This document shows positions 1 through 64,000 of a stretch of 64,000 nucleotides of DNA, piece by piece. The stretch covers positions 1 to 64,000 of the IMG/VR virus record IMGVR_UViG_3300023174_000002; one strand, written 5' to 3'. The notes under the pieces were generated by a model, which did not search any database, was not told the DNA's origin, and worked only from the letters and a program-made list of their open reading frames with translations. Source of the DNA: a virus. Positions within the stretch are counted from its first letter, which is position 1. Each line of letters starts with the position of its first letter. Both the position numbers and the translations under genes were made by a program.

Positions 1-43
1 CATTGGCCTTATATACAATGGAATTGAATGGAACGTAACTTAA
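1..43 (+). CDS. 3' end of a small structural-type protein (cut by window edge)
   Basis: Only the last 13 codons and the TAA stop are inside the window. The encoded end reads IGLIYNGIEWNVT. It resembles the C-terminus of the next gene, which ends FRGSNWNAV: an aromatic or aliphatic strand, a Gly, then WN and a short hydrophobic tail. I infer a tandem paralogue of that gene. The function is unknown; the setting suggests a virion surface or fibre protein. Confidence 0.55.
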   Translation, partial: IGLIYNGIEWNVT

Positions 44-68
44 TAGCCTGATAAAAAGGAATAATAAA

Positions 69-473
69 ATGGCTTTTAATTCTCCCTTAGCTTCACCCAC
101 CAGTTATGGTGTGGTTGAAATTGGTACCGGTATTTCCGTAACAAATGGTGTGATTTCGGTTGCGCCAAACGGTCAAGTAAATACCTTTCTTGTAAATAAT
201 GCGGCTAGTCCTTATACCCTAGACAGTGCTGGCACAGTGCCCAACTATTATCTTGGTGTAGTAGGAACTGGTGCTGCAATTACAATCAATCTTACGGCTG
301 GCGTAGACGGTCGTGAAGTTGTAATTAAGTCTGAAGCTACTAATACTAGTGACATTACAATTGTGCCTAACGGTGCAGAAACAATTGAAAATGCTGCTAC
401 ATATCCAATTTTAGCAGTTACTGATGGTGCAGTAACACTAATTTTTCGCGGATCAAACTGGAACGCAGTTTAA
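69..473 (+). CDS. Small virion-type protein, fibre/decoration-like
   Basis: The 134-residue product is rich in Thr, Val, Asn and Gly, has no Cys, no signal peptide and no membrane segment, and looks all-beta. Residues 14-32 (YGVVEIGTGISVTNGVISV) form a module also found near the N-terminus of the next gene as LGVVKVGSGISV. Such modules are common in phage fibre and decoration proteins. The start is supported by AAAAAGGAATAATAAAATG, with AAGGA ten bases upstream. A virion surface or receptor-binding accessory role is inferred from composition only; no enzyme motif is seen. Confidence 0.6.
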   Translation: MAFNSPLASPTSYGVVEIGTGISVTNGVISVAPNGQVNTFLVNNAASPYTLDSAGTVPNYYLGVVGTGAAITINLTAGVDGREVVIKSEATNTSDITIVPNGAETIENAATYPILAVTDGAVTLIFRGSNWNAV

Positions 474-489
474 TTAACCGGGGGTTAGT

Positions 490-1095
490 ATGAGTTATAC
501 CAGACCCCCAGCATCTACCCTTGCAGGCCAGGCGTTAAAACAAACGCCTGTTCCTAGTACTCAGGCCCTGGTGCCTGTAGTCTTAGATGCTGAAATTGCC
601 ACTACTACACAACTGGGTGTAGTTAAAGTGGGAAGTGGAATTTCCGTAGCCGTAGACGGCACTATTAGTGCTAGTGGTGGTGGAGATTATGAAATCGGCA
701 CTTGGGTGCCACAATTAATAGGTAGTGTTGCTGGGACTATTGTGCTTAACACACAAAATGCCAGGTATATAAAAACTGGACAAGGTGTTATGTGCACTTT
801 TGATATTACTGTTACTAGTATAACTGGTGGCAGTAATACTTCAACACTTACTCTTGCTGGGCTGCCCTATACTAGTATTACAGATACTGGCTATGTTGGT
901 AGCCTATACGTTTCATATTTTCAAAATATGAATACAAATATTGACTACTTAGGCGGAACCGTGGTCAGCAATACTAAAAACGCATTATTGTGGTGTAGTA
1001 CTGAACAAAGTAAAAGTTTAGATAGACTTGTTCAGAATAATATTAAATCCACTGCCCGTTTAGTGGGCACAATTAATTATATTACTCAACCTTAA
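490..1095 (+). CDS. Fibre/decoration-like virion protein
   Basis: The product has 201 residues. After a Pro/Thr/Ala-rich N-terminal stretch (1-40) it carries the LGVVKVGSGISV module at about 43-62, a Gly linker (SASGGG), then a beta-rich C-terminal domain of about 130 residues rich in Thr, Ser and Asn. This layout, a short attachment module followed by a compact beta domain, is typical of small phage fibre-tip or head-fibre proteins. GGGGGTTAGT precedes the ATG and supplies a ribosome site. It follows its paralogue by 16 bases in the same direction. The target or receptor is not evident. Confidence 0.6.
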   Translation: MSYTRPPASTLAGQALKQTPVPSTQALVPVVLDAEIATTTQLGVVKVGSGISVAVDGTISASGGGDYEIGTWVPQLIGSVAGTIVLNTQNARYIKTGQGVMCTFDITVTSITGGSNTSTLTLAGLPYTSITDTGYVGSLYVSYFQNMNTNIDYLGGTVVSNTKNALLWCSTEQSKSLDRLVQNNIKSTARLVGTINYITQP

Positions 1096-1106
1096 TCTTT
1101 ACCCAA

Positions 1107-1298
1107 ATGTTAACTACAAATCTTTCTACCCTAACTACTGGTCAAATTAGTGCTATTGAAAGCGCTATTAGTTCAATAGACGACTTAGTTGAATCCGCTA
1201 CTAACTTTGTTAAAAATGGTGGCCAAAGCTACAGAAGTTTCTTAGACGATCGTGCACAGCTAATCACAAAAATCTGCGATTTACCAAAATCTAAATAG
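1107..1298 (+). CDS. Small hypothetical protein
   Basis: A 63-residue, mostly helical protein (LSTLTTGQISAIESAISSID) with a basic tail (KICDLPKSK). It follows the fibre-like gene by 11 bases and ends just before promoter 1, so it closes the left-hand operon. The Shine-Dalgarno match is weak. I do not recognise the family; a small tail or head accessory protein is possible from position alone. Confidence 0.5.
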   Translation: MLTTNLSTLTTGQISAIESAISSIDDLVESATNFVKNGGQSYRSFLDDRAQLITKICDLPKSK

Positions 1299-1313
1299 CC
1301 AAAAATTTTTGTC

Positions 1314-1342
1314 TTGAAATTCTTTTATGATTAGGGTATAAT
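1314..1342 (+). promoter_or_regulatory. Sigma70-type promoter P1
   Basis: TTGAAA and TATAAT are separated by exactly 17 bases. The expected start of transcription is near 1349. It would drive the 71-residue protein, tRNA-Thr, tRNA-Tyr and the permuted tmRNA, ending at the terminator after the tmRNA. Confidence 0.8.
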
Positions 1343-1376
1343 ACTTATTCTGTGGCGAATTTTACAAAACAAAATT

Positions 1377-1592
1377 ATGCAAAAACCAAACCGCTTTGAT
1401 TTTGAACAACAAATGATGGACTGCTGGGGTGTAGTAGATGATATTAAAACCATCTACTACCTTCCAGATTTGCGTGATACAACCGAAGATGAAATGCAGA
1501 ATTTACTGCTAGGCTTGTTTACCTTATACCAAGTCAAGTTTGAAATCTTGCAAAAAATGTTTGAGGACTTGGTTCACAGCAAGCAGTTCTAA
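1377..1592 (+). CDS. Small hypothetical protein ahead of the tRNA/tmRNA cluster
   Basis: A 71-residue acidic, helical protein beginning MQKPNRFDFEQQMMDCWGVV. It is the first gene after promoter P1, with a leader of about 28 bases that lacks a clear Shine-Dalgarno sequence, and it ends eight bases before tRNA-Thr. I recognise no motif. Similar small acidic proteins occur in early regions of many phages, but no function is assigned. Confidence 0.55.
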   Translation: MQKPNRFDFEQQMMDCWGVVDDIKTIYYLPDLRDTTEDEMQNLLLGLFTLYQVKFEILQKMFEDLVHSKQF

Positions 1593-1599
1593 AAGGTAA

Positions 1600-1670
1600 G
1601 CCCTGTTAGTTAAATGGCATAACAGTTGATTTGTAATCATCTATTGGCAGTTCGATTCTGTCACGGGGCA
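1600..1670 (+). tRNA. tRNA-Thr (anticodon TGT)
   Basis: The acceptor stem GCCCTGT pairs with ACGGGGC with one G-U pair. The D arm, an anticodon stem with one mismatch around loop TTTGTAA, and the T arm GGCAG-TTCGATT-CTGTC are all present. Anticodon TGT reads ACA. The discriminator is A and only CC of the CCA is encoded, so the end would need completion. Confidence 0.88.
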
Positions 1671-1675
1671 CCGCC

Positions 1676-1763
1676 GGGTAGTGAGCATCATTGGCGAATG
1701 CAACAGACTGTAAATCTGTGGTCCCTAAGGGACAACGGGGTTCGACTCCCTGACTACCCACCA
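1676..1763 (+). tRNA. tRNA-Tyr (anticodon GTA)
   Basis: Acceptor GGGTAGT pairs perfectly with ACTACCC, followed by A and an encoded CCA. The anticodon loop CTGTAAA sits on a perfect five-pair stem (ACAGA/TCTGT). The long variable arm GGTCCCTAAGGGAC is typical of bacterial tRNA-Tyr. It begins six bases after tRNA-Thr, and its CCA is part of the helix described next. Confidence 0.92.
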
Positions 1764-1852
1764 TATAAAAATATTCTGGTCGGTGTGGTGAGACACGCAA
1801 GTAGACAATACTAGGACAAGGTTTGAATCCAAACTAGAGTATTTTTATATGG
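1761..1852 (+). other. Long hairpin enclosing a tRNA-like, possibly degenerate, core
   Basis: Bases 1761-1777 pair with 1836-1852 over 17 positions with a single G-U. The 58 bases enclosed match the length of a tRNA body without its acceptor arms. The core carries a D-arm-like hairpin (GTGT/ACAC) with GGTGAGACACGC, resembling tRNA-Leu D arms, and a T-loop-like GGTTTGAATCC. The anticodon arm is poor (AGTA/TACT with a five-base loop) and only two T-stem pairs form. It may be a decayed tRNA or a processing structure: its 3' side ends exactly where the first pairing segment of the tmRNA acceptor piece begins. Confidence 0.55.
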
Positions 1853-1912
1853 TTGTATGAAGCAAGCCGAAAGGCGCATTGGACGTGGGTTCGACTCCCA
1901 CCTGGTCCACCA
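1853..1912 (+). ncRNA. tmRNA acceptor piece (3' half)
   Basis: This half contains the 3' strand of helix 2, a small GCC-GAAA-GGC hairpin, the T arm GTGGG-TTCGACT-CCCAC, the 3' acceptor strand, discriminator A and an encoded CCA at 1910-1912. About 60 bases is in the normal range for acceptor pieces of permuted tmRNAs. The 5' end is placed at the first base that pairs with the coding piece, directly after the preceding 17-pair hairpin. Confidence 0.85.
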
Positions 1913-2009
1913 AAGATATATTGCACCAATCACTGCACGGGGTTACCTAGAGACTGCAGCTCGAAAAGCACATAGTAAGAAGTGCAGGTAACAGCAGTAT
2001 ATCTTTGAT
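1913..2009 (+). other. Intervening segment of the permuted tmRNA
   Basis: This 97-base spacer joins the CCA end to the 5' acceptor strand and should be removed on maturation. Its ends form a nine-pair helix (1912-1920 with 1998-2006) that extends the acceptor stem region. Inside, CTGCAC (1933-1938) can pair with GTGCAG (1982-1987), and GTTACC (1942-1947) with GGTAAC (1987-1992). The two pairings cross and share one base, so they are alternatives or form a pseudoknot. Confidence 0.75.
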
Positions 2010-2145
2010 GGGCCAGTCATGGTTTCGACAGTGTGATAAGTATGCAAGTGGACAACTCGGTAGGCGATCTCCGCAAAAGAAGCAAAACATATAAATGCCA
2101 ACGATGAGGTATTTGCCCTAGCCGCTTAAGCTAGTGCCGAGGTCT
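2010..2145 (+). ncRNA. tmRNA coding piece (5' half, mRNA-like domain)
   Basis: It begins with the acceptor strand GGGCCAG, then the D-loop region, the 5' strands of helix 2, a GC-richer stretch (2058-2074) where the first pseudoknot is expected, an A-rich single strand, and the tag frame. CTAGC (2118-2122) pairs with GCTAG (2130-2134) and presents the TAA stop codon in the loop, as in the conserved helix 5 of tmRNA. The piece is followed by a strong terminator hairpin. Confidence 0.85.
2097..2129 (+). other. tmRNA tag reading frame (ANDEVFALAA)
   Basis: The codons GCC AAC GAT GAG GTA TTT GCC CTA GCC GCT TAA give ANDEVFALAA. This has the canonical ten-codon length and the ALAA end recognised by ClpX and ClpP in proteobacteria. 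The preceding ATAAAT and the GCC resume codon fit the usual context. The frame is also open upstream from GCA codons at 2082 and 2073, so a longer tag cannot be excluded, but the ten-residue tag best fits the family. Confidence 0.85.
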
Positions 2146-2177
2146 GCCCCCGCCTTGTAACCAAGGGGGGCTTTTTT
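2146..2177 (+). terminator. Rho-independent terminator after the tmRNA
   Basis: GCCCC and CCTTG on the left, interrupted by CG, pair with CAAGG and GGGGC on the right around the loop TAAC, followed by six T. It closes the P1 transcript that carries the tRNAs and tmRNA. Confidence 0.88.
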
Positions 2178-2192
2178 ATTACTATATAGCTT

Positions 2193-2810
2193 ATGACTAA
2201 AAACTCAATAGATGATGGTTTTGTCCTCGACAATAGTATTAGTCGTGGGTTTCGTAAGTGCAGTAGCGCACTTTACGAATTTTATTTAAGTGGATTAATT
2301 ACAGGTCCAGAAGATTACATTGAATGGTTTAATACTATTCGTAGTGCTAATGACCAGGATGTAGTAAAAATTTATATTAATAGCAGTGGTGGCGATCTTA
2401 ATACTGCACTACAATTTATGCGTGTGTTAAGTGAAACACAAGCTACTGTAGTATGTAGTGTTGAAGGTAGCTGTATGAGTGCTGCTACAATGATCTTCTT
2501 ATGTGCTGATATATTTGAAGTAACACCACATAGCCTATTTATGTTTCACAATTACAGTGGCGGAATCTTTGGCAAAGGCGGAGAAATTTACGATCAAGCA
2601 GTATTTGAACGTGAATGGTCTAAACAGTTCTTACAATATATTTATAAAGACTTCTTAACTAACAAAGAAATTGATAGTTTGCTGGAAAATAAAGATTTGT
2701 GGTTACATAGCGAAGAAGTAAGTTGCAGGGTAGAAAAACTTTGCGAAGCTAGAAGGGCTGAGAGGCATGATGACACCGTGTGTGATGATTTGCAAAATCA
2801 ATCCGAATAA
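2193..2810 (+). CDS. ClpP-like serine peptidase
   Basis: The 205-residue length equals a ClpP subunit. YINSSGGDLNTALQF matches the ClpP segment that shapes the oxyanion region. Ser96 sits in GSCMSAAT, in the place of GQAASMGA. His119 is in MFHNYSGG (ClpP IHQPLGG). Asp168 is in NKDLWLHSEEV, matching ERDRFLSAEEA. The spacing (96-119-168) closely follows the E. coli triad 97-122-171. There is no signal peptide, so action is cytoplasmic. In phages such proteins often act as head maturation proteases, but this one lies 16 bases after the tmRNA terminator and far from any head gene. A link to tagged-protein turnover is my inference. The ATG has a weak ribosome site. Confidence 0.85.
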   Translation: MTKNSIDDGFVLDNSISRGFRKCSSALYEFYLSGLITGPEDYIEWFNTIRSANDQDVVKIYINSSGGDLNTALQFMRVLSETQATVVCSVEGSCMSAATMIFLCADIFEVTPHSLFMFHNYSGGIFGKGGEIYDQAVFEREWSKQFLQYIYKDFLTNKEIDSLLENKDLWLHSEEVSCRVEKLCEARRAERHDDTVCDDLQNQSE

Positions 2811-2949
2811 TTATAAGTGTATAGGTTGTCACAGAACTTTAGAAGAAATCACAGACTGGCAGTATTATACTGACGAACAAAGATTAAGAATAATGGATAG
2901 AATAGACAATGAATCCTTTAGTAACTGTAATAACACCAACAACAGGTAA
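2767..2949 (+). CDS. DUF1289-family small cysteine protein
   Basis: A 60-residue product with TPCVMICKINPNNYKCIGC, then RTLEEITDWQYYTDEQRLRIM. This matches the DUF1289 pattern: SPC-x3-C-x6-C-x-GC followed by RTL-EI--W---S--E-R-I. Four cysteines suggest a metal or Fe-S site, but the family function is not known. The start overlaps the end of the peptidase gene by 44 bases with GAGAGG just upstream; ATG at 2770 has the better spacing. The end overlaps the glycosyltransferase. Phage copies of this bacterial family are uncommon in my experience. Confidence 0.75.
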   Translation: MMTPCVMICKINPNNYKCIGCHRTLEEITDWQYYTDEQRLRIMDRIDNESFSNCNNTNNR

Positions 2950-3640
2950 CCCCTTATTAGGGCGAGCAATTGATTCTGTTTTAGAGCAGACGTATAAGCC
3001 TATTGAATATATTATTGTAATTGATGGCTGGAAAAATGAAGCTGCAGCTAGAGAAATTATTGCTAATGCACATAGAATGTGTCATGTAATTGTATTGCCA
3101 TTTCCAACTGGAATTGCTGGATATAACGGACATAGAATTTATGGTGCAATGAACTTTATTGCTCGCGGACAATACATCTGTTATTTAGACGAAGACAACT
3201 ACTATGATAAAAACCATATCGAGTCATTAGTCAATGTACTGAAACCAGAACATAAATGGGCATACTCACTAAGAAAAATTGTAGATGCAGAAAGCAATAT
3301 AATTTGTAATGATGACTGCGAATCATTAGGCCCTTGGACCAATGTACTTAATGATAATCTTGTAGATGTGGGTTGTTATATGTTGGACAAACAAACGGCG
3401 CTTGAAACAGCACCTATTTGGTATAGACGAGCCAGACATCCCGATGATCAACCTGAAGTAGATAGGGCTCTTTATCAAACTTTGTATTCTTTATACGGTG
3501 AAAATGCTGTAATCAGCAATAAGCAATATACATTAAATTATACAGCAGGTAATACTGTAAATAGCGTAAAACCTGAATTTTTTATTGACGGCAATAAAAA
3601 AATGCAAGAACTTGTTCCAGGTTATCCTTGGCGCGATTAG
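2909..3640 (+). CDS. Family 2 glycosyltransferase
   Basis: The 243-residue product begins with the GT-A signature LVTVITPTTGN, then a long helix (RAIDSVLEQTY) and the IIVIDGW strand. The metal-binding DxD is in YICYLDEDNYYD near residue 94. It would transfer a sugar from a nucleotide-sugar to an unknown acceptor. No membrane segment is present, so it is cytoplasmic. Phage GT2 enzymes modify DNA bases, virion proteins or host surface sugars; nothing here decides which. It overlaps the DUF1289 gene and ends only seven bases before tRNA-Val begins. Confidence 0.85.
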   Translation: MNPLVTVITPTTGNPLLGRAIDSVLEQTYKPIEYIIVIDGWKNEAAAREIIANAHRMCHVIVLPFPTGIAGYNGHRIYGAMNFIARGQYICYLDEDNYYDKNHIESLVNVLKPEHKWAYSLRKIVDAESNIICNDDCESLGPWTNVLNDNLVDVGCYMLDKQTALETAPIWYRRARHPDDQPEVDRALYQTLYSLYGENAVISNKQYTLNYTAGNTVNSVKPEFFIDGNKKMQELVPGYPWRD

Positions 3641-3705
3641 CTCAGCGGTAGAGCAGTGCCTTTACACGGCAAAGGTCGGCGGTTCGACCCCGTCATCGCG
3701 TACCA
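3631..3705 (+). tRNA. tRNA-Val (anticodon TAC)
   Basis: Acceptor GCGCGAT pairs with ATCGCGT (one G-U at the end), followed by A and an encoded CCA. The D arm GCTC/GAGC, anticodon loop TTTACAC with TAC, and T arm GGCGG-TTCGACC-CCGTC are clear. Its first ten bases overlap the 3' end of the glycosyltransferase gene. Confidence 0.92.
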
Positions 3706-3711
3706 CCAAAC

Positions 3712-3788
3712 GGGCCTATAGCTCAGTTGGTTAGAGCAGCGAACTCATAATTCGTTGGTCACAGGTTCAAGTCCTGTTAGGCCCACCA
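3712..3788 (+). tRNA. tRNA with CAT anticodon (Met, or Ile2 reading ATA)
   Basis: Acceptor GGGCCTA pairs perfectly with TAGGCCC, with A and an encoded CCA. The anticodon stem GCGAA/TTCGT holds the loop CTCATAA. The body GGGCCTATAGCTCAG is typical of tRNA-Ile, so this may be the Ile2 species whose C34 is converted to lysidine by host TilS to read ATA. An elongator Met remains possible. It lacks the features of an initiator, since its first pair is G-C. Confidence 0.9.
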
Positions 3789-3792
3789 AAAT

Positions 3793-3867
3793 TCCCTAGT
3801 AGCTCAGCGGTAGAGCAGCAGACTGTTAATCTGTTGGTCCGTGGTTCGATCCCACGCTGGGGAGCCA
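3793..3867 (+). tRNA. tRNA-Asn (anticodon GTT)
   Basis: Acceptor TCCCTAG pairs with CTGGGGA (one G-U), with discriminator G and an encoded CCA. The anticodon stem CAGA/TCTG with loop CTGTTAA gives GTT. T arm CGTGG-TTCGATC-CCACG is perfect. Confidence 0.93.
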
Positions 3868-3873
3868 AACAGT

Positions 3874-3947
3874 TGGGATATAGTGTAATGGTAACACCAC
3901 GGATTTTGATTCCGTTATTCTAGGTTCGAATCCTAGTATCCCTGCCA
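3874..3947 (+). tRNA. tRNA-Gln (anticodon TTG)
   Basis: GGGATA pairs with TATCCC; the first position is an open T-T pair, consistent with the weak 1-72 pair GlnRS prefers. Anticodon stem ACGGA/TCCGT with loop TTTTGAT gives TTG. T arm CTAGG-TTCGAAT-CCTAG is perfect. Discriminator G is followed by CCA, and a second CCA follows directly. Confidence 0.92.
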
Positions 3948-3964
3948 CCACAAAAATTATTTTC

Positions 3965-3993
3965 TTGAAAATAATAGTTAAGTTTGCTATAAT
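3965..3993 (+). promoter_or_regulatory. Sigma70-type promoter P2
   Basis: TTGAAA, a 17-base spacer and TATAAT, directly after the tRNA block and 40 bases before the next ATG. It drives the 4.0-5.2 kb operon. Confidence 0.85.
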
Positions 3994-4032
3994 ATCTTTT
4001 CTCGCAAATTATTTTTAAAAAGGGCTATACAC

Positions 4033-4344
4033 ATGAAAATTTATTTTGGATCGCAAAACAAAGAAACCGTACTTGATATTGATGGTATGTTTCACACTCC
4101 CACTGAGCCAGACTTTTATTTCTACTATGGTGTAGAGTTTGGTACTAATCCTGGTGGCGATAATGAGGTAATGATCTTTGATGGATGTGATCGTAAAATT
4201 CCAGTAGACATTGAATCAATTCCAGAATTTATTGAAGCACTTCAACGTTGCTATGATATTCATACGCAGATTGAAGAAGCTGACGAGTTGAAGGCTAATC
4301 TAGAAGATGGCAACTACGAAGAATCAATCGTTTTTAATGACTGA
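4033..4344 (+). CDS. Hypothetical acidic early protein
   Basis: A 103-residue acidic protein with Gly/Asn-rich turns (FGTNPGGDNEVMIFDGCD) and an acidic helical tail. It is the first gene after promoter P2 with AAAAAGGG about ten bases before the ATG. No family is recognised. Small acidic proteins expressed first after a strong promoter are often host-takeover proteins, but that is a guess from position. Confidence 0.65.
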   Translation: MKIYFGSQNKETVLDIDGMFHTPTEPDFYFYYGVEFGTNPGGDNEVMIFDGCDRKIPVDIESIPEFIEALQRCYDIHTQIEEADELKANLEDGNYEESIVFND

Positions 4345-4582
4345 TAATCCTATCAAAGAATTATTATTTGAGCTAGGTACAAGTAGTCGAGATATAACTC
4401 TTGACTATTTGCACGCAGTCAATAAATTATTGCTAAAATATGGCGTTAATTTAGTGACCTATGGTCAAGTATTTAATTTCTTAGAATATTTAGAAGAAAA
4501 TGGTTGTGTTGAAATTACAAAACACAAAAGTAATCAATATTACATAATAACTGGACTATACGAATATGGCAAAAACGTCTAG
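4337..4582 (+). CDS. Hypothetical protein, winged-helix-like
   Basis: From the ATG at 4337 the product has 81 residues. It has three helices, then ENGCVEITKHKSNQYYIITG, which looks like the wing of a winged helix. The ATG forms an ATGACTGA overlap with the preceding stop, typical of translational coupling. An ATG at 4307 would add ten residues but has a purine run too close to serve as ribosome site. A DNA-binding role is possible but unproven. Confidence 0.55.
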   Translation: MTDNPIKELLFELGTSSRDITLDYLHAVNKLLLKYGVNLVTYGQVFNFLEYLEENGCVEITKHKSNQYYIITGLYEYGKNV

Positions 4583-4946
4583 TAAAAGCAAACAAGCGCA
4601 GTATGATCTTTACAAGAGTAAACAAACTTGGAAAGCAAATCGTGAGCGTAAATTGTTGCGTGCACTACAGAAAAATCCGGGTAATGCAAAACAAATTGAA
4701 GCAGCAATAAAAAATATTACATATCGTCGCAAAACACCAAAAACCAAAGTTTGGAGTAAAACAAAGATTAAAACTGCTCAACTAATGCGACAAGTGTGTG
4801 GCAGTTGTCCTCATGACATTTTTAGTTCAAATCAAAAAGTTGCTGATCAAGTGTTAGCAAGTTTACGCACAACCTTTAATCCTAAAACTTTAGGCGATTT
4901 AAAAGTTAGCTTTAAGTTAGGAGATCGTTTGCATGGGGGTATTTGA
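4566..4946 (+). CDS. Basic hypothetical protein
   Basis: A 126-residue strongly basic protein: the first 75 residues are dense in Lys and Arg (KANRERKLLRALQKN, YRRKTPKTKVWSKTKIK). The C-terminal part contains VCGSCPHD. It overlaps both neighbours (17 and 14 bases), so it belongs to a tightly coupled operon. Nucleic acid binding is plausible from charge; I recognise no family. Confidence 0.6.
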   Translation: MAKTSSKSKQAQYDLYKSKQTWKANRERKLLRALQKNPGNAKQIEAAIKNITYRRKTPKTKVWSKTKIKTAQLMRQVCGSCPHDIFSSNQKVADQVLASLRTTFNPKTLGDLKVSFKLGDRLHGGI

Positions 4947-5190
4947 ATACTACACAATATTTTGCCTAGCAACTTCCCTAACACTTATCTATGAGTTGTT
5001 TTGGCCTGTTATTGCGCTGGCTAGGCAAGAAGGTGTAGATAATACTTTTACTCAATCTCCGCTACTAAGCATATTTATTTTCTTTGTAATAAATACTATA
5101 TTGGCCCCACTGGTAGTATGGTTGTTAGTATTTCCACCTCTTTATGCTGCCGCAGTTATAGGCATCACAAAAGCAGTCAGAGAAAAATAA
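4933..5190 (+). CDS. Small inner-membrane protein
   Basis: An 85-residue hydrophobic protein with two predicted membrane helices, roughly residues 5-28 and 47-78 (IFIFFVINTILAPLVVWLLV). It ends in a short basic tail (KAVREK) that would face the cytoplasm. The start overlaps the basic protein gene by 14 bases with TTAGGAGAT nearby. It is the last gene before promoter P3. The function is unknown; possibilities include a superinfection or membrane-targeted host takeover factor. Confidence 0.6.
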   Translation: MGVFEYYTIFCLATSLTLIYELFWPVIALARQEGVDNTFTQSPLLSIFIFFVINTILAPLVVWLLVFPPLYAAAVIGITKAVREK

Positions 5191-5192
5191 AC

Positions 5193-5221
5193 TTGAATCT
5201 TTAATAGATTATTGCTATAAT
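5193..5221 (+). promoter_or_regulatory. Sigma70-type promoter P3
   Basis: TTGAAT, a 17-base spacer and TATAAT, three bases after the previous stop codon and 27 bases before the next ATG. Confidence 0.85.
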
Positions 5222-5247
5222 ATTATTTCTGTTTACAAAAGGAACCA

Positions 5248-5523
5248 ATGATGAAACTTATGCAATTTATGTACACAAAAGCTAATGGTGATCAAAGTGA
5301 GCGTGCTATTGTTGTTACACAAGAGCCTACTCACCTAGTTGCTGGCTTTGATGTTAGTGAGTTGCCTGAAACAGAATTTGAAGTATTTACTCGTGAAATG
5401 CGCGAACTAAAAAATCGTCAACATGAGGAGATGCTAGAACTTGTAGCAAAGCACGATCTAAAGCACAACTATCGTCAGTTTACTCCTAGTAAAATGACTA
5501 ATGTAACTACCGAACTTATTTAA
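5248..5523 (+). CDS. Hypothetical protein
   Basis: A 91-residue protein with an N-terminal beta part (MQFMYTKANGDQSERAIVV) and a charged helix (FTREMRELKNRQHEEMLELV). AAGGA lies four bases before the first ATG and seven before the second (5251), which may be the real start. It is first in the P3 operon. No family is recognised. Confidence 0.6.
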   Translation: MMKLMQFMYTKANGDQSERAIVVTQEPTHLVAGFDVSELPETEFEVFTREMRELKNRQHEEMLELVAKHDLKHNYRQFTPSKMTNVTTELI

Positions 5524-5532
5524 GGAAATACT

Positions 5533-5892
5533 ATGACGCAATGGAATGACGAACTCAAATCGCAAGTAATTAAAATGTATCAGGATGCAGAACCAACGCC
5601 TGAGTCTAGCACTGAAATTATTAAAGACATCGCTGAAGAAATCGAAGCCTCACCTAACGGTGTTCGTATGGTTTTGGTTCAAGCAGGTGTTTATGTTAAA
5701 AAAGACGCTGCTGCTAAACCTAGTGGTGATAAAAAAGCTGCTGGTGATGCACCCAAGCGTGTGTCTAAAGAGTCTAGTATTGCTGATCTTAAAGCGGCAA
5801 TTGAGGCTAAAGGTGGTCCAGTAGATGAAGATATTTTGAGCAAACTGACTGGTAAAGCAGCAGTTTACTTTTTGAGTGTGCTTAAAGCATAA
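5533..5892 (+). CDS. Small DNA-binding-like protein (HTH plus C-terminal helical module)
   Basis: The 119 residues split into an N-terminal helix-turn-helix-like domain (1-57: W-DE start, IAEEIEASPNGVRMVLVQAG), a Lys/Ala/Pro-rich linker (58-78), and a helical domain (80-119: SSIADLKAAIEAKGG). The N-terminal part resembles the repeated modules of the 248-residue protein at 9.3 kb, so I infer a paralogous DNA-binding unit. TAAGGAAATACT precedes the ATG. The gene ends at a hairpin terminator. Confidence 0.6.
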   Translation: MTQWNDELKSQVIKMYQDAEPTPESSTEIIKDIAEEIEASPNGVRMVLVQAGVYVKKDAAAKPSGDKKAAGDAPKRVSKESSIADLKAAIEAKGGPVDEDILSKLTGKAAVYFLSVLKA

Positions 5893-5896
5893 AAAC

Positions 5897-5920
5897 AGGC
5901 AGCCTAGTGCTGCCTTTTCT
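5897..5920 (+). terminator. Rho-independent terminator
   Basis: AGGCAGC and GCTGCCT form a seven-pair stem around CTAGT, followed by TTTCTT. It closes the P3 operon, though reading through would reach the next gene within 20 bases. Confidence 0.75.
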
Positions 5921-5936
5921 TATTTAGGAGTGTATT

Positions 5937-6560
5937 ATGGCTCGTAAACGCACAGAACTTGAACAAGAACGCATGACTGACGCTAATATTGAGCGAGTCA
6001 TTGACCTGCTTGAACCCAAAGAGCAGGGTGTTAAACCTATTACAAAAAAGGATGCTTGTCAAATCCTGGGCATGAGCTATAATACTACCAGGCTTGATCA
6101 GATTATTCAGACCCATAAAGATCGCAAGGAAAAAACTGCTAAACGTAGAGCTGAAAAGCGCGGTAAACCTGTTACCGAAGATGAAGTACAATTTATAATT
6201 CAAAGCTATCTTAGTGGCGAAACTATCAGTGAAATTAGCCAGAATACTTACCGCGGTACGCAACTTATTAAACAAGTGCTAGAGCGATACAATGTTCCTG
6301 TTCGTAAAAGTTCACCGGATTATTTTCGACCTGAATTAATTCCTGAAGGCGCAATGCAAGATAAATTTGCCGTAGGCGAAGTGGTTTATAGTGCCCGCTA
6401 TGATTCTATGTGTAAAATACAGGCGGAACAAACACATCCCGAATATGGTTGGATTTATCGTGTATGGCTTCTTAGTGAGCGTTGGTTGCAAAGCGCATAT
6501 CAACCTGCTTGTGAATTGGCAAGTCTTAAACACTTGCGTGAAATAGGAGTTAAAGTATAG
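5937..6560 (+). CDS. Helix-turn-helix DNA-binding protein
   Basis: The 207-residue product carries two candidate HTH units: residues 35-60 (ITKKDACQILGMSYNTTRLD) and 85-115 (GETISEISQNTYRGTQLIKQVL). A highly basic stretch (HKDRKEKTAKRRAEKRGK) lies between them. The C-terminal 80 residues are a compact beta-rich domain (FAVGEVVYSARYDSMCKIQ) resembling small SH3-like folds. It is likely a phage transcription or replication regulator. TTAGGAGTGTATT gives a strong ribosome site. The target is unknown. Confidence 0.7.
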   Translation: MARKRTELEQERMTDANIERVIDLLEPKEQGVKPITKKDACQILGMSYNTTRLDQIIQTHKDRKEKTAKRRAEKRGKPVTEDEVQFIIQSYLSGETISEISQNTYRGTQLIKQVLERYNVPVRKSSPDYFRPELIPEGAMQDKFAVGEVVYSARYDSMCKIQAEQTHPEYGWIYRVWLLSERWLQSAYQPACELASLKHLREIGVKV

Positions 6561-6847
6561 TGGACTCAAATATACTTTATGAAAAACTAATCGAAGAAAA
6601 CATGGATAAAGGTTTTCAGGTTAGACTAGTAGTTAATGATTTTAAGGATGTTACATATCTACAGCTTAGAAAATACTTTTTAAGTTATGAAGGTGATTGG
6701 ATTCCTAGTCGTGAAGGTGTAAGTATTCCTGCCTCGCTACAAAATATTTATGCACTCCTAGATGGACTGTTGGATATTTGTAGCGAGGCTGAAGGTCATG
6801 AAATTATTGAAACATACGCTCGTCAGTTACTAGAAAAAGATACTTGA
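6560..6847 (+). CDS. Hypothetical acidic protein (GTG start)
   Basis: A 95-residue acidic helical protein beginning GTG GAC, with the GTG sharing the G of the previous stop (TAGTG). GGAG lies ten bases upstream inside the previous gene, so translation is coupled. No family is recognised. Its stop codon lies inside the -35 box of promoter P4. Confidence 0.6.
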   Translation: MDSNILYEKLIEENMDKGFQVRLVVNDFKDVTYLQLRKYFLSYEGDWIPSREGVSIPASLQNIYALLDGLLDICSEAEGHEIIETYARQLLEKDT

Positions 6848-6872
6848 CCCTAAGCCGTTAAAATGGTATAAT
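6844..6872 (+). promoter_or_regulatory. Sigma70-type promoter P4
   Basis: TTGACC, a 17-base spacer and TATAAT. The -35 box overlaps the stop codon of the upstream gene; ATG of the amidotransferase-like gene is 26 bases downstream of the -10 box with GAGGAAAC before it. Confidence 0.85.
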
Positions 6873-6897
6873 ATTGTATATTTGATGAGGAAACTAT

Positions 6898-7530
6898 ATG
6901 AATCGAACAATTGCTATTTTTGTACACGATCCTGTTTGTGAAGTTGAATGTGCACTGGCTATGGAAGCCGCCTTTCAAGAACATTTTACGGTTAAACTGT
7001 TTGGTATCGAGGATCTTACTGACCATTTCTTGAGTACAGTAGACATTCTTGCATTTCCTGGAGGTATTGGCGATGCTGATGAGTATGATGCTATTTTTAC
7101 AGACGAACATATTGATATTGTTCGTGATTATGTTCAAAACGGTGGCAAATATCTAGGCATATGTATGGGGGCTTACTGGGCTGGTGCAAACTACTTTGAT
7201 TTGTTGTGGGAAGTAGAACCTGTACAGTATATTAATCGCCCAGGTGCTGAAATTACCGATGAAGGCCCAACCACAGCAGAAGTGTTGTGGGGCAATGAGT
7301 ACGAAGATATGTACTTTTATGATGGCTGTGCATTTATTGGTTGGACTCAAGATTGTGATGTAGTTGCCACCTATCAAAACGGCGATGCAATGGCTATCTA
7401 TCAAGGTAATTTGGGTTTGATTGGTTGCCATCCAGAAAGCGAGCAGTGGTGGTATGATCTAGATGAACTTAACCACTGGCATGGTGGTTGGCATAATGAT
7501 CTTCTTTGTGACTTTGCGATTAACCTATGA
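6898..7530 (+). CDS. Class I glutamine amidotransferase-like protein (BPL_N-like)
   Basis: The 210-residue product has the flavodoxin-like amidotransferase fold signature. FPGGIGD is near residue 53, the nucleophile elbow GGKYLGICMGAYWAG puts Cys89 at the elbow, and GCHPESEQW contributes His178 and Glu180, completing a Cys-His-Glu triad. The pattern fits the BPL_N group more than the anabolic amidotransferases. What it hydrolyses is unknown, and no synthetase partner is adjacent. It overlaps ligase A by four bases (ATGA), so it is made together with DNA ligase; roles in nucleotide or NAD-related chemistry are speculative. Confidence 0.75.
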   Translation: MNRTIAIFVHDPVCEVECALAMEAAFQEHFTVKLFGIEDLTDHFLSTVDILAFPGGIGDADEYDAIFTDEHIDIVRDYVQNGGKYLGICMGAYWAGANYFDLLWEVEPVQYINRPGAEITDEGPTTAEVLWGNEYEDMYFYDGCAFIGWTQDCDVVATYQNGDAMAIYQGNLGLIGCHPESEQWWYDLDELNHWHGGWHNDLLCDFAINL

Positions 7531-8480
7531 CTATTAAACAATACCTAGACGCAGCAAGCCAAGCTTATTACGCAGGCTTTCCTATTATTAGTGACGAACA
7601 ATTTGATCGCCTAGCTGATGCTGCTAAGTATTCAACCGTAGGCGCACAAGCTGTGGGTACTAAGTCTAAGCACTACTATCCCATGTACTCACTGCAAAAG
7701 CACTATGAGGATGAAGGTAAGCCTAATCCTCTGGCTGGCATGGGCGACGTTACTATGAGTGTTAAACTAGACGGTGCTGCTATCAGCCTGCTCTATGTAG
7801 ACGGTCAATTGGTACAAGCGCTGACTCGTGGTGATGGGGTTGAGGGTCAGGTAATTACTGACAAGTTGCTTAGCAGCACTAGTCTAGTTCCACATTTTAT
7901 TAGGTATACTGGCGTGCTACAAGTTACTGGTGAGATTGTGGCTCCAAGCCATATCACAAATGCTCGTAACTATGCTGCAGGCGCACTCAATCTTAAAGAT
8001 ACCAGTGAGTTTGCTACCAGAGCAATTAGTTTCTTTGCATATGGTGTTCAGCCGTTTGTGGGTCAAACCTATGATGCAGATATGTTTATGCTTAAACGGT
8101 TTGGCTTTAATACTGTTCAAGAAACTGACTTAGAAAAAATCTACCCTACCGACGGCGTAGTTTTTAGACTTAACAATAATCATCAGTTTGAGGAGTTGGG
8201 CTATACCAGCAAACACCCCCGCGGTGCATATGCTCGCAAAGAGCGAGCTGAACACGTAGAAACTAAATTGCTAGATGTTGAGTGGCAAGTTGGTAAAAGT
8301 GGCAAAGTAACACCAGTAGCAATCCTAGAACCAGTATTAGTAGGCGATGCAATGGTAAGCCGAGCCACACTTAACAATCCAGGATTCATTGAAGCCCTAG
8401 GCCTGGAGATTGGAGACACCGTTGCCATTATCAGGGCAGGAGAAATTATTCCCTGCGTCTTACACAAGGTAGAGGCATAG
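7527..8480 (+). CDS. NAD-dependent DNA ligase, adenylation/OB subunit (ligase A)
   Basis: The 317 residues cover the Ia, nucleotidyltransferase and OB domains of LigA. Residues 1-60 include the NAD-binding helix pair (YYAGFPIISDEQFDRL and HYYPMYSL). Motif I is SVKLDGA with Lys80 as the AMP acceptor, followed by TRGDGVEG (motif II region), TGEIV, and TDGVVF (motif IV). The OB part ends GDTVAIIRAGEIIPCV. The zinc finger, HhH and BRCT parts are absent here and are encoded by the next gene. The two-gene arrangement recalls the split ligase of T5-type phages. Confidence 0.92.
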   Translation: MTIKQYLDAASQAYYAGFPIISDEQFDRLADAAKYSTVGAQAVGTKSKHYYPMYSLQKHYEDEGKPNPLAGMGDVTMSVKLDGAAISLLYVDGQLVQALTRGDGVEGQVITDKLLSSTSLVPHFIRYTGVLQVTGEIVAPSHITNARNYAAGALNLKDTSEFATRAISFFAYGVQPFVGQTYDADMFMLKRFGFNTVQETDLEKIYPTDGVVFRLNNNHQFEELGYTSKHPRGAYARKERAEHVETKLLDVEWQVGKSGKVTPVAILEPVLVGDAMVSRATLNNPGFIEALGLEIGDTVAIIRAGEIIPCVLHKVEA

Positions 8481-8491
8481 AAAATTTAGAC

Positions 8492-8520
8492 TTGAAATGC
8501 ACTGCTTAATACTGTATAAT
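8492..8520 (+). promoter_or_regulatory. Sigma70-type promoter P5 between the ligase halves
   Basis: TTGAAA, a 17-base spacer and TATAAT, in the 66-base gap between ligase A and ligase B. ATG of ligase B follows the -10 box by 26 bases with a short A-rich leader that lacks a clear Shine-Dalgarno sequence. Confidence 0.87.
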
Positions 8521-8546
8521 ACATTATTGAATTTGAAAAAAGCCAA

Positions 8547-9308
8547 ATGAAAATCAAAATTCCAACTACTTGTCCGTGTTGCGACTATACACTAGAGCTT
8601 GTCAATGACCAACTTTTTTGTCGTAATCAAGCCTGTAGCGCACAGCTAGGCAAAAAGTTGGAGCATTTTTGCAAGACATTGGGCATCAAAGGCATGGGTG
8701 CTAAAACACTAGAGAAACTTCAGCTAACTGATATTACTGAGATTTACTATCTCGAACTCGATCAAATTATTGCATCATTGGGTAGTGAAAAAATCGCAGT
8801 AAAATTGTTAGATGAAATTGATAAGTCTCGTAATAGTGATTTAGCAACCATCCTACCTGCTTTTAGTATTCCACTAGTAGGAAACACTGCTTCACAAAAA
8901 ATTGCTAAAATGGTAGAATCCATTGATGACATTACTCAAGAACAGTGTAAACAAGCAGGTTTAGGAGAAAAAGTTACTAATAATCTAATCTCTTGGCTAG
9001 AGACAGATTTTGTAGAAATGAGGGAGTTTTTGCCATTCTCTTTCAAAACAAGCAATAAGCCAGTAGCCAATGTAAGTGCCGAAAGCGTCTGCATAACTGG
9101 TAAATTAACTTCATTTAAAAACAAGGCGGAAGCCACTAAAGCGCTAGAAGATATGGGATTTAAGGTTACTGAGTCAGTAACTAAACAAACTAATTATCTA
9201 GTTGATGAAGATAATAAAGGCAGCTTAAAACGTACCAAGGCCGATCAACTCGGCATTACAATTATCGAAAACTTATCACAATTTTTAAACGAGAAAAAAT
9301 ATGACTGA
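8547..9308 (+). CDS. NAD-dependent DNA ligase, zinc finger/HhH/BRCT subunit (ligase B)
   Basis: The 253 residues match the C-terminal half of bacterial LigA. A four-cysteine zinc finger uses C9, C12, C25 and C30. Helix-hairpin-helix units run over about residues 40-165 (LGIKGMGAKTLEKL; IPLVGNTASQKIAKM). A BRCT domain starts near residue 178 (SVCITGKLTSFKNKAEA) and ends at the C-terminus. It supplies DNA-binding parts missing from ligase A. It overlaps the next gene by eight bases. Confidence 0.92.
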   Translation: MKIKIPTTCPCCDYTLELVNDQLFCRNQACSAQLGKKLEHFCKTLGIKGMGAKTLEKLQLTDITEIYYLELDQIIASLGSEKIAVKLLDEIDKSRNSDLATILPAFSIPLVGNTASQKIAKMVESIDDITQEQCKQAGLGEKVTNNLISWLETDFVEMREFLPFSFKTSNKPVANVSAESVCITGKLTSFKNKAEATKALEDMGFKVTESVTKQTNYLVDEDNKGSLKRTKADQLGITIIENLSQFLNEKKYD

Positions 9309-10047
9309 AAAAACTAAAAAGTGGTCTGACGAAGCCGTTGCCAACCTTCTTGCAATTGTTGGACGCGAGTCCCCTGTATCGGTTGCTAAAGTTGAAGAGG
9401 CTGCTGAAGCATTGGAAGTATCTACCCGTAGTGTAGCTGCCAAACTGCGTCAGCTTGATCGCGAAGTCGCTAGTATGGCTAAAGAAAAAGTTAGTGCATT
9501 TTCTGACGAAGAAAGTCAGGGACTGTTTAAGTTTGTTACCAGCAATTCTGGTCGGTTTACTTACAAGCAAATTGCCGAGTCTTTTGCTGATGGAAAGTTT
9601 ACTGCTAAACAGATTCAAGGTAAACTGCTTGCACTTGAGTTGACCGGCAATGTTAAACCTGCTGAAAAAGTAGAAGTTGCTCGTAGTTATACCGATGCTG
9701 AAGAAGCAAAATTCATCTCTATGGCTGAGCGCGGTAGCTATATCGAAGATATTGCTAAGGCTCTTGACAAAACCGTTGCCTCGGTTCGTGGTAAGGCTCT
9801 TAGCCTGACTCGCAAAGGGCAAATTGCAAAGATCCCTGCTCAGCGTGAGTCGCACGCTAAAGATCAGGTTGATCCTATTGTAGCACTTGGCGAGCGTATC
9901 GCTAGTATGACCGTTGCAGAAATTGCAGCTGCAGTTGACAAAACTGAGCGCGGTCTACGTACTCTGCTTACCCGTCGCGGCATCAATGTTGCTGACTATA
10001 AGGGCGCTGATAAAAAGGCCAAAGCAGAAGCAAAAGCTGCTGCTTAA
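9301..10047 (+). CDS. Multi-module HTH/Myb-like DNA-binding protein
   Basis: The 248 residues contain four tandem helical modules of about 45-50 residues. The first three start with an acidic or aromatic cap (KKWSDEAVANLL at 6, SAFSDEESQGLF near 65, RSYTDAEEAKFI near 123) and end in a recognition-helix-like segment (STRSVAAKLRQLDR, TAKQIQGKLLALEL, TVASVRGKALSLTR). The fourth (VAEIAAAVDKTERGLRTLLTRRG) lies near 200. A Lys/Ala tail follows. The layout suggests an abundant DNA-coating or transcription factor protein. Coding is GC-richer than its neighbours. A strong terminator follows. Confidence 0.75.
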   Translation: MTEKTKKWSDEAVANLLAIVGRESPVSVAKVEEAAEALEVSTRSVAAKLRQLDREVASMAKEKVSAFSDEESQGLFKFVTSNSGRFTYKQIAESFADGKFTAKQIQGKLLALELTGNVKPAEKVEVARSYTDAEEAKFISMAERGSYIEDIAKALDKTVASVRGKALSLTRKGQIAKIPAQRESHAKDQVDPIVALGERIASMTVAEIAAAVDKTERGLRTLLTRRGINVADYKGADKKAKAEAKAAA

Positions 10048-10064
10048 TAGTCATTAGGCAGTAA

Positions 10065-10098
10065 GGCCGGGAGTTTTTATAGGCTCCCGGCCTTTTTT
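10065..10098 (+). terminator. Strong rho-independent terminator
   Basis: GGCCGGGAG and CTCCCGGCC form a perfect nine-pair stem followed by six T. It closes the ligase B/DNA-binding protein operon. Confidence 0.93.
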
Positions 10099-10115
10099 AC
10101 TTTGGAAACCAGTAA

Positions 10116-10415
10116 ATGAAAGTTACAATTACATACCACGACTCTGAGTCGTTTACTGTCGAAGAAGTAGTAAAACAAGCAGTACATAACTATGGTCGTT
10201 TAGCTCAAGTAGAAGTAATGCCTGAGTCTACAATGGCCTATGATCATATCTATTTTGGATTACAACAACTTGTTACACACGAACAGTTAAGTTTGTTATT
10301 TGATCGTGGTAGTGGGTATCAACAAGATATTAAGCGGTTACGCGATCAAATTATTTATAAGGTAACAGAAATCGTAGACCAAGTAATCATAGATAATGAA
10401 TCTAAGGTAGGTTAA
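10116..10415 (+). CDS. Hypothetical protein upstream of the helicase
   Basis: A 99-residue acidic protein: KVTITYHDSESFTVEEVVKQ suggests a beta-alpha start, followed by two helices (MAYDHIYFGLQQLVTHEQLS; YQQDIKRLRDQIIYKVTEIV). It ends one base before the helicase start and is presumably cotranslated with it. A helicase loader or replication accessory role is possible from position only. Confidence 0.6.
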   Translation: MKVTITYHDSESFTVEEVVKQAVHNYGRLAQVEVMPESTMAYDHIYFGLQQLVTHEQLSLLFDRGSGYQQDIKRLRDQIIYKVTEIVDQVIIDNESKVG

Positions 10416-10416
10416 T

Positions 10417-11799
10417 ATGGATGTTTCAGCCGTAGTCTTAAATAAGCTGCTTCAAGAGCAGAGCTTGGATATCTGGGCTAAATTGAAGCTAGTGTTTTTA
10501 GACCCGGCTTACTCGTCCTTGTATAGTGTTATCAATAAGCATTATGAAAAATACAATGCTATTCCTAATTTTGATGACCTAGAACTTACACTGCGAGAAG
10601 GTCCGGCAGCAAAAACTCTAGCAACATTAAAGCTAACTGAAGTTCCTGATGTAAGTGCTGAAATAGCCCTTGATGCGCTTATTGATCAGTATACACAAAA
10701 CGAAACAATAAAATTAATAGACAAGTTTATAGATAAACTGCCACTTTACGACTCAAACGAAATAAAAGAAAATTTAGCCACAATTGCACTTACAATTGAA
10801 GAAAAGACACATACCAGTGAAAAAGTCTTTACTATGGCCGATATTATGATGTTTCAGCATCCCGAAGAATTGGAGAAAGAACGTGTTTATCTTGGGCTTA
10901 ATAATACTTTTGATGCTGTACTTGGTGGTGTGGCTAGACAAGAACTCATCCTCATTGGAGGCAAAAGGGGTAGCGGTAAAAGTATTACTAGTAGTAACAT
11001 TTTTGTTAATCAGTATGAGTCTGGAAATAGTAGTCTTTACTTTTCTATTGAAATGACCGCGTATGAGACTATGCAAAGAAACCTGGCAATTTTAGCCAAT
11101 GTAAATTTGCAAAATCTTAAACAAAATAAATTAACTGACCAAGAACTATTAAGAGTAGTAAATGCTAGATCTGGGATGTTTGAAGGCGCGGAATCACTAG
11201 TAGATGAATTCTTACGACACCGTGATAGATTTAAATTCGAAGAAACACTAATCAGAAACTTTAAGCTAAAGCCAGATAATCAAATGATTATTGTAGATGA
11301 CAGAGACTTGACCCTAGGGGCTATTGACCTACACATTGGTAAAACTAAAGCTAAGTTTGGTGATAAACTAGGCGTTGTAGTAGTAGACTATGTTAATCAA
11401 ATTGTCCTAGAAGGTAATAGTCAATACGATTGGCAACCACAAATTGAAGTCTCAAAGAAATTAAAGAACTTGGCTAGAAAGTACGAAGTGGTAATAGTAA
11501 GTCCTTATCAAATCGACGCTACTGGTGAAGCCAGATTTGCCAAGGGTATCTTAGATGCAGCAGATATAGCACTAGTAATGGAGGCACATGAAAAAGACGC
11601 ACAAGCAATTAGTTTTGAAACAACAAAGATCAGGGGCGGAAAAGAGATGGCTTTTACATGCCCTATTGATTGGGACACACTCAGAATATCCCCCCAAAGT
11701 ATTGATCGCCCATCTAAAAAAGAACCTGTCAAAAAAGCAGGTAAAAAAACAGATAATCAAACACAAGAACTCGCAACTGATTTACCTTGGGACGCATAG
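10417..11799 (+). CDS. Replicative DNA helicase, DnaB/gp4-type RecA-like ATPase
   Basis: The 460-residue product has an N-terminal helical part (1-150) and a RecA-like core. Walker A is GGKRGSGKS at about 182-190. FSIEMTAYETMQRN matches the DnaB H1a/H2 region (FSLEMS). Walker B is LGVVVVDYVNQI near 320. The H3-type glutamine segment is VIVSPYQID. It ends with a Lys-rich tail (SKKEPVKKAGKKTDN) and LPWDA, a likely protein contact. It would unwind the phage fork ahead of the polymerase. The start is ATG directly after the upstream stop, with AAGGTAGG before it. The primase follows immediately. Confidence 0.93.
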   Translation: MDVSAVVLNKLLQEQSLDIWAKLKLVFLDPAYSSLYSVINKHYEKYNAIPNFDDLELTLREGPAAKTLATLKLTEVPDVSAEIALDALIDQYTQNETIKLIDKFIDKLPLYDSNEIKENLATIALTIEEKTHTSEKVFTMADIMMFQHPEELEKERVYLGLNNTFDAVLGGVARQELILIGGKRGSGKSITSSNIFVNQYESGNSSLYFSIEMTAYETMQRNLAILANVNLQNLKQNKLTDQELLRVVNARSGMFEGAESLVDEFLRHRDRFKFEETLIRNFKLKPDNQMIIVDDRDLTLGAIDLHIGKTKAKFGDKLGVVVVDYVNQIVLEGNSQYDWQPQIEVSKKLKNLARKYEVVIVSPYQIDATGEARFAKGILDAADIALVMEAHEKDAQAISFETTKIRGGKEMAFTCPIDWDTLRISPQSIDRPSKKEPVKKAGKKTDNQTQELATDLPWDA

Positions 11800-11801
11800 A
11801 G

Positions 11802-12653
11802 ATGGATCCTGTTTTAGACTTGATTCAAAAAAACGGATTGCAGTATCAGGTGTCCGGTCGAGACTACTTGATCAAATGTTTAAACCCAGAACACCCAGAT
11901 ACAAATCCGAGTTTTCGCATAGATCGTATCAGTGGCCTAGCTCATTGCTTTAGTTGTGGATTTAAAACTAATATATTCAAATATTATGGGGTTTTTACTA
12001 ATCCTATACCTATAAAGATTGCTAAACTAAAAGAAAAACTGCAGGAGTTAAAAACTTGGGCAGTAGGGCTAGAGCTTCCAACAGGAGCTACACCCTATAC
12101 TAAAACTTTTCGGGGAATTAGTCAACAAACACTAAAATACTTTGAGGCTTTTTATACTCACAGTGTAGAAAAACTTGCGGATAGAATTATATTTCCTATT
12201 AAAGATATAACTGGAAAAACAGTTGCTTATGTAGGCAGACACACTTTGTCAAACGGTAATCCTAGATATTTAAATTATCCTAGTAAAGTACAGCTTCCAC
12301 TATTTCCACCACAAGTACCTGCAGGCTATAAAAGTCTGGTACTTGTGGAAGGAATATTTGATATGCTTAATCTTTATGACAAAGGATTAAGAAATGTTAG
12401 TTGTACGTTTGGTACAAATACATTGCAAGCAGATACAAAGCTAAAATTACTGCCTTTTAAAGCACAGGGTGTTAGTCATATATACATATTATTTGACGGC
12501 GATGACGCAGGCAGAAAAGCTGCACAGATTATAAAACCAATTATTGAAGAATCGGAATTTATCGTAGAAATAATTAAACTACCAGATGATACAGATCCTG
12601 GCGAACTAGACCAGATTGATGTACAAAGCATTAGTGAATATATTAAAAAATAA
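11802..12653 (+). CDS. DnaG-like primase
   Basis: From the ATG at 11802 the product has 283 residues. It holds a CHC2-type zinc finger: C-x2-E-H in CLNPEHPDTNPSF near residue 27 and CFSCG near 49. A TOPRIM core follows, with VLVEGIFDML near 180 (catalytic Glu) and LFDGDDAGRKAA near 231 (DxD). The TOPRIM-containing half is shorter than in bacterial DnaG and there is no helicase-binding C-terminal domain. It makes primers for lagging strand synthesis beside its helicase. A TTG at 11787 is in frame but less likely. The next promoter begins right after its stop. Confidence 0.9.
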   Translation: MDPVLDLIQKNGLQYQVSGRDYLIKCLNPEHPDTNPSFRIDRISGLAHCFSCGFKTNIFKYYGVFTNPIPIKIAKLKEKLQELKTWAVGLELPTGATPYTKTFRGISQQTLKYFEAFYTHSVEKLADRIIFPIKDITGKTVAYVGRHTLSNGNPRYLNYPSKVQLPLFPPQVPAGYKSLVLVEGIFDMLNLYDKGLRNVSCTFGTNTLQADTKLKLLPFKAQGVSHIYILFDGDDAGRKAAQIIKPIIEESEFIVEIIKLPDDTDPGELDQIDVQSISEYIKK

Positions 12654-12654
12654 C

Positions 12655-12683
12655 TTGATTTTACTAGTCGAATACGCTATAAT
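12655..12683 (+). promoter_or_regulatory. Sigma70-type promoter P6
   Basis: TTGATT, a 17-base spacer and TATAAT, directly before the DNA polymerase gene (ATG 18 bases after the -10 box, with TTGGAG as ribosome site). Confidence 0.85.
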
Positions 12684-12700
12684 AAAGTATTGGAGAATTT

Positions 12701-14983
12701 ATGAAAAAAGTTGCACTTATTGATAAAGCACCTAATCGTACCAGATATGCTGATCATTTTCCATTTGAATTTGATCACTTTCATATGAGTCAGGTTCCTA
12801 TTACAAAATTACTGAAAAAAGACGTTACACTTGAGTTCGACCCTAAACCGTATGATCTTATTATTCTAGTAGGCGCTGAAGCAGCTAAAGAATATGCTAA
12901 AGTTACTAGTGTAACTAATTATGCTGGTCAGCTAGTAAATGAAAAATTTGTGTGTATTACAAATCCAGCTATGCTGGCATTTAAACCCGAAGGTAAACCT
13001 GACTTTCAACGAGCTGTAGATAAGATTCTTAAGTATTATAATGATAGTGTTGCTGCACCTACTACTGGTGATTTTGCTGGTATTGATGACACAGACCAAG
13101 CCAAAGCCTACTTGCAAGAAATCTTGGCAAATGCCCAAGGTTATGTAGCTTGGGATACGGAAACAACTGCACTATATCCGCGTGATGGATACGTGCTTGG
13201 AGTTTCGCTAACCTACAAGGCCAAGCAAGGCCGATACATTCTTACAGATTGCATGGATGAAGAATGTATCCAGCTACTGCAACAAATTGCTAATGAGTTT
13301 GAGACTATCTTTCATAACATGAAGTTTGACTACAAGATGATTAAATATCATCTTGGCATTGACTTTAATAGGGCTAAAGTACATGATACTATGGTTATGC
13401 ATTATGCTCTAGACGAGACCGATAGTCATGGATTAAAACAACTAGCACTAAAATACACTGATTATGGTGACTATGATAGCGCACTGGATGAGTTTAAGCG
13501 GGACTATTGTAGTCAACACGGAATTTTTCAAGAAAACTTTAGCTATGACCTAATTCCGTTTAATATTATTAGCGAATACGCCAGTATTGACACAGCAGTA
13601 ACTTACGAACTATTTCACAAGTTTTTGCCAATCTTACAGGCTAATCAAAAACTATGGTGGGTTTATAAAAATTTGCTGGTAGACGGCACACTGTTCCTTA
13701 TGGATATGGAAGAAGTGGGTATTCCAATCTGTAAAGATCGTATGCAAAGGGCTAACTTGTATCTTGAGGACGAGATTCAACGTGCTAAAGAAGTGGTATT
13801 TAGTTTTGATGCAGTAAAACAGTTTGAACAAGCTAGTGGCAAAATCTTTAATCCTAATAGTGTAATGCAATTGCGAGAGGTATTATTTGACTATTTGGGG
13901 TTAGAACCAACTGGCAAGAAAACTGGCACCGGTGCTATTAGTACTGATGCAGAAGTTTTAGCACAACTTGCAGAAGAACATGAATTGCCAGGCGCAATCT
14001 TAAAAGTGCGTCAATTAAGTAAAATTCAAAATACCTATATTCAAAAAATCTTACCGGAACTAAACAAAGATGGGCGAATTCGTACAAATTTTAATCTTAT
14101 TTTTACCACTAGTGGCCGGTTGTCTAGTAGTGGCAAATTTAACGCTCAGCAGATTCCACGCGACAATCCAATCATCAAAGGCTGTATCCGTGCACCAGCT
14201 GGATACAAAATAGTCTCACAAGACTTGGCTACTGCAGAAATGTATTACGCTGCCGTGCTCAGTGCAGACAAAAATCTACAACAAGTATTTTCCAGCGGCG
14301 GCGACTTTCACAGCACAATTGCTAAAATGGTTTTTAACTTGCCGTGTCCTGTGGAAGAGGTTAAGAAACGTTATCCTAGTATGCGGCAAAGTGCTAAAGC
14401 AATCAGTTTTGGTATTCTTTATGGTAGTGGCCCAAGTAAAGTTTCGCAAACTGTATCAAAAGCTACCGGCGAAGTATATCCAGTTGAACAGGCTAAAGAA
14501 GATATTAAGGCTTACTTTACCAAATTCAACAAACTAAAACGTTGGCTTGATGAGCGTAAAGACTTTATTGAACAAAATGGATTTACTTATTCATTTTTTG
14601 GTCGTAAGCGTAGGCTTCCTAATGTATTTAGTAGCGATAAGGGTATTGCAGCACACGAAGTACGCAGCGGTATTAATGCTGAAGTACAGTCATTAGCCAG
14701 TGACGTTAATTTGCTTGCGGCTATGCGAACTGCTAGACATATTGTGCAAGAGGGCCTTGATGCAAAGATTTTTATGCTTGTACATGATTCTATTGTAGCC
14801 ATAGTTAGAGAAGATCATGTAGATGATTATTGTCAAATACTTAAACTAAATACTCAACACGATCATGGTTGCAGCATTGCTGGTACGCCTATTGGTGTAG
14901 ACCAAGATATTGGCGACGATTATAGTTTTGGAGATTTTAAGGCTACTTATGAATTTACTGGAGATAAGCTGGCCCGTATTTAG
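12701..14983 (+). CDS. DNA polymerase, family A, with 3'-5' exonuclease
   Basis: The 760 residues begin with an N-terminal region of about 130 residues that I cannot assign. The exonuclease domain follows: Exo I WDTETT near 150, Exo II FHNMKFDYKM near 203, Exo III YASIDTAVTYE near 293. The polymerase domain has motif A SQDLATAEMYY near 505, motif B RQSAKAISFGILYGSG near 561 and motif C MLVHDS near 693. Motif A has Tyr where many PolA enzymes have Arg, and motif C has Ser in place of the usual Glu of HDE. No 5' nuclease domain is fused; that activity is a separate gene at 21.7 kb. Confidence 0.95.
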   Translation: MKKVALIDKAPNRTRYADHFPFEFDHFHMSQVPITKLLKKDVTLEFDPKPYDLIILVGAEAAKEYAKVTSVTNYAGQLVNEKFVCITNPAMLAFKPEGKPDFQRAVDKILKYYNDSVAAPTTGDFAGIDDTDQAKAYLQEILANAQGYVAWDTETTALYPRDGYVLGVSLTYKAKQGRYILTDCMDEECIQLLQQIANEFETIFHNMKFDYKMIKYHLGIDFNRAKVHDTMVMHYALDETDSHGLKQLALKYTDYGDYDSALDEFKRDYCSQHGIFQENFSYDLIPFNIISEYASIDTAVTYELFHKFLPILQANQKLWWVYKNLLVDGTLFLMDMEEVGIPICKDRMQRANLYLEDEIQRAKEVVFSFDAVKQFEQASGKIFNPNSVMQLREVLFDYLGLEPTGKKTGTGAISTDAEVLAQLAEEHELPGAILKVRQLSKIQNTYIQKILPELNKDGRIRTNFNLIFTTSGRLSSSGKFNAQQIPRDNPIIKGCIRAPAGYKIVSQDLATAEMYYAAVLSADKNLQQVFSSGGDFHSTIAKMVFNLPCPVEEVKKRYPSMRQSAKAISFGILYGSGPSKVSQTVSKATGEVYPVEQAKEDIKAYFTKFNKLKRWLDERKDFIEQNGFTYSFFGRKRRLPNVFSSDKGIAAHEVRSGINAEVQSLASDVNLLAAMRTARHIVQEGLDAKIFMLVHDSIVAIVREDHVDDYCQILKLNTQHDHGCSIAGTPIGVDQDIGDDYSFGDFKATYEFTGDKLARI

Positions 14984-15476
14984 ACTAGGTGAACATAAAC
15001 CAATTCAAGAAGATGACCTTATTTACTACTCTAAGGAGTATGTAGATAAGGTCACGTTAGAGACTAAAGTAGGTTTACGTATTGTAGATGATAAATCTGT
15101 GCAAGGAGCTACCCTAGGATTGCGTAGATTGAGTATAGTAGACGCAAAACTATTTCCTATACGTCAAGCAGTATACTTTTTAGGTGATTTGATTAAAATA
15201 GCCAAACAAACAACTTGGTTTATTGATAACAGCGGAAAAATATTCCAGTACAGAAAATCTAGCCGCGCCAAGCTGACTGCGCACAAGATTAAAAAAGTTT
15301 TGCCGCTTGATGGTATGGGTGCTATAGTAGAAGTGGATGGTCTACCTCAGCGATTTAAGTGTATGTATGCTCCTAAACCAGAGCAATACTATGCAGGCAT
15401 ACTTCGCTGGGGCCTAGGCTATATATTATATGGATTTTATAATGAAGCATTTAAAGCAACACACAGGTTAGTATAA
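14949..15476 (+). CDS. Hypothetical protein overlapping the polymerase
   Basis: From ATG 14949 the product has 175 residues. AAGG six bases before this ATG makes it the best start, with a 35-base overlap with the polymerase end. An ATG at 14910 would add 13 residues but lacks support. The sequence shows short hydrophobic strands and basic patches (FQYRKSSRAKLTAHKIKKV) and an aromatic, glycine-rich end (ILRWGLGYILYGFYNEA) that might contact a membrane or partner. It has no recognised family. Position between polymerase and SF2 helicase suggests a replication accessory role. Confidence 0.65.
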   Translation: MNLLEISWPVFRLGEHKPIQEDDLIYYSKEYVDKVTLETKVGLRIVDDKSVQGATLGLRRLSIVDAKLFPIRQAVYFLGDLIKIAKQTTWFIDNSGKIFQYRKSSRAKLTAHKIKKVLPLDGMGAIVEVDGLPQRFKCMYAPKPEQYYAGILRWGLGYILYGFYNEAFKATHRLV

Positions 15477-16771
15477 TGGCAAAAGCAATTATTTCTAACA
15501 GAATTTACCTAGACAATCCAGGTGTAGAAGAGTCTAAACGTATAATAAAAACACTTACCTATAAAATCCATAAAGACACTGGCAGTAAGCAATTTAGTAC
15601 AGTAGAAACTATCAGAAACTATAAATTGCTGCCTAAAGGCATTTTAAGTATACCGCAAGGTAGATTAGATTTAATACCTAGTAATTATGAGATTGTAGAC
15701 AAACGCATAATTTTACCGGCTCCATTTCCAGAGCCAAAATTTCCTCTACGCGATTCACAGTTGGCAGTATATGAAGAAATTACAGATACTTGTTTTATCA
15801 ATGCTCTTGTGGGCTGGGGCAAAACTTTTACAGCCCTACACGTGGCTAGGAAACTGGGGCAGAAAACACTGGTTGTTACGCACACCACAGCATTACGAGA
15901 CCAGTGGATTGAAGAAGTAGAAACATTATTTGATATGCAAGTAGGTGTCATTGGTGGCGGCAAACTAGATTGGGAAGACCATGCTATTACAGTAGCCAAT
16001 GTTCAGACTTTGGTAAAACACAGCGCTAAACTAGCCAAAGAATTTGGTACTATAATCTTAGATGAAGCGCATCACTGTCCTGCTAATACTTTTTCACAAT
16101 TAATAGATGATTTTCATGCCCGTTACAGAATAGCACTTAGTGGTACTATGAACAGAAAAGACGGAAAACATATAATGTTTCCGGACTTTTTTGGCAGTAA
16201 AGTATACAGGCCACCACAATCGCATACCCTAAATCCAGAAGTTAAACTAATACAAACTGGTATTGCTCTTAAACCTGGTGCAACTTGGGTAGAAAAAATC
16301 AACGCACTCACTGAGGATCAAGACTATCAAGCATTTATCTCACAACTAGCAAAAATTCAAGTAGCACTTGGTCATCAAGTTTTAGTTATTGCAGACAGAG
16401 TTGGATTTTTACAAAAGGTAAAAGAATATGTTGGAGAAACGTGTGTGCTGGTTACTGGCGAAACCAATTTTGAACAACGTCAACAAATCAAGCAGCAACT
16501 ACTCACAAAAGAAAAAATGTGCATTGCTGGTAGCCGCCAAATCTTTAGCGAAGGTATCTCCATAAATTCGCTTAGTTGTGTTATCTTAGCAGTACCAATT
16601 GCAAATGATAGTTTGCTAGAACAGATTGTAGGCAGAATTCAGCGACAACACGATGATAAACTGCAACCAGTAGTCTTAGATATGCAATTTGCGGGTTATC
16701 AAGACAAAAAACAAAATAGGGATAGGCTAGGATTTTATATGCGTAAAGGTTGGGACATTGAACTGGTATAA
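15476..16771 (+). CDS. Superfamily 2 DNA/RNA helicase (UvsW/RadD-like)
   Basis: The 431-residue product carries the SF2 motifs in order. Q-motif region is PLRDSQLAVYEE. Walker A is VGWGKTFTA near 118. Motif Ia is TLVVTHTTALRDQW, motif II is LDEAHH near 188, and motif III is ALSGTM. The C-terminal domain ends with motif V (GISINSLSCVILA) and motif VI (EQIVGRIQRQ). This resembles phage helicases such as T4 UvsW and T5 D10 that process branched DNA. ATG overlaps the upstream stop (TAATGG). No nuclease domain is fused. Confidence 0.9.
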   Translation: MAKAIISNRIYLDNPGVEESKRIIKTLTYKIHKDTGSKQFSTVETIRNYKLLPKGILSIPQGRLDLIPSNYEIVDKRIILPAPFPEPKFPLRDSQLAVYEEITDTCFINALVGWGKTFTALHVARKLGQKTLVVTHTTALRDQWIEEVETLFDMQVGVIGGGKLDWEDHAITVANVQTLVKHSAKLAKEFGTIILDEAHHCPANTFSQLIDDFHARYRIALSGTMNRKDGKHIMFPDFFGSKVYRPPQSHTLNPEVKLIQTGIALKPGATWVEKINALTEDQDYQAFISQLAKIQVALGHQVLVIADRVGFLQKVKEYVGETCVLVTGETNFEQRQQIKQQLLTKEKMCIAGSRQIFSEGISINSLSCVILAVPIANDSLLEQIVGRIQRQHDDKLQPVVLDMQFAGYQDKKQNRDRLGFYMRKGWDIELV

Positions 16772-16781
16772 AAATTTACAC

Positions 16782-16810
16782 TTGTAAATCCAACTTTACT
16801 GTGATATAAT
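16782..16810 (+). promoter_or_regulatory. Sigma70-type promoter P7
   Basis: TTGTAA, a 17-base spacer and TATAAT, ten bases after the helicase stop codon. It leads into the SSB-like gene pair. Confidence 0.8.
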
Positions 16811-16829
16811 ATATTCTTAGATCAGAGAA

Positions 16830-17216
16830 ATGACTTTATTTTTTAACCTTAAAATCCTAGAACGAGATACACAATGCAATGCCGAATACATGGTAGAAGC
16901 ATTGCACAAGTTTTATCTAGGTGTGACTATACCAAAAAATGTTCACGAAAAATACAAGCCATTACCCAGACTACGAGCAGGAAGTAGTTTTTTACTAAAG
17001 CCTGAGCAATTTTTCAATAACACGGGCATAGACTCAGCATATAGAGCACAATATATTAGATTAGCCGGATTACGCAATTATGGTTTATATAAAACTTACG
17101 GCATTAAATCACTAGATTTAACACTATATCCTGACATTGACTTAAACAAAATAAAGTCAAACCCGCTTTTAATAATCGCAAACAAACAAATTAAATTTAT
17201 ACACGAGGAAACTTAA
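16830..17216 (+). CDS. Hypothetical protein upstream of SSB
   Basis: A 128-residue basic protein (MTLFFNLKILERDTQCNAEY). Motifs include FYLGVTIPKNVHEKYKPLPR and a C-terminal ANKQIKFIHEET. The ribosome site is weak (CAGAGAA next to ATG). It ends two bases before the SSB-like gene, so both are made from P7. No family recognised. Confidence 0.65.
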   Translation: MTLFFNLKILERDTQCNAEYMVEALHKFYLGVTIPKNVHEKYKPLPRLRAGSSFLLKPEQFFNNTGIDSAYRAQYIRLAGLRNYGLYKTYGIKSLDLTLYPDIDLNKIKSNPLLIIANKQIKFIHEET

Positions 17217-17218
17217 AA

Positions 17219-17854
17219 ATGGCACTTAGCTTTAAGCAAACAAAAGGTCGCGCACAAAAATCTTCAGTTGAAAGCTACGAATACAAAGACGGCGAGAATG
17301 TTGTCCGATTGATTGGCGGTGTACTACCCCGTTATGTATATTGGGTTCGTGGTACTAACAACAAAGATATTCCTGTAGAGTGTCTTGCGTTTAGCCGTGA
17401 CAAAGAGAAATTTGACAACTTGGAAAAAGATTGGGTTCCTGAATTTCACCCTGATCTCAAGTGCTCGTGGAGCTATGCAGTTAACTGTATTGACCCTAAG
17501 GACGGAAAAGTCAAAGTTCTTAACCTAAAAAAGAAACTTTTTGAACAAATTATTACAGCAGCAGAAGATCTTGGTGATCCTACCGATCCTGAGACTGGTT
17601 GGGATGTAGTATTTAAACGAGTAAAAACTGGGCCTCTTACCTATAACGTGGAATACACACTGCAAGTTTTGCGTTGTAAGCCCCGTAAGCTAACTGCTCA
17701 GGAACTTGAATTGGCCGCAAAAGCACTGCCTATTGATGAAAAATATCCTCGTGCAAACCCTGATGAAGTAAAAGCATTGCTGGAAAAACTTCAAGCTGGT
17801 GTAGAAGAAGAAAATTCTCAAAGCGAACAAGAAGCCGTAAAAGAGCTAGGTTAA
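17219..17854 (+). CDS. Single-stranded DNA-binding protein (gp32-like role)
   Basis: The 211-residue product opens with a short basic lead (FKQTKGRAQKSSVESYEYKDGENVVRL similar in style to gp32-type cores), continues with an OB-like beta region containing ECLAFSRDKEKFDNLEKDW, and ends in an acidic tail rich in Glu (EEENSQSEQEAVKELG). Acidic C-termini of SSBs recruit replication partners. It contains two Cys but no clear zinc knuckle. Position with helicase, polymerase and recombination nuclease, and the own promoter and terminator, fit an abundant SSB. Assignment is by overall pattern, not a unique motif. Confidence 0.72.
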   Translation: MALSFKQTKGRAQKSSVESYEYKDGENVVRLIGGVLPRYVYWVRGTNNKDIPVECLAFSRDKEKFDNLEKDWVPEFHPDLKCSWSYAVNCIDPKDGKVKVLNLKKKLFEQIITAAEDLGDPTDPETGWDVVFKRVKTGPLTYNVEYTLQVLRCKPRKLTAQELELAAKALPIDEKYPRANPDEVKALLEKLQAGVEEENSQSEQEAVKELG

Positions 17855-17860
17855 ACAACA

Positions 17861-17895
17861 AGCCCGCTAAGGTATTTGCTTTAGCGGGCTATTTT
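17861..17895 (+). terminator. Rho-independent terminator after SSB
   Basis: AGCCCGCTAA pairs perfectly with TTAGCGGGCT across a ten-base loop, followed by ATTTTG. The T-run is short, so partial read-through into the recombination genes is likely. Confidence 0.85.
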
Positions 17896-17907
17896 GTCTG
17901 GTATAAC

Positions 17908-18861
17908 ATGAACATATTATTTACAGCAGATATACACATAAAACTGGGTCAAAAAAACGTCCCGGTTGATTGGGCTAAAAACAGATTTCAGTTATTTATT
18001 GAACAGTTTCAAAAAATGCAACGGCACGCTAACTTAGTAGTTTTAGGCGGGGATATATTTGACAGACTTCCAACTATGGATGAGGTTGAGCTATACTTTG
18101 ACCTAATTGCTAGTATTGATATAGAGTGTATTGTCTACCCAGGCAATCACGAAATGCTTAAAAAAGACACTACATTCTTAAGCTATTTAAAACGTGCTAC
18201 TACTAGGATCAATCCACTAGTAACTATTGTAGATGATTTCTATACCAGACACGGTATTGATTTTATACCCTACAATAAGCTAAAAGAACTGGAAACTACC
18301 AAGTACACCTTTAATGAAAAGATTTTGTGTACTCATGTTCGTGGCGAAATTCCACCACACGTTAAACCAGAAATTGATCTAGCACTATTTGATCGCTGGC
18401 AAAAAGTACTAGCAGGAGATTTACACAGTTATGAAAACTCACAAAGAAATATTATATATCCAGGCAGCCCTTATACTACTAGCTTTCATCGTAACAGGGT
18501 TGATACGGGCGCTGTTTTATTAGAAACAAAAAATTTAACACACGTTTGGATGCCATTTCAACTTCCGCAGCTTATTAAGCAAACTATAGGTGTGCACGAC
18601 CCTAAACCGCAAACGCTGTTCGATCACACAATCTATGAAATTGAGGGTGATTTACACGAACTAGGGCAGTTGGAAGATAGCGATCTTATTGATAAAAAGG
18701 TAGTTAAACGCGCACAGGAAACTCAGCTAATTCTAGATCCAGAACTTAGCCTAGGCGAAGAAGTCAAAGAATATTTAACCTATATTCTACAACTTAATGA
18801 GGACGCAGTTTCAGAAACACTAAAAGAATTTTACAATTACTCGGACAAGCTAGAACTATGA
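17908..18861 (+). CDS. SbcD/Mre11-like nuclease (gp47-like)
   Basis: The 317-residue product has all calcineurin-type phosphoesterase motifs: TADIHI (D-x-H) at 6-11, LGGDIFDR near 46, YPGNHEM near 75, THVRGE near 144, and AGDLHSYENS near 170. With its partner it would resect double-strand ends for recombination-dependent replication, like T4 gp47/gp46 and T5 D12/D13. The final ATGA overlaps the start of the ATPase gene, consistent with a fixed complex ratio. Confidence 0.93.
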   Translation: MNILFTADIHIKLGQKNVPVDWAKNRFQLFIEQFQKMQRHANLVVLGGDIFDRLPTMDEVELYFDLIASIDIECIVYPGNHEMLKKDTTFLSYLKRATTRINPLVTIVDDFYTRHGIDFIPYNKLKELETTKYTFNEKILCTHVRGEIPPHVKPEIDLALFDRWQKVLAGDLHSYENSQRNIIYPGSPYTTSFHRNRVDTGAVLLETKNLTHVWMPFQLPQLIKQTIGVHDPKPQTLFDHTIYEIEGDLHELGQLEDSDLIDKKVVKRAQETQLILDPELSLGEEVKEYLTYILQLNEDAVSETLKEFYNYSDKLEL

Positions 18862-20654
18862 TAACACTAAAAGAACTACGCTGGTCTAATGCTTTTAGTT
18901 ATGGTGAGAACAATAGGATTGATTTTACACAAAGTCCACTTACTCAGCTTGTGGGTAAAAATGGACATGGTAAAAGCAGTGTTGCATTAATACTAGAAGA
19001 AGTCCTATTCAACAAGAATAGTAAAGGCATTAAAAAAGGCGATATTTTAAATCGTTATATTAAAGACAAACACTATCAAATTGAACTTGTATTTGATAAA
19101 GACGGCTGCGAATATAGGATTGAAACAAAGCGCGGCACACAACAACAAGTAAAACTTTATAAAGGCCTAGAAGATATTAGTGGACATACAGCCACTACTA
19201 CCTATAAACTTGTAGAACAGTTAATTGGTATTGATCACAAAACCTTTTCACAAATTGTTTATCAAAGCCATGCAGGTAGTCTAGAGTTTTTAACTAGTGC
19301 TGATACTGCTAGAAAGAAGTTTTTAATTGAACTACTTAATTTAGGCAAATATACTCAGGCTGGAGAAGTATTTAAGCAAGCAGCAGCGGAAGTAGGTAAA
19401 GACCTTGCACAAGCACAAGCTAAGTTAGATACTATTCAGCAGTGGATTAATAAGTATAGTAAAACAAGTTTTGAAGCAAAAGGCTATACTCCAGTATCCA
19501 TTTTAGACGATAGTCTAGTTGCAGAAGCTAGTAGACTATCGACTACTATTCAGGATATTGAAAAAACTAATAAAAAAATTACGCAAAATAATACTTATAA
19601 ACAGTTAAAAGATAAAATCAATTTATTGCCATTGCCACATAAACCTGATGGCGATATAAGCGTGTCAATAACTAAAAAAGCTGAGTACGATAAAACTATA
19701 CAAGATGCAACCATGTTTAAAAAGAAAATGGAAACATTGCATGGTAATTGTCCAACGTGTTTACAAACTATTGATGAAACAAAAACTAAAAATTTAATCA
19801 CAGAGCAAGATGGGATTGTTTTAGTTGCTAAAGCGCAAGGCGAACGAGAAACTAAACGTATTAAAGAATACAATGACCAACTTAACAGTTGGAATATTGC
19901 AAAACGCAATCAAGAAGAGTGGGAAAAGTACCATCAATTAATAGATACAGAATTGCCAGATAGTCTATTAGATGAAGCAATATTACAAAAACAATTAAAA
20001 GATTTGCAGCAACAAATAGCAAAAACAAAACAAGATATTGCCAATGCAGAAAAATATAATCAAGAAGTAACAGTCCATAATAATCGACTAGAATTGATTA
20101 AATCACAAATAGTTGAAATGGAAGTAGAACTTGATGAGTGGACTGCAAAAGCAAAACAATTAACTGCAAAATTAAATACTGTTAATACTTTAGTGAAAAC
20201 ATTTAGTACAACAGGATTAGTAGCGTATAAAATTGAAAATCTTGTTAAAGACCTAGAAGGCATCAGTAATGAGTATCTAGGCGAACTTAGTGGTGGCAGA
20301 TTCCAAATCAGTTTTCAAATTAGTGGTAGTGATAAATTAAATGTTATTATTACTGATAATGGAATAGATATTGATATACTTGCGCTTAGTGGCGGTGAAC
20401 GAGCCAGAGTTAATGTGGCAACATTATTAGCAATTCGTAAACTAATGCAAAGTTTAAGTCAAAGCAGGATAAATCTATTAGTTTTGGATGAAACTATAGA
20501 AGCCTTAGATGTAGATGGTAAGGAGAAATTAATTGAAGTCTTACTTAAAGAAGAATCTCTCAATACTATCCTCGTTAGTCACGGATTCAGCCACCCCTTA
20601 TTGGAAAAGGTACACGTTGTTAAACGAAACAACATTTCTAAAATCGAGGGATAA
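18858..20654 (+). CDS. SbcC/Rad50-like ATPase (gp46-like)
   Basis: The 598-residue product is an SMC-type ATPase. Walker A is GKNGHGKSS near 33. Long coiled-coil arms flank a zinc hook NCPTC near 298-301. The ABC signature is LSGGERARVNV near 511 and Walker B is LLVLDETIEALD near 540, with the H-loop LVSHG near 573. The arms are short, as usual for phage gp46. It controls DNA access to the SbcD-like nuclease. Confidence 0.94.
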   Translation: MITLKELRWSNAFSYGENNRIDFTQSPLTQLVGKNGHGKSSVALILEEVLFNKNSKGIKKGDILNRYIKDKHYQIELVFDKDGCEYRIETKRGTQQQVKLYKGLEDISGHTATTTYKLVEQLIGIDHKTFSQIVYQSHAGSLEFLTSADTARKKFLIELLNLGKYTQAGEVFKQAAAEVGKDLAQAQAKLDTIQQWINKYSKTSFEAKGYTPVSILDDSLVAEASRLSTTIQDIEKTNKKITQNNTYKQLKDKINLLPLPHKPDGDISVSITKKAEYDKTIQDATMFKKKMETLHGNCPTCLQTIDETKTKNLITEQDGIVLVAKAQGERETKRIKEYNDQLNSWNIAKRNQEEWEKYHQLIDTELPDSLLDEAILQKQLKDLQQQIAKTKQDIANAEKYNQEVTVHNNRLELIKSQIVEMEVELDEWTAKAKQLTAKLNTVNTLVKTFSTTGLVAYKIENLVKDLEGISNEYLGELSGGRFQISFQISGSDKLNVIITDNGIDIDILALSGGERARVNVATLLAIRKLMQSLSQSRINLLVLDETIEALDVDGKEKLIEVLLKEESLNTILVSHGFSHPLLEKVHVVKRNNISKIEG

Positions 20655-20658
20655 TAAT

Positions 20659-20937
20659 ATGTATAAAATCGAACACGTAATCAATGCTAAAGCTACTGCT
20701 GTTGTAGCTGGCAGAGAAACTGAACTTTTTGTTGGTGATACAATTACTGAAGATCAGCTTGCTACATTAAAAGTATATGGCGATAAGCTAATTTATAGGA
20801 TTGATCAAAACTGTACTGGAGAAGTATGTGGGGTTGATATTGAGGCATTTTTGCCACAACCTTCCACAGTTTATGCAGAACCAGAAGAGTCGCCACCAAT
20901 TCCGCCAACTATTACAGATGCACTACTTAAGAAGTAA
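20659..20937 (+). CDS. Hypothetical protein
   Basis: A 92-residue protein beginning MYKIEHVINAKATAVVAGRE, with beta-rich character (LFVGDTITEDQLATLKVYGD) and a Pro/Glu-rich C-terminus (EPEESPPIPPTI). ATG at 20659, four bases after the ATPase stop and following GAGGGATAATA, is preferred over an upstream in-frame ATG that would overlap the ATPase by 122 bases. Its TAATGG junction couples it to the resolvase. Unknown function; its position suggests a recombination accessory. Confidence 0.68.
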   Translation: MYKIEHVINAKATAVVAGRETELFVGDTITEDQLATLKVYGDKLIYRIDQNCTGEVCGVDIEAFLPQPSTVYAEPEESPPIPPTITDALLKK

Positions 20938-21395
20938 TGGTAGACTCTAGGGCTAAAGGCGCTAGAACTGAATTAGTAATCAGGGATCTTCTCAGAAAAT
21001 ATACCCGTTTGGGATGGGAGAGGGTTCCTGGTTCGGGTGCACTAGATGAAAAACATGGATTAAAAGGTGATCTTTACATCCCTAACTGTAACAACATATT
21101 TTGTGTTGAGGCCAAGGGATACGCAGATGATCATTTAACTAGCGCTGTATTAACATCTAAGTCACCACAACTACTAGAATTTTGGCAACAAACTTTACGT
21201 CAAGCAAAACAAGTAAATAAACTACCATTACTGATCTTTAAGCATGATCGTAGTAAAATATTTGTAGCGTTTAGCAGTGATTATTGCATACCAGAAACTT
21301 ATAATCACTTCTATATATCAAGAGATCCTTATAGTTTTTATGTTTCGCTACTTGAAGATTGGTTGACATATGAGCGACCAGAATTTGTCACTTGA
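20937..21395 (+). CDS. Holliday junction resolvase, Hjc/PD-(D/E)xK type
   Basis: The 152-residue product starts with RAKGARTELVIRDLL, the basic helix with catalytic Glu seen in Hjc-type resolvases. It then has WERVPGSGALDEKHGLKGD (conserved GSGA and the catalytic Asp) and FCVEAKGY (ExK). It would resolve branched DNA before packaging or in recombination. The start overlaps the previous stop. Its last bases contain the -35 box of promoter P8. Confidence 0.87.
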   Translation: MVDSRAKGARTELVIRDLLRKYTRLGWERVPGSGALDEKHGLKGDLYIPNCNNIFCVEAKGYADDHLTSAVLTSKSPQLLEFWQQTLRQAKQVNKLPLLIFKHDRSKIFVAFSSDYCIPETYNHFYISRDPYSFYVSLLEDWLTYERPEFVT

Positions 21396-21420
21396 CTAAT
21401 CACTAAAATTTTAGTATAAT
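21392..21420 (+). promoter_or_regulatory. Sigma70-type promoter P8
   Basis: TTGACT, a 17-base spacer and TATAAT. The next ATG starts only five bases after the -10 box, at or next to the expected transcription start, so the first gene would have a leaderless mRNA. Confidence 0.85.
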
Positions 21421-21425
21421 ACTAG

Positions 21426-21722
21426 ATGAAAAATATTTTAATAAAGCCAACCTTAGACTGGATATATCATGATTTTAAATCCAATCGTTATCGGTTTATT
21501 ATGGAGCTGGTTGCTTGGACTCTTAGTATTGGGTGTGCTGCTATCATGGCTGGAACAGTACCAAACCCTCCACTTATGGCTCTTTATCCCGCTTGGATTA
21601 CTGGTTGTACTATTTATGCCTGGTGTGCTTGGTCTAGGCGCTCATTTGGTATGCTGGCTAACTACCTCCTGCTTGTCTCCATTGACGCATTTGGCTTTAT
21701 AAGGTTAATAACTACAGGATAA
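21426..21722 (+). CDS. Small inner-membrane protein, probably leaderless mRNA
   Basis: A 98-residue protein with three predicted membrane helices, roughly residues 25-45 (FIMELVAWTLSIGCAAIMAG), 50-68 and 75-95 (MLANYLLLVSIDAFGFI). The ATG coincides with the expected start point of promoter P8. An internal ATG at 21501 would remove the cytoplasmic N-terminus. It ends one base before the 5' nuclease gene. The function is unknown. Confidence 0.6.
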   Translation: MKNILIKPTLDWIYHDFKSNRYRFIMELVAWTLSIGCAAIMAGTVPNPPLMALYPAWITGCTIYAWCAWSRRSFGMLANYLLLVSIDAFGFIRLITTG

Positions 21723-21723
21723 T

Positions 21724-22572
21724 ATGAGTAAAACATTTCAACAAGTCTCAGAACAAGAAAACTGCTTGATGGTAGTAGATGCACTTAATTTAGCATTTCG
21801 CTGGAAACATAGTGGTGCTACAGATTTTGCAGAAGATTATAAACGCACAATAGAAAGTCTTAAAAAAAGTTATAAAGCTCGCTGGGTTGTTATTGCGGCA
21901 GATCAAGGCTCCAGTAGTTATCGCAAAGAAATTTATCCTGAATACAAGCAAAATCGCAAAGATAAATTTGCTGAACAAACTGAAGCAGAAAAAGCAGCTT
22001 TTGAATTGTTCTTTGAAGATTATCAGGCTAGTTTAGATCACATTCGTGAAACTACAGATTACCCTGTAATTCAATTTAAACAAACTGAGGCAGATGATAT
22101 TGCTGCATATATTACTAGTATTCGTAATCTGTTACCTGTTGTTGATCATATCTGGCTGATTTCAAGCGATAAAGACTGGGATTTGCTTATTGACAATAAT
22201 ACTAGTAGATTTAGTTATGTAACTCGCAAAGAAGTTACCGCTAATAATTGGCACACACACTATACTTTTTCACAGGAAGATTATATTAGTATAAAATGTT
22301 TAATGGGTGATGCTGGTGATAACGTGCTAGGTGTAGAAGGTATTGGCCCTAAACGCGCACAACAATTAGTTGAGGAATACGGCACCGCAATAGACATAGT
22401 GGCAGAACTACCTATTGAAAGTAAACTAAAGTATATTAAAACACTAAATCAAAGTGGGGATAGAATTTTACTCAACTACCAACTTATGGATTTAGTCACC
22501 TTTTGCAGGGATGCACTTGGTGATAATACTAAACAAATTGACACAATCTTAAACAAATATATAAAATTATGA
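21724..22572 (+). CDS. 5'-3' exonuclease / flap endonuclease (T5 D15-like)
   Basis: The 282-residue product is a stand-alone FEN. VVDALNLAFRWK near 20 holds the first metal Asp. Further sites are EADDIAAY near 122, SSDKDWDLLI near 148 and MGDAGDN near 196. The helix-three-turn-helix GVEGIGPKRAQQLVEEYG follows. It would remove RNA primers and flaps, the activity missing from the phage polymerase. The end overlaps dUTPase by four bases (ATGA). Confidence 0.93.
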   Translation: MSKTFQQVSEQENCLMVVDALNLAFRWKHSGATDFAEDYKRTIESLKKSYKARWVVIAADQGSSSYRKEIYPEYKQNRKDKFAEQTEAEKAAFELFFEDYQASLDHIRETTDYPVIQFKQTEADDIAAYITSIRNLLPVVDHIWLISSDKDWDLLIDNNTSRFSYVTRKEVTANNWHTHYTFSQEDYISIKCLMGDAGDNVLGVEGIGPKRAQQLVEEYGTAIDIVAELPIESKLKYIKTLNQSGDRILLNYQLMDLVTFCRDALGDNTKQIDTILNKYIKL

Positions 22573-23060
22573 TACCTACTGTTAATGGCGGCACATTTTA
22601 TACACATACAGGTAACGGAAACGGTTTTGTTACTCATACTGTTAAAATTCCTAGTCTAGTCAACGACCATAAATTTTTACCAAAACGTCAACATCGCACA
22701 GATGCCGGAGCAGATTTATTTAGTACAATTACTACTAGTATTTCTCCTGGCGAACAAACACTAATAGATTGTGGCGTGGCTGTTAAAATTCCAGAAGGTT
22801 ATGCTGGATTTGTTTTTAATCGTAGCTCACAAGGTAAATTGGGAATTACTATTCCGCATAGTGTTGGAGTAATTGACAGCGATTATCGTGGAAATATTAT
22901 GGTTATCCTAAAAAATATAGGAACTGAACCATACAGGATTGAGGCGGGAGTAACCCGAGTTGCACAACTAGTAATTATGCCTGTGGTATTGGCAGAATTT
23001 GTAGATGTGTGGAATGATACACAACGTGGTACTGGCGGATTTGGCAGTACAGGAGCATAA
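22569..23060 (+). CDS. dut: dUTPase (trimeric type)
   Basis: The 163-residue product contains all five motifs: motif 1 RTDAGADLF, motif 2 NRSSQGKLG, motif 3 GVIDSDYRGN, motif 4 RVAQLVI, and motif 5 RGTGGFGSTG. It hydrolyses dUTP to dUMP, keeping uracil out of DNA and feeding dTMP synthesis. The first 30 residues are an extra N-terminal lead (GGTFYTHTGNGNGFVTH). It lies between the 5' nuclease and the ribonucleotide reductase. Confidence 0.96.
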   Translation: MIPTVNGGTFYTHTGNGNGFVTHTVKIPSLVNDHKFLPKRQHRTDAGADLFSTITTSISPGEQTLIDCGVAVKIPEGYAGFVFNRSSQGKLGITIPHSVGVIDSDYRGNIMVILKNIGTEPYRIEAGVTRVAQLVIMPVVLAEFVDVWNDTQRGTGGFGSTGA

Positions 23061-23068
23061 GGAATAAT

Positions 23069-25033
23069 ATGACAGTTTCAACAAGAGCACAAGTAATTAC
23101 ACGTCGTACCTATAATAGACCAACTTCAGACGACGGAAAACAATTTGAAACTTGGCAAGAAACAGTTGCTAGAGTAATTGATCATCAAGCATGGTTGTGG
23201 GAACGTGCTCTTGGCCGTGAACTCAATGACCATGAATATGCAGAACTCTATGATTTAGAACAGTTAATGCTTGATCGTAAAGTTTTAATGAGCGGCCGTA
23301 CACTTTGGCTAGGCGGTACTCAAGTAGCTAAAACACGTGAAGCTAGTCAATTTAATTGCAGTTTTACTCATGTAGAAACTGTTTATGATGTAGTTGATGT
23401 ACTCTGGCTGCTTTTACAAGGTTGTGGTGTAGGCTTTAAACCTATTGTAGGTACTCTTAATGGATTCTCCAAACCAATTAAGAATATCAAAACAATTCGC
23501 AGTATACGCACAAGCAAAGGCGGACTAGAGTACAATACGGAAACTTGGGATGCAGAAACTAAAACTTGGACATTACAAATCGGTGACAGTGCGGAAGCTT
23601 GGGCTAAATCTATTGGCAAACTTATGGCTGGTAAGTATCCCGCTGATACTCTAGTTCTGGATTTTAGCCAGCTACGTCCCGCAGGTGAAAGGTTAAAAGG
23701 TTATGGGTGGATTTCTTCAGGTGATACTGCTATTAGTACTGCATATACTGCTATTGCCAATATCCTTAATGGTAGGGCTGATAGTCTACTTACTAGGATG
23801 GATATTCTGGACATTGTTAATCATCTCGGGACTATCCTTAGTAGTCGTAGAAGTGCTGAAATTGCTCTTTTTGACTATGGTCAACCCGAATGGGAAGAGT
23901 TTGCGGTAGCTAAAAAAGATTGGTGGTTGCATAATAACGAACACCGTACGCAAAGCAATAATTCATTAGTGTTTAAAGAAAAGCCGCTGCGCGAAGATCT
24001 AGAAAAGATTTTTCATCTTATGCAGGAAGCAGGCGGTTCGGAGCCAGGTTTTATTAATGAAGTAGAAGCACTGCGCAGAGCACCTTGGTTTAAAGGTGCA
24101 AATCCTTGTGTAGAAATTCTCTTAGGCAACAAGAGTTTTTGTAACCTAACAGAAACTGACTTGGCTAAGTTTAAGGGTGATAATGCAGGACTTCACGCTG
24201 CTATTCGCCTAGCTGCTCGTGCCAATTATCGTCAAACTTGTGTTGACTTGCAAGACGGTATCTTACAAGAATCTTGGCACCTAAACAACTATTTTATGCG
24301 TCTTTGTGGTGTAGGTTTAACTGGTATTGCAATGCGTCCAGATATGGGTAGTTATGACTACGAATATCTAAAACGCACAGCAACTAGTGCTGCGGTTGGA
24401 ATGGCTCAAGAACTTGGACTGCCCAGCCCTAAAAACGTAACTTGCATTAAGCCTAGTGGTACAGTTAGTAAAATTATGGATACGACCGAGGGTGTTCATA
24501 AACCACTTGGTAAATACATTTTTAATAATGTACAGTTTTCTAAGCACGATCCGGTTGTAGAAAAACTACGGGATGCAAACTACAATGTTATTAATCATCC
24601 AGTAGATGATAGTGGTGTGTTGGTAACTTTTCCAGTATGCTGGGATGGTGTAGTATTTGATAAAGTCGATGGCAAAGAAGTTAACTTGGAAAGCGCAGTT
24701 ATACAACTAGACAGGTATAAATTGTTACAAACTTCGTGGAATCAACAAAATACTAGCGTAACTATTAGCTATGATCCTAGCGAAATTAATAGTATTATTG
24801 ATTGGCTAATGGATAACTGGGATTGTTATGTAGGTGTTAGTTTTATTTATCGCACAGATCCTACAAAAACAGCTAAAGATCTAGGTTACCTCTACTTGCC
24901 ACAAGAAGTTGTAGACGAGCGCACTTACCGAGACTATGCAGCTCAATTACGACCAGTTGTACTAGACGATGCTAATAGTTTTGATGAAATTATTGGTGAA
25001 GACTGCTCTACTGGCGCTTGCCCAATTAGGTAA
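23069..25033 (+). CDS. nrdJ: B12-dependent ribonucleotide reductase (class II, monomeric RTPR-like)
   Basis: The 654-residue product matches the monomeric adenosylcobalamin enzyme: SQFNCSFTHV near 95 (first active-site Cys), LLQGCGVGFKP near 117, NPCVEILLGNKSFCNLTE near 349 (Cys-x-Glu of the radical site and second Cys), IKPSGTVSKI near 456, and the C-terminal redox pair CSTGACPIR. It reduces ribonucleotides without oxygen, needing host cobalamin. SD GGAATAAT precedes ATG. The enzyme serves phage DNA synthesis with dUTPase. Confidence 0.94.
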   Translation: MTVSTRAQVITRRTYNRPTSDDGKQFETWQETVARVIDHQAWLWERALGRELNDHEYAELYDLEQLMLDRKVLMSGRTLWLGGTQVAKTREASQFNCSFTHVETVYDVVDVLWLLLQGCGVGFKPIVGTLNGFSKPIKNIKTIRSIRTSKGGLEYNTETWDAETKTWTLQIGDSAEAWAKSIGKLMAGKYPADTLVLDFSQLRPAGERLKGYGWISSGDTAISTAYTAIANILNGRADSLLTRMDILDIVNHLGTILSSRRSAEIALFDYGQPEWEEFAVAKKDWWLHNNEHRTQSNNSLVFKEKPLREDLEKIFHLMQEAGGSEPGFINEVEALRRAPWFKGANPCVEILLGNKSFCNLTETDLAKFKGDNAGLHAAIRLAARANYRQTCVDLQDGILQESWHLNNYFMRLCGVGLTGIAMRPDMGSYDYEYLKRTATSAAVGMAQELGLPSPKNVTCIKPSGTVSKIMDTTEGVHKPLGKYIFNNVQFSKHDPVVEKLRDANYNVINHPVDDSGVLVTFPVCWDGVVFDKVDGKEVNLESAVIQLDRYKLLQTSWNQQNTSVTISYDPSEINSIIDWLMDNWDCYVGVSFIYRTDPTKTAKDLGYLYLPQEVVDERTYRDYAAQLRPVVLDDANSFDEIIGEDCSTGACPIR

Positions 25034-25037
25034 TAAT

Positions 25038-25238
25038 ATGTCACAAGAATTTACTTTTACAATTACTAAAGAGGAAGCTAATGTAATCCTAGTAGCATTA
25101 CAAGAACTTCCAGGAAAAATTTGTAATCCACTTAGCGAAAAATTGCGAAAGCAAGCGCTATCACAACTAGAAGGCCGTGTGATTCATCACAATATTGAGG
25201 AAGGCATTGCTGTTGAAGAGCGCATGAGTGGTGGGTAA
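25038..25238 (+). CDS. Small hypothetical protein
   Basis: From ATG 25038, a 66-residue protein MSQEFTFTITKEEANVILVA. It has a beta start followed by helices (LSEKLRKQALSQLE). The pattern TFTITKEEANVILVALQELP is reminiscent of small phage helper proteins, but I cannot assign a family. It lies four bases after nrdJ and overlaps the next gene by one base. Confidence 0.68.
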   Translation: MSQEFTFTITKEEANVILVALQELPGKICNPLSEKLRKQALSQLEGRVIHHNIEEGIAVEERMSGG

Positions 25239-25804
25239 TGCAAAAAACAATTTTATCGTTGTTTGACTACAGCGGTAATTGGCCCAAATACTACAAAGAA
25301 GCTGGTTACAATGTACTACAAGTAGATATTAAATATGGTATTGATATACTAAAAATATCTGCTAGAGATTTGCCTAATCAAATACACGGTATTTTAGCTG
25401 CTCCGCCCTGCACAGATTTTGCAGGTAGCGGAGCACAATACTGGAAACAAAAAGACCAAGACGGAAGAACTGATGCTAGCCTAAAACTAGTAGACAAAGT
25501 TTTGCAAATGGTAGATTACTACAATCCAGAATTCTGGGCACTGGAAAATCCAGTAGGCAGATTGCAAAAACTTAGGCCTCAATTGGGTGATCCTTGGTAT
25601 TTTCAACCGCACTGGTTTGGTGATCCTTATACCAAGAAAACTGGATTGTGGGGCAAATTTAACCGTGACTTGCCTAAAACTCCGGTTGAGCCCGACCCTA
25701 ATTCATGGATAATGAAACTGGGTGGCAAGTCGGAACGAACTAAAGAATTACGATCAATGACACCGCTAGGGTTTGCTTTTGCATTTTTCCTAGCTAATCC
25801 ATAG
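25238..25804 (+). CDS. Small C5-cytosine-methyltransferase-like protein
   Basis: The 188-residue product opens ILSLFDYSGNW (SAM-binding motif I, FxGxG-like), then NVLQVDIKYG. AAPPCTDFAGSG is the motif IV region with Pro-Cys, and ALENPVGRL is the ENV-like motif VI. There is no space for a target recognition domain or the late motifs IX and X of full DNA methylases, which are usually over 300 residues. It may be a reduced DNA methylase, a nucleotide-level enzyme, or act with a partner. Substrate is unknown. Confidence 0.75.
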   Translation: MQKTILSLFDYSGNWPKYYKEAGYNVLQVDIKYGIDILKISARDLPNQIHGILAAPPCTDFAGSGAQYWKQKDQDGRTDASLKLVDKVLQMVDYYNPEFWALENPVGRLQKLRPQLGDPWYFQPHWFGDPYTKKTGLWGKFNRDLPKTPVEPDPNSWIMKLGGKSERTKELRSMTPLGFAFAFFLANP

Positions 25805-25812
25805 GAGATTAT

Positions 25813-26394
25813 ATGGCAGAAACTTATACACCTACAAGCGGCATGGCAAGCGCAGCTAAACGTGCGCTTGCGTGGCATGAAGATGGTAAACCTGGTGGTA
25901 CACTAGTAGGTTTAGCTCGTGCTAATCAACTTAAAAATCGTGAGCCATTAAGTGCTAGTGTAGTACTTAGAATGTTTAGCTTTTTTAGCCGACACGAAGT
26001 AGATAAACGTGCAACTGGTTTTAATAGTGGCGAAGAAGGCTTTCCAAGTAAAGGTAGGGTAGCTTGGGATTTGTGGGGTGGTGATGGTGGTTATACTTGG
26101 TCTGAGCAAAAACGCAATCAAATTATGCGAGATCGCGAAGGCAAAGCTATTAAACTAGTCAAAATTACTACAAAATCTGAAATGCCTGATTATATGCTTA
26201 ATGCAATGGCTCAATACCTAGAAGATTACGCTAATCAAAATATTAGTGAAAGTTTAGAAACATTTGGTCAGTTTATGTATCACGCTCAGCTATTACGCAA
26301 CTGTCACCTAGATACTTACTTACTAGATTTGCATATGGTTGAACAACCATACAGAGATATTCTAGTAGATGTATTTATGGAATTAGATGAATAA
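25813..26394 (+). CDS. Conserved phage protein of unknown function
   Basis: The 193-residue product has an N-terminal conserved-looking unit of about 110 residues: GMASAAKRALAWHEDGKPGG, VLRMFSFFSRHEVDK, FPSKGRVAWDLWGGDGG. I recall similar units fused to phage head or protease-like proteins, though I cannot name the family with certainty. The C-terminal half is helical with aromatic and acidic residues. The AGGAGATTAT ribosome site is strong. It is the last rightward gene before the convergent terminator. Confidence 0.6.
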   Translation: MAETYTPTSGMASAAKRALAWHEDGKPGGTLVGLARANQLKNREPLSASVVLRMFSFFSRHEVDKRATGFNSGEEGFPSKGRVAWDLWGGDGGYTWSEQKRNQIMRDREGKAIKLVKITTKSEMPDYMLNAMAQYLEDYANQNISESLETFGQFMYHAQLLRNCHLDTYLLDLHMVEQPYRDILVDVFMELDE

Positions 26395-26395
26395 T

Positions 26396-26435
26396 AAAAA
26401 AGCCCCTTAGTAGCAATACTAAGGGGCTTTTTTTA
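26396..26435. terminator. Bidirectional terminator between convergent operons
   Basis: AGCCCCTTAG pairs perfectly with CTAAGGGGCT around an eight-base loop, with A-run on the left and T-run on the right, so it works for both strands. It separates the rightward early arm from the leftward late arm. Confidence 0.93.
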
Positions 26436-27122
26436 ATTATTATAGGCTAAAATAATTTGTTTGCACATTTGACTGCGTACAATATCTTCGTCTAAAAATC
26501 TAACTACTTCAATATTTTTTAAACCTTCTAGTCGGTTGACTGCATCTTCTAATCCGCTGTCTATAATATCTACTTGTTTAGGGTCACCGCTTAGGATAAC
26601 TTTGCAGTTTTTACCTATACGGCTTAGCAGCATTTTTAACTCTATTTTAGTCAAATTTTGCGCTTCGTCTACTAAAATTACAGTATCGTCAAAGCTACTA
26701 CCACGCATAAAACCTATTGGTTTAGGCTCGATATTTTTATTTTTTAGTGCATATTGATAAAAACCGTGACCTAGTGTGCGGTTAAATACACTGTCAAAAG
26801 GCGCTAAATACGGAGCATATTTTTCATCAATAGCACCAGGTAAAAATCCCATACCGCGGCCGGTTTCTACGTTGGGTCTAGTAAGAACAATTTTATCAAT
26901 GCGTTTATAGAATAATTCGCAAGCAGCATAACTAGCGGCAACGTATGTTTTTCCTGTTCCTGCACTGCCAATTCCAAAAACTACGTCGCTGTTGTGTATT
27001 GCTTCAAGATAAATACCTTGAATATAATTAAGTGGTTTAACCTCAGTAAAAGTAGTTTTACTGGGCTTTTCAGATTTTTCGGATTTATCTTCGCGTGAAG
27101 CTTTACCAGAAGAAGGTTTCAT
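26433..27122 (-). CDS. PhoH-like ATPase
   Basis: The 229-residue product (from ATG 27122) has Walker A GIGSAGTGKTYVAA, LTRPNVETGRGMGFLPG and Walker B TVILVDEAQNL, followed by KVILSGDPKQVD, all typical of the PhoH core. PhoH proteins are ATPases linked to phosphate starvation and RNA metabolism. They are frequent in phages, but their role there is unsettled. A TTG at 27146 would add eight residues; the ATG is preferred because CAGGGA sits seven bases upstream. It is last in the late leftward transcript. Confidence 0.93.
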   Translation of the reverse strand: MKPSSGKASREDKSEKSEKPSKTTFTEVKPLNYIQGIYLEAIHNSDVVFGIGSAGTGKTYVAASYAACELFYKRIDKIVLTRPNVETGRGMGFLPGAIDEKYAPYLAPFDSVFNRTLGHGFYQYALKNKNIEPKPIGFMRGSSFDDTVILVDEAQNLTKIELKMLLSRIGKNCKVILSGDPKQVDIIDSGLEDAVNRLEGLKNIEVVRFLDEDIVRSQMCKQIILAYNN

Positions 27123-27142
27123 AGAAATCCCTGTGTGTTGTT

Positions 27143-27718
27143 TCAATTTAAATACTTTTCGTATTTTGTACTTCGTGTATTTAATACATCCTCCACATGA
27201 TGTCTGTTAATATCACAGGCACTACGATTTCCATATAGTGCAACTTTTGATTTTAAACAAAGTTTTTCTACGTTATCAAACCAACGGTTTGGATCACACC
27301 AGCTAGTTAATTTACAAGCTCTACGTTCATGATCCACACCACCCGCACCGCCATTATAGGCAGCATCAGCAAAAGCATATGCTTCACGTTTATCTACCAC
27401 ATGTTTATTAAAGTATTGGTAATTATCGCGCATCATTAGTGCTAGTGCACGAATCTGTAAGTCTGGCCTGTCATAAACTACCTGCCAGTTTAATTCACTT
27501 AATTCCCTAGGATATTTATACTTTAAGTCTGAAAGAGCATCAAACCTAATTGAGCCATCTGCTTTAAAAGCCCTGGTAATTTGTCCAAGTCCTGCTCCTT
27601 CTTCTCTAGCACTTTTTAGTCTACTACGACTATTCCAGCATTTGCTGTGAGTTAGTGATATACAGGACTCGTGCTCAATTAAGCTACCAAGGTATGCGGC
27701 TTTGGGTGTTGAGCCCAG
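27143..27718 (-). CDS. Endolysin, lytic transglycosylase (SLT) type, non-standard start
   Basis: The open frame encodes about 191 residues beginning at a CTG codon at 27718, inside the end of the holin gene. SLT motifs appear in order: SLIEHESC near residue 12-19 with the catalytic Glu17, GAGLGQIT, and ADAAYNGGAGG. The first ATG in frame, at 27436, would remove the catalytic Glu and half the domain and leave only 97 residues. No ATG, GTG or TTG occurs between the upstream stop and the Glu, so CTG initiation coupled to holin translation is the best reading. It degrades peptidoglycan at lysis, released by the holin. Confidence 0.8.
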   Translation of the reverse strand: MGSTPKAAYLGSLIEHESCISLTHSKCWNSRSRLKSAREEGAGLGQITRAFKADGSIRFDALSDLKYKYPRELSELNWQVVYDRPDLQIRALALMMRDNYQYFNKHVVDKREAYAFADAAYNGGAGGVDHERRACKLTSWCDPNRWFDNVEKLCLKSKVALYGNRSACDINRHHVEDVLNTRSTKYEKYLN

Positions 27719-28098
27719 ATCTTATTTTTTTCTTGTTGTACTGTGCTTAGGTGCTCATATGCCTGCTTGGGAATATAAGTTTCTGCTGATTGTGCGTACA
27801 CCTGCGAGCCGAATAGTGAGAGCAAGCCGTAGATAATTAGGCAAAGTCCTAAAAAAGTTAAGCCTGCGCCAGTGGCGGTTTCGCGTGCTTTTTTCATTAA
27901 GGCTTCCATATCTGCATAGTCAAATAGGGCACGGCGTGCAAGGTGTGCAAACCATACAGCTACAATAGGAGTGGCTAGTTTGGCTAAGAATGGAATTGTC
28001 ATATTACCACCATTGGGGTCGCTGATAAAAAGGTACAGCATAACAATAATGGTGCCGCCAATCATAAAGATGTTGCGGAAACGAAAATGTTCTTTCAT
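27679..28098 (-). CDS. Holin-like protein
   Basis: The 139-residue product has three predicted membrane helices: about 9-25 (NIFMIGGTIIVMLYLFI), 33-54 (MTIPFLAKLATPIVAVWFAH) and 76-95 (GLTFLGLCLIIYGLLSLFG). A long polar C-terminus ends HPKPHTLVA. It sits between spanin and endolysin genes, as holins do. Start overlaps the o-spanin stop (ATGA) and its end overlaps the endolysin frame by 40 bases. The class of holin is uncertain. Confidence 0.78.
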   Translation of the reverse strand: MKEHFRFRNIFMIGGTIIVMLYLFISDPNGGNMTIPFLAKLATPIVAVWFAHLARRALFDYADMEALMKKARETATGAGLTFLGLCLIIYGLLSLFGSQVYAQSAETYIPKQAYEHLSTVQQEKNKIWAQHPKPHTLVA

Positions 28099-28385
28099 GG
28101 TTTATCCAGGTTAGATAGTTTGCGTATAGTAGCAATACTATCTAGTTGTTTAAGGGCGCATTGACCGTATAGGTTAATGATGGTTAAATAGTGATCTGCA
28201 ACTTGTTCGTATGTCGCACCTACTAGTGGTGGCAGTGGCTCGCAAGCTTGCAGCAGTTTAGGGTCTACTACTATCCTATTGACAGTGGTTGCCGGAGGTG
28301 GAATTTCCGGAATTTTTTTCTTGAAAATTCCACATCCGTTTAGCAATAAGAGTAATAAACTAAGGCTTATTACTAGTTTTTTCAT
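28095..28385 (-). CDS. o-spanin (Rz1-like outer-membrane lipoprotein)
   Basis: The 96-residue product has a lipoprotein signal: MKKLVISLSLLLLLLNGC, with lipobox LNGC and Cys18 as the lipidated residue. A Pro-rich stretch (KIPEIPPPATT) follows. Residues 40-90 form a helical periplasmic part. It would anchor in the outer membrane and pair with the i-spanin to fuse the membranes at the last step of lysis. The start overlaps the i-spanin stop by four bases. Confidence 0.85.
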   Translation of the reverse strand: MKKLVISLSLLLLLLNGCGIFKKKIPEIPPPATTVNRIVVDPKLLQACEPLPPLVGATYEQVADHYLTIINLYGQCALKQLDSIATIRKLSNLDKP

Positions 28386-28744
28386 TTTGAATTGGCTTTA
28401 GAAATTGCTTCGTTAATGCTATCTAAAAAAATTACAGTTGGGATACACTTACCGTTTTCAATTATAGTAATCGGCTGCTGATTAAGCTTAGATTTAATTT
28501 CCTTGATAGTTTTACCTAGTTGTTGCTTTTTGCGTTCACCTTGTTCGGCAGTTTCTTGTAATGCTATTTCTAAGTCTTGAATTTTTTGTTTTACTTCCAA
28601 CTCATATTTTTGTTTTTCTTCCAAACACTCAAGCCGTGCTTGTTGTTTACCGCGTTCTAGTACAACATTATAGGTATGATAGCCTAATAAGAATAGCACA
28701 GCAATAATTACAATACCAACAATTACTTTTACATCATTAATCAT
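28382..28744 (-). CDS. i-spanin (Rz-like inner-membrane protein)
   Basis: The 120-residue product has one N-terminal membrane helix (VKVIVGIVIIAVLFLLGYHT, residues 5-24) and a long periplasmic coiled coil (about 30-85, rich in Lys, Glu and Gln), then a short C-terminal segment. This is the standard Rz layout. The next gene is the lipoprotein partner. The start follows the large fibre gene by eight bases. Confidence 0.85.
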   Translation of the reverse strand: MINDVKVIVGIVIIAVLFLLGYHTYNVVLERGKQQARLECLEEKQKYELEVKQKIQDLEIALQETAEQGERKKQQLGKTIKEIKSKLNQQPITIIENGKCIPTVIFLDSINEAISKANSK

Positions 28745-28752
28745 TATTAATC

Positions 28753-31700
28753 CTATTCAAAAAAACTTAAAAAATTACCCTTTGCACCAGTAGTAGGATC
28801 TGTTATAGTAACATTAATAGATCCGCTTGCTGGACTACCTAGCGTTAGAGTAAAAGTTTCTGTTCCTTCTGGTACATTGTCTATAGTAGTAGTAAAACTT
28901 TGAGTACCACTATTATTTGTAATAGTAATACTACCAGATAAGCTAGCATTATTAATATCACTACTACTTACACCAGTTATAGTATAAGGTACTCCGGTAC
29001 CATTAAATACATTTGTAGTTGCTAAAGTAATAACAAATGTGTCGCCTTCAGTAACGGCGGTTGCACTAGTGCTTAAAGAATACGTGCGAGTTTTAGTATA
29101 ATCAATAATTAATACACTTATAGTTGTACCTATTGTATCTAAAGTAATAACAAAAGTTTCATCGCCTTCAGTTAAATAGTCAGCAACTACAAAAAATGTT
29201 GCAGTAGCAGTATTACTAACAACTGTAAAATTACCAGTTAAACTAATACCATTAAGATCTGCACTTGTTATACCTGTTCCAGTAATAGTATACGGTACTG
29301 TAGTATTATCTGGCACATCTGTAGTAGTTAATGTAATAATAAAATTACCGGCACCTTCATTAATACTAGTAGGGTTTGCTGATAATGCATAAGTAGGGTG
29401 TAATAAATTATTAATTGCTACACTAATTGCACTGCCTGTACCATAAGTCGGGTTTAGGGTAAGTGTAAAAATTTCCTGACCTTCAGTTACATAATCCCAA
29501 GTAGTATTAACTACTAAACTAGCACTACTACCACTAATAGTAAAATTACCAGTTAAACTAGCATTATTAATATCACTACTACTTACACCAGTTATTGTAT
29601 AGGGTACAAGACTTCCATTAGGTAAATTAGTAGTTGTTAGTGTAATAGTAAAACTTTGACCTTCTGTTACACTGACGGCACTACGTTCTAAACTATAAGT
29701 AGGTAATAGCGAAGTATCATTAATAATTACCGAAATACTTGCGGCACCGTTATTTAAACTAAATGTAAGTGTTTCATTACCCTCAGTGTTATAATCATTA
29801 GCTATATTAAGTGTAACAGCAGCAGTACCACCACTAACTGTAAAACTACCTGTTAAGCTAGCACCACTAATATCCGCACTTGTTATGCCAGTAATAGTAT
29901 AGGGCACTACACTACCATTTGGTGCATTAGTAGTTAGGGTAATTGTAACACTAGTGCCTTCATCTGCTACGCTAGTACTACGACTTAGGCTAAAAGTTGA
30001 AGGGTTGTAAAAATACCAACCAGTACTACCAGTATTACCACCACGATCAATACTATTAGGCCCAGCATACCAACCACCACCGCCAGCAGGAAAACAATTT
30101 GTTAAATCAAGATAATCAGCGTCTATTACACTGCTAGCTTCAACATTATATAATCCTTTATTACCCCAATTGCCACCTATTGAGTTAAGATATTTAGTAG
30201 CGCTTTTACCTAAATTAAAAGTAGAACCTTTAATAGGAAATCCAAGACCGCCCGGAGGCTTATCTGACCTAAAAGTTATGGCAGCTGTATTATAAGAAAA
30301 ATCAATTTGACTAGCTATGGCTATAGAATTATCAACATAATAACCAGCTTCAAGAGTTAAAATGCCATCAGTAGTACCACTATTATACCCAATAGCATTG
30401 ACTATTTTACCACCAAAACCATAAGCAAATCCAGCATATTGGTTACCTGCGTTAGTACCATTAAGTCCCTCAAATCTAAAAGTACTTGCTGAATCGCTGG
30501 TAATTTTAAGTCTAACACTATTATAACTATAATTAATAACAGTTCCTATGCCTCTAAATACCCAAGTACTAGTATTAGTTACATTTAATATTCCACTACC
30601 ATTACCTGAAGCACCTAACATTCCAGTAATTTCAACAAATTTACCTGATGAAGTAGTAGTGCCGGCATCTATATTAATATTTTTAATTTTCCAATTGCTT
30701 GTGGCTATTTCAGCGTCTGTGCTAATATTAATTTGTGGCCAAGTAAACGAGTTGTTATCACAAGACATTTGAGTAGTAGTTTTACTATTTCCGCCATCAA
30801 CTATATTTACTGTAAAATCGGCTGGTGCTGACAAACCACCTGTATACACAGTAAATTCAGGGCCGCCAATATACCATATACTACCAGTTGGTACAGTATA
30901 GTTATTAATTTTTAAACTACCTGTTCTAAAATTGGTAGTAGGACTAATTACATAAGCAGCAACACGTTCTGTTAAGTCAAAACTAGGTTGTCTACTACTG
31001 GATGAAAAACCGGTAGTACCATGACCTACTGTTCCGCCTCTAAGCCATACCCATACCCGCCAATCACTCCAAAATACATCTGCATACGGCACATTCCAAG
31101 GAGTACCCGTACTAGCACTAATATAAATACCTGGAATAGTATAACCAGTAGCAGTAGTAATTACTGTTTTAAGATTAGTAATATCTGTTGTGCCGGTACC
31201 ATAACTAGTTAATATTTGTAACTGTTTACCATTTAGGTCTAAAATACCACAATTATGTACAAACGTAGTACACCATGCGTTAGTATCAATTATTCTTAGT
31301 GTACCACTAGTAAAAGTAGTTGGTAAAGTAAGAGCACCTAACCTAATTGCATTTGTACCTATACTAGGATTTGTACAAATTGTTTGAACAGCATTACTAC
31401 CAGTATTTGCAAAAGTAATGTTTGTAAATCCCCAACCAGCCTGACTAGCTACTCCAGCGCTACCACTTACTAATACATTTCCTAAACAAAATATGTTAAA
31501 AGCTCCGCCATTTGTAGGATATCCAGTACCAACAGTAGTTGTATTTGGTTGATTAGTAAAATCTCTAACATAAGCATTAGTAGTAATTCCGCAATTACGT
31601 AGTATTTTTAAATTATATGCAGTATTTGATGCAGCTAAATTAGCTGGTGCTGTACTAATTGTAACTGCACCAGTACTATCATGTAATAGTCCAGAATTGC

Positions 31701-34700
31701 TATACTGGCAACTAACTGCAGTATTAGGATTATTAGTAATACTTAATGTACCGGTATTGATAGTTTTAATATAGCTATCATCTTCAAAAGTAATACTTCT
31801 ATTTTGTCTACTAGTGTCAGTTTGAACAAATGCCCAAGTTATTAATCTATAACCACTTTTTATAGTTAAATTTCCACTAGCCATGGTAAATGTACCCGCT
31901 GTTGGATTGGTTTGATCATATGCTGTAGGATTACCGCTATTATAGTAGTTATGATCAAAATTATAACAATTAACTGTAAATGTAATTGCACCAGTAGCTT
32001 GTACGGTAGTATTATAAGATCTTACCCTAAAAAGGTTATAAACAGAATCTGCACCACTTAGTGTTAGTGTCCCAGTAGTAGCAATTCTAACAAATTTATT
32101 AACATCACTAAGGCTGCCTAAATTATAAGTGGTGCGTTGACCACTTAGTGTAATATTAGTTGCAGGTAGATTAGTAATATTTGCCGTAACATCATTAACA
32201 TTATGTGTATAAGTAGCTATAAACGGACCAGTATAAGTAATAGTTCCAGAACCTACAATTTGTGTTATATTTAAATTAGTATGCGCTAAACTAGTAGTAC
32301 CAGTCCAGTTTTTTGTATAAGATATTGTAGCGCTGCTATTTACCTGACAACCGTCAGTAAAATTTAAATTTCTACAAGTAAAACCTGCTAATCCCGTACT
32401 TACCTTATTTATAGTAAGATTAGCAGCACCATCAACAGTAGTTGGAGTACCTCCTGAAGTAGTCAATGCACCTGTAGAATTGTATATAAATCCAGATGTA
32501 TCAGTAGTGCAAGTATGTGCGCAGTATTGATAGTTATTTCTTAGTGGACCTGTGCCATTAGTTCGGATATAGCCATTATCTTCAAAGATAAGGGTTAAAT
32601 TTTGCCTACCAATTTGACTATTATCCCAACCCCAAGTATCTAGTGTATAGCCGTTTTTAATAGTTACTTGACCGTTGTTTTGCGTAAAAGTACCAGCAGC
32701 TACACCAGTATAAGTTCCGCCACTACCGCCCTGAAGATTATGTTGATAATCGTAGACATTAACATACATTAAATCACTAGTAGCAGCAGTTTGCATAGTA
32801 GTATTATAACTTCTAACACAATTTAGGTTATAGGTAGCGTCTTTACCGCCAAAAGTCATTGTACCTGTGGTAGTAACTTTTGCAGCAAAATATGCACTAC
32901 CATCATTTACACCTAAGTTATAGGTAGATCCTTGTCCGTTTAAGGTCCAAGTACTTGCAATAAATCTTTGAAAAGTTTGAGTTTGACTAGCAATACTATG
33001 TGTATAACTTAGCACAAACATAGGGTCAGCATCCATTGTGGCTGTACCACTATTAAGTACTTGTGTTACGTTTAATCCACTAAGTGAAGTAGCTCCTGTT
33101 GTAACTGAAAAATTACCTGTAAGAAACAATGTACTGTTAGTAGTACAACTTGAATAATTCATTGCTGAAAAATTGTTTGTATACCAACCATTAAAAGTTC
33201 CAGTACCGGTAAACCAAGTATTCCACCGCATGTTAGGTACACTGGCTGTCCAAGCTATTCCATTAGCAGTTCCACTACTACCATGCTCAAAACCACCCAT
33301 ATAAGCAGTATCATTATTAAAACAAGAAACAGTTAGTCCAGTTATATTATTTACTGTAATTACACCAGCACCGCTACTTACTATTCTAGCAGGTGTTGTA
33401 CCGCCAACTAAACCAAAATACAGTGTTCTAGTGCTGCCACTAGCACTGTTAAATGCAACTGTATTAAGATTTGTGTTAAGATTTAGTGTACCTATATTAA
33501 AAGCAGTATTAGTAGTAACAGTAAAATTAGTATTATTAATATTATGTATATTACCTGCAACACCAGATAAACTTAATGTTCCAACTGTTCCTCCAGTGTA
33601 GTTATAGGTACTTGTACCACTAGTAGTACCATTGTTAGCATTAAGAGTTCCTACAGTTCCACCACTAAAATTATAAGTACAAGTATTACCACTTAAATTA
33701 AGTATAGTGGCTATAGCATTAGTTATATTCCAAGTTAAACCATTTGTGTTAAAGGTAAGGTTAGTAATAGTACGATCATAGCTAAAACCATAACCAGTAG
33801 TACTGTCAATCATAACTATAGTTATATTTGCCCCTACAAGTGATCCAGGACTATTACCTACTCTGTAAACACCACCAGCATTAAGATTAATAGTTTGAAC
33901 AGCAACAGCAAGACCACCACCATCTTCAAGACCTAAAAATCCAAATGTACTAGTAGTAAATGTTGCAGCAGCATTAACTAGTCTAACATGACACACTTGA
34001 ACAGTATTATTAAAAATAATAGTATTACTACCGCTACCTGCTATTTTAAACCCACTGCCACCACCTGTTGTACCACCAATTATGCTAATAGTATTGCTAC
34101 TAATGCTAGCACTTATAAATCCTGTTGTAGGAGCACTTGGTTGATTGCTTTTACTAACAATCCAAGTAGCTGCACTAGTTGAACTACCAAAATATAGGGA
34201 CTTACCAGCACTACCACTCATTGTAAAACTAGTAGTTAAAAAATTATTGCCAGTATTATAACCAATATATAAATTACCGCTGTTCCAAGTTACAGCACCT
34301 GGCATATCCCAATCATCAGCGTACATATTCCAACTACTACTAGATATGCCAGTACCAAGAGCTATAGTACTTGTAGTAATACCACTAATTGGTCTAACTT
34401 TAGTAAACTTAATAGTAGAAGTACCAGTATTTGTAGTATTAAAGGTATGAGTACCAGAACCCAATTCTATGCTAGTAAAATTCCAAGTACAACTATTAGC
34501 TGATGCAACAACTATATTATTTGCGCGACAAAAAGTAATGTTCATAGTAGCTGGACCGGTATAAGTAGTACCAGTAGTCCAGCTACCATAAAAGTTTACA
34601 GTACCATATTGATAATTACTATTAAAAGTACTAGTGCTATTAGCTGCTGAGCCTGCAATGTTTAAGGTTAAACCAGTATAAGATCTAGGACTTGCATTTA

Positions 34701-35541
34701 AGTCACTAACATTACCAAATACTGTTAAAGTATTTGAAGCTGTTTGTGTACCATTAACATAAAGATCCCACACCAAACCAGTAAGTCTATAGGTAATGTC
34801 TTGATCTAGATATAAGTTAGGACACTGACTTGGTATTGCAGTACTACCAAAATTAAATAGTGCATTATCACCAAGACCTGAAGTTCTAATTTTACCTGTT
34901 CTACTAGTAAAAGTACAAGCTCCACCACCACTACATACTGTTGAGGTAGCAACACCACAAGTAATGTACACATCTCCACTCATACTCCAGTTTCTGGCAG
35001 TAGCACCATTATTAATAAGAACACGAGTATAAATATCAAAGCCGTTTTGATTTAGGGTACCGCTATTAAAAGTAAGCGTGTTGGCAACAATGTTTTGATT
35101 TTCAACACGTAAAGTACCTTGACAAGTAACTGTATTACCAATAGCAGTTTTTGTAATATCTAGTCTAGTAAAACTGTTAGTTCCCCAATAAGCGTCACAA
35201 TTAGTTGCACCACTTAAACTAAAACTAGTACCAGTATTAGTTTGGTTAAGTGTACCATTATTTTGTAGTAGAGTACCACTAAAATTAATAGTGCCAGCAG
35301 TATTAGTAAAGTTTAAAGTGCAACCAGTATTAATAGTAAGTCTACTAGTAATGGTTATGGCAGCAGCACCAGTAAGAGTAACGTTACCACCAATAGTTAA
35401 TGTAGCACAAGTTTGACCGCCTAAGGTAACTGTTCCAGCATTAATAATTACATCATCAGCAGCGGCTGGAACACCACTAGGGCTCCAACTGGCCGCGGTA
35501 GCCCAAGTACCGGTCGTACCATTCCAAGTTTTAGTTGCCAT
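28753..35541 (-). CDS. Giant beta-rich fibre/adhesin protein with Calx-beta-like repeats
   Basis: The 2262-residue product is dominated by Thr, Asn, Ser and Gly. The N-terminal 1750 residues read as short parallel strands (SGVPAAADDVIINAGTVTL; many NTGT, LTLN and ATFT steps), consistent with a long beta-solenoid. Four Calx-beta-like units of about 95 residues follow at about 1848, 1945, 2050 and 2152. Each has a VTEG or INEG start, a PYTITG centre, and EGTETFTLTL end. No signal peptide. It ends before the lysis genes. A long side or tip fibre that binds the host surface is inferred. Confidence 0.75.
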   Translation of the reverse strand: MATKTWNGTTGTWATAASWSPSGVPAAADDVIINAGTVTLGGQTCATLTIGGNVTLTGAAAITITSRLTINTGCTLNFTNTAGTINFSGTLLQNNGTLNQTNTGTSFSLSGATNCDAYWGTNSFTRLDITKTAIGNTVTCQGTLRVENQNIVANTLTFNSGTLNQNGFDIYTRVLINNGATARNWSMSGDVYITCGVATSTVCSGGGACTFTSRTGKIRTSGLGDNALFNFGSTAIPSQCPNLYLDQDITYRLTGLVWDLYVNGTQTASNTLTVFGNVSDLNASPRSYTGLTLNIAGSAANSTSTFNSNYQYGTVNFYGSWTTGTTYTGPATMNITFCRANNIVVASANSCTWNFTSIELGSGTHTFNTTNTGTSTIKFTKVRPISGITTSTIALGTGISSSSWNMYADDWDMPGAVTWNSGNLYIGYNTGNNFLTTSFTMSGSAGKSLYFGSSTSAATWIVSKSNQPSAPTTGFISASISSNTISIIGGTTGGGSGFKIAGSGSNTIIFNNTVQVCHVRLVNAAATFTTSTFGFLGLEDGGGLAVAVQTINLNAGGVYRVGNSPGSLVGANITIVMIDSTTGYGFSYDRTITNLTFNTNGLTWNITNAIATILNLSGNTCTYNFSGGTVGTLNANNGTTSGTSTYNYTGGTVGTLSLSGVAGNIHNINNTNFTVTTNTAFNIGTLNLNTNLNTVAFNSASGSTRTLYFGLVGGTTPARIVSSGAGVITVNNITGLTVSCFNNDTAYMGGFEHGSSGTANGIAWTASVPNMRWNTWFTGTGTFNGWYTNNFSAMNYSSCTTNSTLFLTGNFSVTTGATSLSGLNVTQVLNSGTATMDADPMFVLSYTHSIASQTQTFQRFIASTWTLNGQGSTYNLGVNDGSAYFAAKVTTTGTMTFGGKDATYNLNCVRSYNTTMQTAATSDLMYVNVYDYQHNLQGGSGGTYTGVAAGTFTQNNGQVTIKNGYTLDTWGWDNSQIGRQNLTLIFEDNGYIRTNGTGPLRNNYQYCAHTCTTDTSGFIYNSTGALTTSGGTPTTVDGAANLTINKVSTGLAGFTCRNLNFTDGCQVNSSATISYTKNWTGTTSLAHTNLNITQIVGSGTITYTGPFIATYTHNVNDVTANITNLPATNITLSGQRTTYNLGSLSDVNKFVRIATTGTLTLSGADSVYNLFRVRSYNTTVQATGAITFTVNCYNFDHNYYNSGNPTAYDQTNPTAGTFTMASGNLTIKSGYRLITWAFVQTDTSRQNRSITFEDDSYIKTINTGTLSITNNPNTAVSCQYSNSGLLHDSTGAVTISTAPANLAASNTAYNLKILRNCGITTNAYVRDFTNQPNTTTVGTGYPTNGGAFNIFCLGNVLVSGSAGVASQAGWGFTNITFANTGSNAVQTICTNPSIGTNAIRLGALTLPTTFTSGTLRIIDTNAWCTTFVHNCGILDLNGKQLQILTSYGTGTTDITNLKTVITTATGYTIPGIYISASTGTPWNVPYADVFWSDWRVWVWLRGGTVGHGTTGFSSSSRQPSFDLTERVAAYVISPTTNFRTGSLKINNYTVPTGSIWYIGGPEFTVYTGGLSAPADFTVNIVDGGNSKTTTQMSCDNNSFTWPQINISTDAEIATSNWKIKNINIDAGTTTSSGKFVEITGMLGASGNGSGILNVTNTSTWVFRGIGTVINYSYNSVRLKITSDSASTFRFEGLNGTNAGNQYAGFAYGFGGKIVNAIGYNSGTTDGILTLEAGYYVDNSIAIASQIDFSYNTAAITFRSDKPPGGLGFPIKGSTFNLGKSATKYLNSIGGNWGNKGLYNVEASSVIDADYLDLTNCFPAGGGGWYAGPNSIDRGGNTGSTGWYFYNPSTFSLSRSTSVADEGTSVTITLTTNAPNGSVVPYTITGITSADISGASLTGSFTVSGGTAAVTLNIANDYNTEGNETLTFSLNNGAASISVIINDTSLLPTYSLERSAVSVTEGQSFTITLTTTNLPNGSLVPYTITGVSSSDINNASLTGNFTISGSSASLVVNTTWDYVTEGQEIFTLTLNPTYGTGSAISVAINNLLHPTYALSANPTSINEGAGNFIITLTTTDVPDNTTVPYTITGTGITSADLNGISLTGNFTVVSNTATATFFVVADYLTEGDETFVITLDTIGTTISVLIIDYTKTRTYSLSTSATAVTEGDTFVITLATTNVFNGTGVPYTITGVSSSDINNASLSGSITITNNSGTQSFTTTIDNVPEGTETFTLTLGSPASGSINVTITDPTTGAKGNFLSFFE

Positions 35542-35553
35542 TGTTGATGCCTA

Positions 35554-37155
35554 TTAAAATCCAGCTACTTTTGCTACTAGTTGCCACTTTGCTGGTGTTG
35601 AATTGTAGATAAAACCATAAAAATCCCACTTACTATTACCACTACTAGTGCCTGGTAAACTTAAATCAGTAGAACCTTGAAAAATACTAGCCCAGTTTAA
35701 AGTTTGCGCAAAGGTACATTGAAGCTTATAAATTAATTTTTGGCCGTTTACGGGTGTTCCAGTTGGTGCACTTATCAATAATGTACCAGCAGCACCAGTC
35801 ATAACCATTTCAGTTACATCACAATTGTCAGCATTAATAGCATAGGTAGTTGCACTAGCAGCTACGTTTACTCTAGACTGTAATCGTTTATTTGTTAATG
35901 TTTGAGTACCACTATCACTATATACCTTATTAACTACATCAGTGTTATTTGTAGGCGTTCCAGTAACTGTGGCATTTGCCATAGATGCAGTACCAGTAAA
36001 AGTAGGGCTACTAAACATTGTAGTTTTACTTTCATTAGTAACATTGCCTAAATCAACGTCTGTAGCAGTATAAGTAGGTTTAGTAGCAGCTTTTGCCCAA
36101 GCATACACATCACTAGCAGGGGCGCTGCCTACAGTAACTGTACCTAAAGTAGTAATACTAGTGCTGCCTGTCCAAGTACTTAATGCAGTATTTTCAACGT
36201 TAGCTAGGCCAACCATTGCCTTAGTAATACCACTAACTGTACCAGTAAAATTAGGATTAGCTAATGGCGCATAAGGAGAGGTAGTATTTTTCCACTTACT
36301 AGTACCACTATCATATTGTAAAATTTGATTATTAGCAGCACTAGTAATTACAACATCGCTTAAGTATCCAGTATTAATATTTGCAAAACTAACATCATAG
36401 TCAGTACTGCTGTTTTTTACTAATACTTGATTTACAGTTCCGCCAACTGGCACTCCAGCTCCAGAAGCACCTGTAGCACCTGTAGCACCTGTAGGACCTC
36501 TTGGACCTTGAGCGCCTTGCACAGAATTTTCTAATGCAATATAATCTACTCTAGTTTCATGAGCTGCATTACCTTGATTGCTATGATATAATCTAAGTTG
36601 TGTGACTCCGCCGCTAATATAAGGAGTAGAGGAGAGTACTTCTAGTGCAAATTGATAATAACCATTTAAACCAGTATAACTACCAATAGAATCCCATGCA
36701 CTAGACGTGTAATTATATAAATCTACATAAATTGTATGACCTGAATTAAGGCTGTAGTTAATGTTTAATACAGCTCTATTAAATTTTACTATATTGCTAA
36801 ATCCAACGGTTAGAATCCAAGCAGGACCAGTGCCTGTACCATCAGTAAAATTATAGTAATTACCTGCGGCATAGTCACCATAAGTCTGAATACTACTTAC
36901 AGTACCGCTTATGTAAACACCATTAGTTAAGCTAACACTACTAGCCAAATAAGTAGTAGTGGTAGGAAAAGGAATAGTTGACCAGCTAGCTGCACTACCG
37001 TTTGTGGTTAAAAATAATCCTGAATTACTAGTTTGGCTAGGCAGTACATTAGCAATAGCACTATTAAGATTAATAAAATTATTATCTACTTCTGAGTTGG
37101 TTAAGGGACGACCAACGTTACTCGCCCCAACTTCTCTTGTGACAATAGTTGCCAT
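35554..37155 (-). CDS. Tail fibre protein with collagen-like segment
   Basis: The 533-residue product starts MATIVTREVGASNVGRPLTN, similar in style to phage fibre attachment ends. A beta domain spans about 80-215. A short Gly-x-y stretch GAQGPRGPTGATGATGASG (about 213-232) is a collagen-like trimeric rod. Further fibre repeats (FTGTVSGITKAMVGL; FTGTASMANATVTG) follow, and the last 100 residues form a compact tip (NGQKLIYKLQCTFAQTL). Trimeric fibre role is inferred. Confidence 0.78.
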   Translation of the reverse strand: MATIVTREVGASNVGRPLTNSEVDNNFINLNSAIANVLPSQTSNSGLFLTTNGSAASWSTIPFPTTTTYLASSVSLTNGVYISGTVSSIQTYGDYAAGNYYNFTDGTGTGPAWILTVGFSNIVKFNRAVLNINYSLNSGHTIYVDLYNYTSSAWDSIGSYTGLNGYYQFALEVLSSTPYISGGVTQLRLYHSNQGNAAHETRVDYIALENSVQGAQGPRGPTGATGATGASGAGVPVGGTVNQVLVKNSSTDYDVSFANINTGYLSDVVITSAANNQILQYDSGTSKWKNTTSPYAPLANPNFTGTVSGITKAMVGLANVENTALSTWTGSTSITTLGTVTVGSAPASDVYAWAKAATKPTYTATDVDLGNVTNESKTTMFSSPTFTGTASMANATVTGTPTNNTDVVNKVYSDSGTQTLTNKRLQSRVNVAASATTYAINADNCDVTEMVMTGAAGTLLISAPTGTPVNGQKLIYKLQCTFAQTLNWASIFQGSTDLSLPGTSSGNSKWDFYGFIYNSTPAKWQLVAKVAGF

Positions 37156-37173
37156 GATCGTCCCTTATTTAAA

Positions 37174-37635
37174 TTAAGCTACTGTAACTTTCCAAGTAAT
37201 AACTAAGGTATCCAGTGCACCCTTGTTAATAACAGCAAACACTGTGCGGCAAAGCATTGTGCCACTAGTACCTGCGTTAAAAATACCAGCTTCAGTAACT
37301 GCACCTGTACCTGTACCTGCAGCAAATGTAGCAACATACTGAATGCTATCATTTGTAACAGTTGTAGTTACTAGTGTTGGCGAACCAGCATCTAGTGCAA
37401 CACGTGCAAGTTGACTACCTAATGCAGTATCTGCAACTGCAGCTGCAGTACTACCACTACCAATTCCCATATGAGACATAGCAGTAGCTGAGGCGTCTTT
37501 CATACGACTAGCAATATATGCTAGTCCTGTACCAACAACAGTATTAACGTGTTGATATTCTTCTTTAACGTTGCCAGCAGCATCCAAGAGTTTTACTTGC
37601 AAGACGCCATTGGCTTTTAGTGAATCATTTAACAT
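37174..37635 (-). CDS. Small virion protein, fibre/decoration-like
   Basis: From the ATG at 37635 the product has 153 residues; AAAGGAAA lies about seven bases upstream. A TTG or other start further upstream would overlap the previous gene and is unlikely. Segments such as VKLLDAAGNVKEEYQHVNTVVGTG and SHMGIGSGSTAAAVADTALG resemble phage proteins of tail fibre or side-tail annotations. It lies between two fibre genes. No enzyme motif. Confidence 0.65.
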   Translation of the reverse strand: MLNDSLKANGVLQVKLLDAAGNVKEEYQHVNTVVGTGLAYIASRMKDASATAMSHMGIGSGSTAAAVADTALGSQLARVALDAGSPTLVTTTVTNDSIQYVATFAAGTGTGAVTEAGIFNAGTSGTMLCRTVFAVINKGALDTLVITWKVTVA

Positions 37636-37657
37636 GACAATTTTCCTTTGAAAAAAA

Positions 37658-40600
37658 TTAACTACCAATAGTTCTATTTGTGCCTACATATCCTGGCGCA
37701 ACATAAGTACTGGCAAAGTAATTCTGGTTATTAATAGTTCCAGAATCGGATTTAAGAATTTGGTCTGAGAATAGTGTAACTGCAAACTTATCGTATGTAA
37801 AAGTTTCCATAAAATGTAGTGTTTCTACTACATTTTTTCCAACATTAAACTTATTTTCTTCAGATAGTGTAAATGCTTGTAGTTGCTGTATAAAAGCTGT
37901 ATATTTAAAAGTATCAGTAGTAGTATTAGTATCGCTAAGAGTTTTATTAAAAGTAGCATATTGATCATCATCAATATTAGCAGCACCATAATAATCATCA
38001 GTTGCCGTAACTGTATCGTATAATCCAAATGAAGAAGTTAGTCTAGTAGTAAAATCCTCAAATACAAAATTTTGATCAGTTAAACCTTTATTGGGTTTTA
38101 AGTATTGAGTATCGTTATTTTGTAAATAAACATAATTATTTGTATTATCTAAATCTTTATTAACCTGTATGTACCTTCTTTCAAGACCGCTATTTATACT
38201 TAATATTTCTGGTATAATTCGCCGATAGTACATTTCTTTAATAAGATACTCTGCTAATACTAAAGTATCGGCCTGTACTTTTCTAGTTTCTAAACTATAC
38301 TCATAATCGTCGCTGCCAATAATCTCTACTAAAAAGTCTATATAAACAACATTTGTAAATACTATATCTTCACTAGTAGTAATGCTATCATCATCGTTTA
38401 CGTGTCTAATAAATGATTTAGGTTGACTATAATTGTATATAGTATCTGTAGGAATGTACTTGTTAATATCAATAATTCTTTCTTCAAACTTACTAATTGT
38501 TTCAGTATTTGGATAAATACTAATAAACATACTGTTTGTATCGCTATTTGCAAATAGTGCTTCTTGTGGACTGTATATTGTAAAAGTTATTGGCAATACA
38601 TCAACGGCTTCGCCAATAGTTACATTATCCGCTACGCTTTTAATAAAATCAGCATACTGATCATCATCAATATTAGCTTGAGCATAGTAATCATCAGTAG
38701 CATCTATAAAATCTTGAAAATTACGAACAAAATCAGTAACAGTAAAACTTTCGTCAGTTTGTGTAACTAGGTCATTATCTGGATATTTATTAACTCGTTT
38801 TGCGTTGGTATCATCAATACTAAGCGGCTCACTTCTGTAATACTTTGAAAAGTATAATACAGTTTGATCTGTAAATGTTTTTAATTCATCAACTTGACGA
38901 TAAAAATTAGCAACACCAGAATAATAATCTTGTGCTGTTACTGCATCTGATTTTATAATACTAGTAGCAATACTATCTATATATTCTGTAATATTTGCTC
39001 TATCAACAAAAACTCTATTAAATCCTGAAATTGAAAAGTACGGATCAGTTGCAGCTAAAGCATCATTAACTACAGTATTTACATTAGCATATTGAATTTC
39101 TGATAAAGTTGCTGAATCCAGCAACACTTTAAAAACGTCGGCATAATTAAATCTACTAGTTTGAAGTAAATCAGACAATGGTTTAGTTGTATTTAAACTA
39201 ATAGGATTTAATGTTGTTGCAGCACTGGTTTCTGTAATGTACAGATTTTTAAGTATAAATAAATCTAAGTCATTTATATCTACTGGATCAACAAGCCGTT
39301 TTTTAACTGTAGCAATTTGATCATCATCAATATTAGCTGCACCGTAATAGTCATCAGTAGTAGTAATTAAGTCTTGAATATTTCGTACATAGCTAACTAC
39401 TTTTCTAAAAGTTTCGCTATGTTGTAGTTGAGAATCGCCTGTTTGTCTAATAAATCTTCGATCAAAAGCATCTTGAATACTTAATTGATTTATTTTAACT
39501 AGTTGCGACCTACTAGTAAACAATTCACTAGTTGTTTTATTTTCGTCTATATTTCGTATATAATTAACTATGCGACTAAAGTTACTTGTTTGAGTTACAG
39601 CATCAATTTCAGGAATACTTATTAAAATACTATTACTGCTGCTATTAACTATTTGATCAGTAAAACTTCTGTTAAATAGTGATTGAGAAATTAGCGGATC
39701 TGATATACTCAATAGTTCTTCAAATATTTTACTAATATCAATAACTATAGGGTTATTGATACTTAAACTATCTGCGCTAACTTTAAAATACTCTGCAGAT
39801 TCTAGATCCGATACTTTTTTAAGTTCATAGTAATTATTTACTAGTTCTAGCAGTGGTGTATTAGTACTGTATATAGCACTTTGTTTTACTGTAGTAAAAT
39901 ATTTTTGAAATCTTTGTTGTATAAGTAAATCATCATTGATTCTTTTATCAAAGTTTGCGTACTGATCATCATCAATATTAGCTGTACCATAGTAATCATC
40001 TGTAGTAGTAATAAAATCACTAATTGCACGTTTATAGTCTACTTGTCGATTAAAATCATCTGTATTACTTACACTATCCTCAAAACCTGTAGATTTTAAA
40101 ATACTGGTTTGTGACTGTGTATATATAGGACTTACAAGATATTTTGCAACATCTAAGATATAATTACTATCATTTTGTAAACTAATACTTTGTAATAACC
40201 TTCTAAAGGTCATTTCTGGTATTAATATATCAGTTGTAGAAACTGCATTTAATACTAAAGATTGTAAAGTAATTTCTGGCGCGTCTGCAGGTCTAGCAAA
40301 GCTATATAATACTCTGCCAAGTGATGTAATAAGATCTTCTAGAGTAACTACGGGACTAAGTTTTTCTAAATTATTAGTAAAGTTAACAAGTTCACTAATA
40401 GTTTTAAGTTCTTGTACATTTTTACCAATATTAAGCTCAACTAATTCATTATTAGCAGAATTTATATTGCTGTTTAATATTTTATTAGTTAAAATACTGG
40501 TACTATCAACGCCACTGTAAAAATCTTCTGGATTAATATATACTGCAAAATATGGTAGTACATCAACAAGTTCGTTAATATTTAACAGATCTACAACGCC

Positions 40601-41581
40601 TTTGTTAAAATCAGCATATTGATCATCATCAATATTGGAAGCACCGTAGTAATCATCTGTAGAGATTACTAGATCAGAAAATTCTCTGAAAATACTCCAG
40701 ACTCGTTTACTGGTTTCCTGTACGGTTAAAATTTCAGTAAACAGTTTATAGGGAGTTATTGGTGTTTCTGTAGCAACTTGCAAATAGTCTTGTAAAAATC
40801 TTAGCAAACTATAAGCATAATCAGCATCATTACTATAAGCAAAATCTGCTGATATTTCAGCACTAAATAACTTTGCTAAAATATCTGTTGTAGTAGTATT
40901 ATCTGCTTGAATACTACTAACGCTGTTGCTTATTTCTAAATCTACTATACTAGTAGTTTCTACGCCACTAATATCTTTGATGTATTGTAAGGCTATATCA
41001 AGTAATTCAGTAATAGTAAGCGTATCATTATAATTTGCGCTAAGATTATACTCAATTCCTAAATCTGCAAAATTAATTACTTCTGCTAACTCTCTACCAT
41101 ACCCTATTTGTGTAGTTAGTGTATCTGTAGTAGTATAGAAATCTCTAAGACCTTTATTAGCAGTAAATATAATATATTCGCTGTTAAAAAATACTGGATC
41201 TGCAATATCTCGCACATAGGCAACTAAACTACTAAAAGTATCTGTAATTTTATTAAAATCTTGAAATACTTTTTGTGGTTGTTTAGATATGGGATCTTTT
41301 ACTTTTAACTTGTCTAGTCCTCTAGCAAACTTACCTGGAGTTGCAGTAGTAGGTGTATCATCTTGTGTAGTAGTTAATCCTGGAACATTAACAGAAGTAG
41401 TAAGATCTGGAACAACAGGAGAACTTATAATACTAGGATTAGTAGTAGTTTGTGTTACTAAACTTGATTGACTGTTAGGCACAACGCCGGGCGCTACTAC
41501 ACCACTAGTTGCATCAGGAATTACTGTTTGAGTAGCAATAGGATTTGGTACAGTATTTGTAGTAGTAATTCCTCGTGGCAT
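37658..41581 (-). CDS. Large repeat protein of the tail, TDDYY/IDDDQ repeats
   Basis: The 1307-residue acidic protein has a Pro/Thr/Val-rich head (about 1-95) and then repeated units. Five copies of a signature like TTDDYYGAANIDDDQYA occur at about residues 310, 540, 755, 970 and 1200. They are often preceded by F-x-R-x-V-x-Y-x-R-x-I. At the DNA level they lie about 640-700 bases apart. Between them, helical segments with motif ISD, LT-TE repeat more loosely. No family is recognised. Aspartate clusters could bind Ca2+. A side fibre or tail-sheathing role is inferred from position among fibre genes. Confidence 0.7.
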   Translation of the reverse strand: MPRGITTTNTVPNPIATQTVIPDATSGVVAPGVVPNSQSSLVTQTTTNPSIISSPVVPDLTTSVNVPGLTTTQDDTPTTATPGKFARGLDKLKVKDPISKQPQKVFQDFNKITDTFSSLVAYVRDIADPVFFNSEYIIFTANKGLRDFYTTTDTLTTQIGYGRELAEVINFADLGIEYNLSANYNDTLTITELLDIALQYIKDISGVETTSIVDLEISNSVSSIQADNTTTTDILAKLFSAEISADFAYSNDADYAYSLLRFLQDYLQVATETPITPYKLFTEILTVQETSKRVWSIFREFSDLVISTDDYYGASNIDDDQYADFNKGVVDLLNINELVDVLPYFAVYINPEDFYSGVDSTSILTNKILNSNINSANNELVELNIGKNVQELKTISELVNFTNNLEKLSPVVTLEDLITSLGRVLYSFARPADAPEITLQSLVLNAVSTTDILIPEMTFRRLLQSISLQNDSNYILDVAKYLVSPIYTQSQTSILKSTGFEDSVSNTDDFNRQVDYKRAISDFITTTDDYYGTANIDDDQYANFDKRINDDLLIQQRFQKYFTTVKQSAIYSTNTPLLELVNNYYELKKVSDLESAEYFKVSADSLSINNPIVIDISKIFEELLSISDPLISQSLFNRSFTDQIVNSSSNSILISIPEIDAVTQTSNFSRIVNYIRNIDENKTTSELFTSRSQLVKINQLSIQDAFDRRFIRQTGDSQLQHSETFRKVVSYVRNIQDLITTTDDYYGAANIDDDQIATVKKRLVDPVDINDLDLFILKNLYITETSAATTLNPISLNTTKPLSDLLQTSRFNYADVFKVLLDSATLSEIQYANVNTVVNDALAATDPYFSISGFNRVFVDRANITEYIDSIATSIIKSDAVTAQDYYSGVANFYRQVDELKTFTDQTVLYFSKYYRSEPLSIDDTNAKRVNKYPDNDLVTQTDESFTVTDFVRNFQDFIDATDDYYAQANIDDDQYADFIKSVADNVTIGEAVDVLPITFTIYSPQEALFANSDTNSMFISIYPNTETISKFEERIIDINKYIPTDTIYNYSQPKSFIRHVNDDDSITTSEDIVFTNVVYIDFLVEIIGSDDYEYSLETRKVQADTLVLAEYLIKEMYYRRIIPEILSINSGLERRYIQVNKDLDNTNNYVYLQNNDTQYLKPNKGLTDQNFVFEDFTTRLTSSFGLYDTVTATDDYYGAANIDDDQYATFNKTLSDTNTTTDTFKYTAFIQQLQAFTLSEENKFNVGKNVVETLHFMETFTYDKFAVTLFSDQILKSDSGTINNQNYFASTYVAPGYVGTNRTIGS

Positions 41582-41593
41582 TTTTAAATCCTT

Positions 41594-42214
41594 TTATACA
41601 GTTTGATTTGGCACATCGGCAGTATCATTTGTTGGACTAAATAATAGCTCTACCATACCACGAACAGGTTTAAATGTACGAGTAAAAACTGGATCTGTAG
41701 GCTCAGTTACACGTAACTCAAAAAAGCCATAACTAGCACTGTCTGGTAGTGGTTTTACATTCCAAGTACTACCTAAACTACTAGGAAATTGTACATATAT
41801 TTTATTAAGTTGAGTTATTTCCCAATTTGAATCTAAGTTGGGAGTTATTGAACTACTATAATTAATACCAGATAATAGTTTATAATACCTGTCTTTGTAT
41901 AGAATTACTTCTTCTTTATTATAAGACTGACCACTACTCCAAGTACCTAAAAATACTGGTAACCTAACAAATAATCTAGTAGTAGATGCACTAGGGTCAA
42001 CAACAGTGGGTTTTTCAGTTTGTCCACTTATATTTTTTGCTTCAATTACAACTGCCTCATAGTTATAATTACCACTAGGCTTAACGCTTGCGTCTATAAT
42101 AAAGTTTAGGGTAATAGGAAATTCTAGCTGTTCGCCATAGACCATAGACCAAAGTACTGCTCCAGCATCTGTAATTAAATCTAGACTTGTATCAGTTAAT
42201 CTTGATCGTGCCAT
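41594..42214 (-). CDS. Virion protein with CBM5/12-like carbohydrate-binding module
   Basis: A 206-residue protein. Residues 1-85 are a beta domain (ITLNFIIDASVKPSGNYNYEA). Residues 90-135 read TWSSGQSYNKEEVILYKDRYYK, ending DSNWE; this matches chitin-binding type 3/CBM5-12 modules with their W-S-S, Y, V and W positions. The rest is beta rich. It might bind host surface sugars. Start overlaps the coiled-coil gene by 19 bases. Confidence 0.65.
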   Translation of the reverse strand: MARSRLTDTSLDLITDAGAVLWSMVYGEQLEFPITLNFIIDASVKPSGNYNYEAVVIEAKNISGQTEKPTVVDPSASTTRLFVRLPVFLGTWSSGQSYNKEEVILYKDRYYKLLSGINYSSSITPNLDSNWEITQLNKIYVQFPSSLGSTWNVKPLPDSASYGFFELRVTEPTDPVFTRTFKPVRGMVELLFSPTNDTADVPNQTV

Positions 42215-42558
42215 GATGTTTCCCTATGTTTAATAATGGAGAGATCTTTTAACTTACTAATTTCACTAGTAAGTGCAGCAATTTCTTGATGCAATCGTTG
42301 ATTTTCAGTAGTTAAGTTTCTAATTTGTTGGTTTAGTTCAATAACTTCTTCTTGTAGTTTACCTAATTCTGTACTTAATTTTGTATTTTGCTGACTCATA
42401 CGTTCCAGTTCTTGGTGCATCATATTAAGTATAGAATTTTCTGTTTTATCTACTTTGAATCCGTTGAAGAATTTTTGTAATAGAAAACTAATAGTTAATA
42501 AACTGGCAAAACCAACACCTATAACCTGTAGTAATGAGTAACTTTCTTCTGGATTCAT
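42196..42558 (-). CDS. Membrane-anchored coiled-coil protein
   Basis: The 120-residue product has one hydrophobic helix (VIGVGFASLLTISFLLQKFF, about 12-31) and then a long coiled coil (about 45-105, heptads of Leu, Glu and Gln). It is the first gene after leftward promoter P10, with AAGGAG before ATG. It could be virion assembly factor or a holin-like or trans-envelope protein; the topology resembles an i-spanin, but a better spanin pair exists downstream. Function unknown. Confidence 0.6.
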   Translation of the reverse strand: MNPEESYSLLQVIGVGFASLLTISFLLQKFFNGFKVDKTENSILNMMHQELERMSQQNTKLSTELGKLQEEVIELNQQIRNLTTENQRLHQEIAALTSEISKLKDLSIIKHRETSWHDQD

Positions 42559-42619
42559 TGGTAAAAGCTCCTTGAGTTACAAACACCAAAAAATTATGAT
42601 AACATAGTAATTTTGTTAT

Positions 42620-42648
42620 ATTATAACACGGTAGGTTTAAAGTGTCAA
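42620..42648 (-). promoter_or_regulatory. Leftward sigma70 promoter P10
   Basis: On the reverse strand, consensus TTGACA, a 17-base spacer and TATAAT. It lies directly after the terminator of the upstream tail operon and would drive the fibre, lysis and PhoH genes down to 26.4 kb. Confidence 0.93.
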
Positions 42649-42650
42649 TA

Positions 42651-42695
42651 TAAAAAAATACCCACCCCTGTTGTTAGGGTGGGTATTTTTTTTTT
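42651..42695. terminator. Terminator between tail operons
   Basis: ATACCCACCC pairs with GGGTGGGTAT perfectly over ten positions, flanked by an A-run on the left and ten T on the right. It can act in both directions; on the reverse strand it closes the transcript of the tail tip genes. Confidence 0.92.
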
Positions 42696-42697
42696 AT

Positions 42698-44272
42698 TTA
42701 ACGAACTGAAATTAATTTAGATTGTAAAGTCATAGTGTTTGTATACTGAGTTAAAGTACTTGTATCAGTTAGTCCATCATAAACGGTTGTAGCATTTTGA
42801 CTTACATCACCCCCAATGTATTCATTAACAACTCCACTTGGTAAAGTTACCTCTGGATGAAAGCTGCCTACATCAATATTTAAATAACTAATACCAGTAT
42901 CTATTGTATATCCAATAGCAGATATTGCAGTACCGTCTATAGGTAATTTAGCAAATAAATAGTTTCCATAGCCATTGACAGTTGTAGTTTCAAAATAAGT
43001 TGTACCTACAAGATATAAAAAATTTCCTAAACAAGTTAGTCCAGTAGGAACAGTTTGTATTGAACCAGTGTTAATATAAATAGCACGAATCCATAACACA
43101 GCACCATTTGCTGCTGCAAATTTGTAGAGTAGTATACAGTCTGCAGTTGTATTAGATCTGCCATTTGTGGCAACGTAAATATTACCACTACTATCTGCAG
43201 CAATACCCATTAAATTATTAGGACCAGAAGTTATGGGAGTGCCTGGTCCAGTATCAGTAGTTAGAGGAAACTGTGTAGTACTAGCTCTATTTCTATCTAC
43301 AACTCTTGTCCAGATTAATCCGCCACCAGAATTATACATACCAACTACCATAATATATTTAGTTGGAGTTACTGAAGCTATACTGCCAGCTATTGCCATT
43401 GCTACATTACCAGCACTAGTTGTAACAGTTCTGTATGGTACCATTTGTGCTGCTGAAGCATTATTTATTCTTAGTCTATATGCCCAACGAATACCGCCAC
43501 TACTATTTAATGCAAGTAGTGTATTTCCTGTGTTATTAATTATACTATATACACTTATATAAATATTACCACTGGTATCTATGCTAATTCCTTTACCATA
43601 AAAGGCATTAGTACTAGATATTGGAGAATACCAATATTTCCAAGCTAAAGTACCGTCGGTATAAAATTTAGCTACAAAACACTGATTAGCTATTAAACTT
43701 GAGCCAACATAACGTGAACCTTTACCTGTAATCACAACAGTATTGTCTGATGCAGAATACGCAATGCCTTCACCAAATTCAATACCACCGCTACCAAAAG
43801 TACTGTTCATTCGTTTTGCAAATGCTAAAGTACCGGTTTTAGTGTACTTGCCAAAAAGCACATCTTGTGTGCCACCGCCTGCATACCCAGTAGGTTGATT
43901 AGCAGTTCCATAACTTGTACCAACCCAGTAGAGATCTCCAGCACTGTCAACACAACAATCTTGTGCATGGCAAAAACCTGCAAATGCTCCTACTATTTTT
44001 TGCCATTCAACACTGCCAGTACTTCTAATTTTCATTATAGCATGGCCGCCGTTACTAACAACTCCATTGTCTTTTCCAACTATATAAAAATCACCAGTAG
44101 TAGGATCTACTGCTACCTGAGTACTAATATTTGTAGTATTAAAACCAGTATTACCAAAATTACCAATTCTGCCAAGCCAGGCAGTATTAATGCCTGGATT
44201 GCCAGTAGATTCGTGACCTAAACCACCAAATCCAAGAACACTCATACTTGCTGTAGTTGCAATCATTGGCAT
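42698..44272 (-). CDS. Beta-propeller-like virion protein
   Basis: The 524-residue product has repeated blades of about 50-60 residues with the pattern (V/I)D-x-(S/T)-G-(D/N)-(I/L)-Y-(V/I). Examples are VDPTTGDFYIVGKDNG, VDSAGDLYWVGTSYG, IDTSGNIYISVY and ADSSGNIYVATNG, matching SBBP/NHL-type propellers. Trp/Asn-rich connecting strands sit between blades. It may form the receptor-binding tip domain. Its start overlaps the stop of the preceding fibre gene (TAATG). Confidence 0.75.
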   Translation of the reverse strand: MPMIATTASMSVLGFGGLGHESTGNPGINTAWLGRIGNFGNTGFNTTNISTQVAVDPTTGDFYIVGKDNGVVSNGGHAIMKIRSTGSVEWQKIVGAFAGFCHAQDCCVDSAGDLYWVGTSYGTANQPTGYAGGGTQDVLFGKYTKTGTLAFAKRMNSTFGSGGIEFGEGIAYSASDNTVVITGKGSRYVGSSLIANQCFVAKFYTDGTLAWKYWYSPISSTNAFYGKGISIDTSGNIYISVYSIINNTGNTLLALNSSGGIRWAYRLRINNASAAQMVPYRTVTTSAGNVAMAIAGSIASVTPTKYIMVVGMYNSGGGLIWTRVVDRNRASTTQFPLTTDTGPGTPITSGPNNLMGIAADSSGNIYVATNGRSNTTADCILLYKFAAANGAVLWIRAIYINTGSIQTVPTGLTCLGNFLYLVGTTYFETTTVNGYGNYLFAKLPIDGTAISAIGYTIDTGISYLNIDVGSFHPEVTLPSGVVNEYIGGDVSQNATTVYDGLTDTSTLTQYTNTMTLQSKLISVR

Positions 44273-47200
44273 TATGCATACCTCGCTACAGAAGCTATAA
44301 TAGTATAAACTCCGCCACTGTCTTTAAGTATTGTAAAAGTATAAACGTCTACGCTGCTTGCACCACCACTGCTGGGTACAATACCGCCTAGCCATTTTAT
44401 AGAGCTAGCAGACTGTGCCACACTATCAATACTTAATGCAGCTTGATAGTATGCTGGAGTTCCATTTGATACTAAGTGAACAATAGATAAAGATCTATTA
44501 TTCGTAGCTAATAAAGTAGAGACGCCTGTAATGTTTAGGGTCCAATTTGCTGTTGGATTTGCTGTAGTCCACATAATTGGTGCAATAATAGCATTTAGTG
44601 TACAATTAGTGCCATTAGGAGAAGTGGTATTAATAGCAATAATTTCTGTAGGTGCAACAAATAATGATTTATTAAAGGTTTGTAGAGCTGTCCAAGTATA
44701 CGAAAAACTAGGGTCTAAGGCGGTAGAACTTAATACTCCGCCAGTATAACTAAGTGGACCACCAAGTGCTACTGCAGTAAAACCACCAGCACCATTACCT
44801 GCAATAATATTACTGCCACTAGTAGGACCGGCAAAATCTGTACCAGCTACAGCTGTAGCAAAAGCAGTACCACTATATTTTACTATTCCTGTACCCCAGC
44901 TACTCTTACCAGTACCGCCATTAGCTATATTTAATATACCAGTAACACCAGTACCGCCTAGTGGTAATCCTGTTGCATTAGTTAATGTAATAGATGTCGG
45001 TGTTCCAAGAGCAGGACTAACTAGTGTAGCATTACTTGATAAAACTACATTGCCTGTACCTGTAGAACCACTACTTGTGCCTGTACCGCCTTGAGTAGCT
45101 GGAAGCTGCCCAGTAGTCATAGTAGCTAAGTTTACTTTGCCCCATATTGGTGAAGTATTTGCCCCCTGCGTTAATAATACATTACCTGCAGCAGCTGCAG
45201 CTAATTTACTTAATGCAATATTACTACTTGCATATAACATATCGCCAATTGTATATGCGCTTGTACCACCTTGACCAGTACCGCCTTGAGTAGCAGGTAC
45301 TATATAAGTACTTACTAAACTACCGGCACTTCCTGTAGTACTTTGATTTAGTAATGGTACGTCTGCTGCCTGAATTCCTGACATAGTAATATTAGTACCA
45401 TCTCCACGCGCATATGTGCCACTAGTAACTACATTATTAAATAACCCATTAATAGCGTTTTGTCTTGTAACCTGACCGGTACCCCCTAAACCAATACCTA
45501 CAGTACTAGTTACACTACCAGCACTACCTGTGACGTTTGCACTCAGTGTAAGGCCAGTAAGCATAGCACTAGTAATTGCCGACATAACAGCATTACCTTG
45601 AGCATTAATTTGTAATACAGTTCCAGCAGTAAGAATATTATTAGTTAACTCATTAATTGCTTTTTGTCTATCACTTTGGCCTGTGCCACCATTAGCAATT
45701 GCAACTATACCACTAATACTTCCTGCAGTATTTGCAGTATTTGCAGTAGTTGCATTACCAATAATATTAGCAGTAATAGTAAGACCGTTTAAATCACTAG
45801 CTGCAATATTAGACATAACTATATTAGCGCCGTCACCTCGTAAATATCTACCTATTGAAGTATTACCAGCTAGGGCATTAATAGCGGCTTGTCTAGTAGT
45901 TTGTCCAGTTCCACCTTGAGTAATTTGTACTGTTTGCAGCACAGTATTAGCCTGTTCTGCAAAAGCTACATTAGCAGTGCCTGAAATAGTACTAACATTA
46001 CCGGGGCGCCAAACATTAGCAGCAGCATTGTAGATTAAAATTTGGCCTGTGGTAGCACCAGCAGTATTAGCATCTGTTAAATTACTAAGTTTTGTAGGAA
46101 CATTGGGTTTATTAAGTATAACTGCTAAACCTGTAGTAGCGTTCCAGTCACTATTAACTTGTGCTGTTGGAATATTGGGTTTATCTGCTAAATCTGCGTA
46201 ACTACCAGTAATTGCCACATTGGCTAAAAGTGGTTTACCTAGTAAATCTGTATAACTACCACTAATTGCAACGTTTGAAAAATAACCTGCAGTATTATAA
46301 TTAACACTAGTAATAAGTTTAGCCCAAGGACTCCAACTATTACTTACATCCCTGCGGCTACGTATATAGCCGTCTGCACTTACAGCAACGTTTGCTCCAG
46401 TACCTCCAGTACTAGGCCAAGCAAGGTAAATTTGTCCGTCACCTTCACCACCTAGGGTAAGCATATTTCCAAAAGCAGTTGGATAGTTATTATTGTTGTA
46501 GTTACTTCTTAAACTTAGAATATTTGACGGTTGCGCTGTTCCATTAGCTTCAGCATTAGATCTGCCTAAATTACCAGTACCAGTAACATAACCGCCTATT
46601 AAATTAGGCATAGGCACATCTACCCAGTCAACATCTGTTTCGCCAGCATTAACTCGTAAAAACTTTGTGCCTTTAGTAACATAATTAGGTAACAGATTAA
46701 TTCTAGCATTTGATGCTGTATTAGCACCAGTACCACCATTTGCTACATTTACAATGCCTGTTAGTGCAATGTTTACCTGACTGCTAGTACCACCACTTAC
46801 TAAATTTTTTTGTGCAGTAAGTGGTGCAGACGTATTAATTGTAGTTATTACATTTTTAGCATCTATTGGAGCTTCCCAGTAAGAATCAGTTCCAGTATTA
46901 TCTAAAGTTAATACCCATCCTGCCATTCCTGCACCAAGTGCAAGTGGCATAATATTTCGTCTAGCATTATCTCTAGTATTAGCATTTGTGCCACCATTAG
47001 CTATATTTAGTATACCAGTAGTTCCAGTATTTAAAGGTAGTCCGGTTGCATTAGTTAATATTGCAAAACTAGGTACTCCAATATTAGGTGTAGTATACCT
47101 AGGTATATTGCTAGCAGTATTACTACTAGCATTATTAGAAGTATTAGGAACAGAAATAGATGGTGGCGCAGTTAAAACTGGATTAGCAATAATTAAATCA

Positions 47201-48129
47201 TAAAGGATATTATTAGCAGCAGTAAGGTCTGCTCTAATTACACCGTTAGCAAAAACAATATTATCACCAATACTAACATTTTTTATACCGCCATTAGCGT
47301 TACCCATCAGCAAGTCTGCACCGCTAGTAGGGCCTACATAGTCTACGCCTGCAGTTCCTGTAATAATTGCACCAGTACTATTGCCTTTTAATAATCCAGT
47401 ACCTAGATTTGCTCTACCAGTACCACCTGAAGTAACTGGTAGAGCATTGCCTGGTGAATAGCTTAAACCTATGTTACCATCAGCTGTAAGCGGGCTGCCT
47501 GATACACTTAAGAAAAAGTTATTAGGAGTACCCAAACCAACACTGGTCAGGGCACCCACTCCACCAAGACTAATAACAACTGTATTGTTAGGACCATTAT
47601 CTCTGATAATAATGCCAGTACCTTGTGTTAATACTCGTTCATTAGTTAACTGACCACTACTGCTCATAACTACAAAACTTTCTGTAGTTTTTGCAAGTCC
47701 TGTAGTTTTTAATGTATTATTATCAAGTATTAGTCCGGTATCTAATGTAACATTTTGAAAACCGCCTGCACCATCGCCTGCCAATAAATATTCGCCATCC
47801 GTAGGATTTTCATACACAAACTGACTTAGTTCGTCAGAAACAGTATATCCTAGTGGACTAGGGTCAATATTAGATACTAGTGCATATTTAACATAATATC
47901 TGCTATTAGGTACTAAATTAGGTATATGAACTTGTAAACTTAAACCATCATATACTAGGTTACCAATTGGAGGGCTCTGAGTAGTTAAATCTTCTCCAGA
48001 AGTTAAATAACACCAAACTTTAACTGTATTTAAATCATTTCTAAATCTACCACTATAGGTATCTGTAGGAGAACTTATGCTTAAATTTAAGGATTTAATT
48101 CCAGGATTTAAATATGCTCTTACTGTCAT
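44272..48129 (-). CDS. Large tail fibre protein with GGTG repeats
   Basis: The 1285-residue protein has an N-terminal fibronectin-like region (about 1-110: SLNLSISSPTDTYSGRF) and then at least eight copies of the fibre repeat (V/I)-A-N-G-G-T-G-x-x-x-x-x-x-A-(R/I)-x-x-L, for example ITQGGTGQTTRQAAINAL and IANGGTGQSDRQKAINEL. It also has LTGLTLSANVTG and a C-terminal globular tip. GGTG repeats are common in T4- and lambda-type fibres. A trimeric side or central fibre that recognises the host is inferred. Confidence 0.82.
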   Translation of the reverse strand: MTVRAYLNPGIKSLNLSISSPTDTYSGRFRNDLNTVKVWCYLTSGEDLTTQSPPIGNLVYDGLSLQVHIPNLVPNSRYYVKYALVSNIDPSPLGYTVSDELSQFVYENPTDGEYLLAGDGAGGFQNVTLDTGLILDNNTLKTTGLAKTTESFVVMSSSGQLTNERVLTQGTGIIIRDNGPNNTVVISLGGVGALTSVGLGTPNNFFLSVSGSPLTADGNIGLSYSPGNALPVTSGGTGRANLGTGLLKGNSTGAIITGTAGVDYVGPTSGADLLMGNANGGIKNVSIGDNIVFANGVIRADLTAANNILYDLIIANPVLTAPPSISVPNTSNNASSNTASNIPRYTTPNIGVPSFAILTNATGLPLNTGTTGILNIANGGTNANTRDNARRNIMPLALGAGMAGWVLTLDNTGTDSYWEAPIDAKNVITTINTSAPLTAQKNLVSGGTSSQVNIALTGIVNVANGGTGANTASNARINLLPNYVTKGTKFLRVNAGETDVDWVDVPMPNLIGGYVTGTGNLGRSNAEANGTAQPSNILSLRSNYNNNNYPTAFGNMLTLGGEGDGQIYLAWPSTGGTGANVAVSADGYIRSRRDVSNSWSPWAKLITSVNYNTAGYFSNVAISGSYTDLLGKPLLANVAITGSYADLADKPNIPTAQVNSDWNATTGLAVILNKPNVPTKLSNLTDANTAGATTGQILIYNAAANVWRPGNVSTISGTANVAFAEQANTVLQTVQITQGGTGQTTRQAAINALAGNTSIGRYLRGDGANIVMSNIAASDLNGLTITANIIGNATTANTANTAGSISGIVAIANGGTGQSDRQKAINELTNNILTAGTVLQINAQGNAVMSAITSAMLTGLTLSANVTGSAGSVTSTVGIGLGGTGQVTRQNAINGLFNNVVTSGTYARGDGTNITMSGIQAADVPLLNQSTTGSAGSLVSTYIVPATQGGTGQGGTSAYTIGDMLYASSNIALSKLAAAAAGNVLLTQGANTSPIWGKVNLATMTTGQLPATQGGTGTSSGSTGTGNVVLSSNATLVSPALGTPTSITLTNATGLPLGGTGVTGILNIANGGTGKSSWGTGIVKYSGTAFATAVAGTDFAGPTSGSNIIAGNGAGGFTAVALGGPLSYTGGVLSSTALDPSFSYTWTALQTFNKSLFVAPTEIIAINTTSPNGTNCTLNAIIAPIMWTTANPTANWTLNITGVSTLLATNNRSLSIVHLVSNGTPAYYQAALSIDSVAQSASSIKWLGGIVPSSGGASSVDVYTFTILKDSGGVYTIIASVARYA

Positions 48130-48138
48130 AATAATCCT

Positions 48139-51100
48139 TTATTTTATATGAGTCACAGTTACTACTCCTAGTGAACTAGTACGACTATAATTGTTGTTTG
48201 TGTCTACGGTTCTGCAAGCAACTCTGTACTGAACTCCAGTATAAGTAAGCCTGGGCGTAGGGTTTATGCCAGTACCTAAACTAAATTCAATAAGATTAAT
48301 TCTGCCGGGACCGCGGCTTTGAACTGTTTTTATATCATCTAATCCAGAACCTAATTCCCAAAAATCTCCAGTTCCTGGGTTTCTATACACTCTGTATTCA
48401 AAAGTTTTAAAATCACTGTTTTCTAGTAAGTCAAAATTTTGTGGAGTAACGTAAATATAGTGATCGTCTAATAAAACATCTACTATAGGAGGTTCTAGAT
48501 AATTTCCACCAGTTTTTCCAGTAATAGAAACTGTAACAGGTGGATATGACCAAGGTCCGACAATGCTACCAGTTGCATTAGAGTACCTTGTTTTAAGCTT
48601 ATACCCTGTACTAGAAATCAGTCCTGGTACAGTAAAAGCGCTTTGTGATTTATCAACTGTCATGACTCCGGTTAGGGTGTCGTCATTAAATTGAGCGTCT
48701 GCTTCAACAATAGCAAGTTGGATTTTAGTTGCTAATGCTGGAAGCCCTGTAGGATGGCCAATGGCTACAATTAGTGTATTTTGATAAACACCAGGAGATA
48801 TTTGTACTGCATATAGTGGATCACTACTTGTATCAATAATAATTGGTGTTTGAACAATGCGCTGTATTAATACATCAGTATGCGATCCAGTAATATTTGG
48901 TAAAAATACATCGTTAGCAAAATTATCATCATACAGTGTTGGCGAATAATCTGTAAGCGTAAGTTTAGCAGTATTATTATTTTGTGTTTCAACACTTAGC
49001 ACAACTAATTCTTGAGAATCTGTATATGTAGTAGGTACTAGCGTAGTAGTAATTCCTAACATATATAAATTATCTACTGTTGGTGGAGTAGATAATGTTA
49101 ATAGTTGTTCACCAATAGTTATTTCATTTGTATACTGTGGAGCACCAATAGTTACTGGAGTACTAAAGGTTTTTACTATTGCACCTTGTATAGTTCTGAT
49201 TCTAATAATGTAAATTTTACTAGGCTCTATATAGAACTCTTCGCTTAAGGTTAGTTTAGTAGTGTTAGCAGTAGGATTTTCAATTTTTATAATTCTACCG
49301 GTTCCAATACCCCACTCAGGAATATCGTGTGAAACTCGTACTAAATCGCCTCTGGTACATACCAAGTGCTCAAAATCTACATTAATACTGTATGTTTCTG
49401 GTCGTAGCTTTGCTTGTGCTAAATGAAATTTAGCTAAATATATTGCTTGAGCTTTATTAGTTACACCGGGAAAATTTATTTGTTCATAAATTTTTGCAGT
49501 TGATTCTGTAAAACCTTCTCTATATACAAAAAACTCATCTGGTTGATAGGCTTTAGACTCATCTTGAATAGTAACTCTTAACGCATCAGGAAGTCTAGGT
49601 ATTGCTTTTGTGGATTCAAATCCCCAACTATTATGAGGTGTAAAATGTTGTGTTACATATTGTCTAGGTCTATCAATAACAACTGTCCACTTACCATTTA
49701 CAATTGCTGGACTAGCAAGACCTGCAGCACAAATATCTCTAAGAGTGTCCATTACGCTTTGAGTATTTGTAATTACATTATTAAAAGCTAGTTTTTTAAC
49801 AAAGCAAAATGTATGCCATTCCTGTAGTTTTAATAAATCAATTTCTGCACTTACCCTTGTTACAGGTATTGCATAAGCATTAGCACAATGTGTAAGCACA
49901 TAAATAAATAAACTAGCGGGATTATTTGTTGCTTGATTCGGTATCCAGTTAGTACCGTTTGATAAGGTATTAACAGGAATATTAGGATTAGTATTATTCC
50001 AACCAGTGCCATTCCAATCATAAGTTTTAGTAGTTACTAGTGCATTAATTCCATCTACAGTACCATTAATTTTTCCTGTGCTTTCAAGTCTAATTGCACT
50101 TTTTGCTAAGTAACATCCAGGTGGATTAGTAGTAGGACCATTATTGCTAAATCCGGTTAAGGAATTAACTTGTACAGTATTGAATAATCTAAGATCACCC
50201 TCTTCGTCTTTATCAGTATTTGCTCTACGCACTCTAATATCATACTGTGCTTTTGGAAGATTATAAAACCAATAAGTATAGTTAAATGGATCTTTTCGCT
50301 TTTCATAAGTACCAGCAATACCTATTGAAATTGTATTAGTAGTTTGTGGATTAGGATTTAAATCCCCTCCTGCAATATAGGTAATTTTTAGTGCAACTCG
50401 CCCAGCATAAGAATTACCGCCTGCACTAAAACTAGCGTCACCTCTACTAATCAATCTTAAGTTTCTAACGCCTTGTGTAACATTTAGCGAAGTTGTAAAT
50501 CTGGTTCCAAAAAAATTATTTTCAATATTAAGTACAGGAGTAATATCTTCTGGATTTAAAGGTAATTTTGATGTTCCTGCCGTATATTCTGGAAGTATAG
50601 ATCCTATTCCTGGAGTTCCAGACCCTACTGGTGTGGCCACAAGACTAAGATCATCATTACTATTGCCAGGACTACTGTAATCACTACCAGCAACATATAA
50701 AGTTGCAGAACCTACTACAGCCATTTCAATATTATAATATCCAGTAGTAGGAAATGTTACGGCTGCATTTAAATCTATAACGTTGTTTCCGCTTGTTGCC
50801 CAGACCCCACTACTAATTAGCAAAGGAGACCAAGTTGAAAGAGTATTGGTACTACTACTATAGGCATTAACATTACTAAAACTAGTGGAGTTAAATATTA
50901 AGTTTTCCGCACCAGTTTGATAATTTGTGGTTAAACCTAATAATTTTCCACCATTAAGAGTTACAGCTACAGCAGTAGGTGTTGATTGTACCCAGTCAAG
51001 TCCACTAGTGCTGTTGTTAACAATAGTAAGATTTAAACCACTATAGTTAACGTCTACTGTACCACGATAATCTACTGGAGTACCAAAAAGTCCTGTACCA

Positions 51101-53013
51101 GTTTTTAAACAAAAATCATAAATCTTTATATCGCCTTGAGGTATTTGCGGTTTAACAACGTATAAGTAAGTACTTGAAGGCCCTGGGTATGACCAGTACA
51201 CATTAAAATTAGTACCATTGGGTTGGTGATTAGTATTTTGATTTTGTAAACTAGCGTATACTACTCCGCCATATTTAACTAAATCACCAATAGCATATGT
51301 GCCAGTACTTGACCAAGGTTGAGCAACTAGTGATAAACTTGCAAAGTTTTTCTGATAATAATACGTTTTTATATTATAAGGTATAACAGTATCAGTAGGA
51401 TTAAGAGTAGGGGTTCCTGCTGATAGTGTAAGTCTACCTCCTTGTCCAATACTAATAGTATGCCATTGGTATAGTGTTGGGTAGTCTGGATTAGTACTGG
51501 TTTCGGGAAAATCAATAGGTGTTGGAACAGACACTATCCAATTTTTAACCTGACTATTTAATAAATTTGAGCTAACTGCTGTAGCATACGCACCTTGAGT
51601 AACCCATGTATTATTTATACTTACGCCGTCTGCTTGATAATGAGGCTTATATTGAACTTCTATATCTGTTCGTGCAGTATGAATTGAACCATCTTTTACA
51701 TTAACTGCTCTACAACCCTGTGGAAATGTAAAACTGAGTGCCATGCTGGTAACTTGATCAGTTAAATTAATTTCAGTCCAAGGGTTTCCAAGCGTATCAT
51801 TATTTACTAACTCTACTGGACCACCTGCACTTGCATATACTTGTTGAATTTCTTGACCATAAATACTGTTAAAACTATCTTGATCTTCTGTTGGATAACC
51901 GTATAGATGTGCTGGAGCTAATTGGCTTAGTGTACCAGTAGTTAAGTCGTTGTAAAAACTAGTCAGTGGTATAGTACCAATTTGCAAATCTTCAATTGCT
52001 AATGGGCCAAATCCCCAAATTAATAGTGTGGTAATATTATTACTATTTTCTAGACTATGAATATATGGTTGTGCACCAAGTATACCTGTCATGCGTACTT
52101 TGCCTAATACAACAGGAATTGCTCCAAATCTATTCATCTGGTTACTTGTACCATTGAATAAATTTAAGGTGCCTGGTGTACCAGGATCATTTACACTAGG
52201 ATTTCTAACCGGTGCAATTGCATTGATTAATCTGCCACCAATATAACTAATTGCAAAAGCTGTAGCTACATACGCTGCAGTATATGCAAGTGTACCTTGA
52301 GCCCCTGCCATTAACGCAACTTGTGGAGCAAAATATGCTACGGCTACAACTAATGCAATTGTTGCTAAAGCTCTTACGGCACGTTTACCTGCTAGTACCC
52401 TATATGCAATAGTTTCGCCCGGCAATAATGTTTTAGTATGCCAGTGTGTTTTATCTACTGGTACGCCATCAACAAGTATAATAATTCTTTCAAATAATCT
52501 ATCACCAATTTGATATTTTTGTTTAATATAAACACTTAATTCTTCTAGAGTTTTTCCAGCTATTACCCAATCTGTAACTACTTCTTGAGTTCGTAGTGGA
52601 TGTGGCGCTCCAGTTAGCTGAACTGTTTTAGAAGAGTATCTATAAATACCTTCTAGTCGTTTTGACCAATTAGAATTATTTAATGATTCAACTATACTGG
52701 TTTGACCCTCATTGATATGTAAAAAATTATTGTTACCAATGTAAATACCAATATGAGTAGGCTGACCTAAAATTTTAAATACGCATAAATCTGGTATTTC
52801 TGGCGTAGTAACCAATTGCCAAGACTCTTTTTGAATATTTACTAGTTCACGAATATTTTTGCCACTGTCACCATCATAGTCTTCGATTAAACTTGGTAAA
52901 TCAATGCCAAATTGTTCCGAATATATTAGACGTGCTAATCCCCAGCAATCCGTACCAGAATGCTCTCTGCCATTATGTTTATAAGGTAATCCTATGTACT
53001 TATTATGCCACAT
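48139..53013 (-). CDS. Tail tip protein: NlpC/P60 + gpI-like + gpJ-like fusion
   Basis: The 1624-residue product joins three lambda tail tip functions. Residues 1-130 are an NlpC/P60 peptidase domain: HNGREHSGTDCWGLARL (nucleophile Cys23), and PTHIGIYIGNNNFLHI (His near 87) equals gpK. Residues 135-260 match gpI with a hydrophobic segment (ATIALVVAVAYFAPQ). The rest resembles gpJ: RNPSVNDPGT, LNLFNGTSNQMNRFGAIPVVLG. A CBM5/12-like insert (WSSTGTYAIGDLVKYGG) lies near 568. Fibronectin-like repeats form the C-terminal third. It would cap the tail, cut peptidoglycan and contact the receptor. Confidence 0.85.
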   Translation of the reverse strand: MWHNKYIGLPYKHNGREHSGTDCWGLARLIYSEQFGIDLPSLIEDYDGDSGKNIRELVNIQKESWQLVTTPEIPDLCVFKILGQPTHIGIYIGNNNFLHINEGQTSIVESLNNSNWSKRLEGIYRYSSKTVQLTGAPHPLRTQEVVTDWVIAGKTLEELSVYIKQKYQIGDRLFERIIILVDGVPVDKTHWHTKTLLPGETIAYRVLAGKRAVRALATIALVVAVAYFAPQVALMAGAQGTLAYTAAYVATAFAISYIGGRLINAIAPVRNPSVNDPGTPGTLNLFNGTSNQMNRFGAIPVVLGKVRMTGILGAQPYIHSLENSNNITTLLIWGFGPLAIEDLQIGTIPLTSFYNDLTTGTLSQLAPAHLYGYPTEDQDSFNSIYGQEIQQVYASAGGPVELVNNDTLGNPWTEINLTDQVTSMALSFTFPQGCRAVNVKDGSIHTARTDIEVQYKPHYQADGVSINNTWVTQGAYATAVSSNLLNSQVKNWIVSVPTPIDFPETSTNPDYPTLYQWHTISIGQGGRLTLSAGTPTLNPTDTVIPYNIKTYYYQKNFASLSLVAQPWSSTGTYAIGDLVKYGGVVYASLQNQNTNHQPNGTNFNVYWSYPGPSSTYLYVVKPQIPQGDIKIYDFCLKTGTGLFGTPVDYRGTVDVNYSGLNLTIVNNSTSGLDWVQSTPTAVAVTLNGGKLLGLTTNYQTGAENLIFNSTSFSNVNAYSSSTNTLSTWSPLLISSGVWATSGNNVIDLNAAVTFPTTGYYNIEMAVVGSATLYVAGSDYSSPGNSNDDLSLVATPVGSGTPGIGSILPEYTAGTSKLPLNPEDITPVLNIENNFFGTRFTTSLNVTQGVRNLRLISRGDASFSAGGNSYAGRVALKITYIAGGDLNPNPQTTNTISIGIAGTYEKRKDPFNYTYWFYNLPKAQYDIRVRRANTDKDEEGDLRLFNTVQVNSLTGFSNNGPTTNPPGCYLAKSAIRLESTGKINGTVDGINALVTTKTYDWNGTGWNNTNPNIPVNTLSNGTNWIPNQATNNPASLFIYVLTHCANAYAIPVTRVSAEIDLLKLQEWHTFCFVKKLAFNNVITNTQSVMDTLRDICAAGLASPAIVNGKWTVVIDRPRQYVTQHFTPHNSWGFESTKAIPRLPDALRVTIQDESKAYQPDEFFVYREGFTESTAKIYEQINFPGVTNKAQAIYLAKFHLAQAKLRPETYSINVDFEHLVCTRGDLVRVSHDIPEWGIGTGRIIKIENPTANTTKLTLSEEFYIEPSKIYIIRIRTIQGAIVKTFSTPVTIGAPQYTNEITIGEQLLTLSTPPTVDNLYMLGITTTLVPTTYTDSQELVVLSVETQNNNTAKLTLTDYSPTLYDDNFANDVFLPNITGSHTDVLIQRIVQTPIIIDTSSDPLYAVQISPGVYQNTLIVAIGHPTGLPALATKIQLAIVEADAQFNDDTLTGVMTVDKSQSAFTVPGLISSTGYKLKTRYSNATGSIVGPWSYPPVTVSITGKTGGNYLEPPIVDVLLDDHYIYVTPQNFDLLENSDFKTFEYRVYRNPGTGDFWELGSGLDDIKTVQSRGPGRINLIEFSLGTGINPTPRLTYTGVQYRVACRTVDTNNNYSRTSSLGVVTVTHIK

Positions 53014-54023
53014 TAGAACAATCCTGGAAAATATTTTGGGGAAAAATTATAGGCAGGAAAAGGTTCTGTACTATAATTAATCATGCTAAGCTGAAGGTTA
53101 ACGCCTTGAGCACTGTAAGTTACGCCGGTTATATAAAAATTTGAAAAAGATGCTTCTACATAACTGGGATTATCAGATAGTACAAGTTGTAGTAGGATTT
53201 TAGCAGGCGAATTTAAGTTAGTTCTAATAAATTCAATTAATTCTTTATTAGCATAATTAATACTAATATTACAACTAGAACTGCCATCATCGCTTTCACC
53301 TGGCAGCGTAATTTCCATTGGAAAATAAATAAAAGTACTATTAGTAATAAAATTACCACCAGTATTATAAGCACTATTTAAGGTATACTGTGCAAGAAAT
53401 CCAGCACTACCACTAGTAATTATTTCTCTAGGTGTAACATAGGCCCCGCCTTTTATACCAATTACTGTATGCGTAACCCTGCTTGGACCCCAAGTACTAG
53501 TTGCTGTAGTTTTAAACTGTTGGTTAATATAGTCTCTGGTTGACTGATCTAGCGATGTGGCATCCCAACTACCAATAGATACCAACTTTCCAGTTGGTAT
53601 GTTTTGAAGAGCACTTTTAAGTTGTTGAGAATTACCGGCACCATAAGTATCATAGGTATTAGTACTTTCAACGGCAAAAGTAGTTGGATTTATTACCATA
53701 ACACTGTGGCCGCGACCAAAAGTATAATTAACTGTTGTGCCGTTAATTTTAAAATAACTATATAATGGGCTTGTAGTACCATCAAAGTCGCTGCTTTGAA
53801 CGTCTACAGTACCTAAACTATTAGCTCCACCTACCATACTAACACCGTATACCACATCCGTATCAGTAGTATATTCGTTTAGTCTTTGTGTAAAATTATC
53901 GGCTAAATGTAAAACTTCAGTTGTATTATCTTTAGGGTCGTATACAGTTAATAATAATATTACTGCCTCTTCAGTTTCTGAAGAGTACATAGCCTGTATA
54001 GCTGATTGGCTTAATCCTCTCAT
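53013..54023 (-). CDS. Minor tail protein (DUF1833/gpL-like)
   Basis: The 336-residue product begins RGLSQSAIQAMYSSETEEAVILLLTVYDP, where EAVILLLTVYDP is typical of phage DUF1833 tail proteins. An insert in the middle (about 90-200) has a beta-alpha flavour with a phosphate-loop-free sequence (VSIGSWDATSLDQSTRDY). The last 100 residues end LSMINYSTEPFPAYN. It lies between the gpM-like protein and the tip fusion, in the order expected for gpL. It overlaps both neighbours slightly. Confidence 0.75.
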   Translation of the reverse strand: MRGLSQSAIQAMYSSETEEAVILLLTVYDPKDNTTEVLHLADNFTQRLNEYTTDTDVVYGVSMVGGANSLGTVDVQSSDFDGTTSPLYSYFKINGTTVNYTFGRGHSVMVINPTTFAVESTNTYDTYGAGNSQQLKSALQNIPTGKLVSIGSWDATSLDQSTRDYINQQFKTTATSTWGPSRVTHTVIGIKGGAYVTPREIITSGSAGFLAQYTLNSAYNTGGNFITNSTFIYFPMEITLPGESDDGSSSCNISINYANKELIEFIRTNLNSPAKILLQLVLSDNPSYVEASFSNFYITGVTYSAQGVNLQLSMINYSTEPFPAYNFSPKYFPGLF

Positions 54024-54391
54024 GGCAATATTTCAAAAGTTAAACTAGCACTCCAGTATCCGGGTGCTAGGTATGTTAGTGTGTAAAATTCACCTTCGCC
54101 TTGAGGTATAATTCTGGCTTCTACTGTAGTTCCCAACAATCGTGGATGTGGAAAGTTAAACCTTGCCACACCACGAATGTCGCTTTTTATAAAAGTTTCC
54201 AAAGTTTGCGTTTGCGCTGTAGTTAGGATAAAGCTAAGATTCATAGTGCTAGTTCTAGCATTACGCCTGCGAACCTTAGCAGGACCCATATCCATAGGAC
54301 TTCTAATAACACCTACTTGTACTGTTTCCTGAAAGCCCTTTTGTGGTACTTGTGGAAAACCATTTGCAGTAGGCCAATTAATAACAGCCAT
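54020..54391 (-). CDS. Minor tail protein (gpM-like)
   Basis: A 123-residue beta protein (WPTANGFPQVPQKGFQETVQ; MDMGPAKVRRRNARTS; FNFPHPRLLGTTVEARI; GYWSASLTFEILP) with the features of lambda gpM-type tail tip adaptors. It lies straight after the tape measure gene and four bases into the next gene, the standard order tape measure, M, L, K-I-J. No cysteines. Confidence 0.78.
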   Translation of the reverse strand: MAVINWPTANGFPQVPQKGFQETVQVGVIRSPMDMGPAKVRRRNARTSTMNLSFILTTAQTQTLETFIKSDIRGVARFNFPHPRLLGTTVEARIIPQGEGEFYTLTYLAPGYWSASLTFEILP

Positions 54392-54394
54392 AGA

Positions 54395-57300
54395 TTATCT
54401 CCTTGCTAGCGCAGGTCTATTACCATATACTGCACCCATAGTTTGTTGTAGTGTACTATTTTTACTAGCAACTTGTCTTGCTACTATATCACCAATAGTT
54501 ATTTCAATACTGCGATTACCACGACCATCTGTAGCTTCATTAGTCTGTACTTCTGCACTAGTATTATTATTAATAACAATATTTACATGAGATCCAGCGT
54601 TGCCGCCATCAGTTCTAACTCCAAGATTGCCGCTACTATCTCGCATTAGTGGCATAATGGCTTCGGGACCGGCTTCACCCATTAAACCAGTGCCTTGAGC
54701 AAATTTAAACATAGTAGGTTCATTTACTACGCTGTTAGTAAAACTACCGCCTCTAGCAAATGGGTGTACAGTATAACCTTCTTCAAATGCTCCGCCTTTG
54801 GCAAACTTATTACTACGCTCATCAAAAGCAGCACCTTTAGCAGCAAAACTAAAAGCATCCATTGCATATGTGCCGCTAGAGCCAGTAACACTACCTGCAT
54901 TACCACCAAAAAAGCTACCAAAAATATTTGATAAACTAAATCCACCACCGCCACTAGCAGCACCTTGACCAGGTATAGCAGGACCGCCAAGACCTAAACC
55001 AGGACGAATATGTTGTTGATATTGTTGAAATAAGAACAGTCGTAATTCATACCTAGCTAAATCTTTGATAAAACTATCAATTAAGTCGCTAAAATTGCCT
55101 TTACCGGTATTAACAAAATCAATAATAGAATCTGCCATGCCATCAAACATTTTAATAAATGCATCATTATAAGCTTTTTGGCGTTCATTCATAGAATATT
55201 GCAAATCCATTGCAGCTTTTCTACCTGCCATAGTTTGTGCAATATTTTTCATCTCATTTTGATGAGATTGCTCAATAAATTTAGCTTTATCATTTAATAG
55301 GGTTAAATCAGCATTTGCATCGGCTGCTAAAGTTCTTTTAATTGCGGCAGCATTTTCTAATTTTGCCTGTGTATAGCGATCATCTTCGGCTCGTTTAGCA
55401 GCAGTTGTATCTGCTTCTAGTTTACCATAATCAATAATTTTTTGTTGGTCTTGAATTTGTTGTGGTGTTAACATATTAAGACTTTGTTGTGCTGATAACA
55501 TTTGGCTCTTATTATCTAAAGCAATTTGAGTTGCTTTATTTCCTTGTTCAGCCAAAGTATTTTCCATCTGTAGTCGCTGTAAATCCCCAGCAAGTTTATT
55601 ATTAATTACAGCTTGTGCTTGTTTTACTTCAAAACTTTTTTGATCTAATCCTAAAGACTTTCGTAAATTATCTATTCTGACCTGCTCATTATTATATGCA
55701 GTAGGGTCAAAATCTATACCAGCAATAGCAGACTTTATTTTTAACTCTACCATTAGTCTTTGATTAATTAGATCTATATCATCAAGTTCTTGTTGGCGAC
55801 GTCTAAAGCCTTCGTCTGCAATTTCTTTTTCTAGAGCTAAACGGTTTTCTAAAACTTTATCGGTTAGATAGGGCATATTGCTATCACTTAAACTATTAAG
55901 TTCTTGCTGTGATTTTAATCTAGCCATTGCAGCATCAGCTAATTTATTTTCGTATTCTCTAACTTGTTTTAGTAGATTAATTTCTGCATTTCGTGCATCT
56001 AGAAATTTTTGTTGTATATTATTTTTAGCATTAGCGGCGCTAGCACTCTCAAACTCTAGTTTTAATCTACCTTGAGCACGTTCGTATTCTGTAACCTCAG
56101 ATGTTTTATTAGCTGCTTTAGCTTGAGCAATTTTTGTTTGAAAATCAAGATACTGTTTAACGTAATTATCTTGCAATGAATTTTGTTGTTGCTGATAATC
56201 TAACTCAGTTCTACGTTCTTGAGTTAATTTTTGTGCAGCTGCTAACTCTGTTCCAGTTAATAAACCAGCATTATTATATAACTCTGTAACACTAGTTAGA
56301 TAGGCAAGATCTTGCCGTTGCTGTTGTATGGCAATATCGCGCATCTTATTTTGATGTTCAATTTCACGAGTAATAGCTGCATAAGCCCTACTAATTTCTT
56401 CTTGAGCTTTTTTAATTTGTGCAAGCTGATCTTGTTGTTTTTGTTGATTTTCTAGAGTATTTTTTTGACTTACTAAATCAGTTCTGCTTTTTTGAACAGC
56501 AGCCAACAACTCTTTATCAGCACCATTTTTCTTTAATTGTTGAATTCTTAAGTCATCTTGAGCAATTTTATCAGTAATTGCTTTCATAGCAATTTCATTG
56601 TCTTTTAGCCTAACTGCATCTTCTAGTTGATCTCTACGTAACTTACCGCCTTCGCTTAAAAAGTCTAGTGATATACCTTCGCGATTAAAGGACTCTAACT
56701 CAAATTGTGCTTGTGTACGTTCCGCGGCTAATATACGTCCTCGTACTGCTTGTTGTTCTTGCAAAACACCTAATTGTTTTTTAAGTGATATTTCACTAGC
56801 TTTTCCATTTAATGCAGCATTTTGTGCATTAATACCTTGATTAATTTGCCTAGATTCCATTGCATAACGTAATGCTGCTGGAGATAAGTTTTTATCTTCT
56901 GGTCCAACGTCTTTGCCTTTTTGAACTGATTCTAGTACTTTACTTAAATCTTCTTGAGCTTTTTTATTTGCTCCTCTAGATTCTGTTGTAGCACCACCTG
57001 CTAATTCTTGTTTAATAGCTTCCAACTGTAAAAGTTGTTGCTCTTGAATAATTTTTGCTTCAAGTCCTTGTCTAACAATATTAGCTGTTAAATTTAACTG
57101 TTCTTTTTGAATAGCAAGATCTTTTGAATCTAATCTTGCTTGAGCCTCTGCCGTACCTGGGCCGCTCATACCACTTATAATTGCTCGTTCAATTCCTACT
57201 TGAGCTTGTCGCCTAGCCAATTCAGTTTTTTTATCTAATATGTCAAATGCTCGGGTAAGTATAACATCTACTATATTATTTAGTTGACCTTGAATTTTAC

Positions 57301-59977
57301 CAATACTTTGTTCTTTGATATTAATACTAAAATCTATTGCTCCAAGAGTTTTTTCTAGTTTATTTTTGTTATCTTGTAACTCTTTCTTATCAGTACCAGT
57401 TGCAGTTTTTAATTTTTCGGCATTATCAATAAGATCTTGTTGTATTCTTACCCTATCTTGTTGCAATACATTTAATGTTTTTGAATTATCAATTGTGTCC
57501 TTAGTTTGTTTTGCTAACTCTTGAAATTCTACACCTAATAACTGTAGTGCTACTGGATCTTTAAATACGTCTTGTAAAGCCATAGCAGCTGTTTGCGCAT
57601 CTTCGAAAGTTTTACTTAACTTTAGCCCCAAATCAATAGCATCAAAAGCAAATTTACTAATAGGATCACTTTGTAATAAACTATTTTGTAAATTTTTTGA
57701 ACTAGTACCTACTGCTGTAAGGCTTTCTTTTACTGCTTTAAGTGCTGAATTATATTCTTGCAACTTACCTACTGCGGGGCCTAATGCTTCATTAGCATCT
57801 TTTACAGTTCTGGCTAATTTATTTTCATCATATATATTATCTAAACTATTTTTAATAGCGTCAGAATCAAGAGCCGTAGTACCTAAAATATTTTGTAGTT
57901 TTACTTTAAGTGCTTCTTTTCCTGGGCCTTCAGGAATTGTTTTTAGTGTATTAACAATTGATTCTGCTGCAGTTTTTTGAAACTGAGGAATTTTTCCAAG
58001 ACCAAAAAAATCACCAACACTATCAAGAATAGTTTCTACTGGGCCGCGTTTCTTTAAATATGCTTGAAAATCATCAACTGAACTTTTTAAGCCTTCAAAT
58101 AATTCATTAGCATTTGTTGCTACTGCATTAAAATTTGTAGAATTAACGTTTTCAGCAAAACGCTTCATTATCTTATCAGTTAAGCTTGAGGTTTCACCTA
58201 GAGCGTCAAGACTACTACTTAACTTACTTGCTTCTGTTTCTGCACGACTAAAATAACTAGTAATAATAGCTATTGTAGTTATTACTACTTGAATAACAAA
58301 AAATATTCTATTTAAAGCTGCGGCTAAAAGTTCAGCAGTAGTGGCAGCAATAACCATAACACCACGAACTCTTGTCAAACCTTTTTCAAAAAAATTTAAA
58401 CCAACAGTATTTGTATCAATAGTTTGCTTTAAATTTCTGTAAGCATCCCTAACGCCTAAAACTTGAGTGTCATCTCCCGCTGCGGCAACAGTTTGTGCCA
58501 TAAATGCTTTTTGTCTAGCTTGTAAACTGACTCGTTCACGTAAGCTAGCTTCAATATTTGGGGCTTCTGCTGCTGCATCATATTTACTGTTTGCGTCGGC
58601 AAGGGCTTTACGAGCTGCTATTAATCTTTCGTAAATTAACAGTTGTTTTTCTAACCTATCTGCAGTATCTTGCAAAACTTTTCTGTCTGCTTCGCTAACA
58701 TTTAAGCCTTGTTTTCTAAGATCAACAATTTTTTGTTGTATTGCAGTAGTAGTGTCTTTGCCAAGTTCTTCCGAACCTTTTAACCCTTTACTAAGTGCAC
58801 CATAAATTCTTTGATCTTGCGCGTCTTTAGCACTAGCATAGGCTTTATCTTTGGCTAAAAAATCTTGTCTGGATTTTTCATAAGCTTTTAAAGCCTCGTC
58901 AAGATTTTCTTTTAGCTTTGGTATATTATATTTTGCCTCAATTTTTTGTGCAAAAGCATCACCAAAACTTACGTTAATTTCTGTAGCACGACGTTTTGCT
59001 ACTTCTGCTGCATCGTTTACAGCCTGTCGCCATTGACCTAATGCAGGCAAAGCCATGCCTATAATTTTTGTGCCAATTAAAGCAAGCGCTGCTACTAATG
59101 CGGTTGTATTATTTGTAAAAAATTCTACTACTGGTACTAAAAATGTATTGAGTAGTTTAGTGCCTTGCAAAGCAATATTACTTAATGCTGCTGCTAGTTT
59201 TTCATAAGGATTAGCAGGAATGTTAACATCATTAAATTTGTCTTTTGCTTCCTTTAACACAGCGTTAGCAAAAGCTTGACGACGTTCAAAATCTGTTAAA
59301 CTACCAACGCTTTTGCCAACACTACGAGCATAGTCTGTAACTGCTTTGTCTAGTTTAGTAAATAAACCTAGTTCGTCCAGCAATTCAGGTTCTATTTTTG
59401 TAATACCACGAGTTAAACGGCTAATAGCTTCAGCCGTATCAATACCAATAGTTTGGCCAGCCTTTTTAGCTGCATCAGCTAATTGTAGCATTTGTTTACT
59501 ACTTAGACCACTAGTAACACCTTTAGCAGCGGCACCCATTGCTTCTTTAAAATTAAGCGCACCATCTGTAGCAGCAACTAAGTTTTTAGCCAATGCATTA
59601 ATAGCAACACCACTAGTAATACTTAGTTGTGTTAGTGCATTTTCTTGTATAGCTGCATTATATCCATCGCGTAAAAAATTAAAAGCAGTGGCAGCAGCAT
59701 AAGTATTAGCAGCAAGTGTTGCGTATAGGCGAACTAATCCACCAAGACCTTGCTGTTCATTAGCAAAGTCTCTGGCACTAGCACCAGTTAAGCCGCTGGC
59801 GCCACGAGCACGACCATACTGCATACTGTCAGCACTAGCACCTACTTTACTGTATTCTTGTGCTTGCCTTACAGCTTTGCCTAACTCTTTGTTAAGTTCT
59901 TTGGTATCATTAATACTTGCTTCTAAACTACCGTCAGACTTGACTTGTAGTTTAATATTTACGGTATTACCTGCCAT
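54395..59977 (-). CDS. Tail tape measure protein
   Basis: The 1860-residue product starts with a tape measure-type N-terminus (NTVNIKLQVKSDGSLEASIND), followed by an Ala/Gly-rich helix region. Hydrophobic segments lie near 288-310 (NTTALVAALALIGTKIIGMA) and 545-575 (IFFVIQVVITTIAIITSYFS). Coiled coils rich in Gln, Lys and Glu occupy about 700-1600. A Gly-rich C-terminal region ends ANKSNSTLQ-like. At roughly 1.5 Angstrom per residue, a tail of about 280 nm is inferred. Strong promoter and GGAG ribosome site precede it. Confidence 0.95.
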   Translation of the reverse strand: MAGNTVNIKLQVKSDGSLEASINDTKELNKELGKAVRQAQEYSKVGASADSMQYGRARGASGLTGASARDFANEQQGLGGLVRLYATLAANTYAAATAFNFLRDGYNAAIQENALTQLSITSGVAINALAKNLVAATDGALNFKEAMGAAAKGVTSGLSSKQMLQLADAAKKAGQTIGIDTAEAISRLTRGITKIEPELLDELGLFTKLDKAVTDYARSVGKSVGSLTDFERRQAFANAVLKEAKDKFNDVNIPANPYEKLAAALSNIALQGTKLLNTFLVPVVEFFTNNTTALVAALALIGTKIIGMALPALGQWRQAVNDAAEVAKRRATEINVSFGDAFAQKIEAKYNIPKLKENLDEALKAYEKSRQDFLAKDKAYASAKDAQDQRIYGALSKGLKGSEELGKDTTTAIQQKIVDLRKQGLNVSEADRKVLQDTADRLEKQLLIYERLIAARKALADANSKYDAAAEAPNIEASLRERVSLQARQKAFMAQTVAAAGDDTQVLGVRDAYRNLKQTIDTNTVGLNFFEKGLTRVRGVMVIAATTAELLAAALNRIFFVIQVVITTIAIITSYFSRAETEASKLSSSLDALGETSSLTDKIMKRFAENVNSTNFNAVATNANELFEGLKSSVDDFQAYLKKRGPVETILDSVGDFFGLGKIPQFQKTAAESIVNTLKTIPEGPGKEALKVKLQNILGTTALDSDAIKNSLDNIYDENKLARTVKDANEALGPAVGKLQEYNSALKAVKESLTAVGTSSKNLQNSLLQSDPISKFAFDAIDLGLKLSKTFEDAQTAAMALQDVFKDPVALQLLGVEFQELAKQTKDTIDNSKTLNVLQQDRVRIQQDLIDNAEKLKTATGTDKKELQDNKNKLEKTLGAIDFSINIKEQSIGKIQGQLNNIVDVILTRAFDILDKKTELARRQAQVGIERAIISGMSGPGTAEAQARLDSKDLAIQKEQLNLTANIVRQGLEAKIIQEQQLLQLEAIKQELAGGATTESRGANKKAQEDLSKVLESVQKGKDVGPEDKNLSPAALRYAMESRQINQGINAQNAALNGKASEISLKKQLGVLQEQQAVRGRILAAERTQAQFELESFNREGISLDFLSEGGKLRRDQLEDAVRLKDNEIAMKAITDKIAQDDLRIQQLKKNGADKELLAAVQKSRTDLVSQKNTLENQQKQQDQLAQIKKAQEEISRAYAAITREIEHQNKMRDIAIQQQRQDLAYLTSVTELYNNAGLLTGTELAAAQKLTQERRTELDYQQQQNSLQDNYVKQYLDFQTKIAQAKAANKTSEVTEYERAQGRLKLEFESASAANAKNNIQQKFLDARNAEINLLKQVREYENKLADAAMARLKSQQELNSLSDSNMPYLTDKVLENRLALEKEIADEGFRRRQQELDDIDLINQRLMVELKIKSAIAGIDFDPTAYNNEQVRIDNLRKSLGLDQKSFEVKQAQAVINNKLAGDLQRLQMENTLAEQGNKATQIALDNKSQMLSAQQSLNMLTPQQIQDQQKIIDYGKLEADTTAAKRAEDDRYTQAKLENAAAIKRTLAADANADLTLLNDKAKFIEQSHQNEMKNIAQTMAGRKAAMDLQYSMNERQKAYNDAFIKMFDGMADSIIDFVNTGKGNFSDLIDSFIKDLARYELRLFLFQQYQQHIRPGLGLGGPAIPGQGAASGGGGFSLSNIFGSFFGGNAGSVTGSSGTYAMDAFSFAAKGAAFDERSNKFAKGGAFEEGYTVHPFARGGSFTNSVVNEPTMFKFAQGTGLMGEAGPEAIMPLMRDSSGNLGVRTDGGNAGSHVNIVINNNTSAEVQTNEATDGRGNRSIEITIGDIVARQVASKNSTLQQTMGAVYGNRPALARR

Positions 59978-60037
59978 AGCATCTCCAGGTTATCTTATGT
60001 AGAATTTTAAATATTCCACACATTTTTATGTAGCTTC

Positions 60038-60066
60038 ATTATAACATATGGGCTACTTTATGTCAA
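60038..60066 (-). promoter_or_regulatory. Leftward sigma70 promoter P9
   Basis: On the reverse strand, consensus TTGACA, 17-base spacer, TATAAT, about 60 bases before the tape measure ATG, directly after a terminator. Gives the tail tip operon its own transcript. Confidence 0.93.
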
Positions 60067-60087
60067 TACCGAAATTTTTAAACAATA

Positions 60088-60125
60088 AAAAAGCTCGTCC
60101 AGTTTGTTAACTGGACGAGCTTTTC
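60088..60125. terminator. Terminator after the tail chaperone genes
   Basis: AGCTCGTCCAGTT pairs with AACTGGACGAGCT over 13 positions around TGTT, with A-run and T-run on either side. It works on both strands. The stop codon of the frameshift product lies in its loop, so translation could open the hairpin. Confidence 0.93.
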
Positions 60126-60487
60126 TTTTTGCTGTTTATATCTTCTTGACGTATATTATCAATTATCTTAATTAGTTGAAATACAATATTTCTATCGCTA
60201 GGATCAATGTCGCAGAAATTAAAAATTTCAGTAATGCCTGTTAGGGATTTTCCTAAATATACGCCATTCATGCCGTCCCAATCGTCTCGCATAAATTTGT
60301 AGACGTTAAGTGCTTGTTGTACATCTAGTGGAAAGTCATCAAATTCTACAGGTATTTCAGATTCTACAGGTTCGCTACCTAGCTGTTCACACATTTCAAA
60401 ATATGCTTCCTTAGTCATAGCCAAAGAACTATTTTGTATGTAGTTTTTTAGCAACTCAGTTACTTCGTAGAGCTGCCTGTAGAAAAG
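60107..60487 (-). CDS. Tail chaperone frameshift extension (gpT-like part)
   Basis: This frame has no standard ATG near its start. A TTG at 60454 is possible, but the frame is -1 to the chaperone frame and is open from the GGGAAAC heptamer. The extension encodes 126 residues beginning LFYRQLYEVTELLKNYI, giving a fusion of 257 residues. It includes MTKEAYFEMCEQLGSEPVES, FDDFPLDVQQALNVYKFMRDDWDG and a Lys/Ser tail. In lambda, gpGT binds tape measure and tail tube through this part. The fused chaperone is expected at a few percent of the short form. Confidence 0.85.
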   Translation of the reverse strand, partial: LFYRQLYEVTELLKNYIQNSSLAMTKEAYFEMCEQLGSEPVESEIPVEFDDFPLDVQQALNVYKFMRDDWDGMNGVYLGKSLTGITEIFNFCDIDPSDRNIVFQLIKIIDNIRQEDINSKKKSSSS

Positions 60488-60879
60488 TTTCCCAGATCGC
60501 TTACCTGTTCGCTAATAAATGCGTCAAAGTTACTGGAATTTTTCATTAAGTACAATGCATTTTCTGCAGTGAACTCTAGGAAATCGTCTGGATCTTGACC
60601 GGTTAAATCAACTGGAGCCAACTGCTCCAAATAACTTAGTTTAAGGCCTTTCCAACCTTTAATTGCTTGTTCGCAGTATAACTGCAAAAATACATCTTCG
60701 TTAAAATCTTCTTGTGGTTGACGATTTTTAAATGAAGTTTTAGTAGACTTCTTACGAATGTTTAGCAACAGTTCACGAGATAAGAAACTCAACTGCAGCA
60801 CAAACCCAGGCATGCCTGGATATTCGGTCTCTACTGATTTTGATGGTACTAGTAGATTTTTAAGAGAAAGTGTAGACAT
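60460..60879 (-). CDS. Tail assembly chaperone (gpG-like, short form)
   Basis: The 139-residue product (MSTLSLKNLLVPSKSVETEY; FVLQLSFLSRELLLNIRKKS; DPDDFLEFTAENALYLM) lies between tail tube and tape measure genes, as for gpG chaperones. It keeps the tape measure soluble before tube assembly and is not in virions in related phages. Ends GNFSTGSSTK after the slippery site. AAAGGTAAAC precedes ATG. The family is assigned by position, frameshift and secondary structure. Confidence 0.87.
   Translation of the reverse strand: MSTLSLKNLLVPSKSVETEYPGMPGFVLQLSFLSRELLLNIRKKSTKTSFKNRQPQEDFNEDVFLQLYCEQAIKGWKGLKLSYLEQLAPVDLTGQDPDDFLEFTAENALYLMKNSSNFDAFISEQVSDLGNFSTGSSTK
60487..60493 (-). other. -1 ribosomal frameshift site GGGAAAC
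   Basis: On the reverse strand, CTG GGA AAC in the chaperone frame contains the heptamer G GGA AAC, which fits X XXY YYZ and is one base different from the lambda GGGAAAG site. Slipping leads to CTT TTC TAC and the extension frame. The eight codons after the site (TTT TCT ACA and so on) bring the zero-frame to its stop. Confidence 0.88.
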
Positions 60880-60903
60880 GTTTACCTTTTGTTATTGGGA
60901 GTG

Positions 60904-60923
60904 GGGCTAGCCTAAGCTAGCCC
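60904..60923 (-). other. Intergenic hairpin between tail tube and chaperone genes
   Basis: GGGCTAGC pairs with GCTAGCCC around a four-base loop. No T-run follows on the reverse strand, so it is not a standard terminator. It may act as a processing or stability element that keeps the tail tube message abundant relative to the chaperones. Confidence 0.55.
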
Positions 60924-60939
60924 TACGTATTTTAAGCTA

Positions 60940-62871
60940 TTAAAGTACTGTGTAATAACGAATTTCAACTTCGTTAGACTGAGAAATATCAAATGCGTTA
61001 GCATTTGTATAACCTTGACCAGTAAAGTTAATGGCTGTACTAATAACCTGTTCCGTAGCAATACTAGGAATAGTTAGCACAGCAGCGCTAACATCTAGTT
61101 CAACACGAATTGGGTTTGAAGAACCGCCGATTGCAACAATCATTTCATAAGCAGGGTTAACATCCGTTAAACTTTGTGTTAACATATCGCTTAGCAATGT
61201 TGCTGTGCTATTGGGTACTGCAACTGTGCCGGTACGTAGATATGCATTTAGAGTACCTGTAATACTACGCGTACCTGTAAAGTAGGTAATAGGCTGGTTA
61301 ACAATACCTAAGTTAGCTGGTGTCAAGTATGTGATATTATTACTAATAACCATTTGGCCGCCGGTTAAGGCTACGGTATAAACTGTACCAGTACCATTAA
61401 TGCCACCCTTAACACTCATTGTACTCAACTTATTAGCAATGTAAGGTGCTAGATAGTTTTTACCTTTAGCTGTACCACTTAATCCACTACCAAAAGTAAC
61501 CGATGTACCAGCAGTAGCTGTTAAACCAGGCAATTGACGTAGTTTTGTACCTTTTCCAGCCCAAGCAATTGTTGCAATTGCATCTAAACCGAAGTCAATT
61601 GTAGCACTGTCCAACGCACAATTGTCGATAATAAAGCTGCTAGAGTCTAGTACGATAATTACGCCAAACTTTTGTAGTTGGTGAGCCTGCGAATAATCAG
61701 CAACTAGCTTAGAGTACTGATAGCCATCTGTCCAACCTGCTGTTGGGTTACCAATACTATCTGTGCTCATTAGTGCATTCCACAGTACGGCTTCTTCAGC
61801 AGTAACAAGGTTAACACCAGTATTAAGTACAACACCAGCACTAGGTGTATAAGTTACTTTAAATGTACTAGCAGTTTGAGCAAGAGTACCAACACCGTCA
61901 AAAGTTAGTTTAACAGCACCTTCATAAATACTAATACCAGCACTACCAGTAGTAAGATCAACGTCTGTAAATAGCGCACCACCTGCAGATTTTAAAATTT
62001 TATTTAAACTACTTGTAGCAACAACAATTGCACCAGCACCACTAGCAACAGTTTGTACAACTGGAACTGTAATTTCATCAACAAGTGTACTTGCTGCTAC
62101 ACCATTGACTACACCAGTTACAGTACAGCGATAAGTATTTGTTGCAGCACCAGTAGCAACACCAGCCGTATATTCTGTAGCAGCACTATTAATTACGTAA
62201 CTACTACTTGTAGCACCAGTAATATTTGTAAAGCTACCTGTACTGCCGGCTTGAATAGCCCACTGATACGTAGGAGTAGTAATATTTTGTACACCAATAG
62301 CAAGTGTTGGAAATGTTCCTGGAAGTGTACCAGTTGTAGCTGCTTTTACAATTACTGTAGGACCATTTGTAATTGCTACATAGCTAGCAACATTTGACGA
62401 TCCACTTGTAATAACATTAGCATTTGCAGTAGCACCACGACTTAGTGTATAGTTAAGTACTTTTGTTGCAGGTGTACTAACATTAGCTGCGCTATCTTTT
62501 ACACTAAAGGCTACTGTAAGGTTTGCAACGTTTGCTGAAATAGAGCTAGGTGCTGGAACTGTAAGAATTCCACTATTAAAGCCGCCGGCAGTAGTAGTGC
62601 TAGAATCAGCAGGGCGAATATAAGTACTAAATGTAAAATCTACTGGATCAAGTGCCGTGTTAAAACTACGTTGACCACGAACAGGTGTTGCACCAGCTTC
62701 ATTTAGAGTAACCACATCAGCCGTCGTATTTTGACTAAAGCTGAAGCCATCTAGAACTTGGATTTCATATGTATTGTTTGCTGTGAAACCACTGGTGGCT
62801 ACTACACCACTCGATGCATCCACATTAGTCGTGAAGAACATCCGACTATTACGAATTAAATTAAATGACAT
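60940..62871 (-). CDS. Major tail tube protein with large inserted domain
   Basis: The 643-residue product starts SFNLIRNSRMFFTTNVDASS, typical of T5-pb6/gpV-type tube proteins, with NTYEIQVLDGFSFSQ. Tube motifs return at the C-terminal half (IIDNCALDSATIDFGLDAIA, WAGKGTKLRQL, YFTGTRSITGTLNAYL). Residues about 110-290 look like Ig-like repeats (VAFSVKDSAANVSTPA; YQWAIQAGSTGSFTNITGA) inserted or on the tube surface. At 643 residues it is longer than most tube proteins (about 150-460). It forms the tail lumen through which DNA passes. Confidence 0.83.
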   Translation of the reverse strand: MSFNLIRNSRMFFTTNVDASSGVVATSGFTANNTYEIQVLDGFSFSQNTTADVVTLNEAGATPVRGQRSFNTALDPVDFTFSTYIRPADSSTTTAGGFNSGILTVPAPSSISANVANLTVAFSVKDSAANVSTPATKVLNYTLSRGATANANVITSGSSNVASYVAITNGPTVIVKAATTGTLPGTFPTLAIGVQNITTPTYQWAIQAGSTGSFTNITGATSSSYVINSAATEYTAGVATGAATNTYRCTVTGVVNGVAASTLVDEITVPVVQTVASGAGAIVVATSSLNKILKSAGGALFTDVDLTTGSAGISIYEGAVKLTFDGVGTLAQTASTFKVTYTPSAGVVLNTGVNLVTAEEAVLWNALMSTDSIGNPTAGWTDGYQYSKLVADYSQAHQLQKFGVIIVLDSSSFIIDNCALDSATIDFGLDAIATIAWAGKGTKLRQLPGLTATAGTSVTFGSGLSGTAKGKNYLAPYIANKLSTMSVKGGINGTGTVYTVALTGGQMVISNNITYLTPANLGIVNQPITYFTGTRSITGTLNAYLRTGTVAVPNSTATLLSDMLTQSLTDVNPAYEMIVAIGGSSNPIRVELDVSAAVLTIPSIATEQVISTAINFTGQGYTNANAFDISQSNEVEIRYYTVL

Positions 62872-62947
62872 CTTTCATTCCTTTTTATTTAATGCCTTGT
62901 TGCATTAACTAGACTTTTATCTGTTGCTAGCATTAGGGCATGGTTGC

Positions 62948-63385
62948 TTACATAATCTCGTAACGGACTTGTAAGATAATTTCTCCAACTGCATAAGGAG
63001 CTAAGAGCCCCTCATCCGTTGTAATTGACTGTATCAAGATATCAGTCGTGTAATGTCCGGTTGCAGTATTGTATACTAATCTGTTATTAGCGTCAATACA
63101 GGTTTCAACATCTTCCAACAATTTTTCTAGTTGCTCACTGCTGTTTTCACCATGACAGTAAACTCGGATACATAATGTTAAAAATCCCCACTTAAAATCC
63201 CCTGGAAGATACTCACGAATTTCATTGGTGGGTGTAACAAACATACTTGGAAAGTCTTTTACCTCATCCCAAAACTTTAGTTTAGCATAACAATTTTTAA
63301 ATAAATTAACGCGATAAGGTTGTTGACCATTAATCAAGTTAAGTTTTTGAACAAGGGCTTTTACAATACTAGTTCGTTTACTCAT
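62948..63385 (-). CDS. Tail terminator / completion protein
   Basis: The 145-residue product (RTSIVKALVQKLNLINGQQP; MFVTPTNEIREYLPGDFKWG; LAPYAVGEIILQVRYEI) has the two-helix plus beta layout of lambda gpU or gpZ-type proteins that cap the tail tube. It lies between the neck-type protein and the tail tube. ATG overlaps the upstream stop by four bases. Confidence 0.7.
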   Translation of the reverse strand: MSKRTSIVKALVQKLNLINGQQPYRVNLFKNCYAKLKFWDEVKDFPSMFVTPTNEIREYLPGDFKWGFLTLCIRVYCHGENSSEQLEKLLEDVETCIDANNRLVYNTATGHYTTDILIQSITTDEGLLAPYAVGEIILQVRYEIM

Positions 63386-64000
63386 ACATTCACCGATCTC
63401 AACCTATTCTTTATATTTTCTGCTGCAATATCCCTGATTGACTTAGCTATCAACAATTTAGGGTCTCTGCTCTTAGGATTTTCCTGAGCACCACCTGCAC
63501 TAAAAGTTCCGTATGGATTACGCATATAACTATAAAAAGCGGTAATCATACCTTGTCTGCTCTCAGTTAGTCGTTCAATTTTTGCACTATTTGCAAATCT
63601 ACCTGTTCTGTAATTTAATACTGTAGTACTTGTACCAGTACCCATATTTTTAACAATAGCTTCACGTAGCTTACCGTTAAACAGTGCCAATAACGAAGTT
63701 AAATCCGTAGCTGCTTGCATTGGTGCAGCTTGAATAACTGTAGGTTTATTAGGTGCCTGCTTTAATTCTTGAACAACTTTTTTAAGTTTTGAAATTGTAT
63801 CTTTATTATTACTTTTAACCACCTTAGTAGATTTTCTAGCTACTTCTGATTTTTGGCCTACATAAGTTTTTTTCTTGCTTTTACCAGTTTGAATAACTTC
63901 AGTTAAATTATCTGCAAGCATCTGAATAAAACTAGGAGAGCCTTGTGAAGTTAATAGGGCTTGACCAAGAGTGGGGGAATTCTTTAATAATGCCTCAGCG
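63382..64000 (-). CDS. Head-tail joining/tail completion protein (5' end outside window)
   Basis: The frame stays open across the window edge, adding 26 residues (beginning AEALLKNSPTLGQALL) before the internal Met at 63921, which has no ribosome site. At least 205 residues are therefore encoded and the true start is outside. The region ends with NYRTGRFANSAKIER and YSYMRNPYGTFSAGG, a pattern of HK97 gp10-like or neck proteins. It also has Lys-rich central helices (SKKKTYVGQKSEVARKSTK). It joins the head genes expected further right. Confidence 0.7.
   Translation of the reverse strand, partial: AEALLKNSPTLGQALLTSQGSPSFIQMLADNLTEVIQTGKSKKKTYVGQKSEVARKSTKVVKSNNKDTISKLKKVVQELKQAPNKPTVIQAAPMQAATDLTSLLALFNGKLREAIVKNMGTGTSTTVLNYRTGRFANSAKIERLTESRQGMITAFYSYMRNPYGTFSAGGAQENPKSRDPKLLIAKSIRDIAAENIKNRLRSVNV

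Follow-up and report, generated by a model that had tools for sequence, protein, structure and literature searches.

The window analysed here, a 64,000-nucleotide stretch of DNA comprising bases 1-64,000 of a 99,208-base IMG/VR virus record, carries on its plus strand, in this order, a promoter-like sequence, a short open reading frame (ORF), two tRNA genes, a cloverleaf-like RNA element, a two-piece tmRNA gene and a gene for a ClpP-type protease. The sigma-70-like promoter (TTGAAA-17-TATAAT, 1314-1342), recognised by consensus match only, agrees with the consensus at 11 of 12 positions and is the top site in the region. A similar TTGAAA...TATAAT lies upstream in the relatives L012 and L017, and the site likely marks the start of a transcript running from the ORF through the tRNAs to the tmRNA. 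The ORF (1377-1592, 71 amino acids) lies 5' of the tRNAs and has homologues in 20 of the 67 neighbourhoods compared; it had no match in Pfam or PHROG. The genes for tRNA-Thr (TGT, 1600-1672) and tRNA-Tyr (GTA, 1676-1763) were called by both ARAGORN and Rfam. Between the end of tRNA-Tyr and the tmRNA acceptor piece, positions 1761-1852 are predicted to form a cloverleaf-like RNA with three small hairpins in a 20-bp helix (z-score -6.8). This element, which is exchanged for a short hairpin in four relatives (L006, L012, L013 and L017), had no Rfam match of its own, and the idea that it is an unusual tRNA was dropped because no tRNA match was found in Rfam; it is possibly a 5' processing element.

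The first-pass annotation had described the segment that follows as a tmRNA gene in permuted order, with the acceptor half and its encoded CCA before the coding half, and had proposed a search with the Rfam tmRNA models. Two of these models exceeded their gathering scores: RF04321 (tmRNA_permuted) matched over its full model length at 1851-2129 on the plus strand (133.1 bits, E 7e-26; gathering score 47), and RF01850 (beta_tmRNA), the clade-specific model that matches, did so at 1793-2178 (129.8 bits; gathering score 84). ARAGORN independently called a permuted tmRNA with the tag ANDEVFALAA, and the same order can be read from the letters themselves. The acceptor piece (1853-1912, first one or two bases uncertain), delimited by sequence, Rfam and co-folding, contains the T arm, the acceptor 3' strand CTGGTCC (1902-1908), the discriminator A (1909) and the encoded CCA (1910-1912). 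An intervening segment of 97 nt (1913-2009) is predicted to be removed; its paired ends extend the acceptor helix (fold z -5.7 for the segment together with the acceptor strands). The coding piece, placed by the same three lines of evidence, starts with the acceptor 5' strand GGGCCAG (2010-2016), has a TGGTTTCGACAG region near its start, where GGTTTCGACAG begins at 2021, and extends to an approximate 3' end at about 2170.

All seven pairs of the acceptor stem proposed earlier form, including the G3-U70 pair of alanine identity. Two further helices of seven pairs each had been proposed as well, and both inter-piece helices appeared, along with the acceptor stem and T arm, when the two excised pieces were co-folded (-76.0 kcal/mol, versus -67.5 for the pieces apart), one of them having six pairs rather than seven. 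The tag frame (2097-2129), identified by ARAGORN and in the co-fold and encoding the same tag in close relatives, ends in a ClpX-type degron followed by the stop codon, and the TAA lies, as had been noted, within the loop of a CTAGC-CGCTTAA-GCTAG hairpin. At 2146-2177, a 3' hairpin that falls within the beta_tmRNA match and is kept in relatives is followed by a T run, forming the end of the coding piece and a terminator-like site; a terminator scan there gave a signal no greater than in shuffles. No riboswitch was found in the window by the Rfam scan. Judged from its sequence, this two-piece tmRNA gene is real and functional-looking, and of a known kind.

Comparison with relatives agrees with this assessment. 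Among close relatives both mature tmRNA pieces are nearly invariant, and the spacer between them is hypervariable in sequence with its complementary ends kept, which fits a removed RNA, because such variation is expected of RNA that is cut out. Spacer length ranges from 55 to 194 nt in phage relatives, versus 24-49 nt in a comparison set of bacterial genes, obtained mostly with a length-limited pattern (covariance-model finds, 24-42 nt). The tmRNAs linked to ClpP, described below, have five different acceptor stems, with two-sided changes at pairs 4-69, 5-68 and 6-67 that keep the pairing, and G3-U70 is present in 27 of 28; the remaining one resembles a chance match. The constancy of position 3-70 tells more than the pairing, since the search for stems demanded pairing. 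A further compensated acceptor stem with G3-U70 was read separately in L005. In one close relative (L015, 3665-3980), the acceptor stem is compensated, the D region is altered and the T loop is GGCAGTT, not TTCGACT; these changes may reflect a variant T-D contact or a chimeric assembly.

Conservation across many phages, with compensatory changes and the reading frame retained, argues against the gene being a silent remnant acquired from a host, a reading to which we give almost no credence. It is also very improbable that the phage tmRNA is a decoy competing for SmpB or alanine charging and so damping host ribosome rescue. A precedent for such a role is the tmRNA of mycobacteriophage DS6A, which barely exceeds the tRNA-like domain, and such a molecule inhibits tmRNA (PMC4131195, PMC11915505), but a decoy has no need of a tag frame, a stop, a resume region, acceptor covariation or a 3' hairpin, and all of them persist in the window gene and its relatives.

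Gene content indicates that the window phage is a T5-like phage. Its DNA polymerase and that of T5-like Vibrio phages share 50% identity, and its replication genes (NAD ligase, helicase, polymerase, SbcCD, flap endonuclease) stand in the T5 order, as in Vibrio phage Thalassa. The T5-like polymerase and gene order also point to siphovirus morphology, and together with the ARAGORN and Rfam calls they bear out the earlier statement that a permuted tmRNA lies beside tRNAs in a siphovirus. The same phage carries genes for PhoH (window 26433-27146, minus strand), a small Hsp20 heat-shock protein (L206 9676-10095, plus strand) and a glycosyltransferase-like protein (window 2909-3640, plus strand). 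In a host search, the tag-codon pattern had no matches among genome contigs, and a looser tmRNA pattern returned mostly chance matches that are not tmRNA, plus about 30 permuted genes, mainly betaproteobacterial. As a sample of 300 Burkholderiales genomes gave only 16 with RF04321 over its cut-off, the host is not readable from the tmRNA.

The gene downstream (2193-2810, plus strand), to which the first-pass annotation had made no reference, begins 64 nt beyond the stop codon of the tag, 16 nt beyond the terminator-like T run, and encodes a ClpP-type serine protease of 205 amino acids, as indicated by PF00574 (39.9 bits, cut-off 20.2), phrog_1827 and its AlphaFold fold. The model aligned to solved ClpP with a TM of about 0.6 and is of low confidence at the N-terminus and at residues 124-132. 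A candidate triad assigned via known ClpP, Ser96-His119-Asp168, is invariant in 22 homologues, and the catalytic triad of the phage protein is presumed to be intact. Curvibacter phage P26059A was considered as a relative and rejected: it has a ClpP, but only four window-phage ORFs match in the 44 kb read.

We examined the tmRNA-clpP arrangement in 80 viral loci fetched by ClpP alone, from which 77 whole viral records were searched for RF04321. The model exceeded its cut-off in 54 of these 77 records. In all 53 records where positions were measured, tmRNA and clpP were on the same strand; the tmRNA was within 3 kb of clpP in 50 and no more than 250 nt upstream of it in 33, such a tight position having a chance of about 0.13% for a randomly placed single gene in a 100-kb genome, with the caveat that related genomes are not independent trials. 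By comparison, the commonest protein-family neighbour occurred in only 32 of 67 neighbourhoods. A T5-like polymerase with 70-96% identity was present in 29 of the IMG/VR records searched. Four other records (G017, G018, G021 and G008) have few ORFs in common with the window phage and many in common with each other; G017 (167 kb) combines a DNA polymerase of the gp43 type with a contractile tail sheath and baseplate proteins, and on these grounds the group is T4-like. Its ClpPs are 54-64% identical to the window ClpP, and a SleB-type endolysin gene often lies between tmRNA and clpP in this group. The tmRNA-clpP pairing is present in two otherwise unrelated lineages, T5-like and T4-like. In a literature search on tmRNA and ClpP in phages, with most subscription papers and preprints outside its scope, no account of the pairing turned up.

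A SleB-type cell-wall hydrolase (PF07486; a relative of L206:7668-8168, minus strand) is often near phage permuted tmRNAs (L033, L069, L072 and L074; among loci picked by tmRNA pattern, L108, L132 and L147), an observation with no baseline that was set aside as evidence.

In the reverse direction, ClpP was nearby in only 2 of 97 loci picked by the tmRNA pattern; phage tmRNA therefore does not need ClpP, and the link is a feature of certain phage groups. That most phage tmRNA loci have no ClpP near is what would be expected if the tmRNA were functional but independent of ClpP, carried as cargo of the tRNA block, where it would supplement ribosome rescue during the destruction of host DNA and messages by the phage; it would then adjoin clpP through synteny passed down by descent or because both genes enter the same insertion hot spot. 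The position of the tmRNA directly 3' of two tRNA genes agrees with such an origin, and the endolysin gene often found near phage tmRNAs suggests, again with no baseline, a general cargo region. We nevertheless consider this account rather unlikely, given the shared strand in every measured record, the proximity of the two genes in two unrelated lineages whose tmRNAs belong to different branches, and a best protein neighbour that is less widespread than the tmRNA.

How often the two genes were joined was approached through a tmRNA tree, a quick reconstruction with long branches and weak deep support that was used solely to establish that the tmRNAs next to ClpP occupy several distinct branches. 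Distances between tmRNAs and between ClpPs correlated with r 0.80 over all 25 and with r 0.38 among 13 divergent representatives (90 of 5000 shuffles were as high), a drop which indicates that the correlation is mostly due to close relatives. The several branches and the weak agreement of distances fit repeated joining or replacement at one place, a pattern that weak resolution could mimic. Because synteny may simply be inherited within each lineage, the independent joining events are few.

The reading we favour, and hold to be probable, is that of a working phage two-piece tmRNA that uses host SmpB and host alanyl-tRNA synthetase and is possibly coupled to the phage ClpP. Processing by RNase P and tRNA 3' enzymes, charging by alanyl-tRNA synthetase, delivery by SmpB and a ClpXP tag are established tmRNA biology. 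Under this model, the 71-amino-acid ORF, tRNA-Thr, tRNA-Tyr and the tmRNA would be carried on one transcript, in which host tRNA-processing enzymes would cut 3' of the CCA (1912) and RNase P would cut 5' of G1 (2010), freeing the 97-nt spacer, and the acceptor stem and inter-piece helices would hold the two pieces together. Host alanyl-tRNA synthetase would charge the tmRNA via G3-U70, and the charged tmRNA would act with host SmpB in freeing ribosomes stalled on broken messages, adding ANDEVFALAA. SmpB (PF01668) was absent from 28 viral records, including that of the window phage (G000), records that may be incomplete, and host SmpB must therefore serve. Phage ClpP with host ClpX would be the probable peptidase for ANDEVFALAA-tagged proteins, making a phage tag-and-degrade pair. 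We infer the functional coupling of tmRNA and ClpP, as we do expression, processing and tagging. More tentatively, T5-like and T4-like phages may carry a dedicated tag-and-degrade module, in which a two-piece tmRNA and the phage's own ClpP, recurrently joined, redirect trans-translation and proteolysis.

T5 destroys host DNA early in infection, and the resulting truncated messages and stalled ribosomes would give such a phage a plausible need for the tmRNA. If the tag-and-degrade module is real, it could provide amino-acid recycling or quality control during the destruction of the host genome. The recurrent pairing with ClpP is a concrete hint, the first found, at how a phage benefits from a tmRNA, and the gain hinted at is a say in what becomes of tagged proteins, in addition to ribosome release. 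It makes the open question of the purpose of phage tmRNA testable via two adjoining genes. The tmRNA itself extends an already known class of phage RNA; what appears to be new is the clpP directly downstream, recurring in two phage groups.

That a permuted copy within a siphovirus tRNA block is unusual, as the first-pass annotation had suggested, does not stand. A 2022 survey in the Melnitz paper counted 53 two-piece molecules among 133 unique phage tmRNAs, 50 of the 53 from marine or aquatic phages (PMC9004378), and a 2025 tmRNA database holds 79 unique phage tmRNAs (PMC11915505). In addition, a single tmRNA pattern matched at least 120 viral IMG/VR contigs, and RF04321 exceeded its cut-off in isolated phages of Stenotrophomonas, Synechococcus and Xanthomonas, namely Menderavirus, Synechococcus phage BUCT-ZZ01, and Xanthomonas phages Rb1 and XacN1. 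With so many phage two-piece tmRNAs known, the phage location is not new. The same annotation had left two origins open, a host with a permuted gene or independent permutation. Descent from the betaproteobacterial type is supported by RF01850 exceeding its cut-off; independent permutation was dropped, the sequence being recognisably beta-type and matching that model end to end. In the tmRNA tree, the window sequence lies closest to those of other phages, and Cupriavidus is nested among phage sequences.

Several phage permuted tmRNAs (L092, L102, L113, L161, L162 and L179) have, by ARAGORN only, unusually long predicted tags of 28 amino acids, ANADTFDFSAMSFTGNTVSGKSKVALAA and its kin. Permuted tmRNA genes occur on both chromosomes of Cupriavidus pinatubonensis HN-2, with two more on its plasmid p2, and one was called on a plasmid of C. 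necator UYPR2.512 (Cupriavidus loci L296, L358, L346, L379 and L388). In the jumbo phage XacN1 (AP018399), two permuted tmRNA matches of equal score, at 37231-37530 and 356026-356325, are perhaps in terminal repeats.

The bacterial beta_tmRNA genes of Cupriavidus and the Gallionellaceae ssrA have in common with the window gene an ANDE-type tag, G3-U70 and a 3' hairpin with a GCCUUGU.ACCAA loop. The bacterial spacers are 24-49 nt, whereas that of the window is 97 nt, and the promoter-like sequence of the beta_tmRNA model is unmatched in the window tmRNA. Menderavirus, BUCT-ZZ01, Rb1 and XacN1 are of phage types other than that of the window, and their tags differ where read; clpP is far from the tmRNA copies in XacN1, and none was noticed within the stretches read of the other three. 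Erwinia phage KEY (Demerecviridae) likewise has a ClpP-family gene in a T5-like genome, but there it sits between the dNMP kinase and holin genes, in a record without a permuted tmRNA, which speaks against the proposed coupling. Melnitz and Pelagibacter phage Mosig are among the tailed phages (PMC9004378) that share with the window phage a permuted two-piece tmRNA and an aquatic association. In Melnitz, a myovirus, the tmRNA is of alphaproteobacterial type and comes with a glutamine riboswitch, whereas the window tmRNA is beta-type and follows tRNA genes in a T5-like siphovirus, with clpP next to it.
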